Shown one piece after another: positions 1 to 64,000 of a DNA stretch of 64,000 bases. Positions within the stretch are counted from its first letter, which is position 1. The number at the start of each line of letters is the position of its first letter. The stretch comes from Alviniconcha marisindica. Taxonomy: Eukaryota; Mollusca; Gastropoda; Provannidae. The stretch covers positions 46,001 through 110,000 of the forward strand of contig JABMCL010003629.1 in assembly GCA_018857735.1 (NCBI GenBank), given 5' to 3'. The notes beneath the pieces were generated by a model that did not search any database, was not told where the DNA came from, and was given only the letters and a program-made list of their open reading frames with translations. A program made the translations under genes and the position numbers.

Positions 1-39
1 GTATGATGATGACCATTCTGGTGATGTTTGTCCACTCAG

Positions 40-221
40 GCTCGGACTACGGCCTAAAACTGACACTGAACGTAGAGCAGTATGAATACATGCCCGGACC
101 GCACGACGCAGCTGGTGCAAAGTTGTTACTACACGATGGAAAAGAGTTCCCCAGCGTGGCCGAGTTGGGCTTGGCCATTCCTACCGGTGCTCACGCTTAT
201 GTCGGCATCCAGCTGGTGCAG
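40..221 (+). CDS. Gene A exon encoding the NVEQYEYMPG extracellular segment (DEG/ENaC)
   Basis: The acceptor is the AG at 38-39 after a pyrimidine-rich stretch; the donor is GTGGGT at 222. The exon enters with two bases completing a codon and ends on a codon boundary. It encodes about 60 residues: a G-rich start, then LTLNVEQYEYMPG, then HDAAGAKLLLHD and EFPSV, ending at IQLVQ. This is the well-known DEG/ENaC segment that follows the CYTFN-type motif and ends just before the PYGDC strand. The homologous exon of gene B (51471-51652) is also exactly 182 nt. The window starts 39 bases upstream, so the previous exon is not visible. A 46-bp tandem array begins at the donor itself. Confidence 0.92.
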
Positions 222-1290
222 GTGGGTGCCTCTCTGTTCTCTTACTCAGGTAGCGTGACCTTCCTCAGAGGGTGCCTCTCTGTTCTCTTACTCAGGTAGC
301 GTGACCTTCCTCAGAGGGTGCCTCTCTGTTCTCTTACTCAGGTAGCGTGACCTTCCTCAGAGGGTGCCTCTCTGTTCTCTTACTCAGGTAGCGTGACCTT
401 CCTCAGAGGGTGCCTCTCTGTTCTCTTATTCAGGTAGCGTGACCTTCTGCAGAGGGTGCCTCTCTGTTCTCTTACTCAAGTAGCGTGACCTTCTGCAGAG
501 GGTGCCTCTCTGTTCTCTTATTCAGGTAGCGTGACCTTCTGCAGAGGGTGCCTCTCTGTTCTCTTACTCAAGTAGCGTGACCTTCTGCAGAGGGTGCCTC
601 TCTGTTCTCTTACTCAAGTAGCGTGACCTTCTGCAGAGGGTGCCTCTCTGTTCTCTTACTCAGGTAGCGTGACCTTCTGCAGAGGGTGCCTCTCTGTTCT
701 CTTACTCAAGTAGCGTGACCTTCTGCAGAGGGTGCCTCTCTGTTCTCTTACTCAAGTAGCGTGACCTTCTGCAGAGGGTGCCTCTCTGTTCTCTTACTCA
801 AGTAGCGTGACCTTCTGCAGAGGGTGCCTCTCTGTTCTCTTACTCAAGTAGCGTGACCTTCTGCAGAGGGTGCCTCTCTGTTCTCTTACTCAAGTAGCGT
901 GACCTTCTGCAGAGGGTGCCTCTCTGTTCTCTTACTCAGGTAGCGTGACCTTCTGCAGAGGGTGCCTCTCTGTTCTCTTACTCAAGTAGCGTGACCTTCT
1001 GCAGAGGGTGCCTCTCTGTTCTCTTACTCAGGTAGCGTGACCTTCTGCAGAGGGTGCCTCTCTGTTCTCTTACTCAGGTAGCGTGGCCTTCTGCAGGTGG
1101 GTACCTCTCTGTTCTCTTACTCAGGTAGCGTGACCTTCTACAGAGGGTGCCTCTCTGTTCTCTTACTCATGTAGCGTGACCTTCTGCAGAGGGTGCCTCT
1201 CTGTTCTCTTACTCAGGTAGCGTGACCTTCTGCAGAGGGTGCCTCTCTGTTCTCTTACTCAGGTAGCGTGACCTTCTGCAGAGGGTGCCT
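222..1290 (+). repeat. 46-bp tandem array starting at the exon donor
   Basis: About 23 copies of a 46-bp unit containing GGTGCCTCTCTGTTCTC, ACTCAGGTAGCG and CCTTCTGCAG. The first unit starts inside the splice donor of the exon ending at 221 (CAG then GTGGGTGCC). A unit near 1094 again reads CTGCAGGTGGGTACC, matching the real junction closely. Confidence 0.95.
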
Positions 1291-2095
1291 CACTGTGTCT
1301 TACTCAGGTAGCGTGACCTTCTGCTCGGGTTGCCTCACTATGTATTACTCAAGTAGCGTCACATTTTGCAGGGGCTGCCTCAATATGTATTACTCAAGTA
1401 GCGTCACCTTCTGCATGAAGTGCCTCACTATGTATTACTCAAGTAGCGTCACATTCTGCAGGGTGTGCCTCACTATGTATTACTCAAATAGCGTCACCTT
1501 CTGCAGGGGTTGCCTCACTATGTATTACTCAAGTAGCGTCACCTTCTGCATTGGTTGCCTCATTATGTATTACTCAAGTAGCGTCACCTTCTGCATGGAG
1601 TGCCTCACTATGTATTACTCAAGTAGCATCACATTCTGCGTGGGGTGCCTCACTATGTATTACTCAAGTAGCGTCACCTTCTGCATTGGTTGCCTCATTA
1701 TGTATTACTCAAGTAGCGTCACCTTCTGCATGAAGTGCCTCACTATGTATTACTCAAGTAGCGTCACCTTCTGCATTGGTTGCCTCATTATGTATTACTC
1801 AAGTAGCGTCACCTTCTGCATGAAGTGCCTCACTATGTATTACTCAAGTAGCGTCACCTTCTGCATTGGTTGCCTCACTATGTATTACTCAAGTAGCGTC
1901 ACCTTCTGCATGAAGTGCCTCACTATGTATTACTCAAGTAGCGTCACATTCTGCTTGGGGTGCCTCACTATGTATTACTCAAGTAGCGTCACCTTCTGCA
2001 TGGAGTGCCTCACTATGTATTACTCAACTAGCGTCACCTTCTGCATGGAGTGCCTCACTATGTATTACTCATGTAGCGTCACCCGCTGCACAGGC
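1290..2095 (+). repeat. 45-bp tandem array, diverged continuation of the 46-bp array
   Basis: About 18 copies of a 45-bp unit (TATTACTCAAGTAGCG, then a variable CTTCTGCATGAAGTGCCTC). It shares ACTCA-GTAGCGT-AC and TTCTGCA with the preceding 46-bp family, from which it lost one base. The 45-bp length keeps one frame open for 286 codons; this looks like an artefact of unit length. Confidence 0.95.
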
Positions 2096-3030
2096 TGGTG
2101 TAACACTCGAAAAGTATTCCCCCACTAGACTTACTCCGGAGTAACACTCCCCTCTAACAAGCGAGAAGTACCATCTCGCGAGATATACTCCCCTGAAATG
2201 TATGGGCTAATCTTAGCCCGGCTGGCTACAAAACAGGCTCTAATAGTCCGAGAGGTAACTTGACCTACCGTGCACCCCCGCCCCCTCCCAGTACTCAGCT
2301 AATTTAGTCTTAAAGTGTTTTATAGAGTGTGGTTAACACGTTACAACTTGTTTCCAAAGAATATTTTGGGATGCACAAGATATAGCCCTTGACGTACGGG
2401 TGCCGTCTTTCACACCGAATTTCTGACGTCAAAGCACGGTTGAAAGACAGCTGATTTAAATCGCCAAGAATATCTTCTTTAAAAAAAATTCTTTTCATAA
2501 TGACTGGTATCAATGATGACTGTGTGTCTACATGCCTTCTGCACTGTCTAAAACAAACAGAATCCGATATGGTGAGGTACTGGTTCACAGTGGTGGATTA
2601 AGTAAGTATAGTATACTTCTAATGCAGAAAATCTTAGAAATGAAGAAAATATGTCTTCTTTTTCTTTGAAACGGTCTGCATCATAAGTTTCGTTGATTCT
2701 TCGCTTCATAATGTCACAGTACGGTCTTGGGTTCATTCTCAGCATACTTTTGTGATGTTGTGATGTGTCTGGTTGTCACAGTGCTGGATTGACCTCCCTT
2801 ACCCCCCAATCTAAGAATATAAGAATTCGTATAGTAACGTGATTTTATTGTTACAAGCCCTCACAGATCTAATGTTTTCTTAGTTAAAAATAGAATTATT
2901 TATATTGTCAAATAATTTTTATCAACGTTTAGTGATCAGCTTGACTACAAATAATTGGATTATGCAGAACTGAGCAGACTGAAAACATGGCGTTGCGAAA
3001 GAGAAAATATTCCAGAATGATTACACGCCC
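2096..3030. other. Intron of gene A without recognisable feature
   Basis: Unique-looking, AT-rich intron sequence between arrays. I see no coding homology and no repeat. Short frames on the - strand (2310-2745) show no family resemblance. Confidence 0.6.
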
Positions 3031-3325
3031 TATCTGTGTGTTCCCGCCTCATTCCAGATTACACCTCTGTTGTCCCGGTGTTCCAGCCCCATTCCAGACT
3101 GATTACACCTCCGTTATCGCAGTGTTCCCGCCCCATTACAGACTGATTACACCTCCGTTATTCCAGTCTTCCCGCCCCTTTCCGGAGATTACACCTCCGT
3201 TATTCCAGTCTTCCCGCCCCATTCCAGACTTATTACACCTCCGTTTTCCCAGTCTTCCCGCGCCATTCCAGACTGATTACACCTCCGTTTTCCCAGTCTT
3301 CCCGCCCCATTCCGGACTGAATAAA
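3030..3325 (+). repeat. ~44-bp tandem array
   Basis: Six or seven imperfect copies of a unit of about 44 bp containing GATTACACCTCCGTTATTCC and CTTCCCGCCCCATTCCAGA. The array abuts the larger 39-bp array without a gap. Confidence 0.85.
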
Positions 3326-5110
3326 CGCTTCTTGTCGGAGTGTCCCCGTCCTGTTGTATACTGAATACCTTCTGTTGAGTGTCCCCGTCCGGTTGTATAC
3401 TGAATACCTTCTGTTGAGTGTCCCCGTCCTGTTGTATACTGAATACCTTCTGTTGAGTGTCCCCGTCCTGGTGTATACTGAATACCTTCTGCTGAGTGTC
3501 CCCGTCCTGTTGTATACTGAATACCTTCTGTTGAGTGTCCCCGTCCTGTTGTATACTGAATACCTTCTGTTGAGTGTCCCCGCCCTGTTGTATACCGAAT
3601 ACCTTCTGTTGAGTGTCCCCGTCCTGTTGTATACTGAATACCTTCTGTTGAGTGTCCCCGTCCTGTTGTATACTGAATACCTTCTTGTCGGAGTGTCCCC
3701 GTCCTGTTGTATACTGAATACCTTCTTGTCGGAGTGTCCCAGTCCTGTTGTATACTGAATACCTTCTGTTGAGTGTCCCCGTCCTGTTGTATACTGAATA
3801 CCTTCTGTTGAGTGTCCCCGCCCTGTTGTATACTGAATACCTTCTGTTGAGTGTCCCCGCCCTGTTGTATACTGAATACCTTCTGTTGAGTGTCCCCGTC
3901 CGGTTGTATACTGAATACCTTCTGTTGAGTGCCCCCGTCCTGTTGTATACTGAATACCTTCTGTTGAGTGCCCCCGTCCTGTTGTATACTGAATACCTTC
4001 TGTTGAGTGCCCCCGTCCTGTTGTATACTGAATACCTTCTGTTGAGTGCCCCCGTCCTGTTGTATACTGAATACCTTCTGTTGAGTGTCCCCGTCCTGTT
4101 GTATACTGAATACCTTCTGTTGAGTGTCCCCGTCCGGTTGTATACTGAATACCTTCTGTTGAGTGTCCCCGTCCGGTTGTATACTGAATACCTTCTGTTG
4201 AGTGTCCCCCCCCTGTTGTATACTGAATACCTTCTGTTGAGTGTCCCCGTCCTGTTGTATACTGAATACCTTCTGTTGAGTGTCCCCGTCCTGTTGTATA
4301 CTGAATACCTTCTGTCGTGAGTGTCCCCGTCCTGTTGTATACTGAATACCTTCTGTTGAGTGTCCCCGTCCTGTTGTATACTGAATACCTTCTGTTGAGT
4401 GTCCCCGTCCTGTTGTATACTGAATACCTTCTGTTGAGTGTCCCCGCCCTGTTGTATACTGAATACCTTCTGTTGAGTGTCCCCGTCCGGTTGTATACTG
4501 AATACCTTCTGTTGAGTGTCCCCGTCCGGTTGTATACTGAATACCTTCTGTTGAGTGTCCCCGTCCTGTTGTATACTGAATACCTTCTGTTGAGTGTCCC
4601 CGTCCTGTTGTATACTGAATACCTTCTGTTGAGTGTCCCCGTCCTGTTGTATACTGAATACCTTCTGTTGAGTGTCCCCGTCCTGTTGTATACTGAATAC
4701 CTTCTGTTGAGTGTCCCCGTCCGGTTGTATACTGAATACCTTCTGTTGAGTGTCCCCGTCCTGTTGTATACTGAATACCTTCTGTTGAGTGCCCCCGTCC
4801 TGTTGTATACTGAATACCTTCTGTTGAGTGTCCCCGTCCTGTTGTATACTGAATACCTTCTGTTGAGTGTCCCCGTTCTGTTGTATACTGAATACCTTCT
4901 GTTGAGTGTCCCCGTCCTGTTGTATACTGAATACCTTCTGTCGAGTGTCCCCGTCCTGTTGTATACTGAATACCTTCTGTTGAGTGTCCCCGCCCTGTTG
5001 TATACTGAATACCTTCTGTTGAGTGTCCCCGTCCGGTTGTATACTGAATACCTTCTGTTGAGTGTCCCCGTCCTGTTGTATACTGAATACCTTCTGTTGA
5101 GTGTTTCCGC
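3326..5110 (+). repeat. 39-bp tandem array (about 45 copies)
   Basis: Highly regular unit with TGTTGTATACTGAATACC, TTCTGTTGAGTG and TCCCCGTCC. The last unit grades into the 40 bases before the acceptor of the next exon (GAGTGTTTCCGCTCCGTTAC...CTGAATTCC). Because 39 is divisible by 3, both strands carry frames of up to about 750 codons; these are not genes. Confidence 0.96.
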
Positions 5111-5148
5111 TCCGTTACGGACTGAATTCCTCTCACGGTCCATTGCAG

Positions 5149-5302
5149 ATAGAAAACCTCCCCCAACCCTACGGGGACTGCGGCAGCCTGTCGTCTGCCT
5201 ACTACAGAGACTACTCCACAGACAACTGCCACCTGGCCTGTTTGACAGACTACATGCAGCGGGCGTGTGGCTGCAGACACCACTACATGCCTGACAGCAA
5301 CG
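5149..5302 (+). CDS. Gene A cysteine-rich extracellular exon (DEG/ENaC)
   Basis: The acceptor is CCATTGCAG ending at 5148; the donor is GTACGTGA at 5303. The exon enters in phase 0 and leaves with one base of a codon. It encodes 51 residues: IENLPQPYGDCGS, then a run with YYRDYSTDNCHLAC, then a CGCRHHYMP end. The PYG-C strand and the regularly spaced cysteines belong to the thumb/cysteine-rich part of DEG/ENaC channels. Compared with the gene B exon (145 nt) this one has three more codons (DSN) at its 3' end, next to a 25-bp array built from this same exon end. The flanking arrays carry no coding signal. Confidence 0.92.
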
Positions 5303-5560
5303 GTACGTGACATGCCTGACGGGAAGGATACATGACATGCCTGACAGGAACTGTACGTGACATGCCTGACGGGAGCGGTACGTGACATGCCTGACAGGAA
5401 CGGTACGTGACGTGCCTGACAGGAACGGTACGTGACATGCCTGAAAGGAACGGTACGTGACGTGCCTGATGTGAGCGGTACGTGACATGCCTGACAGGAA
5501 CACGCCTCACAGGAACGGTACGTGACATGCCTGACAGGAACGGTACGTAACATGTCAGTA
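5287..5560 (+). repeat. 25-bp array of duplicated exon-end plus splice donor
   Basis: The unit consists of the last bases of the exon (ATGCCTGACAG-AACG) plus its donor GTACGTGAC. GTACGTGA occurs at 5303, 5353, 5378, 5403, 5428, 5453, 5478 and 5518, mostly at exact 25-base spacing, so seven decoy donors follow the real one. Confidence 0.93.
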
Positions 5561-5790
5561 ACATGTCATACCGGGCATGGAATGTACTTGACATGTCGGG
5601 CATGGAAGGTACGTGACATGCCGGACAGGGAATGGAGGAAAAGGAGGGTATGTGACATGTAGGAAAAGGAAGGTGTGTGATGCTGGACAGGTAAAATACA
5701 CGACATGGCAGGGAGGGAAGGTACGTGACGTACCGAACAGGGAAGGCACGTAACATACCGAACAGGGAAGGTACGTGACATGCTATTGAT
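5560..5790 (+). repeat. Degenerate continuation of the 25-bp donor array
   Basis: Loosely repeated motifs such as GGTACGTGACATG, ACATGCCGGACAGGGAA and GTACGTGACGTACCGAACAGG. They are diverged forms of the preceding unit. Confidence 0.75.
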
Positions 5791-6520
5791 ATGGTCTACG
5801 TAACGCGCACGTTATGTTGTCTTACTGTTCATAGGGTCAATGTAACGCACACGTTATGTTGTGTTACTGTTCATAGGGTCAATGTAACGCGCACGTTATG
5901 TTGTGTTACTGTTCATAGGGTCAATGTAACGCACACGTTATGTTGTTTACTGTTCATAGGGTCAATGTAACGCGCACGTTACGTTGCTTACTGTTCATAG
6001 GGTCAATGTAACGCACACGTTATGTTGGTTACTGTTCATAGGGTCAAAACGCACAGTATGTGTCTTACTGTTCATAGGGGCAATGTAACGCGCACATGTT
6101 GGGTCGAAGGGTCAATGTAACGCGCACGTTTCGTGGTCTGTTATAGGGTCAAAGAAGGAGTTATGTTGCTTACGTTCATAGGTCAATTAACGAACGTTAT
6201 GGTTTGATAGGGTCAATGTACGAAAATGCTTTTGTTCATAGGGTCATGTAACGCACACGTTATGTTGTCTTACTGTTCATAGGGTCAATGTAACGCACAC
6301 GTTATGTTGTCTTACTGTTCATAGGGTCAATGTAACGCACACGTTATGTTGGGTTACTGTTCATAGGGTCAATGTAACGCACACGTTATGTTGTCTTACT
6401 GTTGATAGGGTCAATGTAACGCCTTTTGTTACGTTCATGGGTTTTAGCGTCTTTTCTGTTCATAGGGTCAATGTAACGCGCACACGGGGTTTTGGGTTGG
6501 CGTTGTCTTACTGTTTATAG
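5790..6520 (+). repeat. ~42-bp tandem array
   Basis: About 17 copies of a unit with GTTCATAGGGTCAATG, TAACGCACACGTTATG and TTGTCTTACT. Copies between about 6050 and 6240 and between 6415 and 6510 are ragged with many small deletions. Confidence 0.93.
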
Positions 6521-8700
6521 GGTCTACGTAATATGTGCGTTGGTCCTTTGCCGTTAGTGCTATTAAGGTCAATGAGTGTGCACATTGTCTCATCGATGGG
6601 CTCTATGTAATGTGTACGTCGTGTTGCTTTAGTGGTGATGGGGTCTATGTAATGTGTACGTCATATTGCTTTAGTGGTGATGGGGTCTACGTAATGTGTA
6701 CGTCATGTTGCCTTACTTTGTCTTACTGTTGATAGGGTCTATGTAATGTGTACGCTGTGTTGCCTTGCTGTTGATAAGGCCTATGTAATGTGTACGCTGT
6801 GTTGACTTACTGTTGATATGGTCTATCTAATGTGTAGATCGTGTTGCCTACTGTTGATAGGGTCTATGTAATGTGTACGCTGTGTTGCCTTACTGATGAT
6901 AGGGTCTATGTAATGTGTACATCGTGTTGCCTACTGTTGATAGAGTCTATATAATGTGTACCCTGTGTTCCCTTACTGTTGAAAAGGCCTATGTAATGGG
7001 TACGCTGTGTTGCCTTACTGTTGATAGGGTCTATGTAATGTGTACATCGTGTTGCCTTACTGTTGATAGGGTCTATGTAATGTGTACCCTGTGTTGCCTT
7101 ACTGTTGATAGGGTCTATGTAATGTGTACGCTGTGTTGTCTTACTTTGTCTCACTGTTGATAGGGTCTGTGTAGTGTGTACGCTTTGTTGCCTTACTTTG
7201 TCTTACAGTTGATAGGGTCTATGCAATGTGTACGCTGTGTTGTCTTACTTTGTCTTACTGTTGATAGTGTCTATGTAATGTGTACGTTGTGTTGCCTTAC
7301 TTTGTCTTACTGTTGATAGGGTCTATGTAATGTGTACGCTGTGTTGCCTTACTTTGTCTTACTGTTGATAGGGTCTATGCAATGTGTACGCTGTGTTGCC
7401 TTACTTTGTCTTACTGTTGATAGGGTCTATGTAATGTGTACGCTGTGTTGCCGTACCTTGTCTTACTGTTGACAGGGTCTGTGTAATGTGTACGCTGTCT
7501 TGTCTTACTGTTGATAGGGTCTATGTAATGTGTACGCTGTGTTGTGTTACTGTTGATAGGATCTATGAAATATGTACGCTGTATTGTGTTACTGTTGATA
7601 GGGTCTGTGTAATGTGTACGCTGTGTTGCCTTACTTTGTCTTACTGTTGATAGGGTCTGTGTAATGTGTACGATGTGTTGTGTTACAGTTGATAGGGTCT
7701 GTGTAATGTGTACGCTGTGTTGCCTTACTTTGTCTTACTGTTGATAAGGTCTGTGTAATGTGTACGCTGTGTTGTGTTACTGTTGATAGGGTCTATGTGA
7801 TGTGTACGCTGTGTTATCTTACTGTTGATAGGGTCTGTGTAACGTGTACGCTGTGTTGTGTTACTGTTGATAGGGTCTATGTAATGTGTACGCTGTGTTG
7901 CATTACTTTGTCTTACTGTCGATAGGGTCTATGAAATATGTACGCTGTGTTTGCCGTACTTTGTCTTACTGTTGACAGGGTCTGTGTAATGTGTACGCTG
8001 TGTTGCCTTACTTTGTCTTACTGTTGATACGGTCTATGTAATGTGTACGCTGTGTTGCCTTACTTTGTCTTACTGTTGACAGGGTCTGTGTAATGTGTAC
8101 GCTGTGTTGTGTTACTCTTGATAGGGTCTATGTGATGTGTACGCTGTGTTGTGTTACTGTTGATAGGGTCTGTGTAATGTGTACGCTGTGTTGTGTTACT
8201 GTTGATAGGGTCTGTGTAATGTGTACGCTGTGTTGCCTTACTTTGTCTTACTGTTGATAGGGTCTGTGTAATGTGTACGCTGTGTTGCCTTACTTTGTCT
8301 TACTGTTGATAGGGTCTGTGTAATGTGTACGCTGTGTTGCCTTACTTTGTCTTACTGTTGATAGGGTCTGTGTAATGTGTACGCTGTCTTGTCTTACTGT
8401 TGATAGGGTCTGTGTAATGTGTACGCTGTGTTGCTTTACTTTGTCTTACTGTTGATAGGGTCTGTGTAATGTGTACGCTGTGTTGCCTTACTTTGTCTTA
8501 CTGTTGATAGGGTCTGTGTAATGTGTACGCTGTCTTGTCTTACTGTTGATAGGGTCTGTGTAATGTGTACGCTGTGTTGCCTTACTTTGTCTTACTGTTG
8601 ATAGGGTCTATGAAATATGTACGCTGTATTGTGTTACTGTTGATAGGGTCTGTGTAATGTGTACGCTGTGTTGCCTTACTTTGTCTTACTGTTGATAGGG
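6520..8700 (+). repeat. 42/52-bp tandem array
   Basis: Long array related to the preceding one. Unit: TGTTGATAGGGTCTATG, TAATGTGTACGCTGTGTTG, with or without an extra 10 bases (CTTTGTCTTA). The 42- and 52-bp forms are interspersed. Confidence 0.94.
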
Positions 8701-8784
8701 GAACCACCAGTCTGCACACTGGAACAGTATTTCGGCTGCTACCTGAAAAAAATAAGTAGGTACTTTTTTGGCATTTAACCATGT

Positions 8785-9170
8785 TTATATGTTAATGTAG
8801 AATTCTAAATCTGTGACAGGTGATGGGTAGGCACTTTTTGTTTGACTAGAATTATAATTTATTATGCAACCATAAAATTATGTATCTGCGACAGGTGATG
8901 AGTAGGCACTTTTTGTTTGGTCAGAAATATAATTGATTACATGTTAATCTAAAATTATGAATCTGTGACCGATGATGGGTAGGCACTGTTTGATTGACCA
9001 TAATTATATGTTAATATAAATGAGAGGTGATGGGTAGGCACTTTTTGATTGGCCATAATTATAATTTATTACGTTAATCTAAAATTATGAATCCGTGACA
9101 AATGATGAGTGGGCACTTTTTGATTAAACATAAGTTAATCTAAAATTAAGAATCCGTGACAAATCGTCGC
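8785..9170 (+). repeat. ~75-bp tandem repeat, about five copies
   Basis: Imperfect AT-rich copies sharing TGATGGGTAGGCACTTTTTG, ATAATTTATTA and AAAATTATGAATCTGTGACA. The array stops about 135 bases before the acceptor of the long exon; those 135 bases hold no visible repeat. Confidence 0.85.
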
Positions 9171-9305
9171 TGATGGGCTGTCATCCCCGGTGTCGCTTTT
9201 ATTTTGAGAACGAAACGGACAATACATTTGGGGAAAGAAAGAACGTTCGAGCCGTCGTTTTATCTGACATTTAAAATAATTCAGTAAACTATTCTGATTG
9301 CGCAG

Positions 9306-10833
9306 ATTATATGAAAGAGAGAATTCGGAAGGAGTGCACCTGTCCGATTCCATGCTCCTTCCTGATCTTTGACCCCGCCCTCTCTTTCGCCACCACGTCC
9401 GCTTTCGCCACCGACCGGCTGCTGGCAGCAGCGTCACGGACCAGTGACCTGGAGACCAAGTACCTGCGTGCTATGGAGACGACACAGCGCATAGACCGGA
9501 TCAAGTTCCGGAGGTTTGTGGAGCTGGAGGAGGCGGCGCAGGGGCGACTGCGTCACCTGTCCACGCTGATGCTGCACACGGTGCGGGACTGCATCCTGCT
9601 GACGGAGACGACCGTCGGACGAGTGAGGCGTGGCGCTAGGGAGGCGTGGCAGCGCAAGGATCACCTGTACCGCTGGCAGGCGTTCCACGTGCTGAAGAAC
9701 TTCCTCAGGCCCAGAGACGCCATGGACGAGAGGACCTTCGGCGACCTCGTCAGGGGCTTCCAAGAGTTCGCCAACCGCACAGAGTCCCACATCTGGACCC
9801 TAGCAGACGCCGATGTCGCCTCGTCGAGCGTGAGAAAAACGCTGTACACGCTCGTCAGGGTGTCACTGAATGCCAAAATGGACCTATGCGACAGAGCTTT
9901 TGCCAACTACACACAACTGCATTCGGCATATTACAACGGCACACCAATATTTCGGTATAAATTCTTAAATGAACCACGAAACGACAACGTCTACCTAACA
10001 CCCAAGCTGCTTCTCCGAAATTCGTTGGTTCACTCTAGCTACGCCACCAAATACAGTAGGAGAGTTGGTGCGGACATTCTGACCTACAAGGCCGCTGTGT
10101 CCAGCTTCGCTTCGTTGGCTGCAAGTGCCTATAAGAACGGTTCGCTTGAGGCTGACGATATGCACCGTGCCGATGTGCGCTTTCTCTGGAGCGGCCGACG
10201 GTTCCTTCACAGCAAAAGTGTTTTTGACCACGAGTCCATCGACTTCCCGATGCGCGTGCTCCAGGACAGAATAGCGTCATTTGAAAGACTGTGGCGAAAT
10301 TACGAAACAGTTACTGAAGAAAGTTTGGGCATTATTGAGAGCTTGAAGGTGTCATTAGACAACTTAGAGAGTTCTATCCTCAAACGCCTCAACCACAGCA
10401 TGCAGATGGCCAGAGAGTATGTCACAGGTGGAAACGTCACCAAGTTGGAAATCGCCAGGGAACTGACCTCACAAAACATTTACGTTGGCATCAGTGACCT
10501 CAAAGTATTCTTTCAGTCCTTGCGGTCTCGGGGTCAGAATATTTATGACAACTGGGACAAAATGGCGGCGGCTGCGAACAAAATGTGGCAAGTCATCATT
10601 GAAGACGATGACATGATTGACTATTACTTCTACAAAAACCTGACTCAGTTTCTGCGTAACATGTCCGCGGTTGCCATGGAAACCAAGGAAGAGTATGAGG
10701 GCTACCGTCAGCAGTACGACTTCCGGTTCCTTGTTGGGAGCTGGGACAGCCTGTTCATGAAAAGCCTTGCAGACCTCATGTCTGAGATGGAATCCTACCT
10801 GAAGGCCAGCGTCATTGAAACGGACTTCATCAG
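9306..10833 (+). CDS. Gene A long exon: CxCxxPC motif plus ~450-residue helical insert
   Basis: The acceptor is TGATTGCGCAG ending at 9305; the donor is GTGAGC at 10834. The exon enters with two bases of a codon, leaves with two, and is open for all 1528 nt. It opens with DYMKERIRKE and CTCPIPCSFLIFDPALSF, the standard DEG/ENaC strand (compare C-C--PC in ASICs). In ASICs only about 45 residues separate this motif from the pre-TM2 strand; here about 490 intervene. The inserted part is rich in charged, heptad-like helices (for example FRRFVELEEAAQGRLRHL and YEGYRQQYDF). It has few cysteines and eight N-x-S/T sequons, as expected outside the cell. Blocks shared with gene B include RTFG, VRKT, NYTxL, G-PIF-YKF--EPR, SDLK-FF--LR-RGQ and a closing DFIR. 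The insert resembles no family I know. Confidence 0.88.
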
Positions 10834-10856
10834 GTGAGCGACCGTCCGTCTGGTTC

Positions 10857-13012
10857 TACCTGCCTGTCGATGTGCTGATCGTGTGTGTGTCTGCCTGCCT
10901 GTCCACTCGCTGTTTGTTTGTGTGTCTGCCTGCGTGTCCACTCGATGATTGTTTGTGTGTTTGCCTGCGTGTCCACTCGATGATTGTTTGTGTGTCTGCC
11001 TGCCTGTCCACTCGCTGATTGTTTGTGTGTCTGCCTGCCTGTCCACTCGCTGATTGTTTGTGTGTTTGCCTGCCTGTCCACTCGCTGATTGTTTGTGTGT
11101 CAGCCTGTCTGTCGACATACTGATTGTGTGTCTGCCTGCCTGTTCATTCGCTACTTGTTTGTGTGTCTGCCTGCCTGTCCACTCGCTGTTTGTTTGTGTG
11201 TCTGCCTGCCTGTTTGTGTGTCTGCCTGCCTGTCTGTGTGTCTGCCTGCCTGTTTGTGTGTCTGCCTGCCTGTCCACTCGCTGTTTGTTTGTGTGTCTGC
11301 CTGCCTGTTTGTGTGTCTGCCTGCCTGTTTGTGTGTCTGCCTGCCTGTCCACTCGAGCTGATTGTTTGGTGTCTGCCTGCCTGTTTGTGTGTCTGCCTGC
11401 CTGTGTGTGCTGCTGTCCTGCGATGTGTGTCTGCCTGCCTGTCATTCTGCCTGATTGTTTGCGTGTCCCTGCTGTGTTTGTGTGTCTGCCTGCCTGTGTG
11501 TCTGCCTGCCTGTCCACTCCTGATTGTTTGTGTGTCTGCCTGCCTGTTTGTGTGTCTGCCTGCCTGTCCACTCACTGATTGTTTGTGTGTCTGCCTGCCT
11601 GTTTGTGTGTCTGCCTGCCTGTCCACTCACTGATTGTTTGTGTGTCTGCCTGCCTGTTTGTGTGTCTGCCTGCCTGTCCACTCACTGATTGTTTGTGTGT
11701 CTGCCTGCCTGTCGACATACTGATAGTGTGTCTGCCTGCCTGTTCACTCGCTGATTGTTTGTGTGTCTGCCTGCCTGTCCACTCGCTGATTGTTGTGTGT
11801 CTGCCTGCCTGTCCACTCGCTGTTTGTTTGTGTGTCTGCCTGCCTGTTTGTGTGTCTGCCTGCCTGTTTGTGTGTCTGCCTGCCTTTTGTGTGTCTGCTG
11901 CTGTTTTGGCTGCTCTGCCTGTTTGTGTGTCTGCCTGCCTGTCTTTCCACTCGCTGATGTTGGTGTTGCCTGCTGTTTGTGTGTCTGCCTGCCTGTTTGT
12001 GTGTCTGCGCTGCACTGTGTTGTTGTGTCTGTCCTGCCTGTTTGTGTGTCTGCCTGCCTGTCGATATGCTGATTGTTTGTGTGTCTGCCTGCCTGTTTGT
12101 GTGTCTGCCTGCCTGTTTGTGTGTCTGCCTGCCTGTCGACATGCTGATTGTTTGTGTGTCTGCCTGCCTGTTTGTGTGTCTGCCTTTGCCCTGTCGATTG
12201 CGTGTGTTCTGCTTGTGTGCTTCTTCCCTGCTGATTGTTTGTGTGTCTGCTGCTGGCATGCTGATGTTTGTGTGTCTGCCTGCCTGTCCATATGCTGATT
12301 GTTTGGGGTGTCTGCCTGCCTGTTTGTGTGTCTGCCTGCCTGTTTGTGTGTCTGCCTGCCTGTCGATATGCTGATTGTTTGTGTGTCTGCCTGCCTGTTT
12401 GTGTGTCTGCCTGTCTATCCACTCGCTGATTGTTTGTGTGTCTGCCTGCCTGTCGACATGCTGATTGTTTGTGTGTCTGCCTGTCTGTCCACTCGCTGAT
12501 TGTTTGTGTGTCTGCCTGTCTGTCCACTCGCTGATTGTTTGTGTTGTCCTGCCTCTTGTTTCTGCTCCATGCTGATTGTTTGTGTGTCTGCCTGCCTGTC
12601 CACTGCTGATTGTTTGTGTGTCTGCCTGCCTGTCCACTCGCTGATTGTTTGTGTGTCTGCCTGCCTGTTTGTGTGTCTGCCTGCCTGTCGATATGCTGAT
12701 TGTTTGTGTGTCTGCCTGCCTGTCCACTTGCTGATTGTTTGTGTGTCTGCCCCGCTGTCCCTGCTGCATTGTTTGTTGTCTGCCTGCCTGTTTGTGTGTC
12801 TGCCTGTGTCATCTGATTTTGTGTGTCTGCCTGCCTGTCCGCTTGCTGATTGTTTGTTGTCTGCCTGCCTGTCGATAGGCTGATTGTTTGTGTGTCTGCC
12901 TGCCTGTTTGTGTGTCTGCCTGCCTGTTTGTGTGTCTGCCTGCCTGTCCACTTGCTGATTGTTTGTGTGTCTGCCTGCCTGTCGACATGCTGATTGTGTG
13001 TCTGTCTGCTTG
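10857..13012 (+). repeat. ~35-bp compound array rich in TGTCTGCCTGCCTG
   Basis: Begins 24 bases after the donor at 10834. The basic 20-bp element (TTTGTGTGTCTGCCTGCCTG) alternates with TCCACTCGCTGATTG or TCGACATGCTGATTG linkers. Copies from about 11350 to 12270 and 12540 to 12860 contain many irregular small indels. Several long antisense frames here are low-complexity artefacts. Confidence 0.95.
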
Positions 13013-13580
13013 CCTATTACATCTTTATTTACCTCTGAATATCTTTATCTATTATATCTTTAGCTACTTCTCGGCACCGTTCTTTGTCACGTCTTTAGCT
13101 ACCTCTGAATACCTTGGTCTATGGCATCTTTATCTACCTCCGAATACCTTTATCTGTTACATCTTTAGCTACCCCTTGGCGCCGTTCTTTGTCACGTCTT
13201 TAGCTACCTCTGAATACCTTGATCTATTACATCTTTTAGCTACCTCTGAATACCTTTATCGATTACATCTTTACTTCCTGGCACCGTTCTTTGACACGTC
13301 TTTAGCTACCTCTGAATACCTTGATCTATTACATCTTTAGCTACCTCTGAATACCTTTATTTATTGCATCATTAGCTACCTCTTGTCACCGTTCTTTGTC
13401 ACGTCTTTAGCTACCTCTGAATACCTTGATCTATTACATCTTTAACTACCTCTTGGCTCCGTTCTTTGTCACGCATTTAACTACACTTGAAACCTTTAGC
13501 TCTTTTTTGTTACGTATTTAGCTACAAATCTGAACACATCTTTAGCTACCCAGGTCACATCTTTAGCTACCTCTGAATAC
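13012..13580 (+). repeat. ~35-bp tandem array (TTTAGCTACCTCTGAATACC)
   Basis: About 15 imperfect copies of TTTAGCTACCTCTGAATACC plus TTGATCTATTACATC, sometimes with GGCACCGTTCTTTGTCACG. It ends about 170 bases before the acceptor of the next exon. Confidence 0.9.
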
Positions 13581-13747
13581 TGTTCGAATTGCCGTTTGTA
13601 GTTCGAACGACAAGACTATAAGGGTCTGCGTAAGGAAATTATAGCACGCACACATACCTATCGTGTTCATACTGCAATACCCGCTACCGTAGGTAATTCG
13701 CCTTGTGTATACATGTGTGCTACATGACTGCCTCTTTCTGCTTGCAG

Positions 13748-13839
13748 GGACAACTTCCTGCAGCTGGATGTGTTTTACAGAGAGAAGAGTTACGAACAAA
13801 TCACACAGCAGATTGCATACGACGTGTTCGCTCTGCTGT
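13748..13839 (+). CDS. Gene A pre-TM2 exon (LDVFYRE...YEQITQQ)
   Basis: The acceptor is CTGCTTGCAG ending at 13747; the donor is GTGAGT at 13840. The first base completes an Arg codon begun in the long exon, and one base (T) is left for the next exon. It encodes DNFLQLDVFYREKSYEQI, then TQQIAYDVFALL. This is the last extracellular palm strand and linker leading into TM2, equivalent to ENILVLDIFFE..NYE in ASIC1. The homologous gene B exon is also 92 nt, so exon size and both intron phases are preserved. The spliced codon made with the next exon is TGT (Cys), at the degenerin position just before DIGG. Confidence 0.93.
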
Positions 13840-13934
13840 GTGAGTTCCTAGCATACAGAAGCCACAAACAGAATTTCAGACCACAGACAGCGCAGCTGCC
13901 AGCAGACTCTCATCCGTCCAGCGCAAAATCAGCA

Positions 13935-14785
13935 GCATAGGCCGTAAATATAAAAGCGATCAACAAAAACAAGAAATACACCAGCAGCATAGGCCGTAAA
14001 TATAAAAGCGATCAACAAAAACAAGAAATACACCAGCAGCATAGGCCGTAAATATAAAAGCGATCAACAAAAACAAGAAATACACCAGCAGCATAGGCCG
14101 TAAATATAAAAGCGATCAACAACAACAAGAAATACACCAGCAGCATAGGCCGTAAATATAAAAGCGATCAACAACAACAAGAAATACACCAGCAGCATAG
14201 GCCGTAAATATAAAAGCGATCAACAACAACAAGAAATACACCAGCAGCATAGGCCGTAAATATAAAAGCGATCAACAAAAACAAGAAATACACACAGCTA
14301 GCCGTAAATAAAAGGCACCGTCCCGCTGGCCGTAAATATAAAAGCGATCAACAAAAACAAGAAATACGCCAGCAGCATAGGCCGTAAATATAAAAGCGAT
14401 CAACAAAAACAAGAAATACGCCAGCAGCATAGGCCGTAAATATAAAAGCGATCAACAAAAACAAGAAATACACAGCAGCATAGGCCGTAATATAAACGAT
14501 CAAAACAAGAAATACACCAGCAGCATAGGCCGTAAATATAAAAGCGATCAACAAAAACAAGAAATACACCAGCAGCATAGGCCGTAAATATAAAAGCGAT
14601 CAACAAAAACAAGAAATACACCAGCAGCATAGGCCGTAAATATAAAAGCGATCAACAAAAACAAGAAATACACCAGCAGCATAGGCCGTAAATATAAAAG
14701 CGATCAACAAAAACAAGAAATACACCAGCAGTATAGGCCGTAAGTATAAAAGCGATCATCAACAACAACAACAAATACAGCAGCA
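13935..14785 (+). repeat. 52-bp tandem array (about 16 copies)
   Basis: Unit: AGCAGCATAGGCCGTAAATA, TAAAAGCGATCAACAAAAAC, AAGAAATACACC. It begins about 95 bases after the donor at 13840. Two units, near 14294 and 14480, are corrupted by deletions and a GC-rich insert. Confidence 0.95.
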
Positions 14786-15083
14786 ATTCAGCTCACCCTA
14801 GCACACGCCCGCCACCGCCACCCCTTCCTCAGCAAGCATCATGTAACGAACTTAATGTAACAATAATATTCTCTAACCCGGCAGAGTTAAACTCACTGAG
14901 CAAACAACTTATCGCACAAAACTGCAACAACAACAAAACACATTAGCATACATTTCAATAAATCTACTATAAACATATCACCTATCAGACAGTGACTATA
15001 AACATAGATCTAAATACACACTACACGCGCGCGCGCAAATTATCAGTACTCTCAACAACCGCAATAAACTGAGTCTCTCTTCT

Positions 15084-15090
15084 CCCCCCC

Positions 15091-15121
<31 letters not shown>

Positions 15122-15123
15122 AC
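15084..15123 (+). repeat. (C)24 followed by (AC)n
   Basis: A run of 24 C preceded by TCTCTCTTCT and followed immediately by an AC dinucleotide run. Confidence 0.97.
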
Positions 15124-15589
15124 CTCTATCACCTCGGCCTATCGATATGCATCCGTCTACATTCAACATTCAACAAGCAGGCATGCCACCTTTTTTTCAG
15201 ACAAAGTACTAAATGCTACTGGAAAACTTGGATAAACAGGAAGATGTCGAGGTGGAATTTACACTGATACAATGTTGGTACGTTTTTGAGAGTTAGATGG
15301 CACCATGAAAATGAAGGAACGTTCTGCGAGCGATTTTAGTGTAGCTATTGAAACTGTTTTAGTGTACCTATTGAAAGTCTAGACACAGATCCCAGTACAC
15401 AACTACGTGACCTCTAGGATAGAGGTCAGAGTGGGAAACCAAGGAAAGAAAGAGGCGAGAGGCACTACAAGACACAGAGATAAAACACAATTCAGACACC
15501 AGGTGACTTTAAACGCTCAAGGAGAGGTGAGTCGTTCGGCACGCGGATCTGCAGAGGCCGCTAGGTACTTCCGATCAACGCCTAACGTT

Positions 15590-16203
15590 TTGCCGGTATC
15601 GGGGCCTACCTCGATAAACAACTCAAAGATAATGTCAGATCAAATCAACCACATCTGCAAAAGTATCTTCTTACAACTCCTACGCGTCAGTTCTATATTC
15701 ACCATCTTCTTGACGCTGCCGCAACAAAGAAACTTGTCCTTTCTCTTGTCCTTTCTCGCTTGGGCTACAGCAGTTCTCTCTTAGCCGGCCTTTCTTTTGC
15801 ACGTGATCAAAAGACTCCAGCACGTCCAAACCTGCGCAGCAAGATTAATACTGAGAGCACCCAGATTTGAACACACAAACACACTTCATTGGCTTCCGAT
15901 ACATGCACGCATTCTTTACAAACACAATTGTCTTGCTGTCCCTGCTATCAGCTTTGACACTCCATTCTACCTCTCTGACGTTTTACATCTATACCGTCCA
16001 TCCAGACATCTCCTCTCTTCTGAAGATACCCTCATACTGACTGTCCCGAAATCCAACTGCCAAACTAAAGGTGACCGCTCATTCTACTTTGCCTGTAAAT
16101 CAGCTAAATCATGGAACGCTCTCCCTTCAGACATCAGACATGCAAAAACGTCACAGATTAACAATCCTAACAGTTTTCTGAGAATGATCTGTCGCTACTG
16201 CAG

Positions 16204-16295
<92 letters not shown>

Positions 16296-16480
16296 GGACT
16301 GGTATTGTTATGTACAATTGCATATTATCTTAAGGGCATGTATGAGTGTGTTTATGCGTTTGTTTTATATTGCTTAATAGTATTGTATTGTTACCATATT
16401 ATAGTCTTGCATTACGTGAGGCGCTTAGAACGTGTATAGATTGGCGCCATAGAAATACCATTTTGATTTGATTTTGATAA
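15590..16480 (+). pseudogene. LINE (non-LTR retrotransposon) 3' end, reverse-transcriptase remnant
   Basis: Decayed C-terminal reverse-transcriptase region on the + strand. Recognisable pieces in shifting frames include SDQINHICKS, LSFARDQK-type text, IKRLQHVQTCAARLI, LHWLPIHARILYK, PFYLSDVLHLYRPSR and a closing SAKSWNALPSDIRH. These are the usual thumb/C-terminal motifs of L2/CR1-like LINEs. Downstream is a (GT)n run and then a tail with GAGGCGCTTAGA and GGCGCCATAGAAATACC, the kind of 3' terminus such LINEs and their SINEs share. Frameshifts and the missing catalytic core make it inactive. It lies in the last intron of gene A, in the sense direction. Confidence 0.8.
16206..16294 (+). repeat. 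(GT)n microsatellite, about 44 units
   Basis: Uninterrupted GT dinucleotides inside the LINE 3' region. Confidence 0.98.
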
Positions 16481-16544
16481 TAATGAATCCGCTCATCTAC
16501 GTCACTTCCAGTTGCCCGGGAGTGGCCTTCTTGGTTGAGCGGGA

Positions 16545-17635
16545 TTTACAAACCATGTCACTTCTTACAGGATTTATAAACCATGTCCCTACATACAGGA
16601 TTTACAAACCATGTCCCTACATACAGGATTTACAAATGGTGTCCCTACATTCAGGATTTACAAACCATGTCCCTTCTTACAGGAATTACAAACCATGTCC
16701 CTACATGCAGGAATTACAATGTCCCAACATACAGGATTTAGAAACCATGTCCCTACATACAGGATTTACAAACGGTGTCCCTACATACAGGATTTACAAA
16801 CCATGTCCCTACTTACAGGATTTACAAACCATGTCCCTGCGTACAGGATTTACAAACCATGTCACTTCTTACAGGAATTACAAACCATGTCCCTACATAC
16901 AGGATTTACAAACCATGTCCCTACATACAGGATTTACAAACCATGTCCCTACATACAGGATTTACAAACCATGTCCCTTATTACATGATTTACAAACCAT
17001 GTCCTACATACAAGATTTACAAACCATGTCCCTACATACTCGATTTACAAACCATGTCCCTACATACAGGAATTACAAACCATGTCCCTACATACAGGAC
17101 TTACGAACCATGTCCCTACATACAGGACTTACAAATCATATCCCTACTTACAGGATTTACAAACCATGTCCCTACATACAGGATTTACAAACCATGTCCC
17201 TACCTACATGAATTACAAACTATGTCCCTACATACAGGAATTACAAACCATGTCCCTACATACAGGATTTACAAACTATGTCCCTACATACAGGAATTAC
17301 AAACCATGTCCTCTACATACAGGATTTACAAACCATGTCCCTACATACAGGATTTACAAACTATGTCCATATCTACAGGAATTACAAACCATGTCCCTAC
17401 ATACAGGAATTACAAACCATAACTCTACATACAGGATTTACAAACCATGTCCCTACATGCAGGAATTGCAAACCATGTCCCTACACACAGGATTTACAAA
17501 CCATGTCCCTACTTACAGGATTTACAAACCATGTCCCTACATACAGGAATTACAAACCGTATCCCTACACGCAGGATTTACAAACCATGTCCCTACATAC
17601 AGGAATTACAAACCATGTCCCTACATACAGGATCT
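16545..17635 (+). repeat. 28-bp tandem array (about 39 copies)
   Basis: Unit: CTACATACAGGATTTACAAA plus CCATGTCC, with a GAATTACAAA variant. The length is not a multiple of 3, but the unit has stop-free frames, which produces overlapping pseudo-proteins of 200-250 residues. Confidence 0.96.
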
Positions 17636-17734
17636 TTTTTTGTCTTTTTTGTTTGTCTGTCTTCTCGTCGCCGTCTGTGTTGATTTTATGTAATGTGTCA
17701 AAATCCATGAATCCAAACTTACTTCAATTACTTC

Positions 17735-18010
17735 TGGTCTTCAGTAGTACGCGGGAAGGTGCCAGTCCGTACAAGTGTTCGTTTTCTCCTCAACTGGTAG
17801 CCTCTGTCGGTAACGGCGGCATCAGTGCCGCCATTGTTTTTAAACGGCGTTTATACTGCTTAAACGTAGAAAAATGAGGCCGTTACTTTAAATGCGCTGA
17901 AGCATAGACCTTGTCGGATAGCCCTTCTTGCGCTTCACATAATTATGCTGAGTTGGTTAGTGTCGTTACCGTTTAGAAGATAAACGCGATTAGGGGGTTA
18001 TTTGCCCTTC
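17735..18010 (-). mobile_element. Dispersed MITE/SINE-like repeat, copy 1
   Basis: About 270 bases that match, in opposite orientation, the segment at 25005-25280. Shared blocks: GATAAACGCGATTAGGGGG, the complement of GGGCTATCC, TTCTACGTTTAAGCAG (as complement) and TCTGTCGGTAACGGC. The two copies are diverged by many substitutions. No terminal inverted repeat or target duplication is obvious, so the class is uncertain. Confidence 0.75.
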
Positions 18011-18014
18011 ATAC

Positions 18015-18905
18015 ATATATGGGTCTGTAAAAGCACGACTGTTTGTGGGAACCAAACTGAAGACGTCTGTTTGAACTGTTTGTAGGAACCAAACTGAAGA
18101 CGTCCGTCTGAATTGTTTGTAGCAGCTAGACTGAAGACGTCTGTCTGAACTGTTTGTGGGAACCAAACTGAAGACGTCTGTCTGAACTGATTGTGGGAAC
18201 CAAACTGAAGACGTCTGTCTGAACTGTTTGTGGGAACCAAACTGAAGACGTCTGTCTGAACTGTTTGTGGGAACCAGACTGAAGACGTCTGTCTGAATTG
18301 TTTGTAGCAGCTAGACTGAAGACGTCTGTCTGAACTGTTTGTAGCAGATAGACTGAAGACGTCTGTCTGAACTGTTTGTAGCAGTAGACTGAAGACGTCT
18401 GTCTGAACTGTTTGTAGCAGCTAGACTGAAGACGTCTGTCTGAACTGTTTGTAGCAGCTAGACTGAAGACGTCTGTCTGAACTGTTTGTAGCAGCTAGAC
18501 TGAAGACGTCTGTCTGAACTGTTTGTAGCAGTTAGACTGAAGACGTCTGTCTGAACTGTTTGTGGGAACCAAACTGAAGACGTCTGTCTGAACTGTTTGT
18601 GGGAACCAGACTGAAGACGTCTGTCTGAATTGTTTGTAGCAGCTAGACTGAAGACGTCTGTCTGAACTGTTTGTAGCAGCTAGACTGAAGACGTCTGTCT
18701 GAATTGTTTGTAGCAGCTAGACTGAAGACGTCTGTCTGAATCGTTTGTAGCAGCTAGACTGAAGACGTCTGTCTGAACTGTTTGTAGCAGCTAGACTGAA
18801 GACGTCTGTCTGAATTGTTGGTAGCAGCTAGACTGAAGACGTCTGTCTGAACAGCTAGACTAAAGACATCTGTCTGAACTGTTTGTGGGAACCAAACTGA
18901 GGATC
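18015..18905 (+). repeat. 37-bp satellite related to the pore exon
   Basis: About 24 copies of a unit with TGAAGACGTCTGTCTGAACT, GTTTGTAGCAGCTAGAC, or a GGGAACCAAAC variant. It belongs to the same family as the arrays at 21870-23815. Confidence 0.95.
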
Positions 18906-19260
18906 GACGCGTTTTAACTGTACTACCCAAGCGAATTTAAGGGCCACCTTGATTCTGTGTATCAAGTTGTGCTAATTTATTGATATTGCGCAAAAATGTT
19001 GTAATTCGTCACCTACATGTGGACGGGCACTAACGAGTACTGTAAGATGGCACATGACGTTGACGAGCACTCCATCAGCTCTGTCACTGTTAATCGTACT
19101 ACAGTGGACAGCAGAATAAACGTAACAATAACGAAAACGTTGCCCGATTTTGAAAGCGTCTAACTGAGACAGCAGGTTTAAACTAAAATAAATTTACATT
19201 GCACTTAAAAGCCGTTGCAGTTCTAAAAGCAGCTGAGTGAGCTTGGCTAGACTGAGGCGT
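18905..19260. other. Intron of gene A, nothing recognised
   Basis: Non-repetitive sequence between a satellite and a decayed transposon. No feature seen. Confidence 0.5.
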
Positions 19261-19289
19261 ATTCATTGCCTAATTTCCGGGGCTTTTGT

Positions 19290-20200
19290 GACCATGCTTG
19301 TGAGACGACGACTCGGTGATGTTGACAAAAGGCGGGCGCTGGTATAGCCCCATGATGGAGTTGCAGTACGGGACGTTGCCAGACATCTTGTACTAGTTGT
19401 AGCGAGCCACTCAGTCATTCAAAAATTGAGACCGATTTGACAACAGCGGAAGTGCGTCAGAGAGAAGGCACACAGGACAGCCCAAATCCACTGGCATGCA
19501 GCGAGACAGATTTCTTGTTCCGACGTCCCTTAGCAACGCAACAGCTACCGCCAGTGTCCTGAGGAGTGGTCTGCGGGCAGCAGGCAACGTCAGCGACAAG
19601 ATCATCCACAACCGGCTTCTTGAGAGCAACGAGACGTCCAGCAATCCGACCTCCCCTGACCCAGACACACCGTGCTGCTCGTCAGGCCCGGTCTCAACGT
19701 TATCTGCCATGGACGAGGCAACAGTGGGCCACGGAGCTCTTCACTGGTGAGTCTCCATTCACCCTGACCTCGACAGCGGGGGAGGTCAAGTCTGGCGACG
19801 TCAAGGACAGCACTTCCATGCCGCATGTGTGAGGGGTACGATGGCTATGGCGGCAGGTCACTCATGATGTGCGGTGGCTTCCAACTGAAGCGCAAAACAC
19901 CCCTGCACCGTGTCCAAGGCAATGTGACCGGCATTGGCGACGGAGATGACAGTATGCACCCCTCGTTCTGCCGGCACTGCCACAGCACGGTCACCTGACC
20001 CATAGGACATCTCTGGGGTGTGCTGGGGCAACGAATGCGAGCCAGCGCCACCTTACGGCCTCAACCGGGTGTTCCAGATTCTGCGGCAGGGGTGGCAAGT
20101 GATCCCCCAGGAGACTGAGGAGGTTGGTCACGTCCGTGAGACAGCATGGCTGGGATTGCATCTGTGGCAGCGTGGCTGGGATTGCATCTGTGGCAGCGTG
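19290..20200 (+). pseudogene. Tc1/mariner transposase pseudogene
   Basis: A decayed Tc1-type transposase on the + strand, read across several frame changes. It starts MLVRRRLGDVDKRRALV, a typical helix-turn-helix start. It continues with QRDRFLVPTSLSNATATAS, then RPAIRPPLTQTHRAAR and WTRQQWATELFTGESPFTL, where the usual catalytic D of LFTDES reads G. After that come KTPLHRVQGNVTGI and a GHLWGVLGQRMRA-like C-terminal end. The segment holding the second catalytic Asp (DNARPH region) is missing between about 19995 and 20010, so there is an internal deletion as well as stops. It is an inactive remnant inside the last intron of gene A. A 24-bp triplication (GGCTGGGATTGCATCTGTGG) follows at its 3' end. 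Confidence 0.85.
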
Positions 20201-20228
20201 GCTGGGATTGCATCTGTGGCAGCGTGGT
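20148..20228 (+). repeat. 24-bp unit, three copies
   Basis: Three nearly exact copies of ATGGCTGGGATTGCATCTGT-type sequence at the end of the Tc1 remnant. Confidence 0.9.
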
Positions 20229-20289
20229 ATTTTCAGTGTGTGATTGTTTTATTTCAGTGTGTGTTTGATGCTGGCTTAGAGTAAACATG

Positions 20290-21330
20290 ATGCTTAGACG
20301 ATGATGATATAGTGATGCTTAATGTCCTCAGATGTCAGTTGACATATTAGGGACAAGTTGTGACCAATGCCGAAGCACGGTGCAATAATTCTTTATGTCC
20401 ACGGAAACCAGAAGGCTCGTTAGGACGGACAGCCCAGGACGGCCACCTCGACTCTCACACAGCTCCTGAACTATGATGCTTAGACATTCACAGGCTTAGA
20501 TCAATCTCATTATGTTTAGTCAAGGATTGAGTCTTGATTATTAACTATATTTAATATGCTATTTTATTGGATTTTCTCATTAGAATTTGGATGTAGTTTT
20601 TGATTATTAGTGCAGTAATTAATGATGAATATTGTCTTCAAAAGGAGTAGATGAATCTAGTCATATTAAGGTAGAAATTATAATGTTTGGTGTCTTACAA
20701 AGTTATGGTGACAGAGTTCTGTCCCATGTATAGTATAGGATTTTTAACAAGTTCAGAGTTTGTTTTCTTGTTGCAAGTGCAACAAGAGAAAAGCATGCAT
20801 TCCATGTTTAGTGGGCTCACAACTCACTATATACATATGATCTAGCAACAGGTTTAGTGGGCAGTTACAGAAGTTATTTATCTAGAAGAAGGAGCCTTTG
20901 TCAAATTGAGAAGGTATGTGAATCTATATATTTTCTTAATGTAATACTGATATTTTTCCTATGGTATTTGACAGGTTTAATTTTACGACTCCTTCGCTTA
21001 TTTTGTTCTATGTATTTATTTTATTATTTTGTCATTTCATTTCCTTAGCTGTTAAAGTGTTATCATCATGGTTTATGCAGCCGTGAAGTAAGTTTTGTGA
21101 CTTTTTTGTCTGCTGTCATATTTTGGAAGATGTTATGGTCAACATTACTCTTTGTAATGCTAAGAGTGCTGCGGGTATTGACCAGGATTGTTTCTATCAG
21201 TTACCTTGGGTTATATATTTTTCTGTTCCCAGTGTTTGTCTGGGTGGTTTTCTAGGAAGCTTGTATTCCTGCTATTTTATAATGCTGATGTAATTCCTGT
21301 TAGCAAGTTCTTATATTTCTTTTTCATTTT
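20290..21330. other. AT-rich intron sequence, nothing recognised
   Basis: No coding homology or tandem structure found on either strand. Short frames near 20857-21048 are hydrophobic but unconvincing. Confidence 0.5.
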
Positions 21331-21334
21331 GGAC

Positions 21335-21490
21335 AGGGCTACAAATGCTACTGTTACACAACTGTCTGCAAATGCTACTGTTACACATCTGTCTGCCAAT
21401 ACTACTGTTACACAACTGTCTGCCAATACTACTGTTACACATCTGTCTGCCAATACTACTGTTACACATCTGTCTGCCAATACTACTGTA
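21335..21490 (+). repeat. 27-bp tandem repeat, about six copies
   Basis: Unit: TACTGTTACACATCTGTCTG plus CCAATAC. It is open in several frames only because 27 is divisible by 3. Confidence 0.95.
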
Positions 21491-21864
21491 CTACAACCTG
21501 GAAATAAATAGCCACGGTTCTCCTTGCTTCGCCTCATGTTTTCCCACGAACCCGCCAGGGGCATATATACATACATGCATCATAACCCGGCGACACATCC
21601 ACGCCAACGGTGGTCACACACGCTTCTGACTTTGTCTAGTTGTGATGATCGGATTTCTGACTGTGTACATCGGGAGTATGTCCATTTAACCGGAAATACA
21701 ACTCTACGGAACTGATTTGTGTTCATGGAATTGTTGGACATGGACAAAATAACGAAATTTTAAATTGACTGGCTAACATTGACAGTTCTGGTTTCTGTTT
21801 GTGAGTGTGTGCATGGTTTACAGTGGCCTTTATGTATTTCTGAGTAGTGTATTTGTACGAGCCA

Positions 21865-22950
21865 AATTCTCAAGACGTCTTTTAACTGTTCGTAGGAGCC
21901 AGACTGGTGATTTCTTTCAAATTTTTGTAGGAGCCAGATTCAAGACGCATTTTAGCTGTTTGTAGGAGCCAGACTGGTGATTTCTTTCAAATTTTTGTAG
22001 GAGCCAGATTCAAGACGTATTTTAGCTGTTTGTAGGAGCCAGACTGGTGATTTCTTTCAAATTTTTGTAGGAGCCAGATTCAAGACGTATTTTAGCTGTT
22101 TGTAGGAGCCAGACTGGTGATTTCTTTCAAATTTTTGTAGGAGCCAGATTCAAGACGTATTTTAGCTGTTTGTAGGAGTCAGACCGGATACGAGTATTAA
22201 CTGTTCGTAGGAGCCAGACCGAAGACGTCTTTTGACTGTCTGTAGGAGCCAGACCGAAGACGTCTTTTGACTGTCTGTAGGAGCCAGACCGAAGACGTCT
22301 TTTGACTGTCTGTGGAAACCAGACCGAAGACGTCTTTTAACTGTTTGTAGGAGCCAGACCGAAGACGTCTTTTGACTGTTTGTGGAAATCAGACCGAAGA
22401 CGTCTTTTAACTGTTTGTAGGAGCCAGACCGAAGACATCTTTTAACTGTTTGTAGGAGCCAGACTCAAGATTTCTTTTAACCATTTGTACGAATCAGACC
22501 AAATATGTCTTTCTACTGTTTGCAGGAGCCGACTTAAGACGTCCTTTAACTGTTTGTAGGAGCCAGACTCGAGATGTCTGAACTAGCTGTGAACTAGCCA
22601 GACTGAAGACATAATTTATGTCTAAACTCTTTATAGGAGCCGGACTGAAGACATGTCTAAACTGTTTGTAGGAGCCAGACTGAAGACATAATTATGTCTA
22701 AACTGTTTGTAGGAGCCAGACTGAAGACATAATTATGTCTAAACTCTTTATAGGAGCCAGACTGAAGACATAATTATGTCTAAAGTGTTCGTAGGAGCCA
22801 GACTGAAGACATAATTATGTCTAAAGTGTTTGTAGGAGCCAGACTGAAGACATAATTATGTCTAAAGTGTTTGTAGGAGCCAGACTGAAGACATAATTAT
22901 GTCTAAACTGTTTGTAGGAGCCAAACTGAAGATGTGTGTCTAAACTGTAA
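21865..22950 (+). repeat. Satellite family with TGTTTGTAGGAGCCAGACTG core
   Basis: Contains 69-bp dimers (21870-22180), then about 37-bp units (22200-22600), then 48-bp units with ATAATTATGTCTAAA (22600-22950). All share TTTGTAGGAGCCAGAC. The core closely matches the pore-filter coding sequence of both channel genes (see findings). Confidence 0.93.
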
Positions 22951-23815
22951 GGAGCTAGACTGAAGACTCGTGTCTGAACTGTTTGTAGTAGCCTGACTGA
23001 AGACATCTGAACGGTTTGTAGTAGCCTGACTGAAGACATCTGAACGGTTTGTAGTAGCCTGACTGAAGACATCTGAACGGTTTGTAGTAGCCTGACTGAA
23101 GACATCTGAACGGTTTGTAGTAGCCTGACTGAAGACATCTGAACGGTTTGTAGTAGCCTGACTGAAGACCTCTGAACGGTTTGTAGTAGCCTGACTGAAG
23201 ACCTCTGAACGGTTTGTAGTAGCGTGACTGAAGACATCTGAACGGTTTGTAGTAGCCTGACTGAAGACATCTGAACGGTTTGTAGTAGCCTGACTGAAGA
23301 CATCTGAACGGTTTGTAGTAGCCTGACTGAAGACATCTGAACGGTTTGTAGTAGCCTGACTGAAGACATCTGAACGGTTTGTAGTAGCCTGACTGAAGAC
23401 ATCTGAACGGTTTGTAGTAGCCTGACTGAAGACATCTGAACGGTTTGTAGTAGCCTGACTGAAGACCTCTGAACGGTTTGTAGTAGCCTGACTGAAGACC
23501 TCTGAACGGTTTGTAGTAGCCTGACTGAAGACATCTGAACGGTTTGTAGTAGCCTGACTGAAGACTCTGAACGGTTTGTAGTAGCCTGACTGAAGACATC
23601 TGAACGGTTTGTAGTAGCCTGACTGAAGACATCTGAACGGTTTGTAGTAGCCTGACTGAAGACATCTGAACGGTTTGTAGTAGCCTGACTGAAGACATCT
23701 GAACGGTTTGTAGTAGCCTGACTGAAGACATCTGAACGGTTTGTAGTAGCCTGACTGAAGACATCTGAACTGTTTGTAGTAGCCTGACTGAAGACATCTG
23801 AACGGTTTGTAAGGA
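22950..23815 (+). repeat. 33-bp satellite directly before the TM2 exon
   Basis: About 26 copies of AGTAGCCTGACTGAAGACAT plus CTGAACGGTTTGT, very homogeneous. It ends 33 bases before the acceptor at 23848; the bases between (AAGGAGCCAGGCTGTCTCATG...) still resemble a unit. Confidence 0.95.
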
Positions 23816-23848
23816 GCCAGGCTGTCTCATGCTCTGTCAATGTTGCAG

Positions 23849-23967
23849 GTGACATCGGCGGTTCCATGGGGCTGTTTGTTGGAGCCAGCGTCTTGTCCAT
23901 TGGGGAACTGATCGACCTGTTTCTGCATCAGAGTATTTACCGTGTTACTCACAGAGCTGGGAACTAG
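23849..23967 (+). CDS. Gene A last coding exon: TM2, selectivity filter and stop
   Basis: The acceptor is TCAATGTTGCAG ending at 23848, and TAG is at 23965-23967. Two bases complete a Cys codon with the previous exon. The exon encodes DIGGSMGLFVGASVLSIGEL and then IDLF, the second membrane helix of DEG/ENaC channels. GAS is the selectivity-filter triplet and the E and D lie in the cytosolic half. Only about 14 residues follow (HQSIYRVTHRAGN), a very short cytosolic tail. The tail and stop codon sit in the first copy of the tandem repeat that continues downstream, so the present stop may have arisen from that expansion. An alternative downstream exon cannot be excluded, but gene B also ends soon after TM2. 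Confidence 0.9.
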
Positions 23968-24540
23968 GTTTACATTGTTTACAATGTTACGCCGAAAGAC
24001 AGGAGAGTTATACTCGTTGCAGTACATCTTACGTTACGAATATTTACATAACTGGGAGAGAGTTTTAGATTGTTTACAATGTTACGCCGAAAGACAGGAA
24101 AGTTACATTCGTTGCAGTGTATCTTATGTTACGAATATTTACATAATTGGGAAATAATTTATATTGTTTGCAATGTTACGCCGAAAGACAGGAAAGTTAT
24201 ATTCGTTGCAGTGTATCTTATGTTACGAATATTTACATAATTGGGAAATAATTTAGATTGTTTACAATGTTACGCCGAAAGAAAGGAAAGTTATACTCGT
24301 TGCAGTGTATCTTTATGTTACGAATATTTACATAATTGGGAAATAATTTAGATCGTTTACCATGTTACGCCGAAAGACAGGAAAGTTATACTCGTTGCAG
24401 TGTACCTTATGTTACGAATATTTACGTAACTGGGAGATATTTTTAGATTGTTTACAATGTTACGCCGAAAGACAGGAAAGTTATACTCGTTGCAGTGTAC
24501 CTTATGTTACGAATATTTACGTAACTGGGAGCTGACTATT
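23935..24540 (+). repeat. 94-bp tandem array continuing from the end of the coding exon
   Basis: Six copies of a unit with GAATATTTACATAACTGGGA, TTTAGATTGTTTACAATG, TTACGCCGAAAGACAGG and CTCGTTGCAGTGTATC. The first copy includes the last codons and stop of gene A (GTATTTACCG...GCTGGGAACTAGG). Confidence 0.93.
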
Positions 24541-24920
24541 TACCATTTTACACTTGGTTGTAGGAAGCTACAGACATTAGGTTTACTCACATAGCTAGAA
24601 ACTAAACATCCTACTGTCTACCGTTTCACACTTGTACACAATAACACGTATTTAATGTATTTCTCACAGAATAATATTGGGAACTAAACATCCGGATATT
24701 TACCATTTTGATGACAGGCTTTGGAAGGAAACATCCTAGGAGATTGATAACTTTATACATCATAGTATTTATCGTTTTTCTGACAGAATTGGGAAGTATC
24801 TGAGTACTTACTATTTTACTTTTTTTGGAGATAGGAAAGTATTTTTATCGTTTACTCAGAGAAGTGAGAATCTTACTGAGTATCTATCACTTTCCAAAAG
24901 AGAATTAAAGATTACTAACA
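24540..24920 (+). repeat. Degenerate copies of the gene A coding tail
   Basis: Diverged repeats such as AGTATTTATCGTTTTTCTGA followed by CAGAATTGGGAAG, and ATTTCTCACAGAATAATATT. They resemble the GAGTATTTACCGTGTTACTC region of the last exon. Confidence 0.55.
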
Positions 24921-25004
24921 TTAGTTAGTTAGCTCTTGGATTTTTAACGGCCCGTCAGTCGCATGGGTTCAGCTGAGTACAGGATAAAAACCAGAAGGTA
25001 AACA

Positions 25005-25280
25005 TCTGGGCCCTTATGCATGATGAGCAAATAGGCCCCCTAATCGCGTTTATCTTCTAAACGGTGGAGAGAAAAAAATCGGCATGCACGAAGCGCAAAT
25101 AGGGCTATCCGGCCTGGCCTAATTTCGTTTAAAGCTATAGACAAACTTTTCTACGTTTAAGCAGCCTAAACGTGGTATAGAAACGGTGGCCCTGATGCTG
25201 CCGTTACCGACAAAGGCTTCTACTAAGGAAAAAACAACGAACGTTTGTACGGCCGGCGCCGTCCTACGCACAATTGAAGT
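25005..25280 (+). mobile_element. Dispersed MITE/SINE-like repeat, copy 2
   Basis: Opposite-orientation homologue of 17735-18010. Begins CCCTTATGCATGATGAGC and CCCCCTAATCGCGTTTATC, then GGGCTATCCGGCC, TTCTACGTTTAAGCAG and GCCGTTACCGACAAAGGC. A shorter third copy of the core (AAGGGCTATCCGCCTGAC) lies near 25592. Confidence 0.75.
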
Positions 25281-25650
25281 TCAGAAATTATTCATGCAAA
25301 AAGGCACATCATAATCAACAGAGACGGCGAAGAGGAAACAAGAATATGTGGAATGGGCAGGGGTCACAGGGTCACCGACATCTGCAGCAATTGCCTGCAA
25401 CTTTGAACCTAAACTGTCGTCACACGGTGTCCAATTAGTTTTGAGTTTCTGACTTCACGCGCTTTGCCTTGCTGAGAGAACAAGGGTTTTCCCGATCTAA
25501 AAATAAACACGGACCGATAGCCATTTCTGTGGCTATTGACGAGTAGTGCATGTGGACGGAGAGCCATATTACACCTTAGCGAACCGGGATTAAGGGCTAT
25601 CCGCCTGACTTCATTCGCTCAACATGCGTAGGGGCCATGAGTGTTTACAA
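25280..25650. other. Intergenic sequence, nothing recognised except a partial MITE core
   Basis: No coding signal. AAGGGCTATCCGCCTGAC near 25592 repeats the core of the dispersed element just upstream. Confidence 0.5.
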
Positions 25651-26205
25651 TGTCACACTCGAAAGTGTGAAGCCACGAACGCTATACTGTAGAGTGTCAT
25701 ATAATTATGTTGTTTACAGTGTCACACTAGAAAATCCCTATGTCCCTATGACACTGTAGTGTGTCATATAATTATGCTGTTTACAGTGTCACACTAGAAA
25801 ATCCCTATGTCCCTATGACACTGTAGTGTGTCATATAATTATGCTGTTTACAGTGTCACTCTAGAAAATGTGAAGCTACGAAGGCTATACTGTAGTGTGT
25901 CATATAATTATGCTGTTTACAGTGTCACACTAGAAAATGTGAAGCTACGAAGGCTATACTGTAGTGTGTCATATAATTATGCTGTTTACAGTGTCACACT
26001 AGAAAATGTGAAGCTACGAAGGCTATACTGTAGTGTGTCTTATAATTATGCTGTTTACAGTGTCACACTAGAAAATGTGAAGCTACGAAGGCTATACTGT
26101 AGTGTGTCTTATAATTATGCTGTTTACAGTGTCACACTAGAAAATGTGAAGCTACGAAGGCTATAATGTAGTGTGTCATATAATTATGTTGTTGCCAGTG
26201 TTCAT
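25650..26205 (+). repeat. 69-bp tandem array (about eight copies)
   Basis: Unit: GTGAAGCTACGAAGGCTATA, CTGTAGTGTGTCATATAATT, ATGCTGTTTACAGTGTCACA, CTAGAAAAT. A 69-bp period divisible by 3 gives a spurious open frame. Confidence 0.95.
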
Positions 26206-26324
26206 TTCAGCTACGGCTTGTTCATTATACGTAGTCAGCACCACAGCTTTTGCGACTTTTATTTACCAATGTTTCATCATGGGCATGCATCTCTCCACAC
26301 GGAGGGCACCAGTGTTTTGGTTGT

Positions 26325-26930
26325 TGCTTTTGTTGTGACTGGTATATACCCACGACGGGCTTTTGTTGTGACTGGTATATACCCACGACTGGCTTTTGTT
26401 GTGACTGGTATATACCCACGACGGGCTTTTGTTGTGACTGGTATATACCCACGACGGGCTTTTGTAGTGACTGGTATATACCCACGACGGGCTTTTGTTG
26501 TGACTGGTATATACCCACGACGGGCTTTTGTTGTGACTGGTATATACCCACGACTGGCTTTTGTTGTGACTGGTATATACCCACGACTGGCTTTTGTTGT
26601 GACTGGTATATACCCACGACGGGCTTTTGTAGTGACTGGTATATACCCACGACTGGCTTTTGTTGTGACTGGTATATACCCACGACGGGCTTTTGTTGTG
26701 ACTGGTATATACCCACGACTGGCTTTTGTTGTGACTGGTATATACCCACGACGGGCTTTTGTTGTGACTGGTATATACCCACGACGGGCTTTTGTTGTGA
26801 CTGGTATATACCCACAACTGGCTTTTGTTGTGACTGGTATATACCCACGACGGGCTTTTGTAGTGACTGGTATATACCCGCGACGGGCTTTTGTTGTGAC
26901 TGGTATATACCCACGACTGGGATCAACGTT
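26325..26930 (+). repeat. 33-bp tandem array (about 18 copies)
   Basis: Very uniform unit GGGCTTTTGTTGTGACTGGT plus ATATACCCACGAC. All four long frames over this region come from the 33-bp period. Confidence 0.96.
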
Positions 26931-27690
26931 TTCAAATTAATAAATGTTCCAACAGAGGATAGCACTATTTTCCCCTGTCTCTCTTTCCTTCTGTCTTCTT
27001 TCCCTCGTCTATATCATTCTTCTTTTCTTTGTGTGTACGCACTTTGTTTTGCATACTATTTTTCTCCCTCCTTCCTTTATACACATACTAACCTCCCCCT
27101 TTTATATGTTTAACAATGCCTCTTTTTGTAATCACCGATTGCTGTGCATTTACCCAAGAGCGGCATTCTGTACAGCATGAATCAGCGAGGGAGTGCACAT
27201 TGTACTTGACCAAATGCACACTCTTTCAATAAAATCCCACAATGAATTTATTATGCTTAGCAAATAAAAATAAAATATACTCATTTTCAGTTCTCTGATG
27301 TACAATGTATCCATATATTGCTGGATTTATCTGCCTTTATGTGTCCCAGTCCCTGTGTGTCCTGATCCCTGTATGTCCCTGTTTCTATTGGGCGGTTCTG
27401 GTAGGGTTGTTAACTCCCTAGACCTTAGCCCGGCATCGCTTAACTCCCTTGGCTGCTTTTACTTCCGGTGCGTAATTTCTTCACAATGGAAGGCGGTGAC
27501 ACTGAATTTGCGAATTTTATACTGCCAACTTTTTGGAGGCCCGCAGTCAGAATATGTCTGGCAACAAGCAATAACTTGTTGCTCGTGACCCATTTTTTCC
27601 ACGAACTCGTGATCTTCTGGTCAGCCAAAAAACGACGCAAAGACGCTTTTTTCCCCACGGTAATCAATCAAATCAATCAGTCGATCAAAT
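26930..27690. other. Intergenic sequence without recognised gene
   Basis: A pyrimidine-rich stretch at 26965-27090, several AATAAA-type hexamers near 27229-27275, and otherwise unique sequence. No coding homology found. Confidence 0.5.
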
Positions 27691-27956
27691 AAATCTTTAT
27701 TATTCATCAATATACAAAGCATAAAAGTGAAACTTCTCCTTTGACACATGGGCTCAAGACTCAAGAAGGTACATTTAAAATAACAATAAAATAAAATAAA
27801 ACGTCAAAGAAATATATGTATATATATATCTCTCACTCTCACAGTCTCTTCCCCTCTCGCCCCCCCCCCCCCCCCCCCCCGCCCCGGCTTCTTCCACAGA
27901 CATACACCCGCAAACACATTTGTAATGTTCAGAACATGCGTGCGCGCGCTCGCGCG

Positions 27957-28035
<79 letters not shown>

Positions 28036-29945
28036 CATCGCTTGAAACATATTAAAATTCTAAAACTTTGCATTTAAAACTGAAACAGCAGTGGGTATAA
28101 AAGATTTCTTATAAACATTCCTCTTTGCCAGTGGCACTTTCGGTCGTCGACCCGACGGCAGATGCTGAAAGCAAAAGTTAAGAGGATGCGTTTTGTCATG
28201 AAGGATCGAGAGTGACTTTCTACAGACAGAAAGATGGTACAGGTCACACAGTTGCTTTTGTTCAACTCCTATAATCCTGGTAGCCGTGTTGACGACTCGT
28301 GCCAGCCGAGCTCTGTTTTTAACTGACAGATACACAGACTCAAGGACATGGCTGCCGACTCCGAAGGTCCGTAGTTTCCTCAACAAGTACAAGCGCTGCT
28401 GTGCTTTCTTGTACACGTAGACTACGTTATCATTAAAACTTAGAGTCTACAACTGTAGCCAGGTACTTAATACTAATCACTACTTCCACAGATTGTTGAT
28501 CAGTTGTTACTGGAATAAATGGCTCCTTTTCTTTTCTACTGTCAAACACTAGTTCCTTCGTTTTTGAAACATTCAGATCAAAAAAACTTTCCTTGAACCA
28601 TGAGTTTAGAACATCTAACTGAAGAAAGTATTCTGCGAGACTGTTTTCGTCCTGGAGACGTGCAACCAAGGCCATGTCGTCAGCAAACTTCACGAGAGTT
28701 AGCAAGGCATTGGTAGATACTACTTCATTAGTATATACAGAAAACAAGACAGGCGAGAGAACCCCCCCCCCTGCGGAGCACCAGTATTCACAATTAGCTC
28801 ATCAGATCTTATTCCACTGAGGCTGACTCTCTGCGGCCGATCGCACAGGAACTGTTTAATCCAGAGGACAAGAGTGTGGTTAGCACCTAGATCCAAAGGC
28901 CTGTTAATAAGAAGATGGGGCTGAACCGTATTAATTTAAAGGCCGATGAGAAATCCATGAACATCACACGTACATATGATCCAGACTTATCAAGATGGCT
29001 TGCAATTAGGTTTACGAGAATCAGACATGCATCTTCAACACCCCGTCTGGCCTTGTAGGCAAACTGTAGAGGGTCCATGTGATCGGCCACAGAAGTAGCC
29101 AACTGGTTTCACACTATCCTGTCCATACACTTTGCCAGAATAAATGTCAAAGCCACAGGCCTGAAATCATTCATGAGTTTGACATTGGGTTTCTTTGGAA
29201 CTGGTATTATGATGGAGCTCTTCCACGCGCGTAGAACAGACATGCTATCCAGGAACAACTGAAACAGACGGGCAAACATTGGTCCCAGCTGCGGTGCGCA
29301 CACCTTGAGTACTCTACCCTTGAGGCCATCCGGACCTGGGACCTTGGAAGGGTTAAGTCTAGAAAAACATAAAATCACATCTCCCTCTTCCACGCACACC
29401 GGACTTCGGACCAGTGAGCGACAGACATTGTCACGTTCACTGCTGAAGTCAGTGACATCAAATCTGGCATAATACCTGTTCAACTCATTTGCAAAACCAC
29501 GTAGATCGTCTGTTTTGACAGTCTGTAGGATATTTTTCCTACCCATCATTGTATTCAACCCCCTCCATGCATCTTTTGCATTACCCACTTTGAGTTTTTC
29601 CTCCACTTTGTCTTTGTATGCGAGTTTGGCCAACTTTGCTTTCCTTCTGAACTCCTTGTCTAGTTCCCTCACCTCGGCCTTATCCCCTCTCGTAAATGCG
29701 TACTTCTTTTTGTTCGGATAGATTTTCAGTTCTTTGTTGTTGTCATCCATGGTTTATTGTTCGGAAAAATTCTGTCTTTGAGGTTATGACACATTCTTCA
29801 CAAAGCCGTAAGTAGTCAGTGAGAGTCTCAGCCAGCTCGTCGTGACTGGAACAACTGTCAAAGAACATCGACCATTCTGTTGACTCAAAACAACCCCTAA
29901 TTTTTGCAACTGCAGCAGTGCTGGCATTTGTACTGCTTCGCAATT
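27690..29945 (-). pseudogene. LINE (CR1/Rex1-like) reverse transcriptase, frameshifted
   Basis: On the - strand a nearly complete reverse-transcriptase module can be followed from 29943 down to 28060. It has an N-terminal linker (KTEFFRTINHG, then NKKKYAFTRGDKAEVRELDK) and the finger region (LNPSKVPGPDGLKGRVLK, then IIIPVPKKPNVKLMNDFRPV). The palm motif with the first catalytic Asp reads RVMFMDFSSAFK, followed by GAPQG and then the FADD box (VKFADDMALVARL). The C-terminal end has AQQRLYLLRKLRTFG and KSFIPTAVSVLNAKF. Frame breaks near 28900, at a C(10) tract near 28771 and near 29750 make it inactive. The 3' UTR toward 27690 has been invaded by poly-C and AC repeats. It lies between the two channel genes. 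Confidence 0.88.
27860..28033 (+). repeat. (C)21 tract, spacer, (AC)n microsatellite
   Basis: 21 C at 27860-27880, then a short spacer with CGCGCGCTCGCGCG, then about 38 AC units at 27958-28033. Confidence 0.97.
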
Positions 29946-30094
29946 CTAGGTTCCATTTTTATACACAGCTTGAAGCAACGCCTACTCAAAAATCGGCCCG
30001 GAACTGACGCTGCGACCTCTTGCGACTTCATGCGCGAAAGATTACAAAGGGCATTCACTCGTGCAAACCAGCTTCACTGAACCGCCTAATAGTC

Positions 30095-30830
30095 CCCGCG
30101 TCCATGTCATTATATGCCCCGTGTCCATGTGTTCCTATCTCTATATGTCCCTGTGTCCGTGTGTTCCTATCCCTATATGTCCTTGTGTCCATGTGTTCCT
30201 ATCCCTATGTGTCCATGAGTTCCTATCCATATATGTCCCCGTGTGCATGTGTTCCTATCCCTATATGTCCCCGTGTCCATGTGTTCCTATCCCTATATGT
30301 CCCTGTATCCATGTGTTTCTATCCCTATATATCCCTGTGTCCATGTGTTCTTATCCCTATATGTCCCCGTGTCCATGTGTTCCTATCCATATATGTCCCC
30401 GTATCCATGTATTCCTATCCCTATATGTCCCCATGTCCATGTGTCCCTATCCCTATATATCCCCGTATCCATGTGTCCCTATCCCGTATCCATGTGTCCC
30501 TATCCCTATATGTGCCCGTGTCCATGTGTCCCTATCCCTATATGTGCCCGTGTCCATGTGTTCCTATCCCTTTATGTCCCTGTATCCATGTGTTCCTATT
30601 CCTTTATGTCCCTGTGTTCGTATCCCTATATGTCCCCGTGTACATGTGTTCCTATCCCTATATGTCCCCATATCCCATGTGTTCCTTTCCCGTGCCCATG
30701 TGTCCCTATCCCTATATGTCCCCGTGTCCATTGTTCCTATCCCTATATGTCCCCGTGTCCATATGTTCCTATCCTTATATGTCCCCGTATCCATGTGTTC
30801 CTATCCCTATATGTCCCCGTGTCATCAGTG
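30095..30830 (+). repeat. ~32-bp tandem array (TATGTCCCCGTGTCCATGTG)
   Basis: About 23 copies of TATGTCCCCGTGTCCATGTG plus TTCCTATCCCTA. Related by GTCCCCGTGTC to the array at 31185-32095. Confidence 0.95.
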
Positions 30831-30957
30831 ATTCTCTTATAAACATCCCTTTTTCCTTCACACCTGCCAGCACACGCGCGTCCCCTTCTCTATGTGTCTC
30901 TTCCTCTCCGTATAATTATGTCCCCGTCGCTATGTGTCCCAGTCGGTATAATTATTT

Positions 30958-31107
30958 AAGATTCAAGATTACTTTATTATCTCATTAAATTAAAAACGTG
31001 GCTCAACATTAACCACATCACAGTACACAATAACACATATATTTTAAAACTCAAAGAACAGTTATTGAAAATACAAAAGCTACATATTAAACAAACTAGT
31101 AATTTAT

Positions 31108-31142
<35 letters not shown>
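30958..31142 (+). mobile_element. Dispersed repeat end joined to (AC)n
   Basis: ATTCAAGATTACTTTATTATCTC followed by AAACGTGGCTCAACATTAACC and an AC run at 31111-31142. The same text (GCTTTATTATCTCACTGG, then TTCGTGGCTAAACATATCAC) precedes the AC run at 42037, so both are copies of one family. It is probably the 3' end of a retroelement, read from the opposite strand. Confidence 0.65.
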
Positions 31143-31144
<2 letters not shown>

Positions 31145-31184
31145 CCGCGTTTTCTGTTCAGAAATGTTATGACTGTTAAATGCT

Positions 31185-32095
31185 ATATGTCCCCGTCCCT
31201 ATGTGTGCCTGTCTCTGTGTATCCCTGTGTCTATATGTCCCCGTGTCTGTGTATCCCTGAGTTTATATGTCCCTGTCTCTGTGTATCCCTGTGTCTATAT
31301 ATCCCCGTGTCTGTGTATCCCTGTGTCTATATGTCCCCGTGTCTGTGTATTCCTGTGCTTATATGTCGCTGTCTGTGTATCCCTGTGTCTATATGTCCCA
31401 GTGTCTGTGCATCACTGTGTCTATATGTCCCAGTGTCTGTGTATCACTGTGCCTATATGTCCCTGTGTATCCCTGTGTTTATATGTCCCCGTGTCTGTGT
31501 ATCCCTGCGTTTATATGTCCCCGTGTCTGTGTATCCCTGTGTTTATATGTCCCTGTGTCTATGTATCCCTGTGTTTATATGTCCCCGTGTCTGTGTATCC
31601 CTGTGTTTATATGTCCCTGTATCTATTTGTCCCTGTGTGTACCCTGTCTCTATATCCCCGTGTCTGTGTATCCCTGTCTCTATGTCCCCGTGTCTGTGTA
31701 TCCCTGTCTCTATGTCCCCGTGTCTGTGTATCCCTGTCTCTATGTCCCCGTGTCTGTGTATCCCTGTCTCTATATCCCCGTGTCTGTGTATCCCTGTCTC
31801 TATGTCCCCGTGTCTGTGTATCCCTGTCTATGTCCCCGTGTCTGTGTATCCCTGTCTCTATGTCCCCGTGTCTGTGTATCCCTGTGTCTATGTCCCCGTG
31901 TCTGTGTATCCCTGTGTCTATGTCCCCGTGTCTGTGTATCCCTGTCTCTATGTCCCCGTGTCTGTGTATCCCTGTGTCTATGTCCCCGTGTCTGTGCATC
32001 CCTGTGTCTCTATGTCCGAGTGTGTACTTATCCCTGTCTCTGTGTCCCCGTCTCTATGTGTCCCCGCGTCCATGTGTCCTGTCTTTATGTCAGCC
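31185..32095 (+). repeat. 30-bp tandem array (TCCCCGTGTCTGTGTATCCC)
   Basis: About 30 copies of TCCCTGTCTCTATGTCCCCG plus TGTCTGTGTA. Open in three + frames and one - frame because of the 30-bp period. Confidence 0.95.
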
Positions 32096-32163
32096 ACTGC
32101 ATATGAAATCGCTCTGGGGACCCATCTGTTTCGGGCTTACTTCTGCTGCTGGCAAACTCTGCA

Positions 32164-32216
32164 CCCCCCCCCCCCACTTCTCTCTCCCCCCCCCCCCCCC
32201 CCACACACACACACCC
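32164..32216 (+). repeat. Two poly-C tracts and (AC)n
   Basis: 12 C at 32164-32175, CTTCTCT spacers, 17 C at 32186-32202, then a short AC run. Confidence 0.97.
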
Positions 32217-32535
32217 TCCCCGACTTGCTCTTAGGTTATTGTTGACTGATGTTCTGTGTGCGCGTGTGTGTATGCGTGACTGTATTTGGTGCATTATATT
32301 CATAGCAAACTATTATTCTCTTGCTCTTTAAATATATTCACAGTGTTAAATGCCTTGCGCCGACATAGAGAGGCGCAGATTAGCAGTCATCGTGTTATTG
32401 TTATATCGTCGCTGTTGTTCCCTACATCGTACGGCAGCACGCGCACATTCACTGTTTAAAAGCAAGCAACTGTCCGTTGAATGCTCGAGCAGCAAGTCAT
32501 TTATTCATCATCGATATGCTACACACCTGCCTCCC
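32216..32535. other. Intergenic, nothing recognised
   Basis: An open frame starting at 32350 is unremarkable before it enters CAA repeats. No homology seen. Confidence 0.5.
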
Positions 32536-32715
32536 CAAACAACAACAACAACAACAACAACAAAGCAAACCCACACAACAACAACAAAACAAACAACAAA
32601 ACAAACCCACACTGCAACAACAAACCAAACCCACACAACAACAACAAAAATAACAACGACAAAACAACAAAACAGCAACAAACAAACAACAACAGCAACA
32701 AACAACAACCAAACA
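32536..32715 (+). repeat. Imperfect CAA/ACA-rich simple repeat
   Basis: AACAACAAC runs interrupted by AAACCCACAC. Low-complexity translated frames (poly-T, poly-N, poly-C) come from this. Confidence 0.93.
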
Positions 32716-33067
32716 TTTACAGAAAGGAAACGTGACGAACAAGAGGTGGCAAAATCAGATTCAGCAAGCAGGCCTGTCGCCGAGAGTCGTTCTCTTACAG
32801 GCGTGAAGTGTGTTGCACGTGCAAAGAAACTGACAAAATCTGTCAGTCGCGCATTGTCCAAGGCGGCGTGAACAGTCACTTTTTCACCCGACGTTTGTTC
32901 CCGAATGCATGCTTGCAGGACCCGGTTTACAGAACCGCCGTAACATCTTCAAAAGCCAGCACGTTTCTGTCTTCATTCCTTTCCATTTTTATCTCACTTG
33001 AAAAAAAGAAGTCGGAAAAAAAGAATGACATGGCGATCTACGATCAAAATGCATCTTGAGATAACTG

Positions 33068-33090
33068 AACACACACAGACAAACACACAC

Positions 33091-33152
<62 letters not shown>

Positions 33153-33200
33153 GCGCACGCACGCATGCACGCACACGCGGGAACGCACGCACGCACGCAT
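33068..33200 (+). repeat. (AC)n/(GC)n alternating purine-pyrimidine tract
   Basis: AC units to about 33138, then GCGCGCGCGCGCGCGCAC and (CGCA)n. A potential Z-DNA stretch. Confidence 0.95.
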
Positions 33201-33204
33201 TGAA

Positions 33205-34085
33205 ATGGCAGCGAGTGGTGTGGTACTGATAAAGGCCAGCAGTACTAATAAAGGCCAGCATTGAGATGGCATGCAGCGTGTGGTGTGGTACTGATAAAGA
33301 CCAGCAGTACTGATAAAGGCCAGCATTGAGATGGCATGCAGCGAGTGGTGTGGTACTGATAAAGACCAGCAGTACTGATAAAGGCCAGCATTGAGATGGC
33401 ATGCAGCGTGTGGTGTGGTACTGATAAAGACCAGCAGTACTGATAAAGGCCAGCATTGAGATGGCATGCAGCGTGTGGTGTGGTACTGATAAAGGCCAGC
33501 AGTACTGATAAAGGCCAGCATTGAGATGGCATGCAGCGTGTGGTGTGGTACTGATAAAGGCCAGCAGTACTGATAAAGACCAGCATTGAGATGGCATGCA
33601 GCGTGTGGTGTGGTACTGATAAAGGCCAGCAGTACTGATAAAAGGGCCCGCATTGAGATGGCATGCAGCGTGTGGTGTGGTACTGATAAAGGCCAGCAGT
33701 ACTGATAAAGGCCAGCAATTGGAGATTTGGATGGGAGCGCGTGGTGTGGTACTTTATAAAGGCGTTGCATGCTGATAAGACGCATTGAGATGGCATGCAG
33801 CGTGTGGTGTGGTACTGATAAAGGCCAGCAGTACTGATAAAAGCCAGCATTGAGATGGCAGCGCGTGGTGTGGTACTGATAAAGGCCAGCAGTACTGATA
33901 AAGGCCAGCAGTACTGATAAAGGCCAGCATTGAGATGGCAGCGCGTGGTGTGGTATTGAGATGGCGTTGCTTGCTGACAGATGGCGGTATTGAGATGGTG
34001 GGATGTCAGCGTGTGATGTGGTGTGGATAGATGGCGGTATTGAGATGGCATCGTTTGTTGTGGTACTGAAAGATGGTGGTGGTGG
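33205..34085 (+). repeat. 65-bp tandem array
   Basis: Unit: GGCCAGCATTGAGATGGCAT, GCAGCGTGTGGTGTGGTACT, GATAAAGGCCAGCAGTACTG, ATAAA. Copies after about 33640 are degraded. CAGCGTGTGGTGTGGTACTG resembles the text at the stop end of gene B (CAGCTAGTGTCTGTTGTGGT). Confidence 0.93.
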
Positions 34086-34089
34086 GACG

Positions 34090-34935
34090 GTAGCTTCCGT
34101 TGCTTTACTGGGAAGTGCCGGTGCTAAGATGAAAGCGTGTGGCGAAGATCACTAAACAGGGTCAGAACACGGGTGGTGGTTAGGGCACTATTTTATCTTG
34201 TGACGTCAGCAATCTGTGTGCTGGTCACGGGTCAGCGGTTACGAGGACTGTTTACCGCATGGACCAAGTTTTCGTCTACTGCTACGTTCTTACCACAGTG
34301 GATTCGCAAGTACCATTTTCACTTGATTTTGCTATGTAAACATTAAACTTATCCTTTTGTTTGTAGATTAGCATCGTATGCTTGTATGAGATTGTAATTC
34401 GAGTTGCTTTTGTTGATTTTATAGCTGTTTTAGCTTTATGATACAACCCTATCGATTTATTCCGAAATCAAAGAGGCCGGCTATGGTGCAACTGAAGTAA
34501 ACAGCTGCAAGAGAGCGTGTTTGTTCTCAGTTTTACAAGCATAACAACTACTTGACCAGTCTGTCGCAAAAGACTATAATTTGTAAAGTTTGTCACAGGA
34601 TGAGCCTTCTCAAATTACTTTTCTGAGTGAAGGAGCAGGTGTTTAGTTAGCGATCTGTGGCATATGGGAGACTAGGTAGGGAGAGCGAGCGGCAACGCTT
34701 TGGGGCGTACAAAATAATAATTATGCATTGCCACAGGCATCGTTCAACTGATGCTGAAAAATGAAGCGGTATTTTATCTGCAAACATTATGTCTAATTTA
34801 GACTTCCATTTTGGTTGTACTTTTAACCTTTCAACCACCCCGAAAAATGGGTATAGCTGCTAACCCGACTCCGGCTAGGTTACGCTTGCCCACTACGATC
34901 ACCACCACCACTACCACCACCACCAGTGTACTAAC
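34090..34935. other. Intergenic, nothing recognised
   Basis: Unique sequence with a short CACCACCACTACCACC run at about 34900. No coding homology on either strand. Confidence 0.5.
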
Positions 34936-35445
34936 CCTCTCTACCATTAAGAGGTCAGTGTGTGTGGTTTCTTTACTGTACTAAGGTATTAGCGTATGGT
35001 TCATTACGGTCCTAACATATCACCATGTGGTTCATTACGGTACAAAGATGTCAGCCTGTGGTTCATTACGGCAGTGTCAGCATGTGGTGTATTACGGTAC
35101 AAAGATGTCAGCGTGTGGTTCATTGCGGCACTGTCAGTATGTGGTTTATTACGGTACAAAGATGTCAGCATGTGCTTCATTACGGTACTAAGATGATAGT
35201 TTGTGGTTCATTACGGTACTGGGATGTCAGCTTGTGGTTTATTACGATACTGTCAGCGTGTGGTTCCTTACGGTACTAAGATGTCAGCCTGTGGTTCATT
35301 ACGGTACTAAGATGTCAGCTTGTGGTTCATTACGGTACTAAGATGTCAGCTTGTGGTTCATTACGGTGCTAAGATGTAAGCGGGTGGTTCATTACGGTGC
35401 TAAGATGTAAGCGCGTGGTTCAATGCGGTGCTAAGATGTCAGCGT
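34935..35445 (+). repeat. ~32-bp tandem array resembling the gene B stop region
   Basis: Unit: GGTACTAAGATGTCAGCGTG plus TGGTTCATTAC. The complement of gene B's coding end reads CCGTGCTAAGATGTCAGCTA, which matches closely, including the bases complementary to the TAG stop. Confidence 0.9.
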
Positions 35446-35639
35446 AACAGTCTTTCCAAATCAGCTATCCCTACTCCCACCCCTCCTTCCCCACCCTTGC
35501 GAACCTCGCAAGTTCAACCCCTACGCGGGCGGCGACGACTGGTCTTTCTAGTGAAAACTCGCCGCAGAGCGCAATACCAGCGGACATAGTTCTAGGTAGT
35601 GGAGATCTGTAGAATTGTAAACGTCAGAGTCATCAGAGT

Positions 35640-36640
35640 GATCTAGACCTAGGTGACATGCACAGTAAATTAGACCTAGGTGACATGCACAGTAATTTAG
35701 ACCTAGGTGACATGCACAGTAATTTAGACCTAGGCGACATGCACAATAATTTAGACCTAGGCGACATGCACAGTAATTTAAACCTAGGTGACATGCACAA
35801 TAATTTAGACCTTGGTGACATGCACAGTAATTTAGACCTAGGTGACATGCACAATAATTTAGACCTAGGTGACATGCACAGTAATTTAGACCTAGGTGAC
35901 ATGCACAGTAATTTAGACCTAGGCGACATGCACAGTAATTTAAACCTAGGTGACATGCACAATAATTTAGACCTAGGTGACATGCACAGTAATTTAGACC
36001 TAGGTGACATGCACAGTAATTTAGACCTAGGTGACATGCACAGTAATTTAGACCTAGGTGACATGCACAGTAATTTAAACCTAGGTGACATGCACAGTAA
36101 TTTAGACCTAGGTGACATGCACAATAATTTAGACCTAGGTGACATGCACAGTAATTTAGACCTAGGTGACATGCACAGTAACTTAGACCTAGGTGACATG
36201 CACAGTAATTTAGACCTAGGTGACATGCACAGTAATTTAGACCTAGGTGACATGCACAGTAATTTAGACCTAGGTGACATGCACAGTAATTTAGACCTAG
36301 GTGACATGCACAGTAATTTAGACCTAGGTGACATGCACAGTAATTTAGACCTAGGTGACATGCACAGTAATTTAGACCTAGGTGACATGCACAGTAATTT
36401 AGACCTAGGTGACATGCACAGTAATTTAGACCTAGGTGACATGCACAGTAATTTAGACCTAGGCTGACATGCACAGTAATTTAGACCTAGGTGACATGCA
36501 CAGTAATTTAGACCTAGGTGACATGCACAGTAACTTAGACCTAGGTGACATGCACAGTAATTTAGACCTAGGTGACATGCACAGTAATTTAGACCTAGGT
36601 GACATGCACAGTAATTTAGACCTAGGTGACATGCATAGAG
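35640..36640 (+). repeat. 27-bp satellite, about 37 near-identical copies
   Basis: Unit: ACCTAGGTGACATGCACAGT plus AATTTAG. It is extremely uniform, with only AAT/AGT and TTTAAA/TTTAGA variants and one extra base near 36463. This suggests recent expansion. Both strands are open throughout. Confidence 0.97.
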
Positions 36641-36802
36641 ATCAACAGCCAGAGCTGACTGCGCGAGACACGGTTGCACAGGCCTGTACCATAAGATCAG
36701 AGCAAGATGTAGTAAAACTGCAAGTATAACTTTTTAAACGGGGTTGGGGATAAAAAGGCAGCATATGACCAATAACAAAAATGCAAAAGAGAAAACCTCA
36801 TG

Positions 36803-36824
36803 TCACACACACACACACACACAC

Positions 36825-36858
<34 letters not shown>
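36803..36858 (+). repeat. (AC)n microsatellite
   Basis: AC run with one CGACAC interruption, followed by GAGCGCGCGCGC. Confidence 0.97.
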
Positions 36859-36860
<2 letters not shown>

Positions 36861-36884
36861 CGCGCGCGCATGCACAGGTTCCCC

Positions 36885-37030
36885 CACAATGACCAGGGTG
36901 TGGCGCAGTAGGGTACTCAATGACAGAGAATGGTGCAGCAGGGTACTCAATGACAGGGTGTGGTGCAGGAGGGTACTCAGTAACAGGGTGTGGTGCACCA
37001 GGTTACTCAATGACAGCGTGTGGTGCAGTA
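36885..37030 (+). repeat. 30-bp tandem repeat beside the gene B stop codon
   Basis: Five copies of AGGGTACTCAATGACAGGGT plus GTGGTGCAGC. The last copy runs into the 3' end of gene B. Confidence 0.92.
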
Positions 37031-37047
37031 CCGTGCTAAGATGTCAG

Positions 37048-37148
37048 CTAGTGTCTGTTGTGGTACTGGAAGCCGAAGAAGTCAAGCAGTTCAAAAATGG
37101 TCAGCACACTGGCTCCTAGAAACAGTCCCATAGAGCCTCCGATGTCAC
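37048..37148 (-). CDS. Gene B last coding exon: TM2, selectivity filter and stop
   Basis: The acceptor on the - strand is CTCTCTGTTGTAG ending at 37149, and TAG lies at 37050-37048. Two bases complete the Cys codon begun in the 92-nt exon. It encodes DIGGSMGLFLGASVLTIFEL, then LDFFGFQYHNRH. This is TM2 with the GAS filter and acidic residues in its inner half, followed by a cytosolic tail of only about 8-10 residues. It matches gene A over the helix and differs in the tail. The codon before DIGG (the degenerin position) is Cys, as in gene A. Sequence around the stop is similar to minisatellite units at 34935-35445 and 36885-37030. Confidence 0.92.
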
Positions 37149-37361
37149 CTACAACAGAGAGAGTTGCATTACCTCGGATGTCATAGTGTCGTTACGCATG
37201 CGGTACTGAGGACGCAGAAATTAAGGTTCTATCTGTTGAGAACCCAGGGATGAATTATGTTCTCCTTTTAAAGTCTGGAGTGGCTCAGAATATAGCCACG
37301 CATGCTTCGCCCACTAACATGAATTTCTTCCTTGTTCTAACTTCCCTATCCAGTCACCTTC

Positions 37362-37362
<1 letters not shown>

Positions 37363-37398
<36 letters not shown>
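37363..37398 (+). repeat. (C)36 tract
   Basis: 36 consecutive C, followed by AACCCCCC. It lies in the last intron of gene B. Confidence 0.97.
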
Positions 37399-37400
<2 letters not shown>

Positions 37401-37769
37401 CCCCCCATCCTCTCCCTACCTTTTCACTCCCTGCGTTTTTTTTTCGTTTTTCGTTTTGTTGTTTTGTTTTTTGACTACCTCAGTTTCCCATATGGGCCCG
37501 CGGAGTAAAATAGGTCACCCTGCTCATAGTCACAAGTGATGGTTCCGTTCTGTGAGTGCTTATGGAATATAAATAGGTTCCAAAATATGCGTTATACAGA
37601 ATTAATAGGTAGACTGACGTGTGGCTTTTAACGTTGTAACAGACGTATGCGTGATTTAGTAACTTGTGTTTTGAACTGGTCTAAATTTGAGCGAGTGATT
37701 CGGCCTGGGGGGACCCTGTGCGGTAGAGCGGACGTTAAAATCCAAGAACTAACTCATGACACTGTTAAA

Positions 37770-38045
37770 CTGGTGCATTTGTGTATGGTGTACGCAGAAC
37801 ATGCACCAGAACGGCAGCAGTTTCGCGTGGCACCAGCCATGTAACAACCAAACAGCGCTGTAACCACTTCGGTGGATATTCAAAACGCGCCGTGTAAAGC
37901 TACAGTCACTCACCGAGAGTAGCTTACGACTAGAGCGCAGACGCAGAGAACAGCGCTATAACTGACTTTGTGAAGCGCTTAGGGCTCATCTCAAGATGAG
38001 GGCGCTCAGCAAGTATTCGTATAAATGCATAAATAAATGCAATTC
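37770..38045 (+). mobile_element. SINE-like repeat with LINE-type tail, copy 1
   Basis: The body matches the complement of 53040-53240: AGCAGTTTCGCGTGGCACCA, CATGTAACAACCAAA, TATTCAAAACGCG, then CAGTCACTCA. The tail GTGAAGCGCTTAGGGCTCAT followed by GAGGGCGCT and a run of ATAAATGCAT repeats is typical of LINE-derived SINE 3' ends. No clear tRNA A/B boxes were found. Confidence 0.65.
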
Positions 38046-38059
38046 CTGGTCCTTCCGCC

Positions 38060-38618
38060 TACCAACAGATCGGAACACACGTTTCATGCTTGAGTTACCG
38101 TTACTGTGTTAAGTGGGCCGCACAGTTCCTGCTTGTGGTTATTGTTACCAAAAACCCAGAACACACGTTTCGTGCTTGAGATAGTTACCAACAGACCGAA
38201 ACATGTTCTTGACGTTTTGTTACTAACAGATCGGAACACCCACCTGTTTCATCCTTGAGGCGATTGTCACTAATAGACCAAAACATGTACTTCATTCTTT
38301 CTTTATAAGAATTATCTATTATTATTTATGATTATTCTTGAGGATATTGTGGCTAACAGAGCGCAATATACGTTCGATTCTTGAGATGATTGTTACTAAC
38401 AGACCTGAATACTCCAGATTATCGTGGCTAACACATCGGAACGAACATTTAATTCTTGTGGTTATTGTTACACTATTAGGGTCTTTAAAGCTGCAACAGA
38501 CCGGAATGAACATTTAATTCTTGTGGTTATTGTTACACTATTAGGGTCTTTAAAGCTGCAACAGACCGGAACGAACATTTAATTCTTGTGGTTATTGTTA
38601 CACTATTAGGGTCTTTAA
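38060..38618 (+). repeat. ~65-bp tandem repeat interrupted by a transposon
   Basis: Degenerate copies (AACAGATCGGAACACACGTT...) become uniform toward the end: CCGGAACGAACATTTAATTC, TTGTGGTTATTGTTACACTA, TTAGGGTCTTTAAAGCTGCA, ACAGA. The array resumes at 39155-39240 after the inserted element. Confidence 0.88.
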
Positions 38619-39154
38619 GGGAAAAGTCCAAGGTTTTTAAGTATGCAAAATGACCATCGAAATGATTGACAAATGAGTCACTAGTTTGAGATTTAATGAA
38701 ATAAAAAATGAGAAACAAAAATGTTTATGTTGGTTTTTAATCGATTTTATTTTCTGTAGGCTGGCCAGGGTTCTCCATCAGTCACGTGACTTTCTCGGAA
38801 GTGACGTCAGTCTGGGGAGTCAGTGCGGTTGCCATCTTAGATTGTTGATTGAATGTGTATGCGTGTGGTCAACAAAAAGCTCTACCATGCCGGCCTACTG
38901 TATTGCAGCAAACTGTAACAACTCACAAGCAACCCAACGCATAACTATGCACGAGTTCCTGTGGAATCGACCCGCTGTGAGGCGAAAATGGGTCAAATTT
39001 GTACAGTTCAAACGAGGTGACTTTTCGGTACGACAGAAAATGCCTGTTTTCGTGCATTTATAACCCTCAGATCACAATTTCACCTACATCATTGTTCTCA
39101 GCGAACTTTAACGGAAATCGTGTAAAAAATCACCCCCAACCTTGGACTTGTCCT
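38619..39154 (+). mobile_element. Kolobok-like TTAA transposon remnant carrying a THAP exon
   Basis: The 536-bp element has 17-bp terminal inverted repeats (GGGAAAAGTCCAAGGTT on the left; the complement of AACCTTGGACTTGTCCT on the right; 15 of 17 match). It is flanked by TTAA at 38615-38618 and 39155-39158. Neighbouring uninterrupted repeat units show the empty site GTCTTTAAAGC, so the TTAA duplication is visible directly. TTAA duplication together with a THAP domain is known from the Kolobok superfamily. The transposase core is missing, so this is a non-autonomous or deleted copy. It lies in the intron of gene B between the 92-nt exon and the TM2 exon. Confidence 0.82.
38887..39027 (+). pseudogene. 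THAP zinc-finger exon fragment of a transposase
   Basis: From the ATG at 38887 the + strand reads MPAYCIAANCNNSQATQR and continues with ITMHEFLWNRPAVRRKWVKF. This is the beginning of a THAP (C2CH) DNA-binding domain: MP-x-C-x4-C, a hydrophobic F before a P, and the invariant W. The distal C-x-x-H part is absent. A GT (GGTACGAC) at 39028 could be a splice donor leading to a lost second exon. It lies entirely between the inverted repeats at 38619 and 39154 and is antisense to gene B, so it most likely belongs to the transposon and not to a host gene. Confidence 0.75.
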
Positions 39155-39240
39155 TTAAAGCTGCAAGAGACCGGAACGAACATTTAATTATTGTGGTTAT
39201 TGTTACACTATTAGGGTCTTTAAAGCTGCAACAGACCGAA
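39155..39240 (+). repeat. Continuation of the ~65-bp array after the transposon
   Basis: AAGCTGCAAGAGACCGGAACG through TCTTTAAAGCTGCAACAGAC: about 1.3 units matching 38480-38618. Confidence 0.88.
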
Positions 39241-39448
39241 AACTCATATATAAGCCTGTGATATGCTGCCCACTGTCCTAGTCGCTTTATTCGCTTTTGA
39301 GGCAGATGATGTTGCTGACATCACTTGTAAACATCAGCAGGCACGCGTTTAGCTTATTTGAACAAGTAAAATAAGCCACAACTTCATTGTAAAATAGAAC
39401 TGCACAAAATCGATTCCACTTGAACACCTCACGTGAAAAAGGACTTAC

Positions 39449-39540
39449 ACAGAAGAGCGAAGATGCCGTAGGCTTCCTGCTGTGTGATCTGTTCGTAGTT
39501 CAGCTCACGGTAAAAGATGTTCAGGCGAAGAAAGTTGTTT
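39449..39540 (-). CDS. Gene B pre-TM2 exon (LNIFYRELNYEQITQQ)
   Basis: The acceptor on the - strand is TTTCTTCCAG at 39541-39550, and the donor GTAAGT begins at 39448. The 92 nt enter completing an Arg codon and leave one base (T). The exon encodes NNFLRLNIFYRELNYEQI, then TQQEAYGIFALL. This is the final extracellular strand and linker before TM2; L-N-I-F-Y-RELNYE is close to the ASIC consensus. Its size and both phases are identical to the gene A exon at 13748-13839. Confidence 0.93.
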
Positions 39541-39869
39541 CTGGAAGAAAATGAAAAGTTATCTCAGCAAGATTCAAACAAATAAAAAGGTTCAAAACAA
39601 AGCTATTTATTAGGATAAAGCACAACTTGCGAAGTTTCGGGGTAATCCCGTTTATCAAGCTACAAAACGACACTTAACAAATAAACAAAATTATGAAAAA
39701 GTAGATGGAGAGCCAATCCATTAATCAAGTTAATGGATTAATTTTCCATTTTTAATTTATTATTTTTAATTCGTTGTTATTGTTTGTTACCGTTTAGTTG
39801 TTGTTTAAGTGTCGTCTTGTTATCTGAGCAGTTCATTGCTTACAATCATTAATAAGCTATGTTTTCTAC

Positions 39870-41480
39870 ATGATAGACGATGAAACGAAATCTGGATCCT
39901 GACAGTGATTAATTTCTAGCTGACAAACGATATAATAAATTATGCATCGTGACAGTGAATAATTTCTAGCTGACAGACGACACAATGAATTCTGCATCGT
40001 GACAGTGAATAATTTCTAGCTGACAAGCGACAGAATGAATTCCGTATCGTGACAGTGATTAATTTCCAGCTGCCAGACGATACACTGAATTCAGTATCGT
40101 GACAGTGATTAATTTCTAGCTGACAGACGATACAATGAATTCCGTATCGTGACGGTGATTAATTTCTAGCTGACAGACGATAAAATGAATTCCGCATCGT
40201 GACAGTGATTAATTTCTAGCTGACAGACGATACAACGAATTCCGTATAGTGACAGGGATTAATTTGTAGCTGATAGACGATACAATGAATTCTGCATCGT
40301 GACGGTGATTGATTTGTAGCTGACAGACGATACAATGAATTCCGTATCGTGACGGTGATCAATTTGTAGCTGACAGACGAGACAATGAATTCCGTATCGT
40401 GACGGTGATCAATTTCTAGTTGACAGACGATACAATGAATTCCGTATCGTGACGGTGATTAATTTGTAGCTGACAGACGATAAAACGAATTCCGCATCGT
40501 GACGGTGATTAATTTGTAGCTGACAGACGATACAATGAATTCTGCATCGTGACGGTGATTGATTTGTAGCTGACAGACGATACAATGAATTCCGTATCGT
40601 GACGGTGATCAATTTGTAGCTGACAGACGATACAATGAATTCCGTATCGTGACGGTGATCAATTTCTAGTTGACAGACGATACAATGAATTCCGTATCGT
40701 GACGGTGATTAATTTGTAGCTGACAGACGATAAAACGAATTCCGCATCGTGACGGTGATTAATTTGTAGCTGACAGACGATACAATGAATTCTGCATCGT
40801 GACGGTGATTGATTTGTAGCTGACAGACGATACAATGAATTCCGTATCGTGACGGTGATCAATTTGTAGCTGACAGACGATACAATGAATTCCGTATCGT
40901 GACGGTGATCAATTTCTAGTTGACAGACGATACAATGAATTCCGTATCGTGACGGTGATTAATTTCTAGCTGACAGACGATAAAATGAATTCCGTATCGT
41001 GACGGTGATTAATTTCTAGTTGACAGACGATACAATGAATTCCGTATCGTGACGGTGATTAATTTGTAGCTGACAGACGATACAATGAATTCCGCATCGT
41101 GACGGTCATTAATTTCTAGCTGACAGACGATACAATGAATTCCGTATCGTGACGGTGATTAATTTGTAGCTGATAGACGATACAATGAATTCTGCATCGT
41201 GACGGTGATTAATTTGTAGCTGACAGACGATACAATGAATTCCGTATCGTGACAGTGATTAATTTGTAGCTGACAGACGATACAACGAATTCCGTATCGT
41301 GACGGTGATCAATTTGTAGCTGACAGACGTTACAATGAATTCCGTATCGTGACGGTTATCAATTTGTAGCTGACAGACGATAAAATGAATTCCGTATCGT
41401 GACGGTGATCAATTTCTAGCTGACAACAGTGATTAATTTCTAGCTGACAGACGATACAATGAATTCCGCATCGTGACAGT
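39870..41480 (+). repeat. 50-bp satellite (about 32 copies) with higher-order structure
   Basis: Unit: GACAGTGATTAATTTCTAGC, TGACAGACGATACAATGAAT, TCCGTATCGT. A block of five units recurs 250 bp apart: 40409-40612 and 40659-40862 are so alike that their translations are identical. The array lies in the intron between the long exon and the 92-nt exon of gene B. Confidence 0.96.
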
Positions 41481-41905
41481 GATTGATTTCTGGCTGACAA
41501 ACGTATTCTTGAGTTTTGCGTCCTGCTTTTGACGTGTTTCGGTATTGCTGTTAAGACGACTCGGGCCAACGAATAATCAGTCGAGCCGGTACTTCAAGTA
41601 CACACCTTAGTCACTGTCCCTGGCTGTCTGGTTACGATCGCACGTGACGCGAATAAGCGGTTGAAGAGGACTCGGACCAGCGATCTTCCGCACACCCTTG
41701 GAGATCTCCAAAGGATCAGAAGAGCTTCCAGTTGAGAAAATGAGGCCGTTCATGTCATCACTAAACAGGCAGATTATTTTGACAAAGCGTTCTGGGCAAC
41801 CGAGTTATCCAGAGCGGTCCACAATGATTTTCTGCTGACAATGTCGAAAGCCTTGATAAGCTATAAAAGTAATTATGAAGACAGCGTGCACGTCCATTCA
41901 GAATT
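41480..41905. other. Gene B intron, nothing recognised
   Basis: Unique sequence after the 50-bp satellite. No coding or repeat signal seen. Confidence 0.5.
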
Positions 41906-42032
41906 CAACTTCAGTATTGCTTTATTATCTCACTGGGGCAATTAAATTCGTGGCTAAACATATCACATGAAAATTAACAACACGCACATTTTATTTTTAA
42001 GACACCAGGAACAACTGCTGTGTTGTCTTACG

Positions 42033-42100
<68 letters not shown>
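41905..42100 (+). mobile_element. Dispersed repeat end joined to (AC)n, second copy
   Basis: GCTTTATTATCTCACTGG and TTCGTGGCTAAACATATCAC match 30970-31020; both copies run into an AC microsatellite (here 42037-42100). Confidence 0.65.
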
Positions 42101-42102
<2 letters not shown>

Positions 42103-42281
42103 CCTTCAAAAGGTCGCATCAATCAACAATTTGCCTTGTGTCCGAGAAGCTAATGCATGTCAGATAACCTCAAATGAAGTCTGAAGAACATGCCTGATAA
42201 AAATGTTGGACTTAGTAATCAAGCTATAGACGTCGGCGACTTTATAGATAGACACCCCCAAGCAATGTCAAAGGCACCCAC

Positions 42282-43803
42282 CTGATGAAGTCGGCATCGA
42301 TCTGCCCAGTGTCTAGGAACCGCTGCATTTCAGACACCATGCCCCCGAGGGACAGCAAGAACTCGTCGTCATAGTTCTTGATGGCGTCACGAATGTCATC
42401 AGCTTTGTACTGGTCATAGTGGCCGTGCATGAGGTTGAGAGCGTCGATCAGGGTTCCTAGGTAGTTCCAGACGTTCTTGGCGCGGTAATAGGTCTGCAGG
42501 TTGGGGTCAGTAAGGCTGGCGTTGTACAGCCTCCGGCTGTGCCTCTCCAGTCTCACCCACAAGTCGTGCACCTCCTGTCCGCGTGTTCGCAACTCAGCGA
42601 AGAAGTTCTTGAGGTCACTCCGACCTACCTGCACCTGCGTGGAAACAAAGAAGCGCGCGATGCTTTTCTTGCTAACGCCGCCGTGACGCAGAAAGGCCTT
42701 GGACATGGCGAGTCCTTGAGCGACCTTGAAGAAGATCCCTTCCTGCAGGCCTCGCGCCAGCCTCGTCAAGCTGTCGATCTGCAGAGCCAAAGAATCGCGA
42801 TCAGCAGCGAACTCCCGCCAGTCGCTAGAGTAGCGGGCCAGGCGGTTCTCCAAGAAGGACAGCGAGTATCGTAGACCGTCGTTCAAAAACATATCGATGC
42901 TCTGCAGGTACTCTCTGCACGATTTTAAGAAGTAAACATTTGCACGCCACATAGAAGTAAGGTTGACCGCTTTGCTGCTGAAGGCTTCAATGGTCACGTT
43001 CCTATACAGGCTCAGGTTAGAAATAATGTTCTCAAGGTCTGTCCCCACTTTCGCTGATCGACGTCTTATGGCCCTGGTTCGATTCAGCGCCTCGTGGAAT
43101 AGGGGCAACGGCACGATGTAAATACTGTTCTTTCTCGGTTCCGTACGAAACTTGTAGTTGAATATCGGGCTTCCAGTCACTATGGCGTTGTACAGCTCCG
43201 TGTAGTTTTCCAAAGCTCTTTGGGCAATGTCTATTTTCCCATCGATTTCGTTTAAGGCGAGAAGGTAAACAGTTTTTCGGACGGCAGTATCGCCAAGGGA
43301 CGGATCAAGGAGTTGCTGAATCTTGTATTCTATGCTGTGCACGAACTCCTGCATGGCATTGGCCACAACACCAAACGTCCGTTCCGTCATGGCCTCAGCC
43401 GCCCGCACGAAGTCCTTCGCCACGATGAAGTGCTGGTATTGGAACAAATAGCGCGTTCTGTCGAACACTTCGTAGACGCGAGTCTCCATCATAGACAGGC
43501 CGTCCCGCTGGTTGGAAAGTTTCACCAAAATATCCTCCATGGAGTCATTCTGCAGCCTGTAAAACTTTGCTTCAAGGTCGTCCAAACTGCGCTGGAACAG
43601 TTGCCGTTTCTCACGCTGCAGTCTGTGTGTGATTTCCCTGGCGTGGTGGAACTTGGCAGCCAGGGTGGTTTTGTTGGCGTCAGCGAGGAACCGCTCCACC
43701 ACCAGAGGGGAGGCATCGGCATAGGACAAAACAGGGTCAAAAATCAGGAAGGAACAGGGCACTGGACAGTAGCATTCCTCAACAGTCCTCTGACGTAATA
43801 TGT
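42282..43803 (-). CDS. Gene B long exon: CxCxxPC motif plus ~450-residue helical insert
   Basis: The acceptor on the - strand is TTTCTGTTGCAG ending at 43804, and the donor GTGGGT begins at 42281. The 1522 nt enter with two bases of a codon, leave with two, and are open throughout. The start ILRQRTVEE, CYCPVPCSFLIFDP matches the DEG/ENaC CxCxxPC strand. The insert follows, with amphipathic, charged helices (for example EITHRLQREKRQLFQRSL and LEAKFYRLQNDS), one cysteine and eight N-x-S/T sequons. Blocks shared with gene A are TERTFG, VRKT, ENYTEL, GSPIFNYKFRTEPRK, SDLKNFFAELRTRGQ and ADFIR. Identity elsewhere looks low. So the insert is old and selection has kept it open in both copies. No annotated domain is recognised in it. 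Confidence 0.88.
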
Positions 43804-44265
43804 CTGCAACAGAAAGACAAACCGCAACTGACGCAATATGCCAGAAACGGTCAAATGTTATGTACTATGTCTGCAACAAACATTCAAGCCGTCTCTGATG
43901 TGATACGTCTGCAACTTGCAGTCAAATCACTTCTCACGCTTCATAAACCACGTCTAACGTAACTGTTATAGTTGTTAGTCGGTCACACCATTCATGACAA
44001 AAAGGGCCTGCAGCAGATCATCAAATCACCTCTGACTTACCACATTTTAAAGCGACAATACCGCCACGTCTAACGTAGTTGGTAACGTTGTTAGTCGGTC
44101 ACACCATTATGACCAAAACAGACAAGCAAATCGACTCTGGCGTAGTGTCTCTACTGTAAACAGTTAATAAGCCACACCAAGAGTGATAACAAAACTGACA
44201 TTAAAACCAGCTCTGGCGTGTAAAACACTCAAAGCTTGTTCCGAAGCATAATTTTGTTAATTTGG
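43804..44265 (-). repeat. Degenerate repeats resembling the gene B long-exon acceptor
   Basis: On the - strand, text such as GTTGCAGACGTATCACATCA and TTGCAGACATAGTACATAAC echoes the true junction GTTGCAGACATATTACGTCA. Further right are repeats with AACGTTGTTAGTCGGTCACA. Copies are about 70-100 bp apart and poorly conserved. Confidence 0.55.
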
Positions 44266-44424
44266 TTTACTTCCGTTCAAGACGGCATGTAGCCGATCCG
44301 AAAAGACGACAAATTACGTACTGCACCCGTCTGTCCACCGTCACCCTAGCTTTGCCTGGTGCTGCAACGACGGTTACTGGAAAACGGGAATAGTCGTTGG
44401 CACCGCCTGTTTTCAAGCTCTCTT

Positions 44425-44935
44425 GGATCTCTAGCGGCCTTCGACACAACTGACCACTGCATACTTCTCAACAGATTCCACCACCTGTGTGCTGCACTCT
44501 CCTCGCACTCTCCTCGCTTCGCTTCTTATCTGACAATTGAAACAGAGTCAATAATCGTTGATGACCACGCATCAAAAGTCTATCAACTCTCCTATGGTGT
44601 CATACGGGGCTCTGTATTGGGCCCAGTTCTCTTCATCATCCACACAAAACCTGTCTTAACCTGATTCAGTGCCATCCCATTGAGTCTCTTGCAGACGACA
44701 CTCAACATCAAGACTCCGACCCTCCTCTCCCCCCCCCCCCCCCCCCCACCCCCACCCCCTCAGAATATTCAGTCTTTAATACCTTCTCTGGAAGCCTGTT
44801 TCCCGGACATCCAGACCTGGATGCTGGAAGATAAACTGAAGCCGAACGATAACAAGAGTCCCTCCCCTCGTGTGCTCATTTTACAAGCCAAGTTGTCAGT
44901 GGCATGCCGGCCGATTAGCCGATTTTGAACTTTAC
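44425..44935 (+). pseudogene. LINE reverse-transcriptase fragment (palm region)
   Basis: The + strand reads SLAAFDTTDHCILLNRFHH, then PRFASYLTIETESIIV, then YGVIRGSVLGPVLFIIHTKP. These are the AFDT-DH---L and GV-QGSVLGP-LF-IYT motifs of L2/CR1-like reverse transcriptases. After a poly-C tract it resumes with IQSLIPSLEACFPDIQTWM and EDKLKPNDNKS. The FADD box is lost and frames shift, so it is inactive. It lies in the intron upstream of the long exon of gene B, antisense to it. Confidence 0.8.
44729..44747 (+). repeat. (C)19 tract
   Basis: 19 C preceded by CCTCCTCT, inside the LINE fragment. Confidence 0.96.
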
Positions 44936-44984
44936 CCCATCAGTTCAGTTCGCCATTTACTTTCGGCTGAATCTACAAAAACGT

Positions 44985-45260
44985 TTATATTAATAGATAG
45001 CAACCGCACCACAGCCATAGAATGCACTCATACTTCCCTTTGGTAGATAGCAACTACACTACTACCGTATTATACAGACTTGTTCCTTTTGGTACATAGC
45101 AACTTTACCACTGCCACAGTATGCGCACTTAGTGTCTTTGATAGTTAGCAACTTTACCTCTGCCACTGTATGCGCACTTACTTCTTTTGGAAACTTCAAC
45201 TGTTCCGCTGCCATAACATGCACGTGCACTTACTTCTCTTTGGTAGGTAGCATCCGTAAT
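44985..45260 (+). repeat. Degenerate ~65-70-bp repeat
   Basis: Four imperfect copies around TTTGGTAGATAGCAACTACA, CTGCCACAGTATGCGCACTT and similar text. Confidence 0.7.
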
Positions 45261-46200
45261 ACTGCCAGAGAGTACACACTGGGGTCTGTCCTGCAACACG
45301 TATTTCACAGCAATGTTTGTTTAACGCCGTCAGCAGAATTAACGTTTCGCCAGGTTCTGAGAAACGAACGCCATTAGCCTATCATGAGACACATCTTTCG
45401 ACAATCCGACAACTCGAAATCAGTTGTTTTCTGCAATCGGTGAACAAATTACGTGACTTGATAGAACGGTTCAGGAAAGACCAAGGGCGTCACGGTTTTT
45501 TAGATGGTGCAACGAATGGTAATTAGCGATAGCTGCAGTCTATTCTAAAGCAACAATTTGTTCAATCACTGACAAAACTGCCGAATGTTTTTGGAAACTT
45601 TTCACCTTACTGACGTAATGATGTTTGGGAAATGTTACGATAACGGCAAATGGTCACTATCGTCTTTTAGTAGGCTAACCAGTTAGCCAATAGCAGACGA
45701 CGGCTCTGGGTGGGCAAGCGCACTAAAGACCTATCAATTGTACTTTCCCTGTGAACACGTGTTGCGTCTCGATCATTGTACGCGGTTGTAGCACTAAGTA
45801 ACCGTGAAGTTTGTTTTCTAAACCAACGACACAAACTACTGTCCTCTGCTTTTGCCGAAGCGATAGCTGGTAGGGCAAATAAAACTGAAATAAAGGCGCC
45901 GCCTCGTTTTTGTCGCTGTTTCCAACACGTCTCCTGGCAGCACATTAATACTTTGCGTCTATTTATAGATTTGTCGGAGGCACGTCACTGAGTAGGCGTA
46001 GCTATCTCCTGGCGACACGTTAATGACAAAGCAAAAGTTATACTCCAATACATAAATCAGTGCGTGCGCGTGCGCACGTTTGTGTGTGTTTTTGTTGTTT
46101 TAAAACAGCACACCTTTTAGTAGGACATAGCAAGACAATAGGACACAGACATAATTCTTTTATTCTCACATGCAAATGTACGAAGAATATTTTTAGTGTT
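45260..46200. other. Gene B intron, nothing recognised
   Basis: No exon with family resemblance, no tandem structure and no clear transposon. TTGTGTGTGTTTTTGTTG at about 46080 is only low complexity. Confidence 0.5.
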
Positions 46201-46206
46201 GGTTCA

Positions 46207-46925
46207 TTCATTATCATCACTATCACACCCTTACAACAATACAAGTCTATTACCCAAAACATCGTCACTATCACACCCTTACAACAATACAAGTCTATTA
46301 CCCAAAACATCGTCACTATCACACCCTTACAACAATACAAGTCTATTACCCAAAACATCGTCACTATCACACCCTTACAACAATACAAGTCTATTACCCA
46401 AAACATCGTCACTATCACACCCTTACAACAAAAACAGTCTATTACCCAAAACATCGTCACTATCACACCCTTTCAACAATACAAGTCTATTACTCAAAAC
46501 ATCGTCACTATCACACCCTTACAACAATACAAGTCTATTACCCAAAACATCGTCACTATCACACCCTTACAACAAAAACAAGTCTATTACCCAAAACATC
46601 ATCACTATCACACCCTTTCAACAATACAAGTCTATTACTCAAAACATCGTCACTATCACATCCTTAGAACAATACAAGTCTATTACCCAAAACATTATCA
46701 CTATCACACACTTACAACAATACAAGTCTATTACCCAAAACATCGTCACTATCACACCCTTACAACAAGTCTAGTACCCAAAACATCATCACTATCACAC
46801 CCTTACAACAAGTCTATTACCCATAACATCATCACTATCACACCCTTACAAGTATATTACCCAAAACATCGTCACTATCACACCCTTACAACAAGTCTAT
46901 TACCCAAAACATCATCACTATCACT
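46207..46925 (+). repeat. 48-bp tandem array (about 15 copies)
   Basis: Unit: CACCCTTACAACAATACAAG, TCTATTACCCAAAACATCGT, CACTATCA. Shortened units appear after 46765. Confidence 0.95.
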
Positions 46926-46958
46926 GTGTGTGTGTGTGTGTCTCTGAGAGAGAAGGAG

Positions 46959-46994
<36 letters not shown>
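46925..46994 (+). repeat. (GT)n then (GA)n microsatellites
   Basis: TGTGTGTGTGTGTGTGTGTC followed by a GAGAGA-rich run to 46994. Confidence 0.96.
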
Positions 46995-46998
<4 letters not shown>

Positions 46999-47227
46999 TG
47001 GTGTTTAGATATTATCATGTGATAATGGCTTGGTGAAGTCCTCATACTTACGTGTACTGTGTTCATATGAATTGTAATTATATGTCATAATGGCATGCAG
47101 AGTTCTTCATATGTATATTGTGTACACACAAATAAATGCGGTTTTATGTCATTCGCGACGTCAGCTTTTGTGTATGATCCAACCCCGAGTGGACCAGGGG
47201 TAAACGTTTCCTTTATAATTCGTAATA

Positions 47228-47305
47228 TGGAGACTCACTTTCGTATGCGCTCTCACACACGCACGCATGCACGCACGCACGTACACATGCACGCATACAC
47301 GCACG

Positions 47306-47370
<65 letters not shown>

Positions 47371-47423
47371 CACACACACACACACACACAACACACACAC
47401 ACACACATAATGCACCACACAAC

Positions 47424-47498
<75 letters not shown>

Positions 47499-47500
47499 CT
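47228..47500 (+). repeat. Long (AC)n complex microsatellite
   Basis: GCACGCACGCAC variants, then AC runs with CATCAC and ATAATGCACCAC interruptions. It ends 10 bases before the donor side of the gene B exon at 47510. Confidence 0.97.
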
Positions 47501-47509
47501 GTCATATAC

Positions 47510-47654
47510 CTGGCATGTAAAACAGCTTGCAGTCGCAGAGCTGCACCAGCAATCTGGCGGCGCACTCTGACTCACAGTTGGCTGTTCCATAGTGGGAATA
47601 ATGGCTGAGGGTCGGGGAGTCGCATTCTCCGTGAGGGGGTGGCAGGTTGTGTAC
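47510..47654 (-). CDS. Gene B cysteine-rich extracellular exon (DEG/ENaC)
   Basis: The acceptor on the - strand is CCCAATCTGTCCAG ending at 47655, and the donor GTATAT begins at 47509. The 145 nt enter in phase 0 and leave one base, like the gene A exon at 5149-5302. It encodes VHNLPPPHGECDSPTLSHYS, then HYGTANCESECAARLLVQLC, then DCKLFYMP. The spacing of P-GEC, NC-SEC and CDC fits the DEG/ENaC cysteine-rich/thumb segment, although it is diverged. It lies between an AC repeat on its 3' side and a 48-bp array on its 5' side, and the frame is masked on that strand by poly-(VC) frames from the microsatellite. Confidence 0.88.
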
Positions 47655-47659
47655 CTGGA

Positions 47660-49590
47660 CAGATTGGGGCAATTCAAGCTAGGGGTGGTAGGTTGTTACT
47701 GTGGAGAAGGTGGTGTACATATAGATCTATAGCAATAGCTCGGTTACTGTGGAGAAGAGGGTGTACAGATAGACTATAGCAATAGCTCGGCTACTGTGGA
47801 AAAGAGGGTATTCAGATAGACCGATAGCAATAGCTCGGTTACTGTGGAGATGAGGGTATTCAGATAGACCGATAGCAATAGCTCGGTTACTGTGGAGATG
47901 AGGGTATTCAGATAGACCGATAGCAATAGCTCGGTTACTGTGGAGATGAGGGTATTCAGATAGACCGATAGCAATATCTCGGTTACTGTGGAGAAGATGG
48001 TGTACAGATAGACTATAGCAATAGCCCGGCTACTGTGGAGAAGAGGGTGTACAGATAGACCTATAGCAATAGCTTGGTTACTGTGGAGAAGAGAGTATTC
48101 AGATAGACCGATAGCAATAGCTCGGTTACTGTGGAGAAGAGGGTATTCGGATAGACCGATAGCAATAGCCCGGTTACTATGGAGAAGATGGTGTACAGAT
48201 AGACCGATAGCAATAGCCCGGTTACTGTGGAGAAGAGGGTGTACAGACAGACCAATAGCAATAGTTCGGTTACTGTGGAGAAGAGGGTGTACAGATAGAC
48301 TATAGCAATAGCTCGGTTACAGTGGAGAAGAGGGTGTACAGATAGACCAATAGCAATAGTTCGGTTACTGTGGAGAAGAGGGTGTACAGATAGACTATAG
48401 CAGTAGCTCGGTTACTGTGGAGATGAGGGTATTCAAATAGACCGATAGCAATATCTCGGTTACTCTGGAGAAAAGGGTGTACAGATAGACCTATAGCAAT
48501 AGCTCGGTTACTGTGGAGAAGATGGTGTACAGATAGACCGATAGCAATAGCTCGGTTACTGTGGAGAAGATGGTGTACAGATAGACTATAGCAACAGCCC
48601 GGCTACTGTGGAGAAGAGGGTGAACAGATAGACCTATAACAATAGCTCGGTTACTGTGGAGAAGAGAGTATTCAGATAGACCGATAGCAATAGCTCGGTT
48701 ACTGTGGAGATGAGGGTATTCAGATAGACCGATAGCAATAGCCCGGTTACTATGGAGAAGATGGTGTACAGATAGACCTATATCAATAGCTCGGTTACTG
48801 TGGAGAAGAGAGTATTCAGATAGACCGATAGCAATAGCCCGGTTACTATGGAGAAGATGGTGTACAGATAGACCTATATCAATAGCTCGGTTACTGTGGA
48901 GAAGAGGGTGTACAGATAGGCCGATAGCTATAGCCCGGTTACTGTGGAGAAGGTGGTGTACAGATAGACTGGTAGCAATAGCTCGGTTACTGTGGAGAAG
49001 GATGTGTACAGATAGACCGGTAGCAATAGCCCGGTTACTGTGGAGAAGGTGGTGTACAGATAGACCGGTAGCAATAGCCCGGTTACTGTGGAGAAGAGGG
49101 TGTACAGATAGACCGATAGCAATAGCCCGGTTACTGTGGAGAAGGTGGTGTACAGATAGACCGGTAGCAATAGCCCGGTTACTGTGGAGAAGGTGGTGTG
49201 CAGATAGACCGGTAGCAATAGCCCGGTTACTGTGGAGAAGAGGGTGTGCAGATAGACCGGTAGCAATAGCCCGGTTACTGTGGAGAAGGTGGTGTGCAGA
49301 TAGACCGGTAGCAATAGCCCGGTTATTGTGGAGAAGGTGGTGTGCAGATAGACCGGTAGCAATAGCCCGGTTACTGTGGAGAAGAGGGTGTGCAGATAGA
49401 CCGGTAGCAATAGCCCGGTTACTGTGGAGAAGGTGGTGTGCAGATAGACCGGTAGCAATAGCCCGGTTACTGTGGAGAAGGTGGTGTGCAGATAGACCGG
49501 TAGCAATAGCCCGGTTACTGTGGAGAAGGTGGTGTGCAGATAGACCGGTAGCAATAGCCCGGTTACTGTGGAGAGGAGGATACACTGACA
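47660..49590 (+). repeat. 48-bp tandem array (about 40 copies)
   Basis: Unit: AGATAGACCGATAGCAATAG, CTCGGTTACTGTGGAGAAGA, GGGTGTAC. The unit nearest the exon (GTGTACCTGGACAGATTGG...) overlaps the splice acceptor of the exon at 47510-47654. Confidence 0.95.
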
Positions 49591-50320
49591 GACCGATCTC
49601 ACGGAGCTAATCATATTCTCATATGGTCTGCTTCACGCTTGCATATTCTCATATGGTCTGCTTTATGCCTGCATGATTGTATACACCTATGTCGCCGACT
49701 GTGCCTGGAATGGAGGGTATATATGCCTCTGGGGGCATCTCAGTTTGTGAGCCTAACAGTTTGCTCGCACGCCATGTGAGAGCCACCGTAGGACTAGGGT
49801 CTTAGTTGAAGCGGTTCGTCTGACGTCTTTGGAGATTAAGAACTAAATTCTTCAGAAAAGTGATGGCGCAACACCTAAAACATTGGACTGCCTTGCTTGT
49901 TGATGGTTAGAACGATCCTGAGTAGGGAAGCTTCAGTACCGTGGTTGGACATGAGGACTGACTGGAGAAGGTTGCGAAGTGAGTTGTGGTTTAAGTGGTC
50001 GTTTAGCTGAGACAGAAAGATCCTTTCAAAGTTAGTTGGCTGATACTTTGACCGAAAGAGACTCTGAACAAGAAAGACAAGCTGGACTGAGCGCGGCAGG
50101 ACTTTAAGTCATTAGGTACAAGAGACTGCTTAAAAGGGGTTTAAACAAGAGGAGATTTGTAGAACGACGGCAAAAGAAGGTGAACAAAAGAACTGTTGAA
50201 TACACTAGAGATGCAAGTATACTAGAGCTGCATGGTAGAAGATAGGCATTGTTGTGACAGAGAGGCAGCAAGCACGTCAAGCTCATGTTGTATTGGAAAG
50301 GAGTTCATGCAGTCACTCGA
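49590..50320. other. Gene B intron, nothing recognised
   Basis: Apart from a short duplication of CATATTCTCATATGGTCTGC near 49613 and 49642, no structure was seen. Confidence 0.5.
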
Positions 50321-51465
50321 TCAACTCACGAGCACAGTCCATTCACATATCTCACAAGCACAGTGCCTTGACGCTGCTCGTAAATGTCATGCATTGTTCC
50401 ACTCAGCTCACATACGTCGTGCATGGCTTCACTAAGATCACAAGCGTATGGTTGCATTGTTTCACTAACTTCGCAAGCGTATGCATTGTTTTACACAGCT
50501 CACAAGCGTCTTGCATTGTTTCACACATCTCATAAGCATAATACATTGTTTCACACATTTCATAAGCATAATACGTTGTTTCACATATCTCATAAGCATA
50601 ATACGTTGTTTCACACATCTCATAAGCATAATACATTGTTTCACACATCTCACAAGCATGATACATTGTTTTACACAGCTCACAAGCATGATACATTGTT
50701 TCACACATCTCATAAGCATAATACATTGTTTCACACATCTCATAAGCATAATACATTGTTTCACACAGCTCACAAGCGCAATACATTGTTTCACACATCT
50801 CACAAGCATGATACATTGTTTCACACAGCTCACAAGCGCAATACATTGTTTCACACATCTCACAAGCGTAATGGACTGTTCCACACAGCTCACGAGCATA
50901 ATTAATTTTTCACACAGCTCACGAGCATAAGGCATAGTTTCACACAGCTCACGAGCATAAGGCATAGTTTCACACAGCTCACGAGCATAATGCATAGTTT
51001 CACACAGCTCACGAGCATAATGCATAGTTTCACACAGCTCACGAGCATAAGGCATAGTTTCTCACGAGCATAATGCAGTTTCATACCGCTCACGCGCATA
51101 ATGCATTTTTCACACAGCTCACGCGCATAATGCATTTTTCACACAGCTCACGAGCACAATGCATTTTTCACACAGCTCACGCGCATAATGCATTTTTCAC
51201 ACAGCTCACGAGCATAATGCATTTTTCACACAGCTCACGAGCATAATGCATTTTTCACACAGCTCACGAGCACAATGCATTTTTCACACAGCTCACGAGC
51301 ACAATGCATTTTTCACACAACTCACGAGCACAGTGCATGGTTTCACACCGCACACGAGCACAGTGCATGGTTTCACACCGCACACGAGCGTCATGCATTG
51401 TTTCACTCAGCTGACAAACGTCATGCATTGTTTCACTCAGCTGACAAACGTCATGCAGTGTTGTA
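50320..51465 (+). repeat. 30-bp tandem array next to a splice donor
   Basis: Unit: AATACATTGTTTCACACATC plus TCACAAGCAT, with CACGAGCATAATGCAT variants to the right. The last units (TCATGCATTGTTTCACTCAG, CTGACAAACG) align with the donor junction of the exon starting at 51471 (TCATGCAGTGTTGTACTCAC, AGAAACAAGC). Confidence 0.95.
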
Positions 51466-51470
51466 CTCAC

Positions 51471-51652
51471 AGAAACAAGCTTGATGGCCATGAAGGAGTG
51501 GACCCCTGCTGACAAAGCTTGACCCAGCGCGTGGACTTTGGGGAACTCATTTCTGTCATGCAGCAATATCTTCACCCCGGCTGCGTCATGAGGTCCAGGC
51601 ATGTATTCATACTGCTCCACGTTCAGCATCAGAGACAGTCCCTCTTCGGCAC
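51471..51652 (-). CDS. Gene B exon encoding the NVEQYEYMPG extracellular segment
   Basis: The acceptor on the - strand is ACTCCACAG ending at 51653, and the donor GTGAGT begins at 51470. The 182 nt enter with two bases completing a Gly codon and end on a codon boundary, identical in size and phase to gene A exon 40-221. It encodes GAEEGLSLMLNVEQYEYMPG, then PHDAAGVKILLHDRNEFPKV, ending IKLVS. G---GL-L-LN-EQYEYM is a signature of the DEG/ENaC extracellular domain. Both splice sites are embedded in tandem arrays whose units copy the junction. Confidence 0.94.
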
Positions 51653-52100
51653 CTGTGGAGTGAGGTGATCGTCCCATAAAACTAACACCTGTGGAGTGAG
51701 GTAATCGTCCCATAAAACTAACACCTGTGGAGTGAGGTGATCGTCCCATAAAACTAACACCTGTGGAGTGAGGTAATCGTCCCATAAAACTAACACCTGT
51801 GGAGTGAAGTAATCGTCCCATAAACTAACACCTGTGGAGTGAAGTAATCGTCCCATACAACTACCACCCGTGGAGTGAGGTAATGGTCCCATAAAACTAC
51901 CACCCGTGGAGTGAGGTCCCATAAAACTACCACCTGTGGAGTGAGGTAATCGTCCCATAAAATTAACACCTGTGGAGTGAAGTAATCGTCCCATAAAACT
52001 ACCACCCGTGGAGTGAGGTAATCGTTCCATAAAACTACCACCTGTGGAGTGAGGTAATCTTCCCATAAAACTACCACTTGTGGAGTGATGTAATCGTCTC
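51653..52100 (-). repeat. 36-bp array containing repeated splice acceptors
   Basis: On the - strand each unit ends CTCACTCCACAG followed by GTGTTAGTTTTATGGGAC, the same CACTCCACAG-GTG as the real acceptor at 51653. About 12 copies. Confidence 0.95.
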
Positions 52101-52935
52101 ATGAAACTGCCACTTGTGGGGTTCAGAAACCGGGCCATAAAACTGCCACCAGTGGGGTGCAGAAACCGGACGATAAAACTGCCACCTGTGGGGTGCAGAA
52201 ACCGGGCGATAAAACTGCCACCTGTGGGGTGCAGAAACCGGACGATAAAACTGCCACCTGTGGTGTGCAGAAACCGGGCGATAAAACTGCCACCTGTGGG
52301 GTGCAGAAACCGGGCCATAAAACTGCTACCTGTGGTGTGCAGAAACCGGACGATAAAACTGCCACCTGTGGGGTGCAGAAACCGGGCCATAAAACTGCTA
52401 CCTGTGCGTTGCCGAAACCGGGCCATGCCACCTGTGGGGTGCCCAAACCGGGCCATGCCACCTGTGGGGTGCAGAAACCGGGCCATGCCACCTGTGGGGT
52501 GCAGAAACCGGGCCATGCCACCTGTGGGGTGCCCAAACCGGGACATGCCATCTGCGGGGTGCAGAAACCGGGCCATGCCACCTGTGGGGTGCAGAAACCG
52601 GGCGGTAGAACTGCCACCTGTGGGGTGCCGAAACCGGGCCATGCCACCTGTGGGGTGCCCAAACCGGGCCATGCCACCTGCGGGGTGCAGAAACCGGGCC
52701 ATGCCACCTGTGGGGTGCAGAAACCGGGCGGTACAACTGCCACCTATGGGGTGCCGAAACCGGGCCATGCCACCTGCGGGGTGCAGAAACCGGGCCATGC
52801 CACCTGTGGGGTGCAGAAACCGGGCCATGCCACCTGTGGGGTGCAGAAACCGGGCCATGCTACCTGTGGGGTGCCGAAACCGGGCCATGCCACCTGTGGG
52901 CTGAAAAGGCCGGGCCATATAACTGCCATCTGTGG
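52100..52935 (-). repeat. 36/30-bp array, diverged from the acceptor array
   Basis: + strand unit CACCTGTGGGGTGCAGAAAC plus CGGGCGATAAAACTGC, later shortened to 30 bp (CGGGCCATGC). It keeps CACCTGTGG-GTG from the acceptor array. Confidence 0.95.
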
Positions 52936-53039
52936 AGTGAAGTAATCGTCTCATAAAGAAATTATTTATAGAACCCAATTATGTACAGCATCAACCATCG
53001 GTATCACCTGCTGTTGTTGTTGCTGTTGATGATGATCGC

Positions 53040-53240
53040 TAATACAGCGCTATTTTCCGTTCTCAAACAGACTGACTGCACTCTTGTCGCATGTAATTCT
53101 AAATGAGTGACTAACCTTTTAAAGCGCATTTTGAATAGCCATCCAAGTGGTGTGCTTGGAGCGCTATTTGGTTGTTACATGACTGGTGCCACGCGAAACT
53201 GCTGCTGTTTCAGCTCCTGTGTACACCATACAACCATGCA
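53040..53240 (-). mobile_element. SINE-like repeat, copy 2
   Basis: Inverse complement of the element at 37770-37960. On the - strand it reads AGCAGTTTCGCGTGGCACCA, CATGTAACAACCAAATAGCG, TATTCAAAATGCG, TAGTCACTCA. Confidence 0.65.
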
Positions 53241-53269
53241 CCATGTCACGTCACTTCGTGCAGAGCCAT

Positions 53270-53435
53270 ATACGTAGGGTGCATGCGTGTTTAGCTGTTC
53301 ACCTGTGGGCTGAAGTAATTATTTTGTGGTACCCAGTTTTGCAAGGCATAAACCTTCAGTATCACCTGCAGGATGAATTATTTCGGAGTATCCATATCTA
53401 TACAGCATCAACCTTCAGTACTAGCTGTGGTAAGA
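53270..53435 (+). repeat. Diverged duplication of the array edge at 52918-53020
   Basis: CACCTGTGGGCTGAAGTAAT, AAACCTTCAGTATCACCTGC and ACAGCATCAACCTTCAGTA repeat text at 52925-53010 (CATCTGTGGAGTGAAGTAAT, ACAGCATCAACCATCGGTAT). Confidence 0.7.
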
Positions 53436-53595
53436 TGTATTTATTGCCACTGGACTATAATAATACTGATGTACATTTATCATGCGCTCATCAACGCCCT
53501 GAGCGCTCACATGATACATATTAACCTACATATGATATTCTATACACATGTAGAGCATAGTCCTACCAAAACAATTTTCATAAAGTAACGCACTA

Positions 53596-53599
<4 letters not shown>

Positions 53600-53676
<77 letters not shown>
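53600..53676 (+). repeat. (AC)n microsatellite
   Basis: About 38 uninterrupted AC units directly before the LINE 3' end. Confidence 0.97.
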
Positions 53677-53678
<2 letters not shown>

Positions 53679-53702
53679 ACTGTAGCAGAAACTGGGTACT
53701 GA

Positions 53703-54680
53703 TATTAGTTAGGATGGAAATACTGTGAGAAGAGGAAGGTTTTCAGTTTGGCTTTAAAAGATGACAGGGTTGAGCAGTGTCTAAGGTCTTGTGGGAGTGA
53801 ATTCCAAATGTGGGGTCCAAAGCAAGAGAAGGTGCGGAAGCCGTGAGTCTTGCGTTTGTATTGTTGGATTTCCAGCATGCGGGTGTCAGAAGAAGAGCGT
53901 AGTGTACGAGATGGCGTGTAGACATGCAGCAGTTCAGAAAGGTAAGCAGGACCAGAACCATTTATAGCACCGAAACACATACAAGCGACTTTATACTTAA
54001 TACGTTCTGAAATGGGAAGCCAGTGCAGTTTTTTTCCAGGAGAGGTGTTGAGTGGTGATGACGGGGTGCCAAGAGAACAAGTCTTGCAGCAAAGTTCTGA
54101 ATTTTCTGGAGAGGTTGGATGACAGAATTAGGTGTACCCATGAGGAGACAGTTGCAGTAGTCAAGCCGTGAGAGGATATAGGAAGTAACAAGAGTCTTGG
54201 TTGCGTCTTCAGTGAGAAACTTGCGGATTGATCTAATGCGTTTAAGCTCGAAATAAGCATTTTCGATTTTTTATGACGTGCTTCTTCATGGACAGTTTTG
54301 AGTCAATAATGAATCCAAGGTTCCTGGCAGAATCAGAGAAGGGGATGTTGTGAGAGCCAAGAGTAATCAAATCAGGGAGGGGAACGGTAGAAGGTTTCAA
54401 GGAAGACGAAAAGGGAAAGAGATGAGCTTCTGTTTTGTCGTCGTTCAGTTTCAGCTGATTTTCCGTCATCCATGTTTTTATGTCGTCTGTGCATGTATTG
54501 AGTTCTTTGGTGAGGTTAGTCACTTCACTGAGAGGAGCTGTTTTCTGGAGCTGTGTGTCATATGCGAAAAGCTGATGGTTTAGAGTGGTTAGCTATGATA
54601 TCGGAGAGAGGCGTGGTGTACAGGACGAAGAGAATGGGCCCTAGTACTGAGCCCTGAGGCACACTGTACATGAGCTACAC
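53703..54680 (-). pseudogene. LINE reverse-transcriptase C-terminal half, frameshifted
   Basis: On the - strand, from about 54665: [20 protein letters not shown], then NLTKELNTCTDDIKTWMTEN, QLKLNDDKTEAHLFPFSS, SARNLGFIIDSKLSMKKHV. After frame changes near 54250 and 54000 it continues with KIQNFAARLVLL and LHWLPISERIKYK as mixed-frame text, then PAYLSELLHVYTPSRTLRSS and PHIWNSLPQDLRHCSTLSSF, ending with a stop after KTFLFSQYFHPN. This is the usual order for L2/CR1-type non-LTR retrotransposons. The FADD box is damaged near 54570, so the copy is dead. It is sense relative to gene B and lies in its first visible intron. Confidence 0.9.
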
Positions 54681-54837
54681 AGACTAATTGTGTAGTCTTT
54701 TTGATCAGCTGTGAATGAGTTAACTGTAAATATTCCTGGGTGTTTTTGTTTTTGTTTTCCATTGTGGGGCTTTTTAATCATTAACATGCATCCATCCATT
54801 ACAATATTTCAGTCTCTCATTCCTACTTAGCCCCGAT

Positions 54838-55085
54838 ACACAGGGTGAACCCCAAAAATGCGACCCACAAAAATGCTAATAACTTCCACCTGTTTTCAAC
54901 GAACTACTTCGCATTTAGTGCACATTAACTTCAGTTTGTGCATCATCATTTCACAAAGCTTTCAGTTTGTAGGTCATATAGTCCGACTTTTATGTTCTCT
55001 CCGAAATGTGTTCCAAATGCCCCCCTTGGCATTGCAGGCACACTTGCTGGGCTTGTGTTCCGCCCTGGAATGACCCTCTTATGTT
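54838..55085 (-). pseudogene. Tc1/mariner-like transposon 3' end
   Basis: On the - strand, CLQCQGGHLEHISERT then stop, resembling the C-terminal ending of many Tc1/mariner-type transposases (QACI--GGHFEH). About 165 bases further the text ends GCATTTTTGGGGTTCACCCT, like a terminal inverted repeat. Only this end is recognisable. Confidence 0.5.
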
Positions 55086-55179
55086 TTGCTGGGCGTTAGC
55101 TATCGAGAAAAAGGTCCATCGCACCCGCCGACTTCACTTTCATGTTCCCGCGGTACGGTATTGCGGACGCAGAAATCTG

Positions 55180-56190
55180 GTCCCTTAAGTCGAGAGCCCG
55201 GACATGACTGTTTCTTTAAAGCGTGCAGTGGGCCAATGTTGTGCCCAGACCCCGGACATGACGGACAGTCTCTTTAAAGCGTGCAGTGGGCCAGTGTTGT
55301 GCCCAGACCCCGGACATGACGGACTGTCTCTTTAAAGCGTGCAGTGGGCCAGTGTTGTGCCCAGACCCCGGACATGACGGACTGTCTCTTTAAAGCGTGC
55401 AGTGGGCCAGTGTCCTGTCTAGACCTCGGACATGACGGACTGTCTCTTTAAAGCGTGCAGTAGGCCAGTGTTGTGCCCAGACCCCGGACATGACGGACAG
55501 TCTCTTTAAAGCGTGCAGTGGGCCAGTGTTGTGCCCAGACCCCGGACATGACGGACAGTCTCTTTAAAGCGTGCAGTAGGCCAGTGTTGTGCCCAGACCC
55601 CGGACATGACGGACTGTCTCTTTAAAGCGTGCAGTGGGCCAGTGTCCTGTCTAGACCTCGGACATGACGGACTGTCTCTTTAAAGCGTGCAGTAGGCCAG
55701 TGTTGTGCCCAGACCCCGGACATGACGGACAGTCTCTTTAAAGCGTGCAGTGGGCCAGTGTTGTGCCCAGACCCCGGACATGACGGACAGTCTCTTTAAA
55801 GCGTGCAGTAGGCCAGTGTTGTGCCCAGACCCCGGACATGACGGACTGTCTCTTTAAAGCGTGCAGTGGGCCAGTGTCCTGTCTAGACCTCGGACATGAC
55901 GGACTGTCTCTTTAAAGCGTGCAGAGGGCCAGTGTTATGCCCAGACCCCGGACATGACGGACTGTCTCTTTAAAGCGTGCAGTGGGCCAGTGTCCTGTCT
56001 AGACCCCGGACATGACGGACTGTCTCTTTAAAGCGTGCAGTGGGCCGCGCCAATGTCGTGTCCGGACCCCAGATATGACTTTTTTCAAAGCGTGTTAGGG
56101 CCAATGTTGTACCCAGAGCCCGGACATGGCTGTCTCTTAAAGCGTGCAGTGAGCTAGTGCTGTGCTGATATGACGGACTGTCTCTTTAAA
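55180..56190 (+). repeat. 58-bp satellite with a 232-bp higher-order repeat
   Basis: Unit: GACGGACTGTCTCTTTAAAG, CGTGCAGTGGGCCAGTGTTG, TGCCCAGACCCCGGACAT. The variant TGTCCTGTCTAGACCTCGG recurs at 55411, 55643 and 55875, exactly 232 bp (four units) apart. Confidence 0.96.
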
Positions 56191-56389
56191 TATCCTGAAG
56201 CAAACAAGCACTACGTCTTCCATCTGCTCATCTCAAGTCTTCTGGTCAACGTACCTTGTTCTGTCAAGCACCGGTACTCTAGAAAAATCTGCCATACTCT
56301 CTCCGAAACTTTTCTTTCATAGGATCATTTAAATCTGCCCTCTAGAGCCATCTTTTCCCCTCTAAACACCGAATATGTTGCTGTGTGAC

Positions 56390-57060
56390 TTACATACCTC
56401 TCTATTTCATGACCACATTAATTTATTTTGTACAGGAGGCATATATATATATGTAAACTGCCTATTTCATAATCACATTATTCTATGTTCTACAGGAGGC
56501 ATAATTGTGTGATACATACCTGTCAGTTTGTTGACCATATTAATTGGTGTTCTACAGGAGGCCTGTATGATACATACCTGCCTATTTCAGGACCACCATA
56601 ATTTATGTTGTACGGGAGGCCTACAATGACACATACCTCCCTATTTTATGAACATATTAATTTGTGTTGTACAGGAGCCCTATAATGATACACTCCTCCC
56701 TATTTTATGACCACGATAATTTATGTTGTACAGGAGGCCTATACGATTTCTTACTTGTCTATATTTTGTTGTTGTACAGAAGGCCTATACGATTTCTTAC
56801 TTGTCTATATTTTGTTGTTGTACAGAAGGCCTATACGATTTCTTACTTGTCTATATTTTGTTGTTGTACAGAAGACCTATACGATTTCTTACTTGTCTAT
56901 ATTTTGTTGTTGTACAGAAGGCCTATAATGATAGATACCTGCCTGGTTCATGACCAGATTAATTTTTGTTGTACAGGAGGCCTGTATGATACATACCTGC
57001 CTGTATAGTTCACGATCAAATTCCTGTCGCCCAGCGTATCATATATGCTTGCCTTGTCCG
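56390..57060 (-). repeat. Tandem array derived from the 3' end of the first visible gene B exon
   Basis: Units of 46-60 bp such as ACCTGCCTATTTCATGACCA, CATTAATTTATGTTGTACAG, GAGGCCTATAATGATAC. The unit nearest the exon (57000-57055) still matches the exon end clearly; units further left are more diverged and more homogeneous (GTTGTTGTACAGAAGGCC). Confidence 0.85.
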
Positions 57061-57099
57061 TGTTTACCTTTAAGCTGTTATTTAGTGTAAGACACACAC

Positions 57100-57209
57100 C
57101 TGCTGAATTGACGGACCAATTCCTGTTGTCGAGTGTGTAGCAAATGCCGTGGTCAGTGAACACAAGCTGAAAGTTGTCTGGCCCGCATTTCCGTCCCCTC
57201 CACCGACAG
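57100..57209 (-). CDS. Gene B exon with CRWRGRKC and FTDHGICYTL motifs (DEG/ENaC)
   Basis: The acceptor on the - strand is TTTTTATGTTATTAG ending at 57210, and the donor GTGTGT begins at 57099. The 110 nt enter with one base of a codon and leave one base, a G that completes GGT with the next exon at 51652. It encodes CRWRGRKCGPDNFQLVFTDH, then GICYTLDNRNWSVNSA and G. C-x-W-x-G-x-x-C followed by F----T--G-CYT-N is diagnostic of DEG/ENaC extracellular domains, and the splice restores the expected NSAG-AEEGL text. It is the most 5' exon of gene B found; the exon with TM1 should precede it to the right. Its 3' end has been duplicated downstream into an array. Confidence 0.88.
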
Positions 57210-57344
57210 CTAATAACATAAAAATGCATCATGTTAGAATCACTTGGTCACCCACTGGTCAGTCGATATTTGGAATGCTAAAAGTTGAATGTAGTAAAAT
57301 AGGCCTATCAATAACGTCTGAAACAGAATCATAATAGAAATAGT

Positions 57345-59800
57345 AATGTACACAGTGACATCGACTCTCTCAGCATATGCAGCAGTGATTTCAACACTGA
57401 CATCCACTCTAATGGAATAGGCAGCAGCAATTCACACAGTGACATCCACTCTAATGGAATAGGCAGCAGCAATTCACACAGTGACATCCACTCCCTCGGC
57501 ACATGCAGCAGTAAGTTAAAAACTAACATCCACTCTGTTGGCACAGGCAGCAGTGATTAACACAGTGACACAGACAGCAGTGATTCACAAAGACATCCAC
57601 TCTGTGGGCATAGGCAACGGCAATTCATACAGACATCCACTCTGTTGGCATAGGTAGCAATGATTCACAGACAGCGGTAATTCATACAGACATCCACTCT
57701 CTTGGCATAGGCAGCGGTAATTCACACAGACGTTCAGTCTGTTGGCATAGGCAGCAGTGATTCATAGACAGCGGTATTTCACACAAACATCCACTCTCTT
57801 GGCATAGGCAGCGGTAATTCACACAGACATCCAATCTGTTGGCATAGGCAGCAGTGATTCATAGGCAGCGGTAATTCACACAGACATCCATTCTGTTTGC
57901 ATAGGCAGCAGTGATTCATAGACAGCGGTAATTCACACAGACATCCACTCTCTTCGCATTGACAGCGGTAATTCACACAGACATCCACTCTCTTGGCATA
58001 GACAGCGGTAATTCGCACATACATTCACTATATTGGCATAGGCAGCGGTAATTCACACAGACATCCACTCCCTTGGCATAGGCAGCGATAATTCACACAG
58101 ACATCCAATCTGTTGCCATAGGCAGCAGTGATTCATAGACAGCGGTAATTCACACATACATCCACTATCTTGGCATAGGCAGCGGTACTTCACACAGACA
58201 TCCACTCTCTTGGCATAAACAGCGGTAATTCACACAATGATCCACTCTCTTGGAATAGACAGCGGTAATTAACACAATGATCCACTCTCTTGGCATAGGC
58301 AGTGGTAATTCACACATACATCCACTCTGTTGGCATAGGAAGCGGTAATTCACACAGACATCCACTCTCTTAGCATAGGCAGCGGAAATTCACACAGACA
58401 TCCAATCCGTTGGCATAGACAGCAGTAATTCACACATACATCCACTTTCTTGGTATAGGCAGCGGTAATTCACACAAACATCCACTCTGTTGGCATAGGC
58501 AGCGGTAATTCACACAGACATCCAATCTGTTGCCATTGGCAGCAGTGATTCATAGACAGCGGTAATTGACACAGACATCCACTCTCTTGGCACAGACAGC
58601 GGTAATTCACACAAACATCCACTCTCTTGGCATAGACAGCGGTAATTCACACATACATCCACTCTCTTGGCATAGGCAGCGGTAATTCACACAAACATCC
58701 ACTCTGGTGGCATAGGCAGCGGTAATTCACACAGACATCCAATCTGTTGCCATTGGCAGCAGTGATTCATAGACAGCGGTAATTCACACAGACATCCACT
58801 CTCTTGGCACAGACAGCGGTAATTCACACAAACATCCACTCTCTTGGCAGAGACAGCGGTAATTCACACATACATCCACTCTCTTGGCATAGGCAGCGGT
58901 AATTTACACAGACATCCACTCTCTTAGCATAGGCAGCGGTAATTCACACAGACATCCAGTCTCTTGGTATAGGCAACAGTGATTCACAGACAGCGGTAAT
59001 TCACACAGACATCCACTCTCTTGGCATAGACAGCGGTAATTCATACAAACATCCACTCTCTTGGCATAGACAGCGGTAATTCACACATACATCCACTCTC
59101 TTGGTATAGGCAACAGTGATTCACAGACAGCGGTAATTCACACAGACATCCACTCTCTTGGCATAGACAGCGGTAATTCATACAAACATCCACTCTCTTG
59201 GCATAGACAGCGGTAATTCACACATACATCCACTCTCTTGGTATATGCAGCGGTAATTCACACAGACATCCAGTCTCTTGGTATAGGCAACAGTGATTCA
59301 CAGACAGCGGTAATTCACATAGACATCCACTCTTTTGGCATAGGCAGCGGTAAATCACACATACATCCAATCTGTTGCCATAGGCAGCAGTGATTCACAG
59401 ACAGCGGTAATTCACACAGACATCCACTCTCTTCGCATAGGCAGCGGTAATTCACGCAGACATCCAATCTGTTGGCATGGGCAGCAGTGATTCATAGACA
59501 GCGATAATTCACAGACATCCACTCTCTTGGCATAGACAGCGGTAAGTCACACAGACATCCACTCTCTTGGCAGAGACAGCGGTAATTCGCACAGACATCC
59601 ACTCTCTTGGCATAGGCAGCGGTAATCCACACAGACATCCACTCTCTTGGGATAGGCAGCAGTGATTAATAGACAGCGGTAATTCACACAGACATCCACT
59701 CTCTTGGCATAGACAGCGGTAATTCACACAAACATCCACTCTCTTGGCATAGGCAGAAGTGTTACAAGATGACCCCCATTCTCTTTGCATCGGCAGAATC
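57345..59800 (-). repeat. 38-bp tandem array (about 60 copies)
   Basis: + strand unit CACAGACATCCACTCTCTTG plus GCATAGGCAGCGGTAATT. Mixed with shortened forms (GCAGTGATTCATAGACAGCG). It lies directly upstream of the first visible gene B exon. Confidence 0.95.
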
Positions 59801-59949
59801 ACCTTACACAGTAAAACCCTCTTTCTTGGGTTAGACTGCAGTGATTTATACCGTGACCAATGAAGCTACTGCCGTTCCTGTGCCTGGGTCTAAACCATGA
59901 AAATCTTTGTATCAAATGGAATACTTTAGCACTGCCGTAGTAGTGTTGT

Positions 59950-60095
59950 TGCGGCACGTTTTGTCACCCAAGCAATTATTGTCACAAGGTGACAATACGT
60001 GTCAAAGTTTGTGTACCGCCTGCACGTTTTGTCACCCAGTCACGTGGTGACAAAACGTGCCAAAAGGTTTACCCGCTGCACGATTTGTCACTCCT
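59950..60095. repeat. Cluster of palindromes GCACGTTTTGTCACC / GGTGACAAAACGTGC
   Basis: A perfect 15-bp inverted repeat (60022-60036 and 60046-60060, 9-nt loop) next to an imperfect copy (59953-60003). A third half-site is near 60068 and more half-sites at 60890-60945. Confidence 0.9.
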
Positions 60096-60131
60096 TAGAC
60101 AGTACTGCTATAATTTGTTTTTCCTTTTCCT

Positions 60132-60137
<6 letters not shown>

Positions 60138-60162
<25 letters not shown>

Positions 60163-60163
60163 G

Positions 60164-60224
<61 letters not shown>
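60138..60224 (+). repeat. (GT)n microsatellite with one GTT interruption
   Basis: About 43 GT units, followed by GTGCGAGCGCGTGTGTGCG. Confidence 0.97.
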
Positions 60225-60228
<4 letters not shown>

Positions 60229-60600
60229 CGCGTGTGTGCGTGTGGGTGAATGCTGTATTGTGATGTGTTGTGTTGTGTTTGTGTGGTGCGGTGTGTTTGT
60301 GTTGTGCTGTATTGTTTTATTATCCCCGCGTCAGTCAGTGTTAAATTGAAATTCCGTATTCCTTTGAGTAGACTACTGCTACTGCTGTCCTGTACATAAG
60401 TCTGATGGAATGCAACTCAAAAGGGGGAGTGGCACTTTGATCGTAATACACACAGGCACTTTGATCGTAATACACACAATCTCGCAACCCCTCGCGTCCC
60501 CCCTCTCTCTCCCAATCTCTCTCCACCACCCATTCCCCCCAAAATCATCAGTCAGCCAATGAAAACGTCAGCGGCAAAATCAACATAAAATCAAGTACAG
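60224..60600. other. Nothing recognised
   Basis: Pyrimidine-rich text at 60495-60540 and a small duplication of GGCACTTTGATCGTAATACA (60429 and 60455). No coding homology. Confidence 0.5.
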
Positions 60601-60870
60601 CATGCAATGCCTGTTAAAAGGTTAAAGTAGCTGAGAGTAGGCAGAAGTAAAGACAAAGAGTCTAAGAGACATTTTGAACTGTGAGAGAGAACTGCAGTGT
60701 CGGACGTGAACAGGAAGTTTGTTCCAGACAAGGGATCCTGAACAGAGAATGACCGGTAACCAAAGCCCTGAAGTTTCCATCTTGCATTTTATGAGAGAGT
60801 TTTTTCATCTGAACCGGAACGGAGAGTGAGAGAAGGGGGCTAGACAGAGAGACACGATGACAGTATATAT
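60600..60870 (-). pseudogene. LINE 3' scrap (reverse-transcriptase C-terminus)
   Basis: On the - strand HKMQDGNFRALVTGHSL, then with a one-base shift GSLVWNKLPVHVRHCSSLSQ and FKMSLRLF. This is the W-LP--VR---S---FK---- motif at the end of L2/CR1-like reverse transcriptases. Too short to assign further. Confidence 0.65.
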
Positions 60871-60994
60871 CAAGTGAAAAAGTAGAATCACCACACGTCT
60901 TGTCACCAGAAAACTGCATCACTGCACGTCTTGTCACCAGAAAACTGAAGCGGTCTTTACCGCAACCGCCTCAGCTTTTCACAGTCCCTCCAGG

Positions 60995-61600
60995 TTTTCC
61001 CAGGTCTCCCCAGCTTTCTAGGTCCCCCAGCTTTCCAGGGTTCCCTACCGCCCCAGCTTTCCAGGTCCAGGGTTCCCCACCACCCCAGCTTTCCAGGTCC
61101 AGGGTTCCACACCACCCCAGCTTTCCAGGTCCAGGGTTCCACACCACCCCAGCTTTCCAGGTCCAGGGTTCCACACCACCCCAGCTTTCCAGGGTACCCA
61201 CCGCCCCAGCTTTCCAGGTCCAGGGTTCCACACCACCCCAGCTTTCCAGGTCCAGGGTTCCACACCACCCCAGCTTTCCAGGGTACCCACCATCCCAGCT
61301 TTCCAGGTCCAGGGTTCCTAACCACCCCAGCTTTCCAGGTCCAGAGTACCCACCACCCCAGCTTTCCAGGGTACCCACCACCCCAGCTTTCCAGGTCCAG
61401 ATTACCCACCACCCCAGCTTTCCAGGGTACCCACCACCCCAGCTTTCCAGGTCCAGGGTACCCACCACCCCAGCTCTCCAGGTCCAGAGTACCCACCACC
61501 CCAGCTTTCCAGGTCCAGGGTACCCACCACCCCAGCTTTCCAGGTCCAGGGTACCCACCACCCCAGCTTTCCAGGTCCAGGGTTCCCCCCTACCCCCACT
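60995..61600 (+). repeat. ~33-bp array (CCCCAGCTTTCCAGGTCCAG)
   Basis: Units CACCCCAGCTTTCCAGGTCC plus AGGGTACCCAC or AGGGTTCCACAC, mixed with about 21-bp short units. Confidence 0.95.
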
Positions 61601-61690
61601 TCCACGTTTACGAGACCCCCCCCCCCCCAGCTTTCCAGTTCCCTCCCCGTCCCCGTCCCCCCCCCCCCCCCCCCCCCCCCCGTCTCCCTC
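61600..61690 (+). repeat. Poly-C rich segment including (C)25
   Basis: CCCCCCCCCC runs around 61616-61628 and 25 C at 61657-61681. Confidence 0.96.
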
Positions 61691-62213
61691 CCCCAAGTTT
61701 TACCGCGTCTCCCCAGCTTTCCAGGCCCCAAAGCTTTCCATGTCCCCTAGCTTTCGCGGGTCCCCCAGCTTTCCATGTCCCCCAGCTTTCCCGGGTTCCT
61801 CAGCTTCCCATGTCCCCCAGCTTTCGCGGGTCCCCCAGCTTTCGCGGGTCCCCCAGCTTTCGCGGGTCCCCCAGCTTTCCATGTCCCCCAGCTTTCCCGG
61901 GTTCCTCAGCTTTCCATGTCCCCCAGCTTTCCATGTCCCCCAGCTTTCCCGGGTTCCTCAGCTTTCCATGTCCCCCAGCTTTCGCGGGTCCCCCAGCTTT
62001 CCCGGGTCCCCCAGCTTTCCCGGGTCCCCCAGCTTCCATGTCCCCCAGCTTTCGCGGGTCCCCCAGCTTTCGCGGGTCCCCCAGCTTTCCATGTCCCCCA
62101 GCTTTCCCGGGTCCCTCAGCTTTCCATGTCCCCCAGCTTTCCCGGGTCCCCCAGCTTTCCATGTCCCCCAGCTTTCCATGTCCCCAAGCTTTCCCGGTCC
62201 CCAAGCTTTCCAT
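61690..62213 (+). repeat. 18-bp array (CCCCCAGCTTTCGCGGGT)
   Basis: About 28 short units CCCCCAGCTTTCCATGT / CGCGGGT / CCCGGGT. Related to the preceding 33-bp array by CCCAGCTTTCC. Confidence 0.95.
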
Positions 62214-62499
62214 GTCGTTTGTAAATTGTTTATTATAGACTCGTGTGTGCGTGTGTTTTCCGGACAAGATTTTGTGTTTTATAAACACTTTGATCTTCTT
62301 CTGTTTTATGCACAGCCAGTCCTGCTAATCGTAACTCACCAAAGTGGCTTTTCAAAGTCGATATTGAATTAACGGGACAGTTGAAAATAATCCTTGATCT
62401 TGACCTTTCATTTCGATCTCTTCCACTAAGAAGACCAGATTCTTTTTCTAAATTATCCACACGCACACACGAGTCTATAATAAACAAGTTACAAACGAC
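62214..62499. mobile_element. Foldback element with ~41-bp inverted arms
   Basis: The arms 62215-62255 (TCGTTTGTAAATTGTTTATT...GTGTGTGCGTGTG) and 62458-62498 are inverse complements with one mismatch in 41, separated by 202 bases. No target duplication was seen and no transposase is encoded. The loop has no recognisable gene. Confidence 0.75.
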
Positions 62500-62654
62500 T
62501 TCAGCAGATGATGAACAGTGGCTTACGGCGGAGGACGATAGCAGCGCGATAGGGGAAAGCATGGCAGGTCCGTTGCTTTGGAAACAGAACTATCTTGGGG
62601 TTAGACACGAAGGAGTCCAGCGAGGGTTTCCGTCGGAGAGGAAGGAGCGGGTCC

Positions 62655-63275
62655 ACTGAGCTAGAACTAGCTCAATTATTAGTGGTACTGTAGCAATCAA
62701 TCAAAATCAGGGGGCGGATCCACTGAGTTAGAACTAGCTCAATTATTAGTGGTACTGTAGCAAGCAATCAAAATCAGGGGGCGGGTCCACTCAGCTAGAA
62801 CTAGCTCAATTATTAGAGGTACTGTAGCAATCAATCAAAATCAGGGGGCGGATCCACTGAGTTAGAACTAGCTCAATTATTAGTAGTACTGTAGCAACGG
62901 CAGATATGTGAGTCGACCTTTGTTCTAATATTTTCACCGTTGAGAAGTAAAGTTTAATCAATCAAAATCAGGGGGCGGGTCCACTCAGCTAGAACTAGCT
63001 CAGTTATTAGTGGTACTGTAGCAATCAATCAAAATCGGGAGGGGTTTTGGGGATCATCAAAATCAGGGGGCGGAGTCCACTGAGCTAGAACTAGCTCAGT
63101 TATTAGTGGTACTGTAGCAATCAATCAAAATCAGGGGGCGGGTCCACTGAGCTAGAACTAGGTCAGTTATTAGTGGTACTGTAGCAATCAATCAAAATCA
63201 GGGGGCGGATCCACTCAGCTAGAACTAGCTCAGTTATTAGTGGTACTGTAGCAATCAATCAAAATCAGGGGGCGG
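62655..63275 (+). repeat. 67-bp tandem array (about nine copies)
   Basis: Unit: GGGGGCGGGTCCACTGAGCT, AGAACTAGCTCAATTATTAG, TGGTACTGTAGCAATCAATC, AAAATCA. GAGCTAGAACTAGCTC forms a small perfect palindrome in each unit. One copy has a 60-bp insertion near 62897. Confidence 0.94.
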
Positions 63276-63397
63276 GTCGCACCACGTAGAGGGGCCGAGG
63301 ACGAAGAAGCGCTGGAACTAAGGGTGGAAAGTGCGGTACGAGGACTCCAGCTGACGGGTGACAGTATGAGAAACGGGGCAAAGAGTACGGGAGGCTG

Positions 63398-64000
63398 TGC
63401 GAGGCTGAAGACATTCGCAGAGATATTAATTTGTGCGAGGCTGAAGACATTCGTAGAGATCTGATTTTGTGCGAGGCTGAAGACATTCTCAGAGATATTA
63501 ATTTGTGCGAGGCCGAAAACATTCGTAGAGATCTGATTTTGTGCGAGGCTGAAGATATTCGCAGAGATATTAATTTGTGCGAGGCTGAAGACATTCGCAG
63601 AGATATGATTTTGTGCGAGGCTAAAGACATTCGTATAGATCTAATTTTGTGCGAGGCTGAAGACATTCGCCGAGATATTAATTTGTGCGAGGATTTTGTG
63701 CGAAGCTGAAGACATTCGCAGAGATCTGATTTTGTGCGAGGCTGAAGACATTCGTAGAGATCTGATTTTGTGCGAGGCTGAAGACATTCGCAGAGATATT
63801 AATTTGTGCGAGGCTGAAGACATTCGCAGAGATATGATTTTGTGTGAGGCTGAAGACATTCATAGAGATCTGATTTTGTGCGAGGCTGAAGACATTCGCA
63901 GAGATATTTTTGTGCGAGGTTGAAGACATTCGCAGAGATCTGATTTTGTGCGAGGCTGAAGACATTCGTAGAGATACTAATTTGTGTGAGGCTGAAGACA
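63398..64000 (+). repeat. 36-bp tandem array running off the window
   Basis: Unit: GTGCGAGGCTGAAGACATTC plus GCAGAGATCTGATTTT, with GATATTAATTT variants. The window ends inside a copy. Confidence 0.96.

Follow-up and report, generated by a model that had tools for sequence, protein, structure and literature searches.

The extracellular domains of DEG/ENaC channels set the stimulus that opens them, whether protons, peptides or force, and the family is defined by a CxCxxPC end and a GxS motif in TM2. Extra extracellular sequence occurs within the family in the C. elegans EGF-ASIC chimeras (EGAS) and in the degenerin regulatory domain; these additions are EGF repeats or short segments elsewhere in the chain, with no large helical domain at the knuckle.

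In ASICs, the extracellular domain usually comprises about 300 residues, according to passages of a 2023 eLife study (PMC9949801). The same passages name spiralians in which no ASIC is reported, Acanthopleura granulata and Crassostrea gigas among them, and infer a loss in molluscs; the word “gastropod” is absent from the main text as available. A wrist histidine, H73, is described in excerpts of PMC10507113 as critical in proton activation of ASICs. Several reports bear on the knuckle: parts of PMC6827283 describe the three knuckles of chick ASIC1 as meeting at the upper vestibule, implicate the knuckle in ENaC sodium self-inhibition, and note insertions between the two knuckle helices of Trichoplax TadNaC, described there as predicted loops. 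In alpha-ENaC, the glycosylated knuckle asparagine N511 matters for the response to shear force (passages of PMC7958617). In the FMRFamide-gated channels of gastropods and annelids (FaNaC), likewise spiralian DEG/ENaC proteins, the knuckle helix alpha6 contributes to the FMRFamide pocket together with the neighbour’s finger, and in FaNaC1 it is relatively static during gating (sections of PMC11026163).

Here we analyze a 64,000-nt stretch of the Alviniconcha marisindica genome (hereafter the window) that encodes two DEG/ENaC channels with a long insert ahead of TM2. The insert is a real, conserved and apparently undescribed domain of a known channel family. Its roughly 450 residues outnumber those of a usual extracellular domain, about 300 by the ASIC figure in passages of PMC9949801, and it is found in nine named gastropod species from four subclasses.

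Exon structure of two convergent channel genes

Exon chains were predicted from the genomic sequence by splice sites, homology and open reading frame. Gene 1, on the plus strand, begins in the window with an exon of the DEG/ENaC extracellular part at 40-221 (SDYGLKLTLNVEQ...GIQLVQ; ASC match of 3.6e-11 for the ORF, and 86% identity to the Batillaria attramentaria protein P0005 by tblastn). The cysteine-rich part follows at 5149-5302 (IENLPQPYGDC...CGCRHHYMPDSN; ASC match of 2.7e-11 for the ORF), and then a small in-frame exon of phase 1/1 at 8699-8755 (GEPPVCTLEQYFGCYLKKI), which encodes the conserved CTLEQYFGC piece and was located with gastropod proteins by tblastn at 8698-8760. The insert exon, at 9306-10833, starts a few codons before CTCPIPC, completes this channel segment (CTCPIPC...SFATTS), continues through the roughly 450-residue helical insert and ends with DFIR. 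It is open in a single frame (ORF 9275-10837), and by tblastn it is 60% identical to P0005 and 62% identical to a Littorina protein, P0004. An exon leading toward TM2 lies at 13748-13839 (DNFLQLDVFYREKSYEQITQQIAYDVFALLC), recovered by tblastn and matching positions 401-433 of the ASC profile with an E-value of 0.0013, which alone is below the cut-off. These five exons are each bounded by AG and GT; the last, at 23849-23967, has an AG acceptor and encodes TM2, its GAS motif and the stop codon (87% identity to P0005 by tblastn).

Joined, the six exons (182, 154, 57, 1528, 92 and 119 nt) encode 709 residues with no internal stop, and the product matches PF00858 at 9.5e-54 (183.6 bits, against a curated cut-off of 23.6) in two stretches that flank the insert. 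The original prediction of an uninterrupted 1528-nt exon, in frame with a DEG/ENaC channel, is borne out. Its splice chain held the frame but passed directly from 5149-5302 to 9306, skipping the exon at 8699-8755, and missed the TM2 exon at 23849-23967; the frame survived the skipped exon because 57 is a multiple of three. TM1 exons of either gene were not found within the window, and further 5′ exons of gene 1, including the TM1 part, must lie upstream of it.

A tblastn search with gastropod relatives revealed a further insert-bearing DEG/ENaC gene, gene 2, at 37048-57217 on the minus strand, convergent with gene 1. Its exons, all located by tblastn on that strand, are the counterpart of gene 1’s exon 40-221 at 51471-51652 (182 nt), a cysteine-rich exon at 47510-47654 (145 nt), a small exon at 45234-45290 (57 nt), the insert exon at 42282-43803 (1522 nt; 33% identity to P0005, E 3.8e-86), an exon toward TM2 at 39449-39540 (92 nt), and a last exon at 37048-37148 (101 nt) with TM2, the GAS motif and the stop codon. 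The last has an AG acceptor and the other five are bounded by AG and GT. A probable further 5′ exon at 57080-57217 on the minus strand (CRWRGRKCGPDNFQLVFTDHGICY; tblastn E 4.6e-9 to 6.6e-8 with P0005, P0006 and P0012), whose splice sites are not fixed, stands outside the joined frame. The six joined exons encode 698 residues with no internal stop and match PF00858 at 1.3e-51, again in two stretches. Both joined proteins possess the CxCxxPC end (CTCPIPC in gene 1, CYCPVPC in gene 2) and GAS in TM2.

Exon order and intron phases are identical in the two genes. Their products are 53% identical before the insert, about 31-33% within it and 70% after it, with faster evolution in the insert than in the channel part. 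A pseudogene is ruled out by the six exons intact in frame in each gene. The length of an open reading frame alone is weak evidence here, because chance ORFs reaching 762 codons arise from minisatellites in the window; homology decides that the insert exon is real, with 17 matching database proteins, and together with the splice plan it rules out a chance ORF.

Gastropod relatives and conservation of the insert

The 17 proteins that carry the insert were collected by three word-based searches, in which 7996, 7993 and 606 candidates were scored. All 12 that bear a species name are from gastropods, representing nine species: Littorina saxatilis, Plakobranchus ocellatus, Babylonia areolata and Patella vulgata (one each), Batillaria attramentaria (four models), Elysia chlorotica and Elysia marginata (two together), and Haliotis rubra and Haliotis cracherodii (two together). 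No insert was seen outside gastropods among the species-named matches, which is weak evidence of absence given word-based searches. By taxonomy look-up, Babylonia belongs to Caenogastropoda, Patella to Patellogastropoda, Haliotis rubra to Vetigastropoda and Elysia chlorotica to Heterobranchia; this presence in four subclasses implies an insert older than their split. The species-named rows closest to gene 1 are those of Babylonia (65% identity) and Littorina (63%), both caenogastropods.

PF00858 is present in the precomputed annotation of 11 of the 17 proteins. Five of the remaining six look like exon-sized ORFs, and the sixth is the Elysia model P0013, whose start is apparently mis-joined. 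The carriers are deposited as hypothetical protein, uncharacterized protein, acid-sensing ion channel 4 or amiloride-sensitive cation channel 4-B. Full-text literature searches, whose scope excluded most subscription journals, returned no published description of the insert. Thus, of the novelty originally proposed, the lack of a named domain or paper stands, but the insert is not unique to the Alviniconcha genome, since copies sit in databases under generic names.

We aligned 13 of the 17 database proteins with both window genes over the block that starts at the final cysteine of CxCPxPC and runs to DFIR or the residues equivalent to it. Left out of these 15 rows were two incomplete Elysia models, P0012 and P0013, which cover 396 and 273 residues of the block, along with Batillaria P0007 and P0010, partial duplicates of P0005 and P0006. 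The 13 database proteins are 33-95% identical to gene 1. Block length is nearly constant, at 492-494 residues in 13 of 15 rows, with 505 in Plakobranchus and 457 in Batillaria P0006, a gapped model. Of 493 columns, 42 are invariant, many of them charged or polar (for example R119, E126, R127, R391, R393 and Q395). The gene 1 insert has few cysteines and eight glycosylation sequons, as originally predicted; the sequon at 185 is present in 15/15 rows, and those at 195 and 361 in 13/15. Five database sequences (P0001-P0003, P0009 and P0011) end at or just beyond the same exon end, which suggests from sequence that the insert is a single exon in these as well. In a tree of the insert, gene 2, P0009 and P0011 fall on long, unsafe branches, and the age of the duplication is not datable from it.

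Fold, position and possible role of the insert

AlphaFold predicts the insert, from 17 sequences, as a confident all-helical single domain (pLDDT 88.6, pTM 0.75), the longest helices comprising 85 and 61 residues. The same helices recur in a separate full-length model, in which the channel core is poor (mean pLDDT 66.6; 296 of 966 residues below 50); because of this low-confidence core, the orientation of the arm is not readable from the model, and the outer-rim projection originally proposed is conjectural. The hydrophobic period of nine predicted helices lies between 3.48 and 3.70 (scan range 3.3-4.0), and the conserved stretch from NYTQL to FRYKF departs from helix after position 195. Helices had been expected from sequence and described as heptad-like: their presence agrees with the model, but the measured periods and the single confident domain do not point first to a simple coiled coil. 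No named domain matched in a Pfam scan of the insert exon, in keeping with the earlier expectation, and Foldseek returned no match for the insert at E up to 0.001. Talin, chemoreceptor ligand domains, tweety channels and other helical rows were rejected as fold relatives at that same threshold (no E ≤0.001); their structural Z-scores lie in the tool’s “possible” range for helical bundles, and a relation may still exist. Weak matches to COG2_C, DUF244, Nup54, COG3_N and Sec10_N were judged to be helical-composition noise, and an internal duplication was likewise discarded (first versus second half, hhalign probability 1.2%).

Full-length relatives locate the insert within the channel. The alignment to ASIC2 starts at residue 83 of the Babylonia protein P0015 and at residue 59 of the Haliotis protein P0016, runs through the TM1 region, and falls into two stretches in each: residues 83-415 and 888-953 of P0015 match ASIC2 21-377 and 392-457, and the two stretches of P0016 are 59-394 and 868-929. 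The step between stretches is 473 residues in P0015 against 15 in ASIC2, giving a net insert of about 458 residues. P0015 also matches PF00858 in two stretches (1.2e-93). The site, after the CxCPxPC end and ahead of the strand that precedes TM2, is the one originally proposed, and we take the interrupted stretch to correspond to the two knuckle helices of ASIC1. By analogy with DEG/ENaC topology, the insert is expected to be extracellular.

By sequence, the closest solved channels are ASIC1 and ASIC2 of DEG/ENaC clade A (ASIC2 matches P0015 at 4.4e-59 and P0016 at 1.9e-64), which have the extracellular motif order and GAS in TM2 in common with the insert channels. ASIC1 is also the best Foldseek match of the full model (5.2e-11), although the TM-score is low (0.20 by query, 0.41 by target). 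Pairwise scores against P0015 are 203.6 bits for ASIC2, 160.2 for ASIC5, 118.1 for ENaC beta and 101.3 for FaNaC (3.7e-28 over a 679-residue chain, weaker than the ASICs); best scores to ASICs are alone indecisive, because slow-evolving families tend to score best. In the ASIC2 alignment, the position we take to be that of H73 is a valine in both P0015 and P0016; the window yielded no exon covering this region. We therefore describe the genes, on sequence grounds, as ASIC-like DEG/ENaC channels and do not class them as ASICs. Trichoplax TadNaC has its insertion at the same site, in the form of predicted loops (parts of PMC6827283), in contrast to the confidently predicted helical domain of the gastropod channels.

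We regard it as close to certain that ASIC-like DEG/ENaC subunits of gastropods possess a conserved, all-helical extracellular domain of about 450 residues that predates the subclass split. As a whole, the findings are probably best explained by a helical arm at the knuckle on which partner docking biases gating. In such a channel, the trimer would carry three helical arms above the channel, each of which could dock a partner outside the cell, be it a secreted ligand, a protein of the matrix or membrane, or the arms of adjacent subunits. Binding would shift the knuckle against the adjacent finger, and this shift would bias the opening of an otherwise ordinary DEG/ENaC pore. A passive loop is unlikely, because the insert is fixed in length, confidently folded, placed at the knuckle and older than the subclass split. 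Taken on its own, the proposal that the arm is a docking surface acting on gating is plausible but tentative. The 33% identity between the two inserts would also fit, at the sequence level, a spacer under modest constraint, and the conserved residues may simply hold the fold. Coupling through the knuckle is further weakened by the relatively static alpha6 of FaNaC1 (sections of PMC11026163).

A close rival is a mechanical tether, in which the glycosylated arm ties the channel to extracellular matrix or cuticle and strain opens the pore (force-from-filament). The conserved sequons, the very long helices and insertion at the knuckle, where the N511 glycan site of alpha-ENaC matters for the shear response (passages of PMC7958617), all suit a tether; no matrix-binding domain was matched in Pfam, however, and the high model confidence, fixed length and 42 invariant columns exceed what a plain linker needs, leaving this reading possible but somewhat doubtful. 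The arms might instead touch above the vestibule as a structural cap and serve not sensing but subunit assembly, trafficking or the choice of heteromer, and a single heteromer could contain both convergent paralogues. Convergence of the three knuckles at the upper vestibule of chick ASIC1 (parts of PMC6827283) and the near-equal insert length in both genes speak for a cap, but the gene 2 insert has diverged to 31-33% identity, and we consider a cap unlikely. It is highly improbable that the exon is partly a retained intron or a gene-model error absent from the mature protein. Minisatellites that generate long chance ORFs fill the window, but four subclasses and the paralogue all keep the insert in frame, and a single exon holds both the final cysteine of CxCPxPC and the DFIR end; moreover, both insert exons are 3n+1 nt long, so that skipping either exon whole would shift the frame.

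A conserved arm acting in partner docking or as a tether could put the channel under the control of an external partner or force, and the insert channels offer a concrete test system for which stimulus the arm serves. More speculatively, they may represent a gastropod DEG/ENaC class gated via a new extracellular helical sensory arm at the knuckle, whose fold would be a first for this channel family, possibly as a two-paralogue heteromer and perhaps as a retained ASIC lineage. The gastropod channels bear on the ASIC loss in molluscs inferred in passages of PMC9949801: if this doubtful reading were true, an ASIC lineage could have been retained in a phylum reported as ASIC-less.

Gene models and repeats

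Annotated models of insert-bearing channels look unreliable at the 57-nt exon and in the insert: P0007 (Batillaria BaRGS_021703) is without the residues of the 57-nt exon, just like the splice chain originally proposed for gene 1, and P0006 is without 38 residues of the insert. The Elysia marginata protein P0013 (358 aa), named amiloride-sensitive cation channel 4-B, has an N-terminal part that looks reverse-transcriptase-like, fused to the start of the insert exon, and is probably a gene-model error. P0009 and P0011 are diverged insert exons (29-38% and 24-34% identity to other rows) that may represent additional paralogues or derive from other molluscs.

Within the window, ORFs at 29109-29753 (minus strand) and 15785-16330 (plus strand) look by eye like fragments of LINE reverse transcriptase; the latter matched nothing in Pfam at E up to 0.1. 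Minisatellites crowd the introns of both genes (106 TRF rows at a score of at least 200 across positions 1-64000); examples are a 39-nt unit in about 45 copies at 3338-5104 and a 50-nt unit in about 31 copies at 39871-41425.
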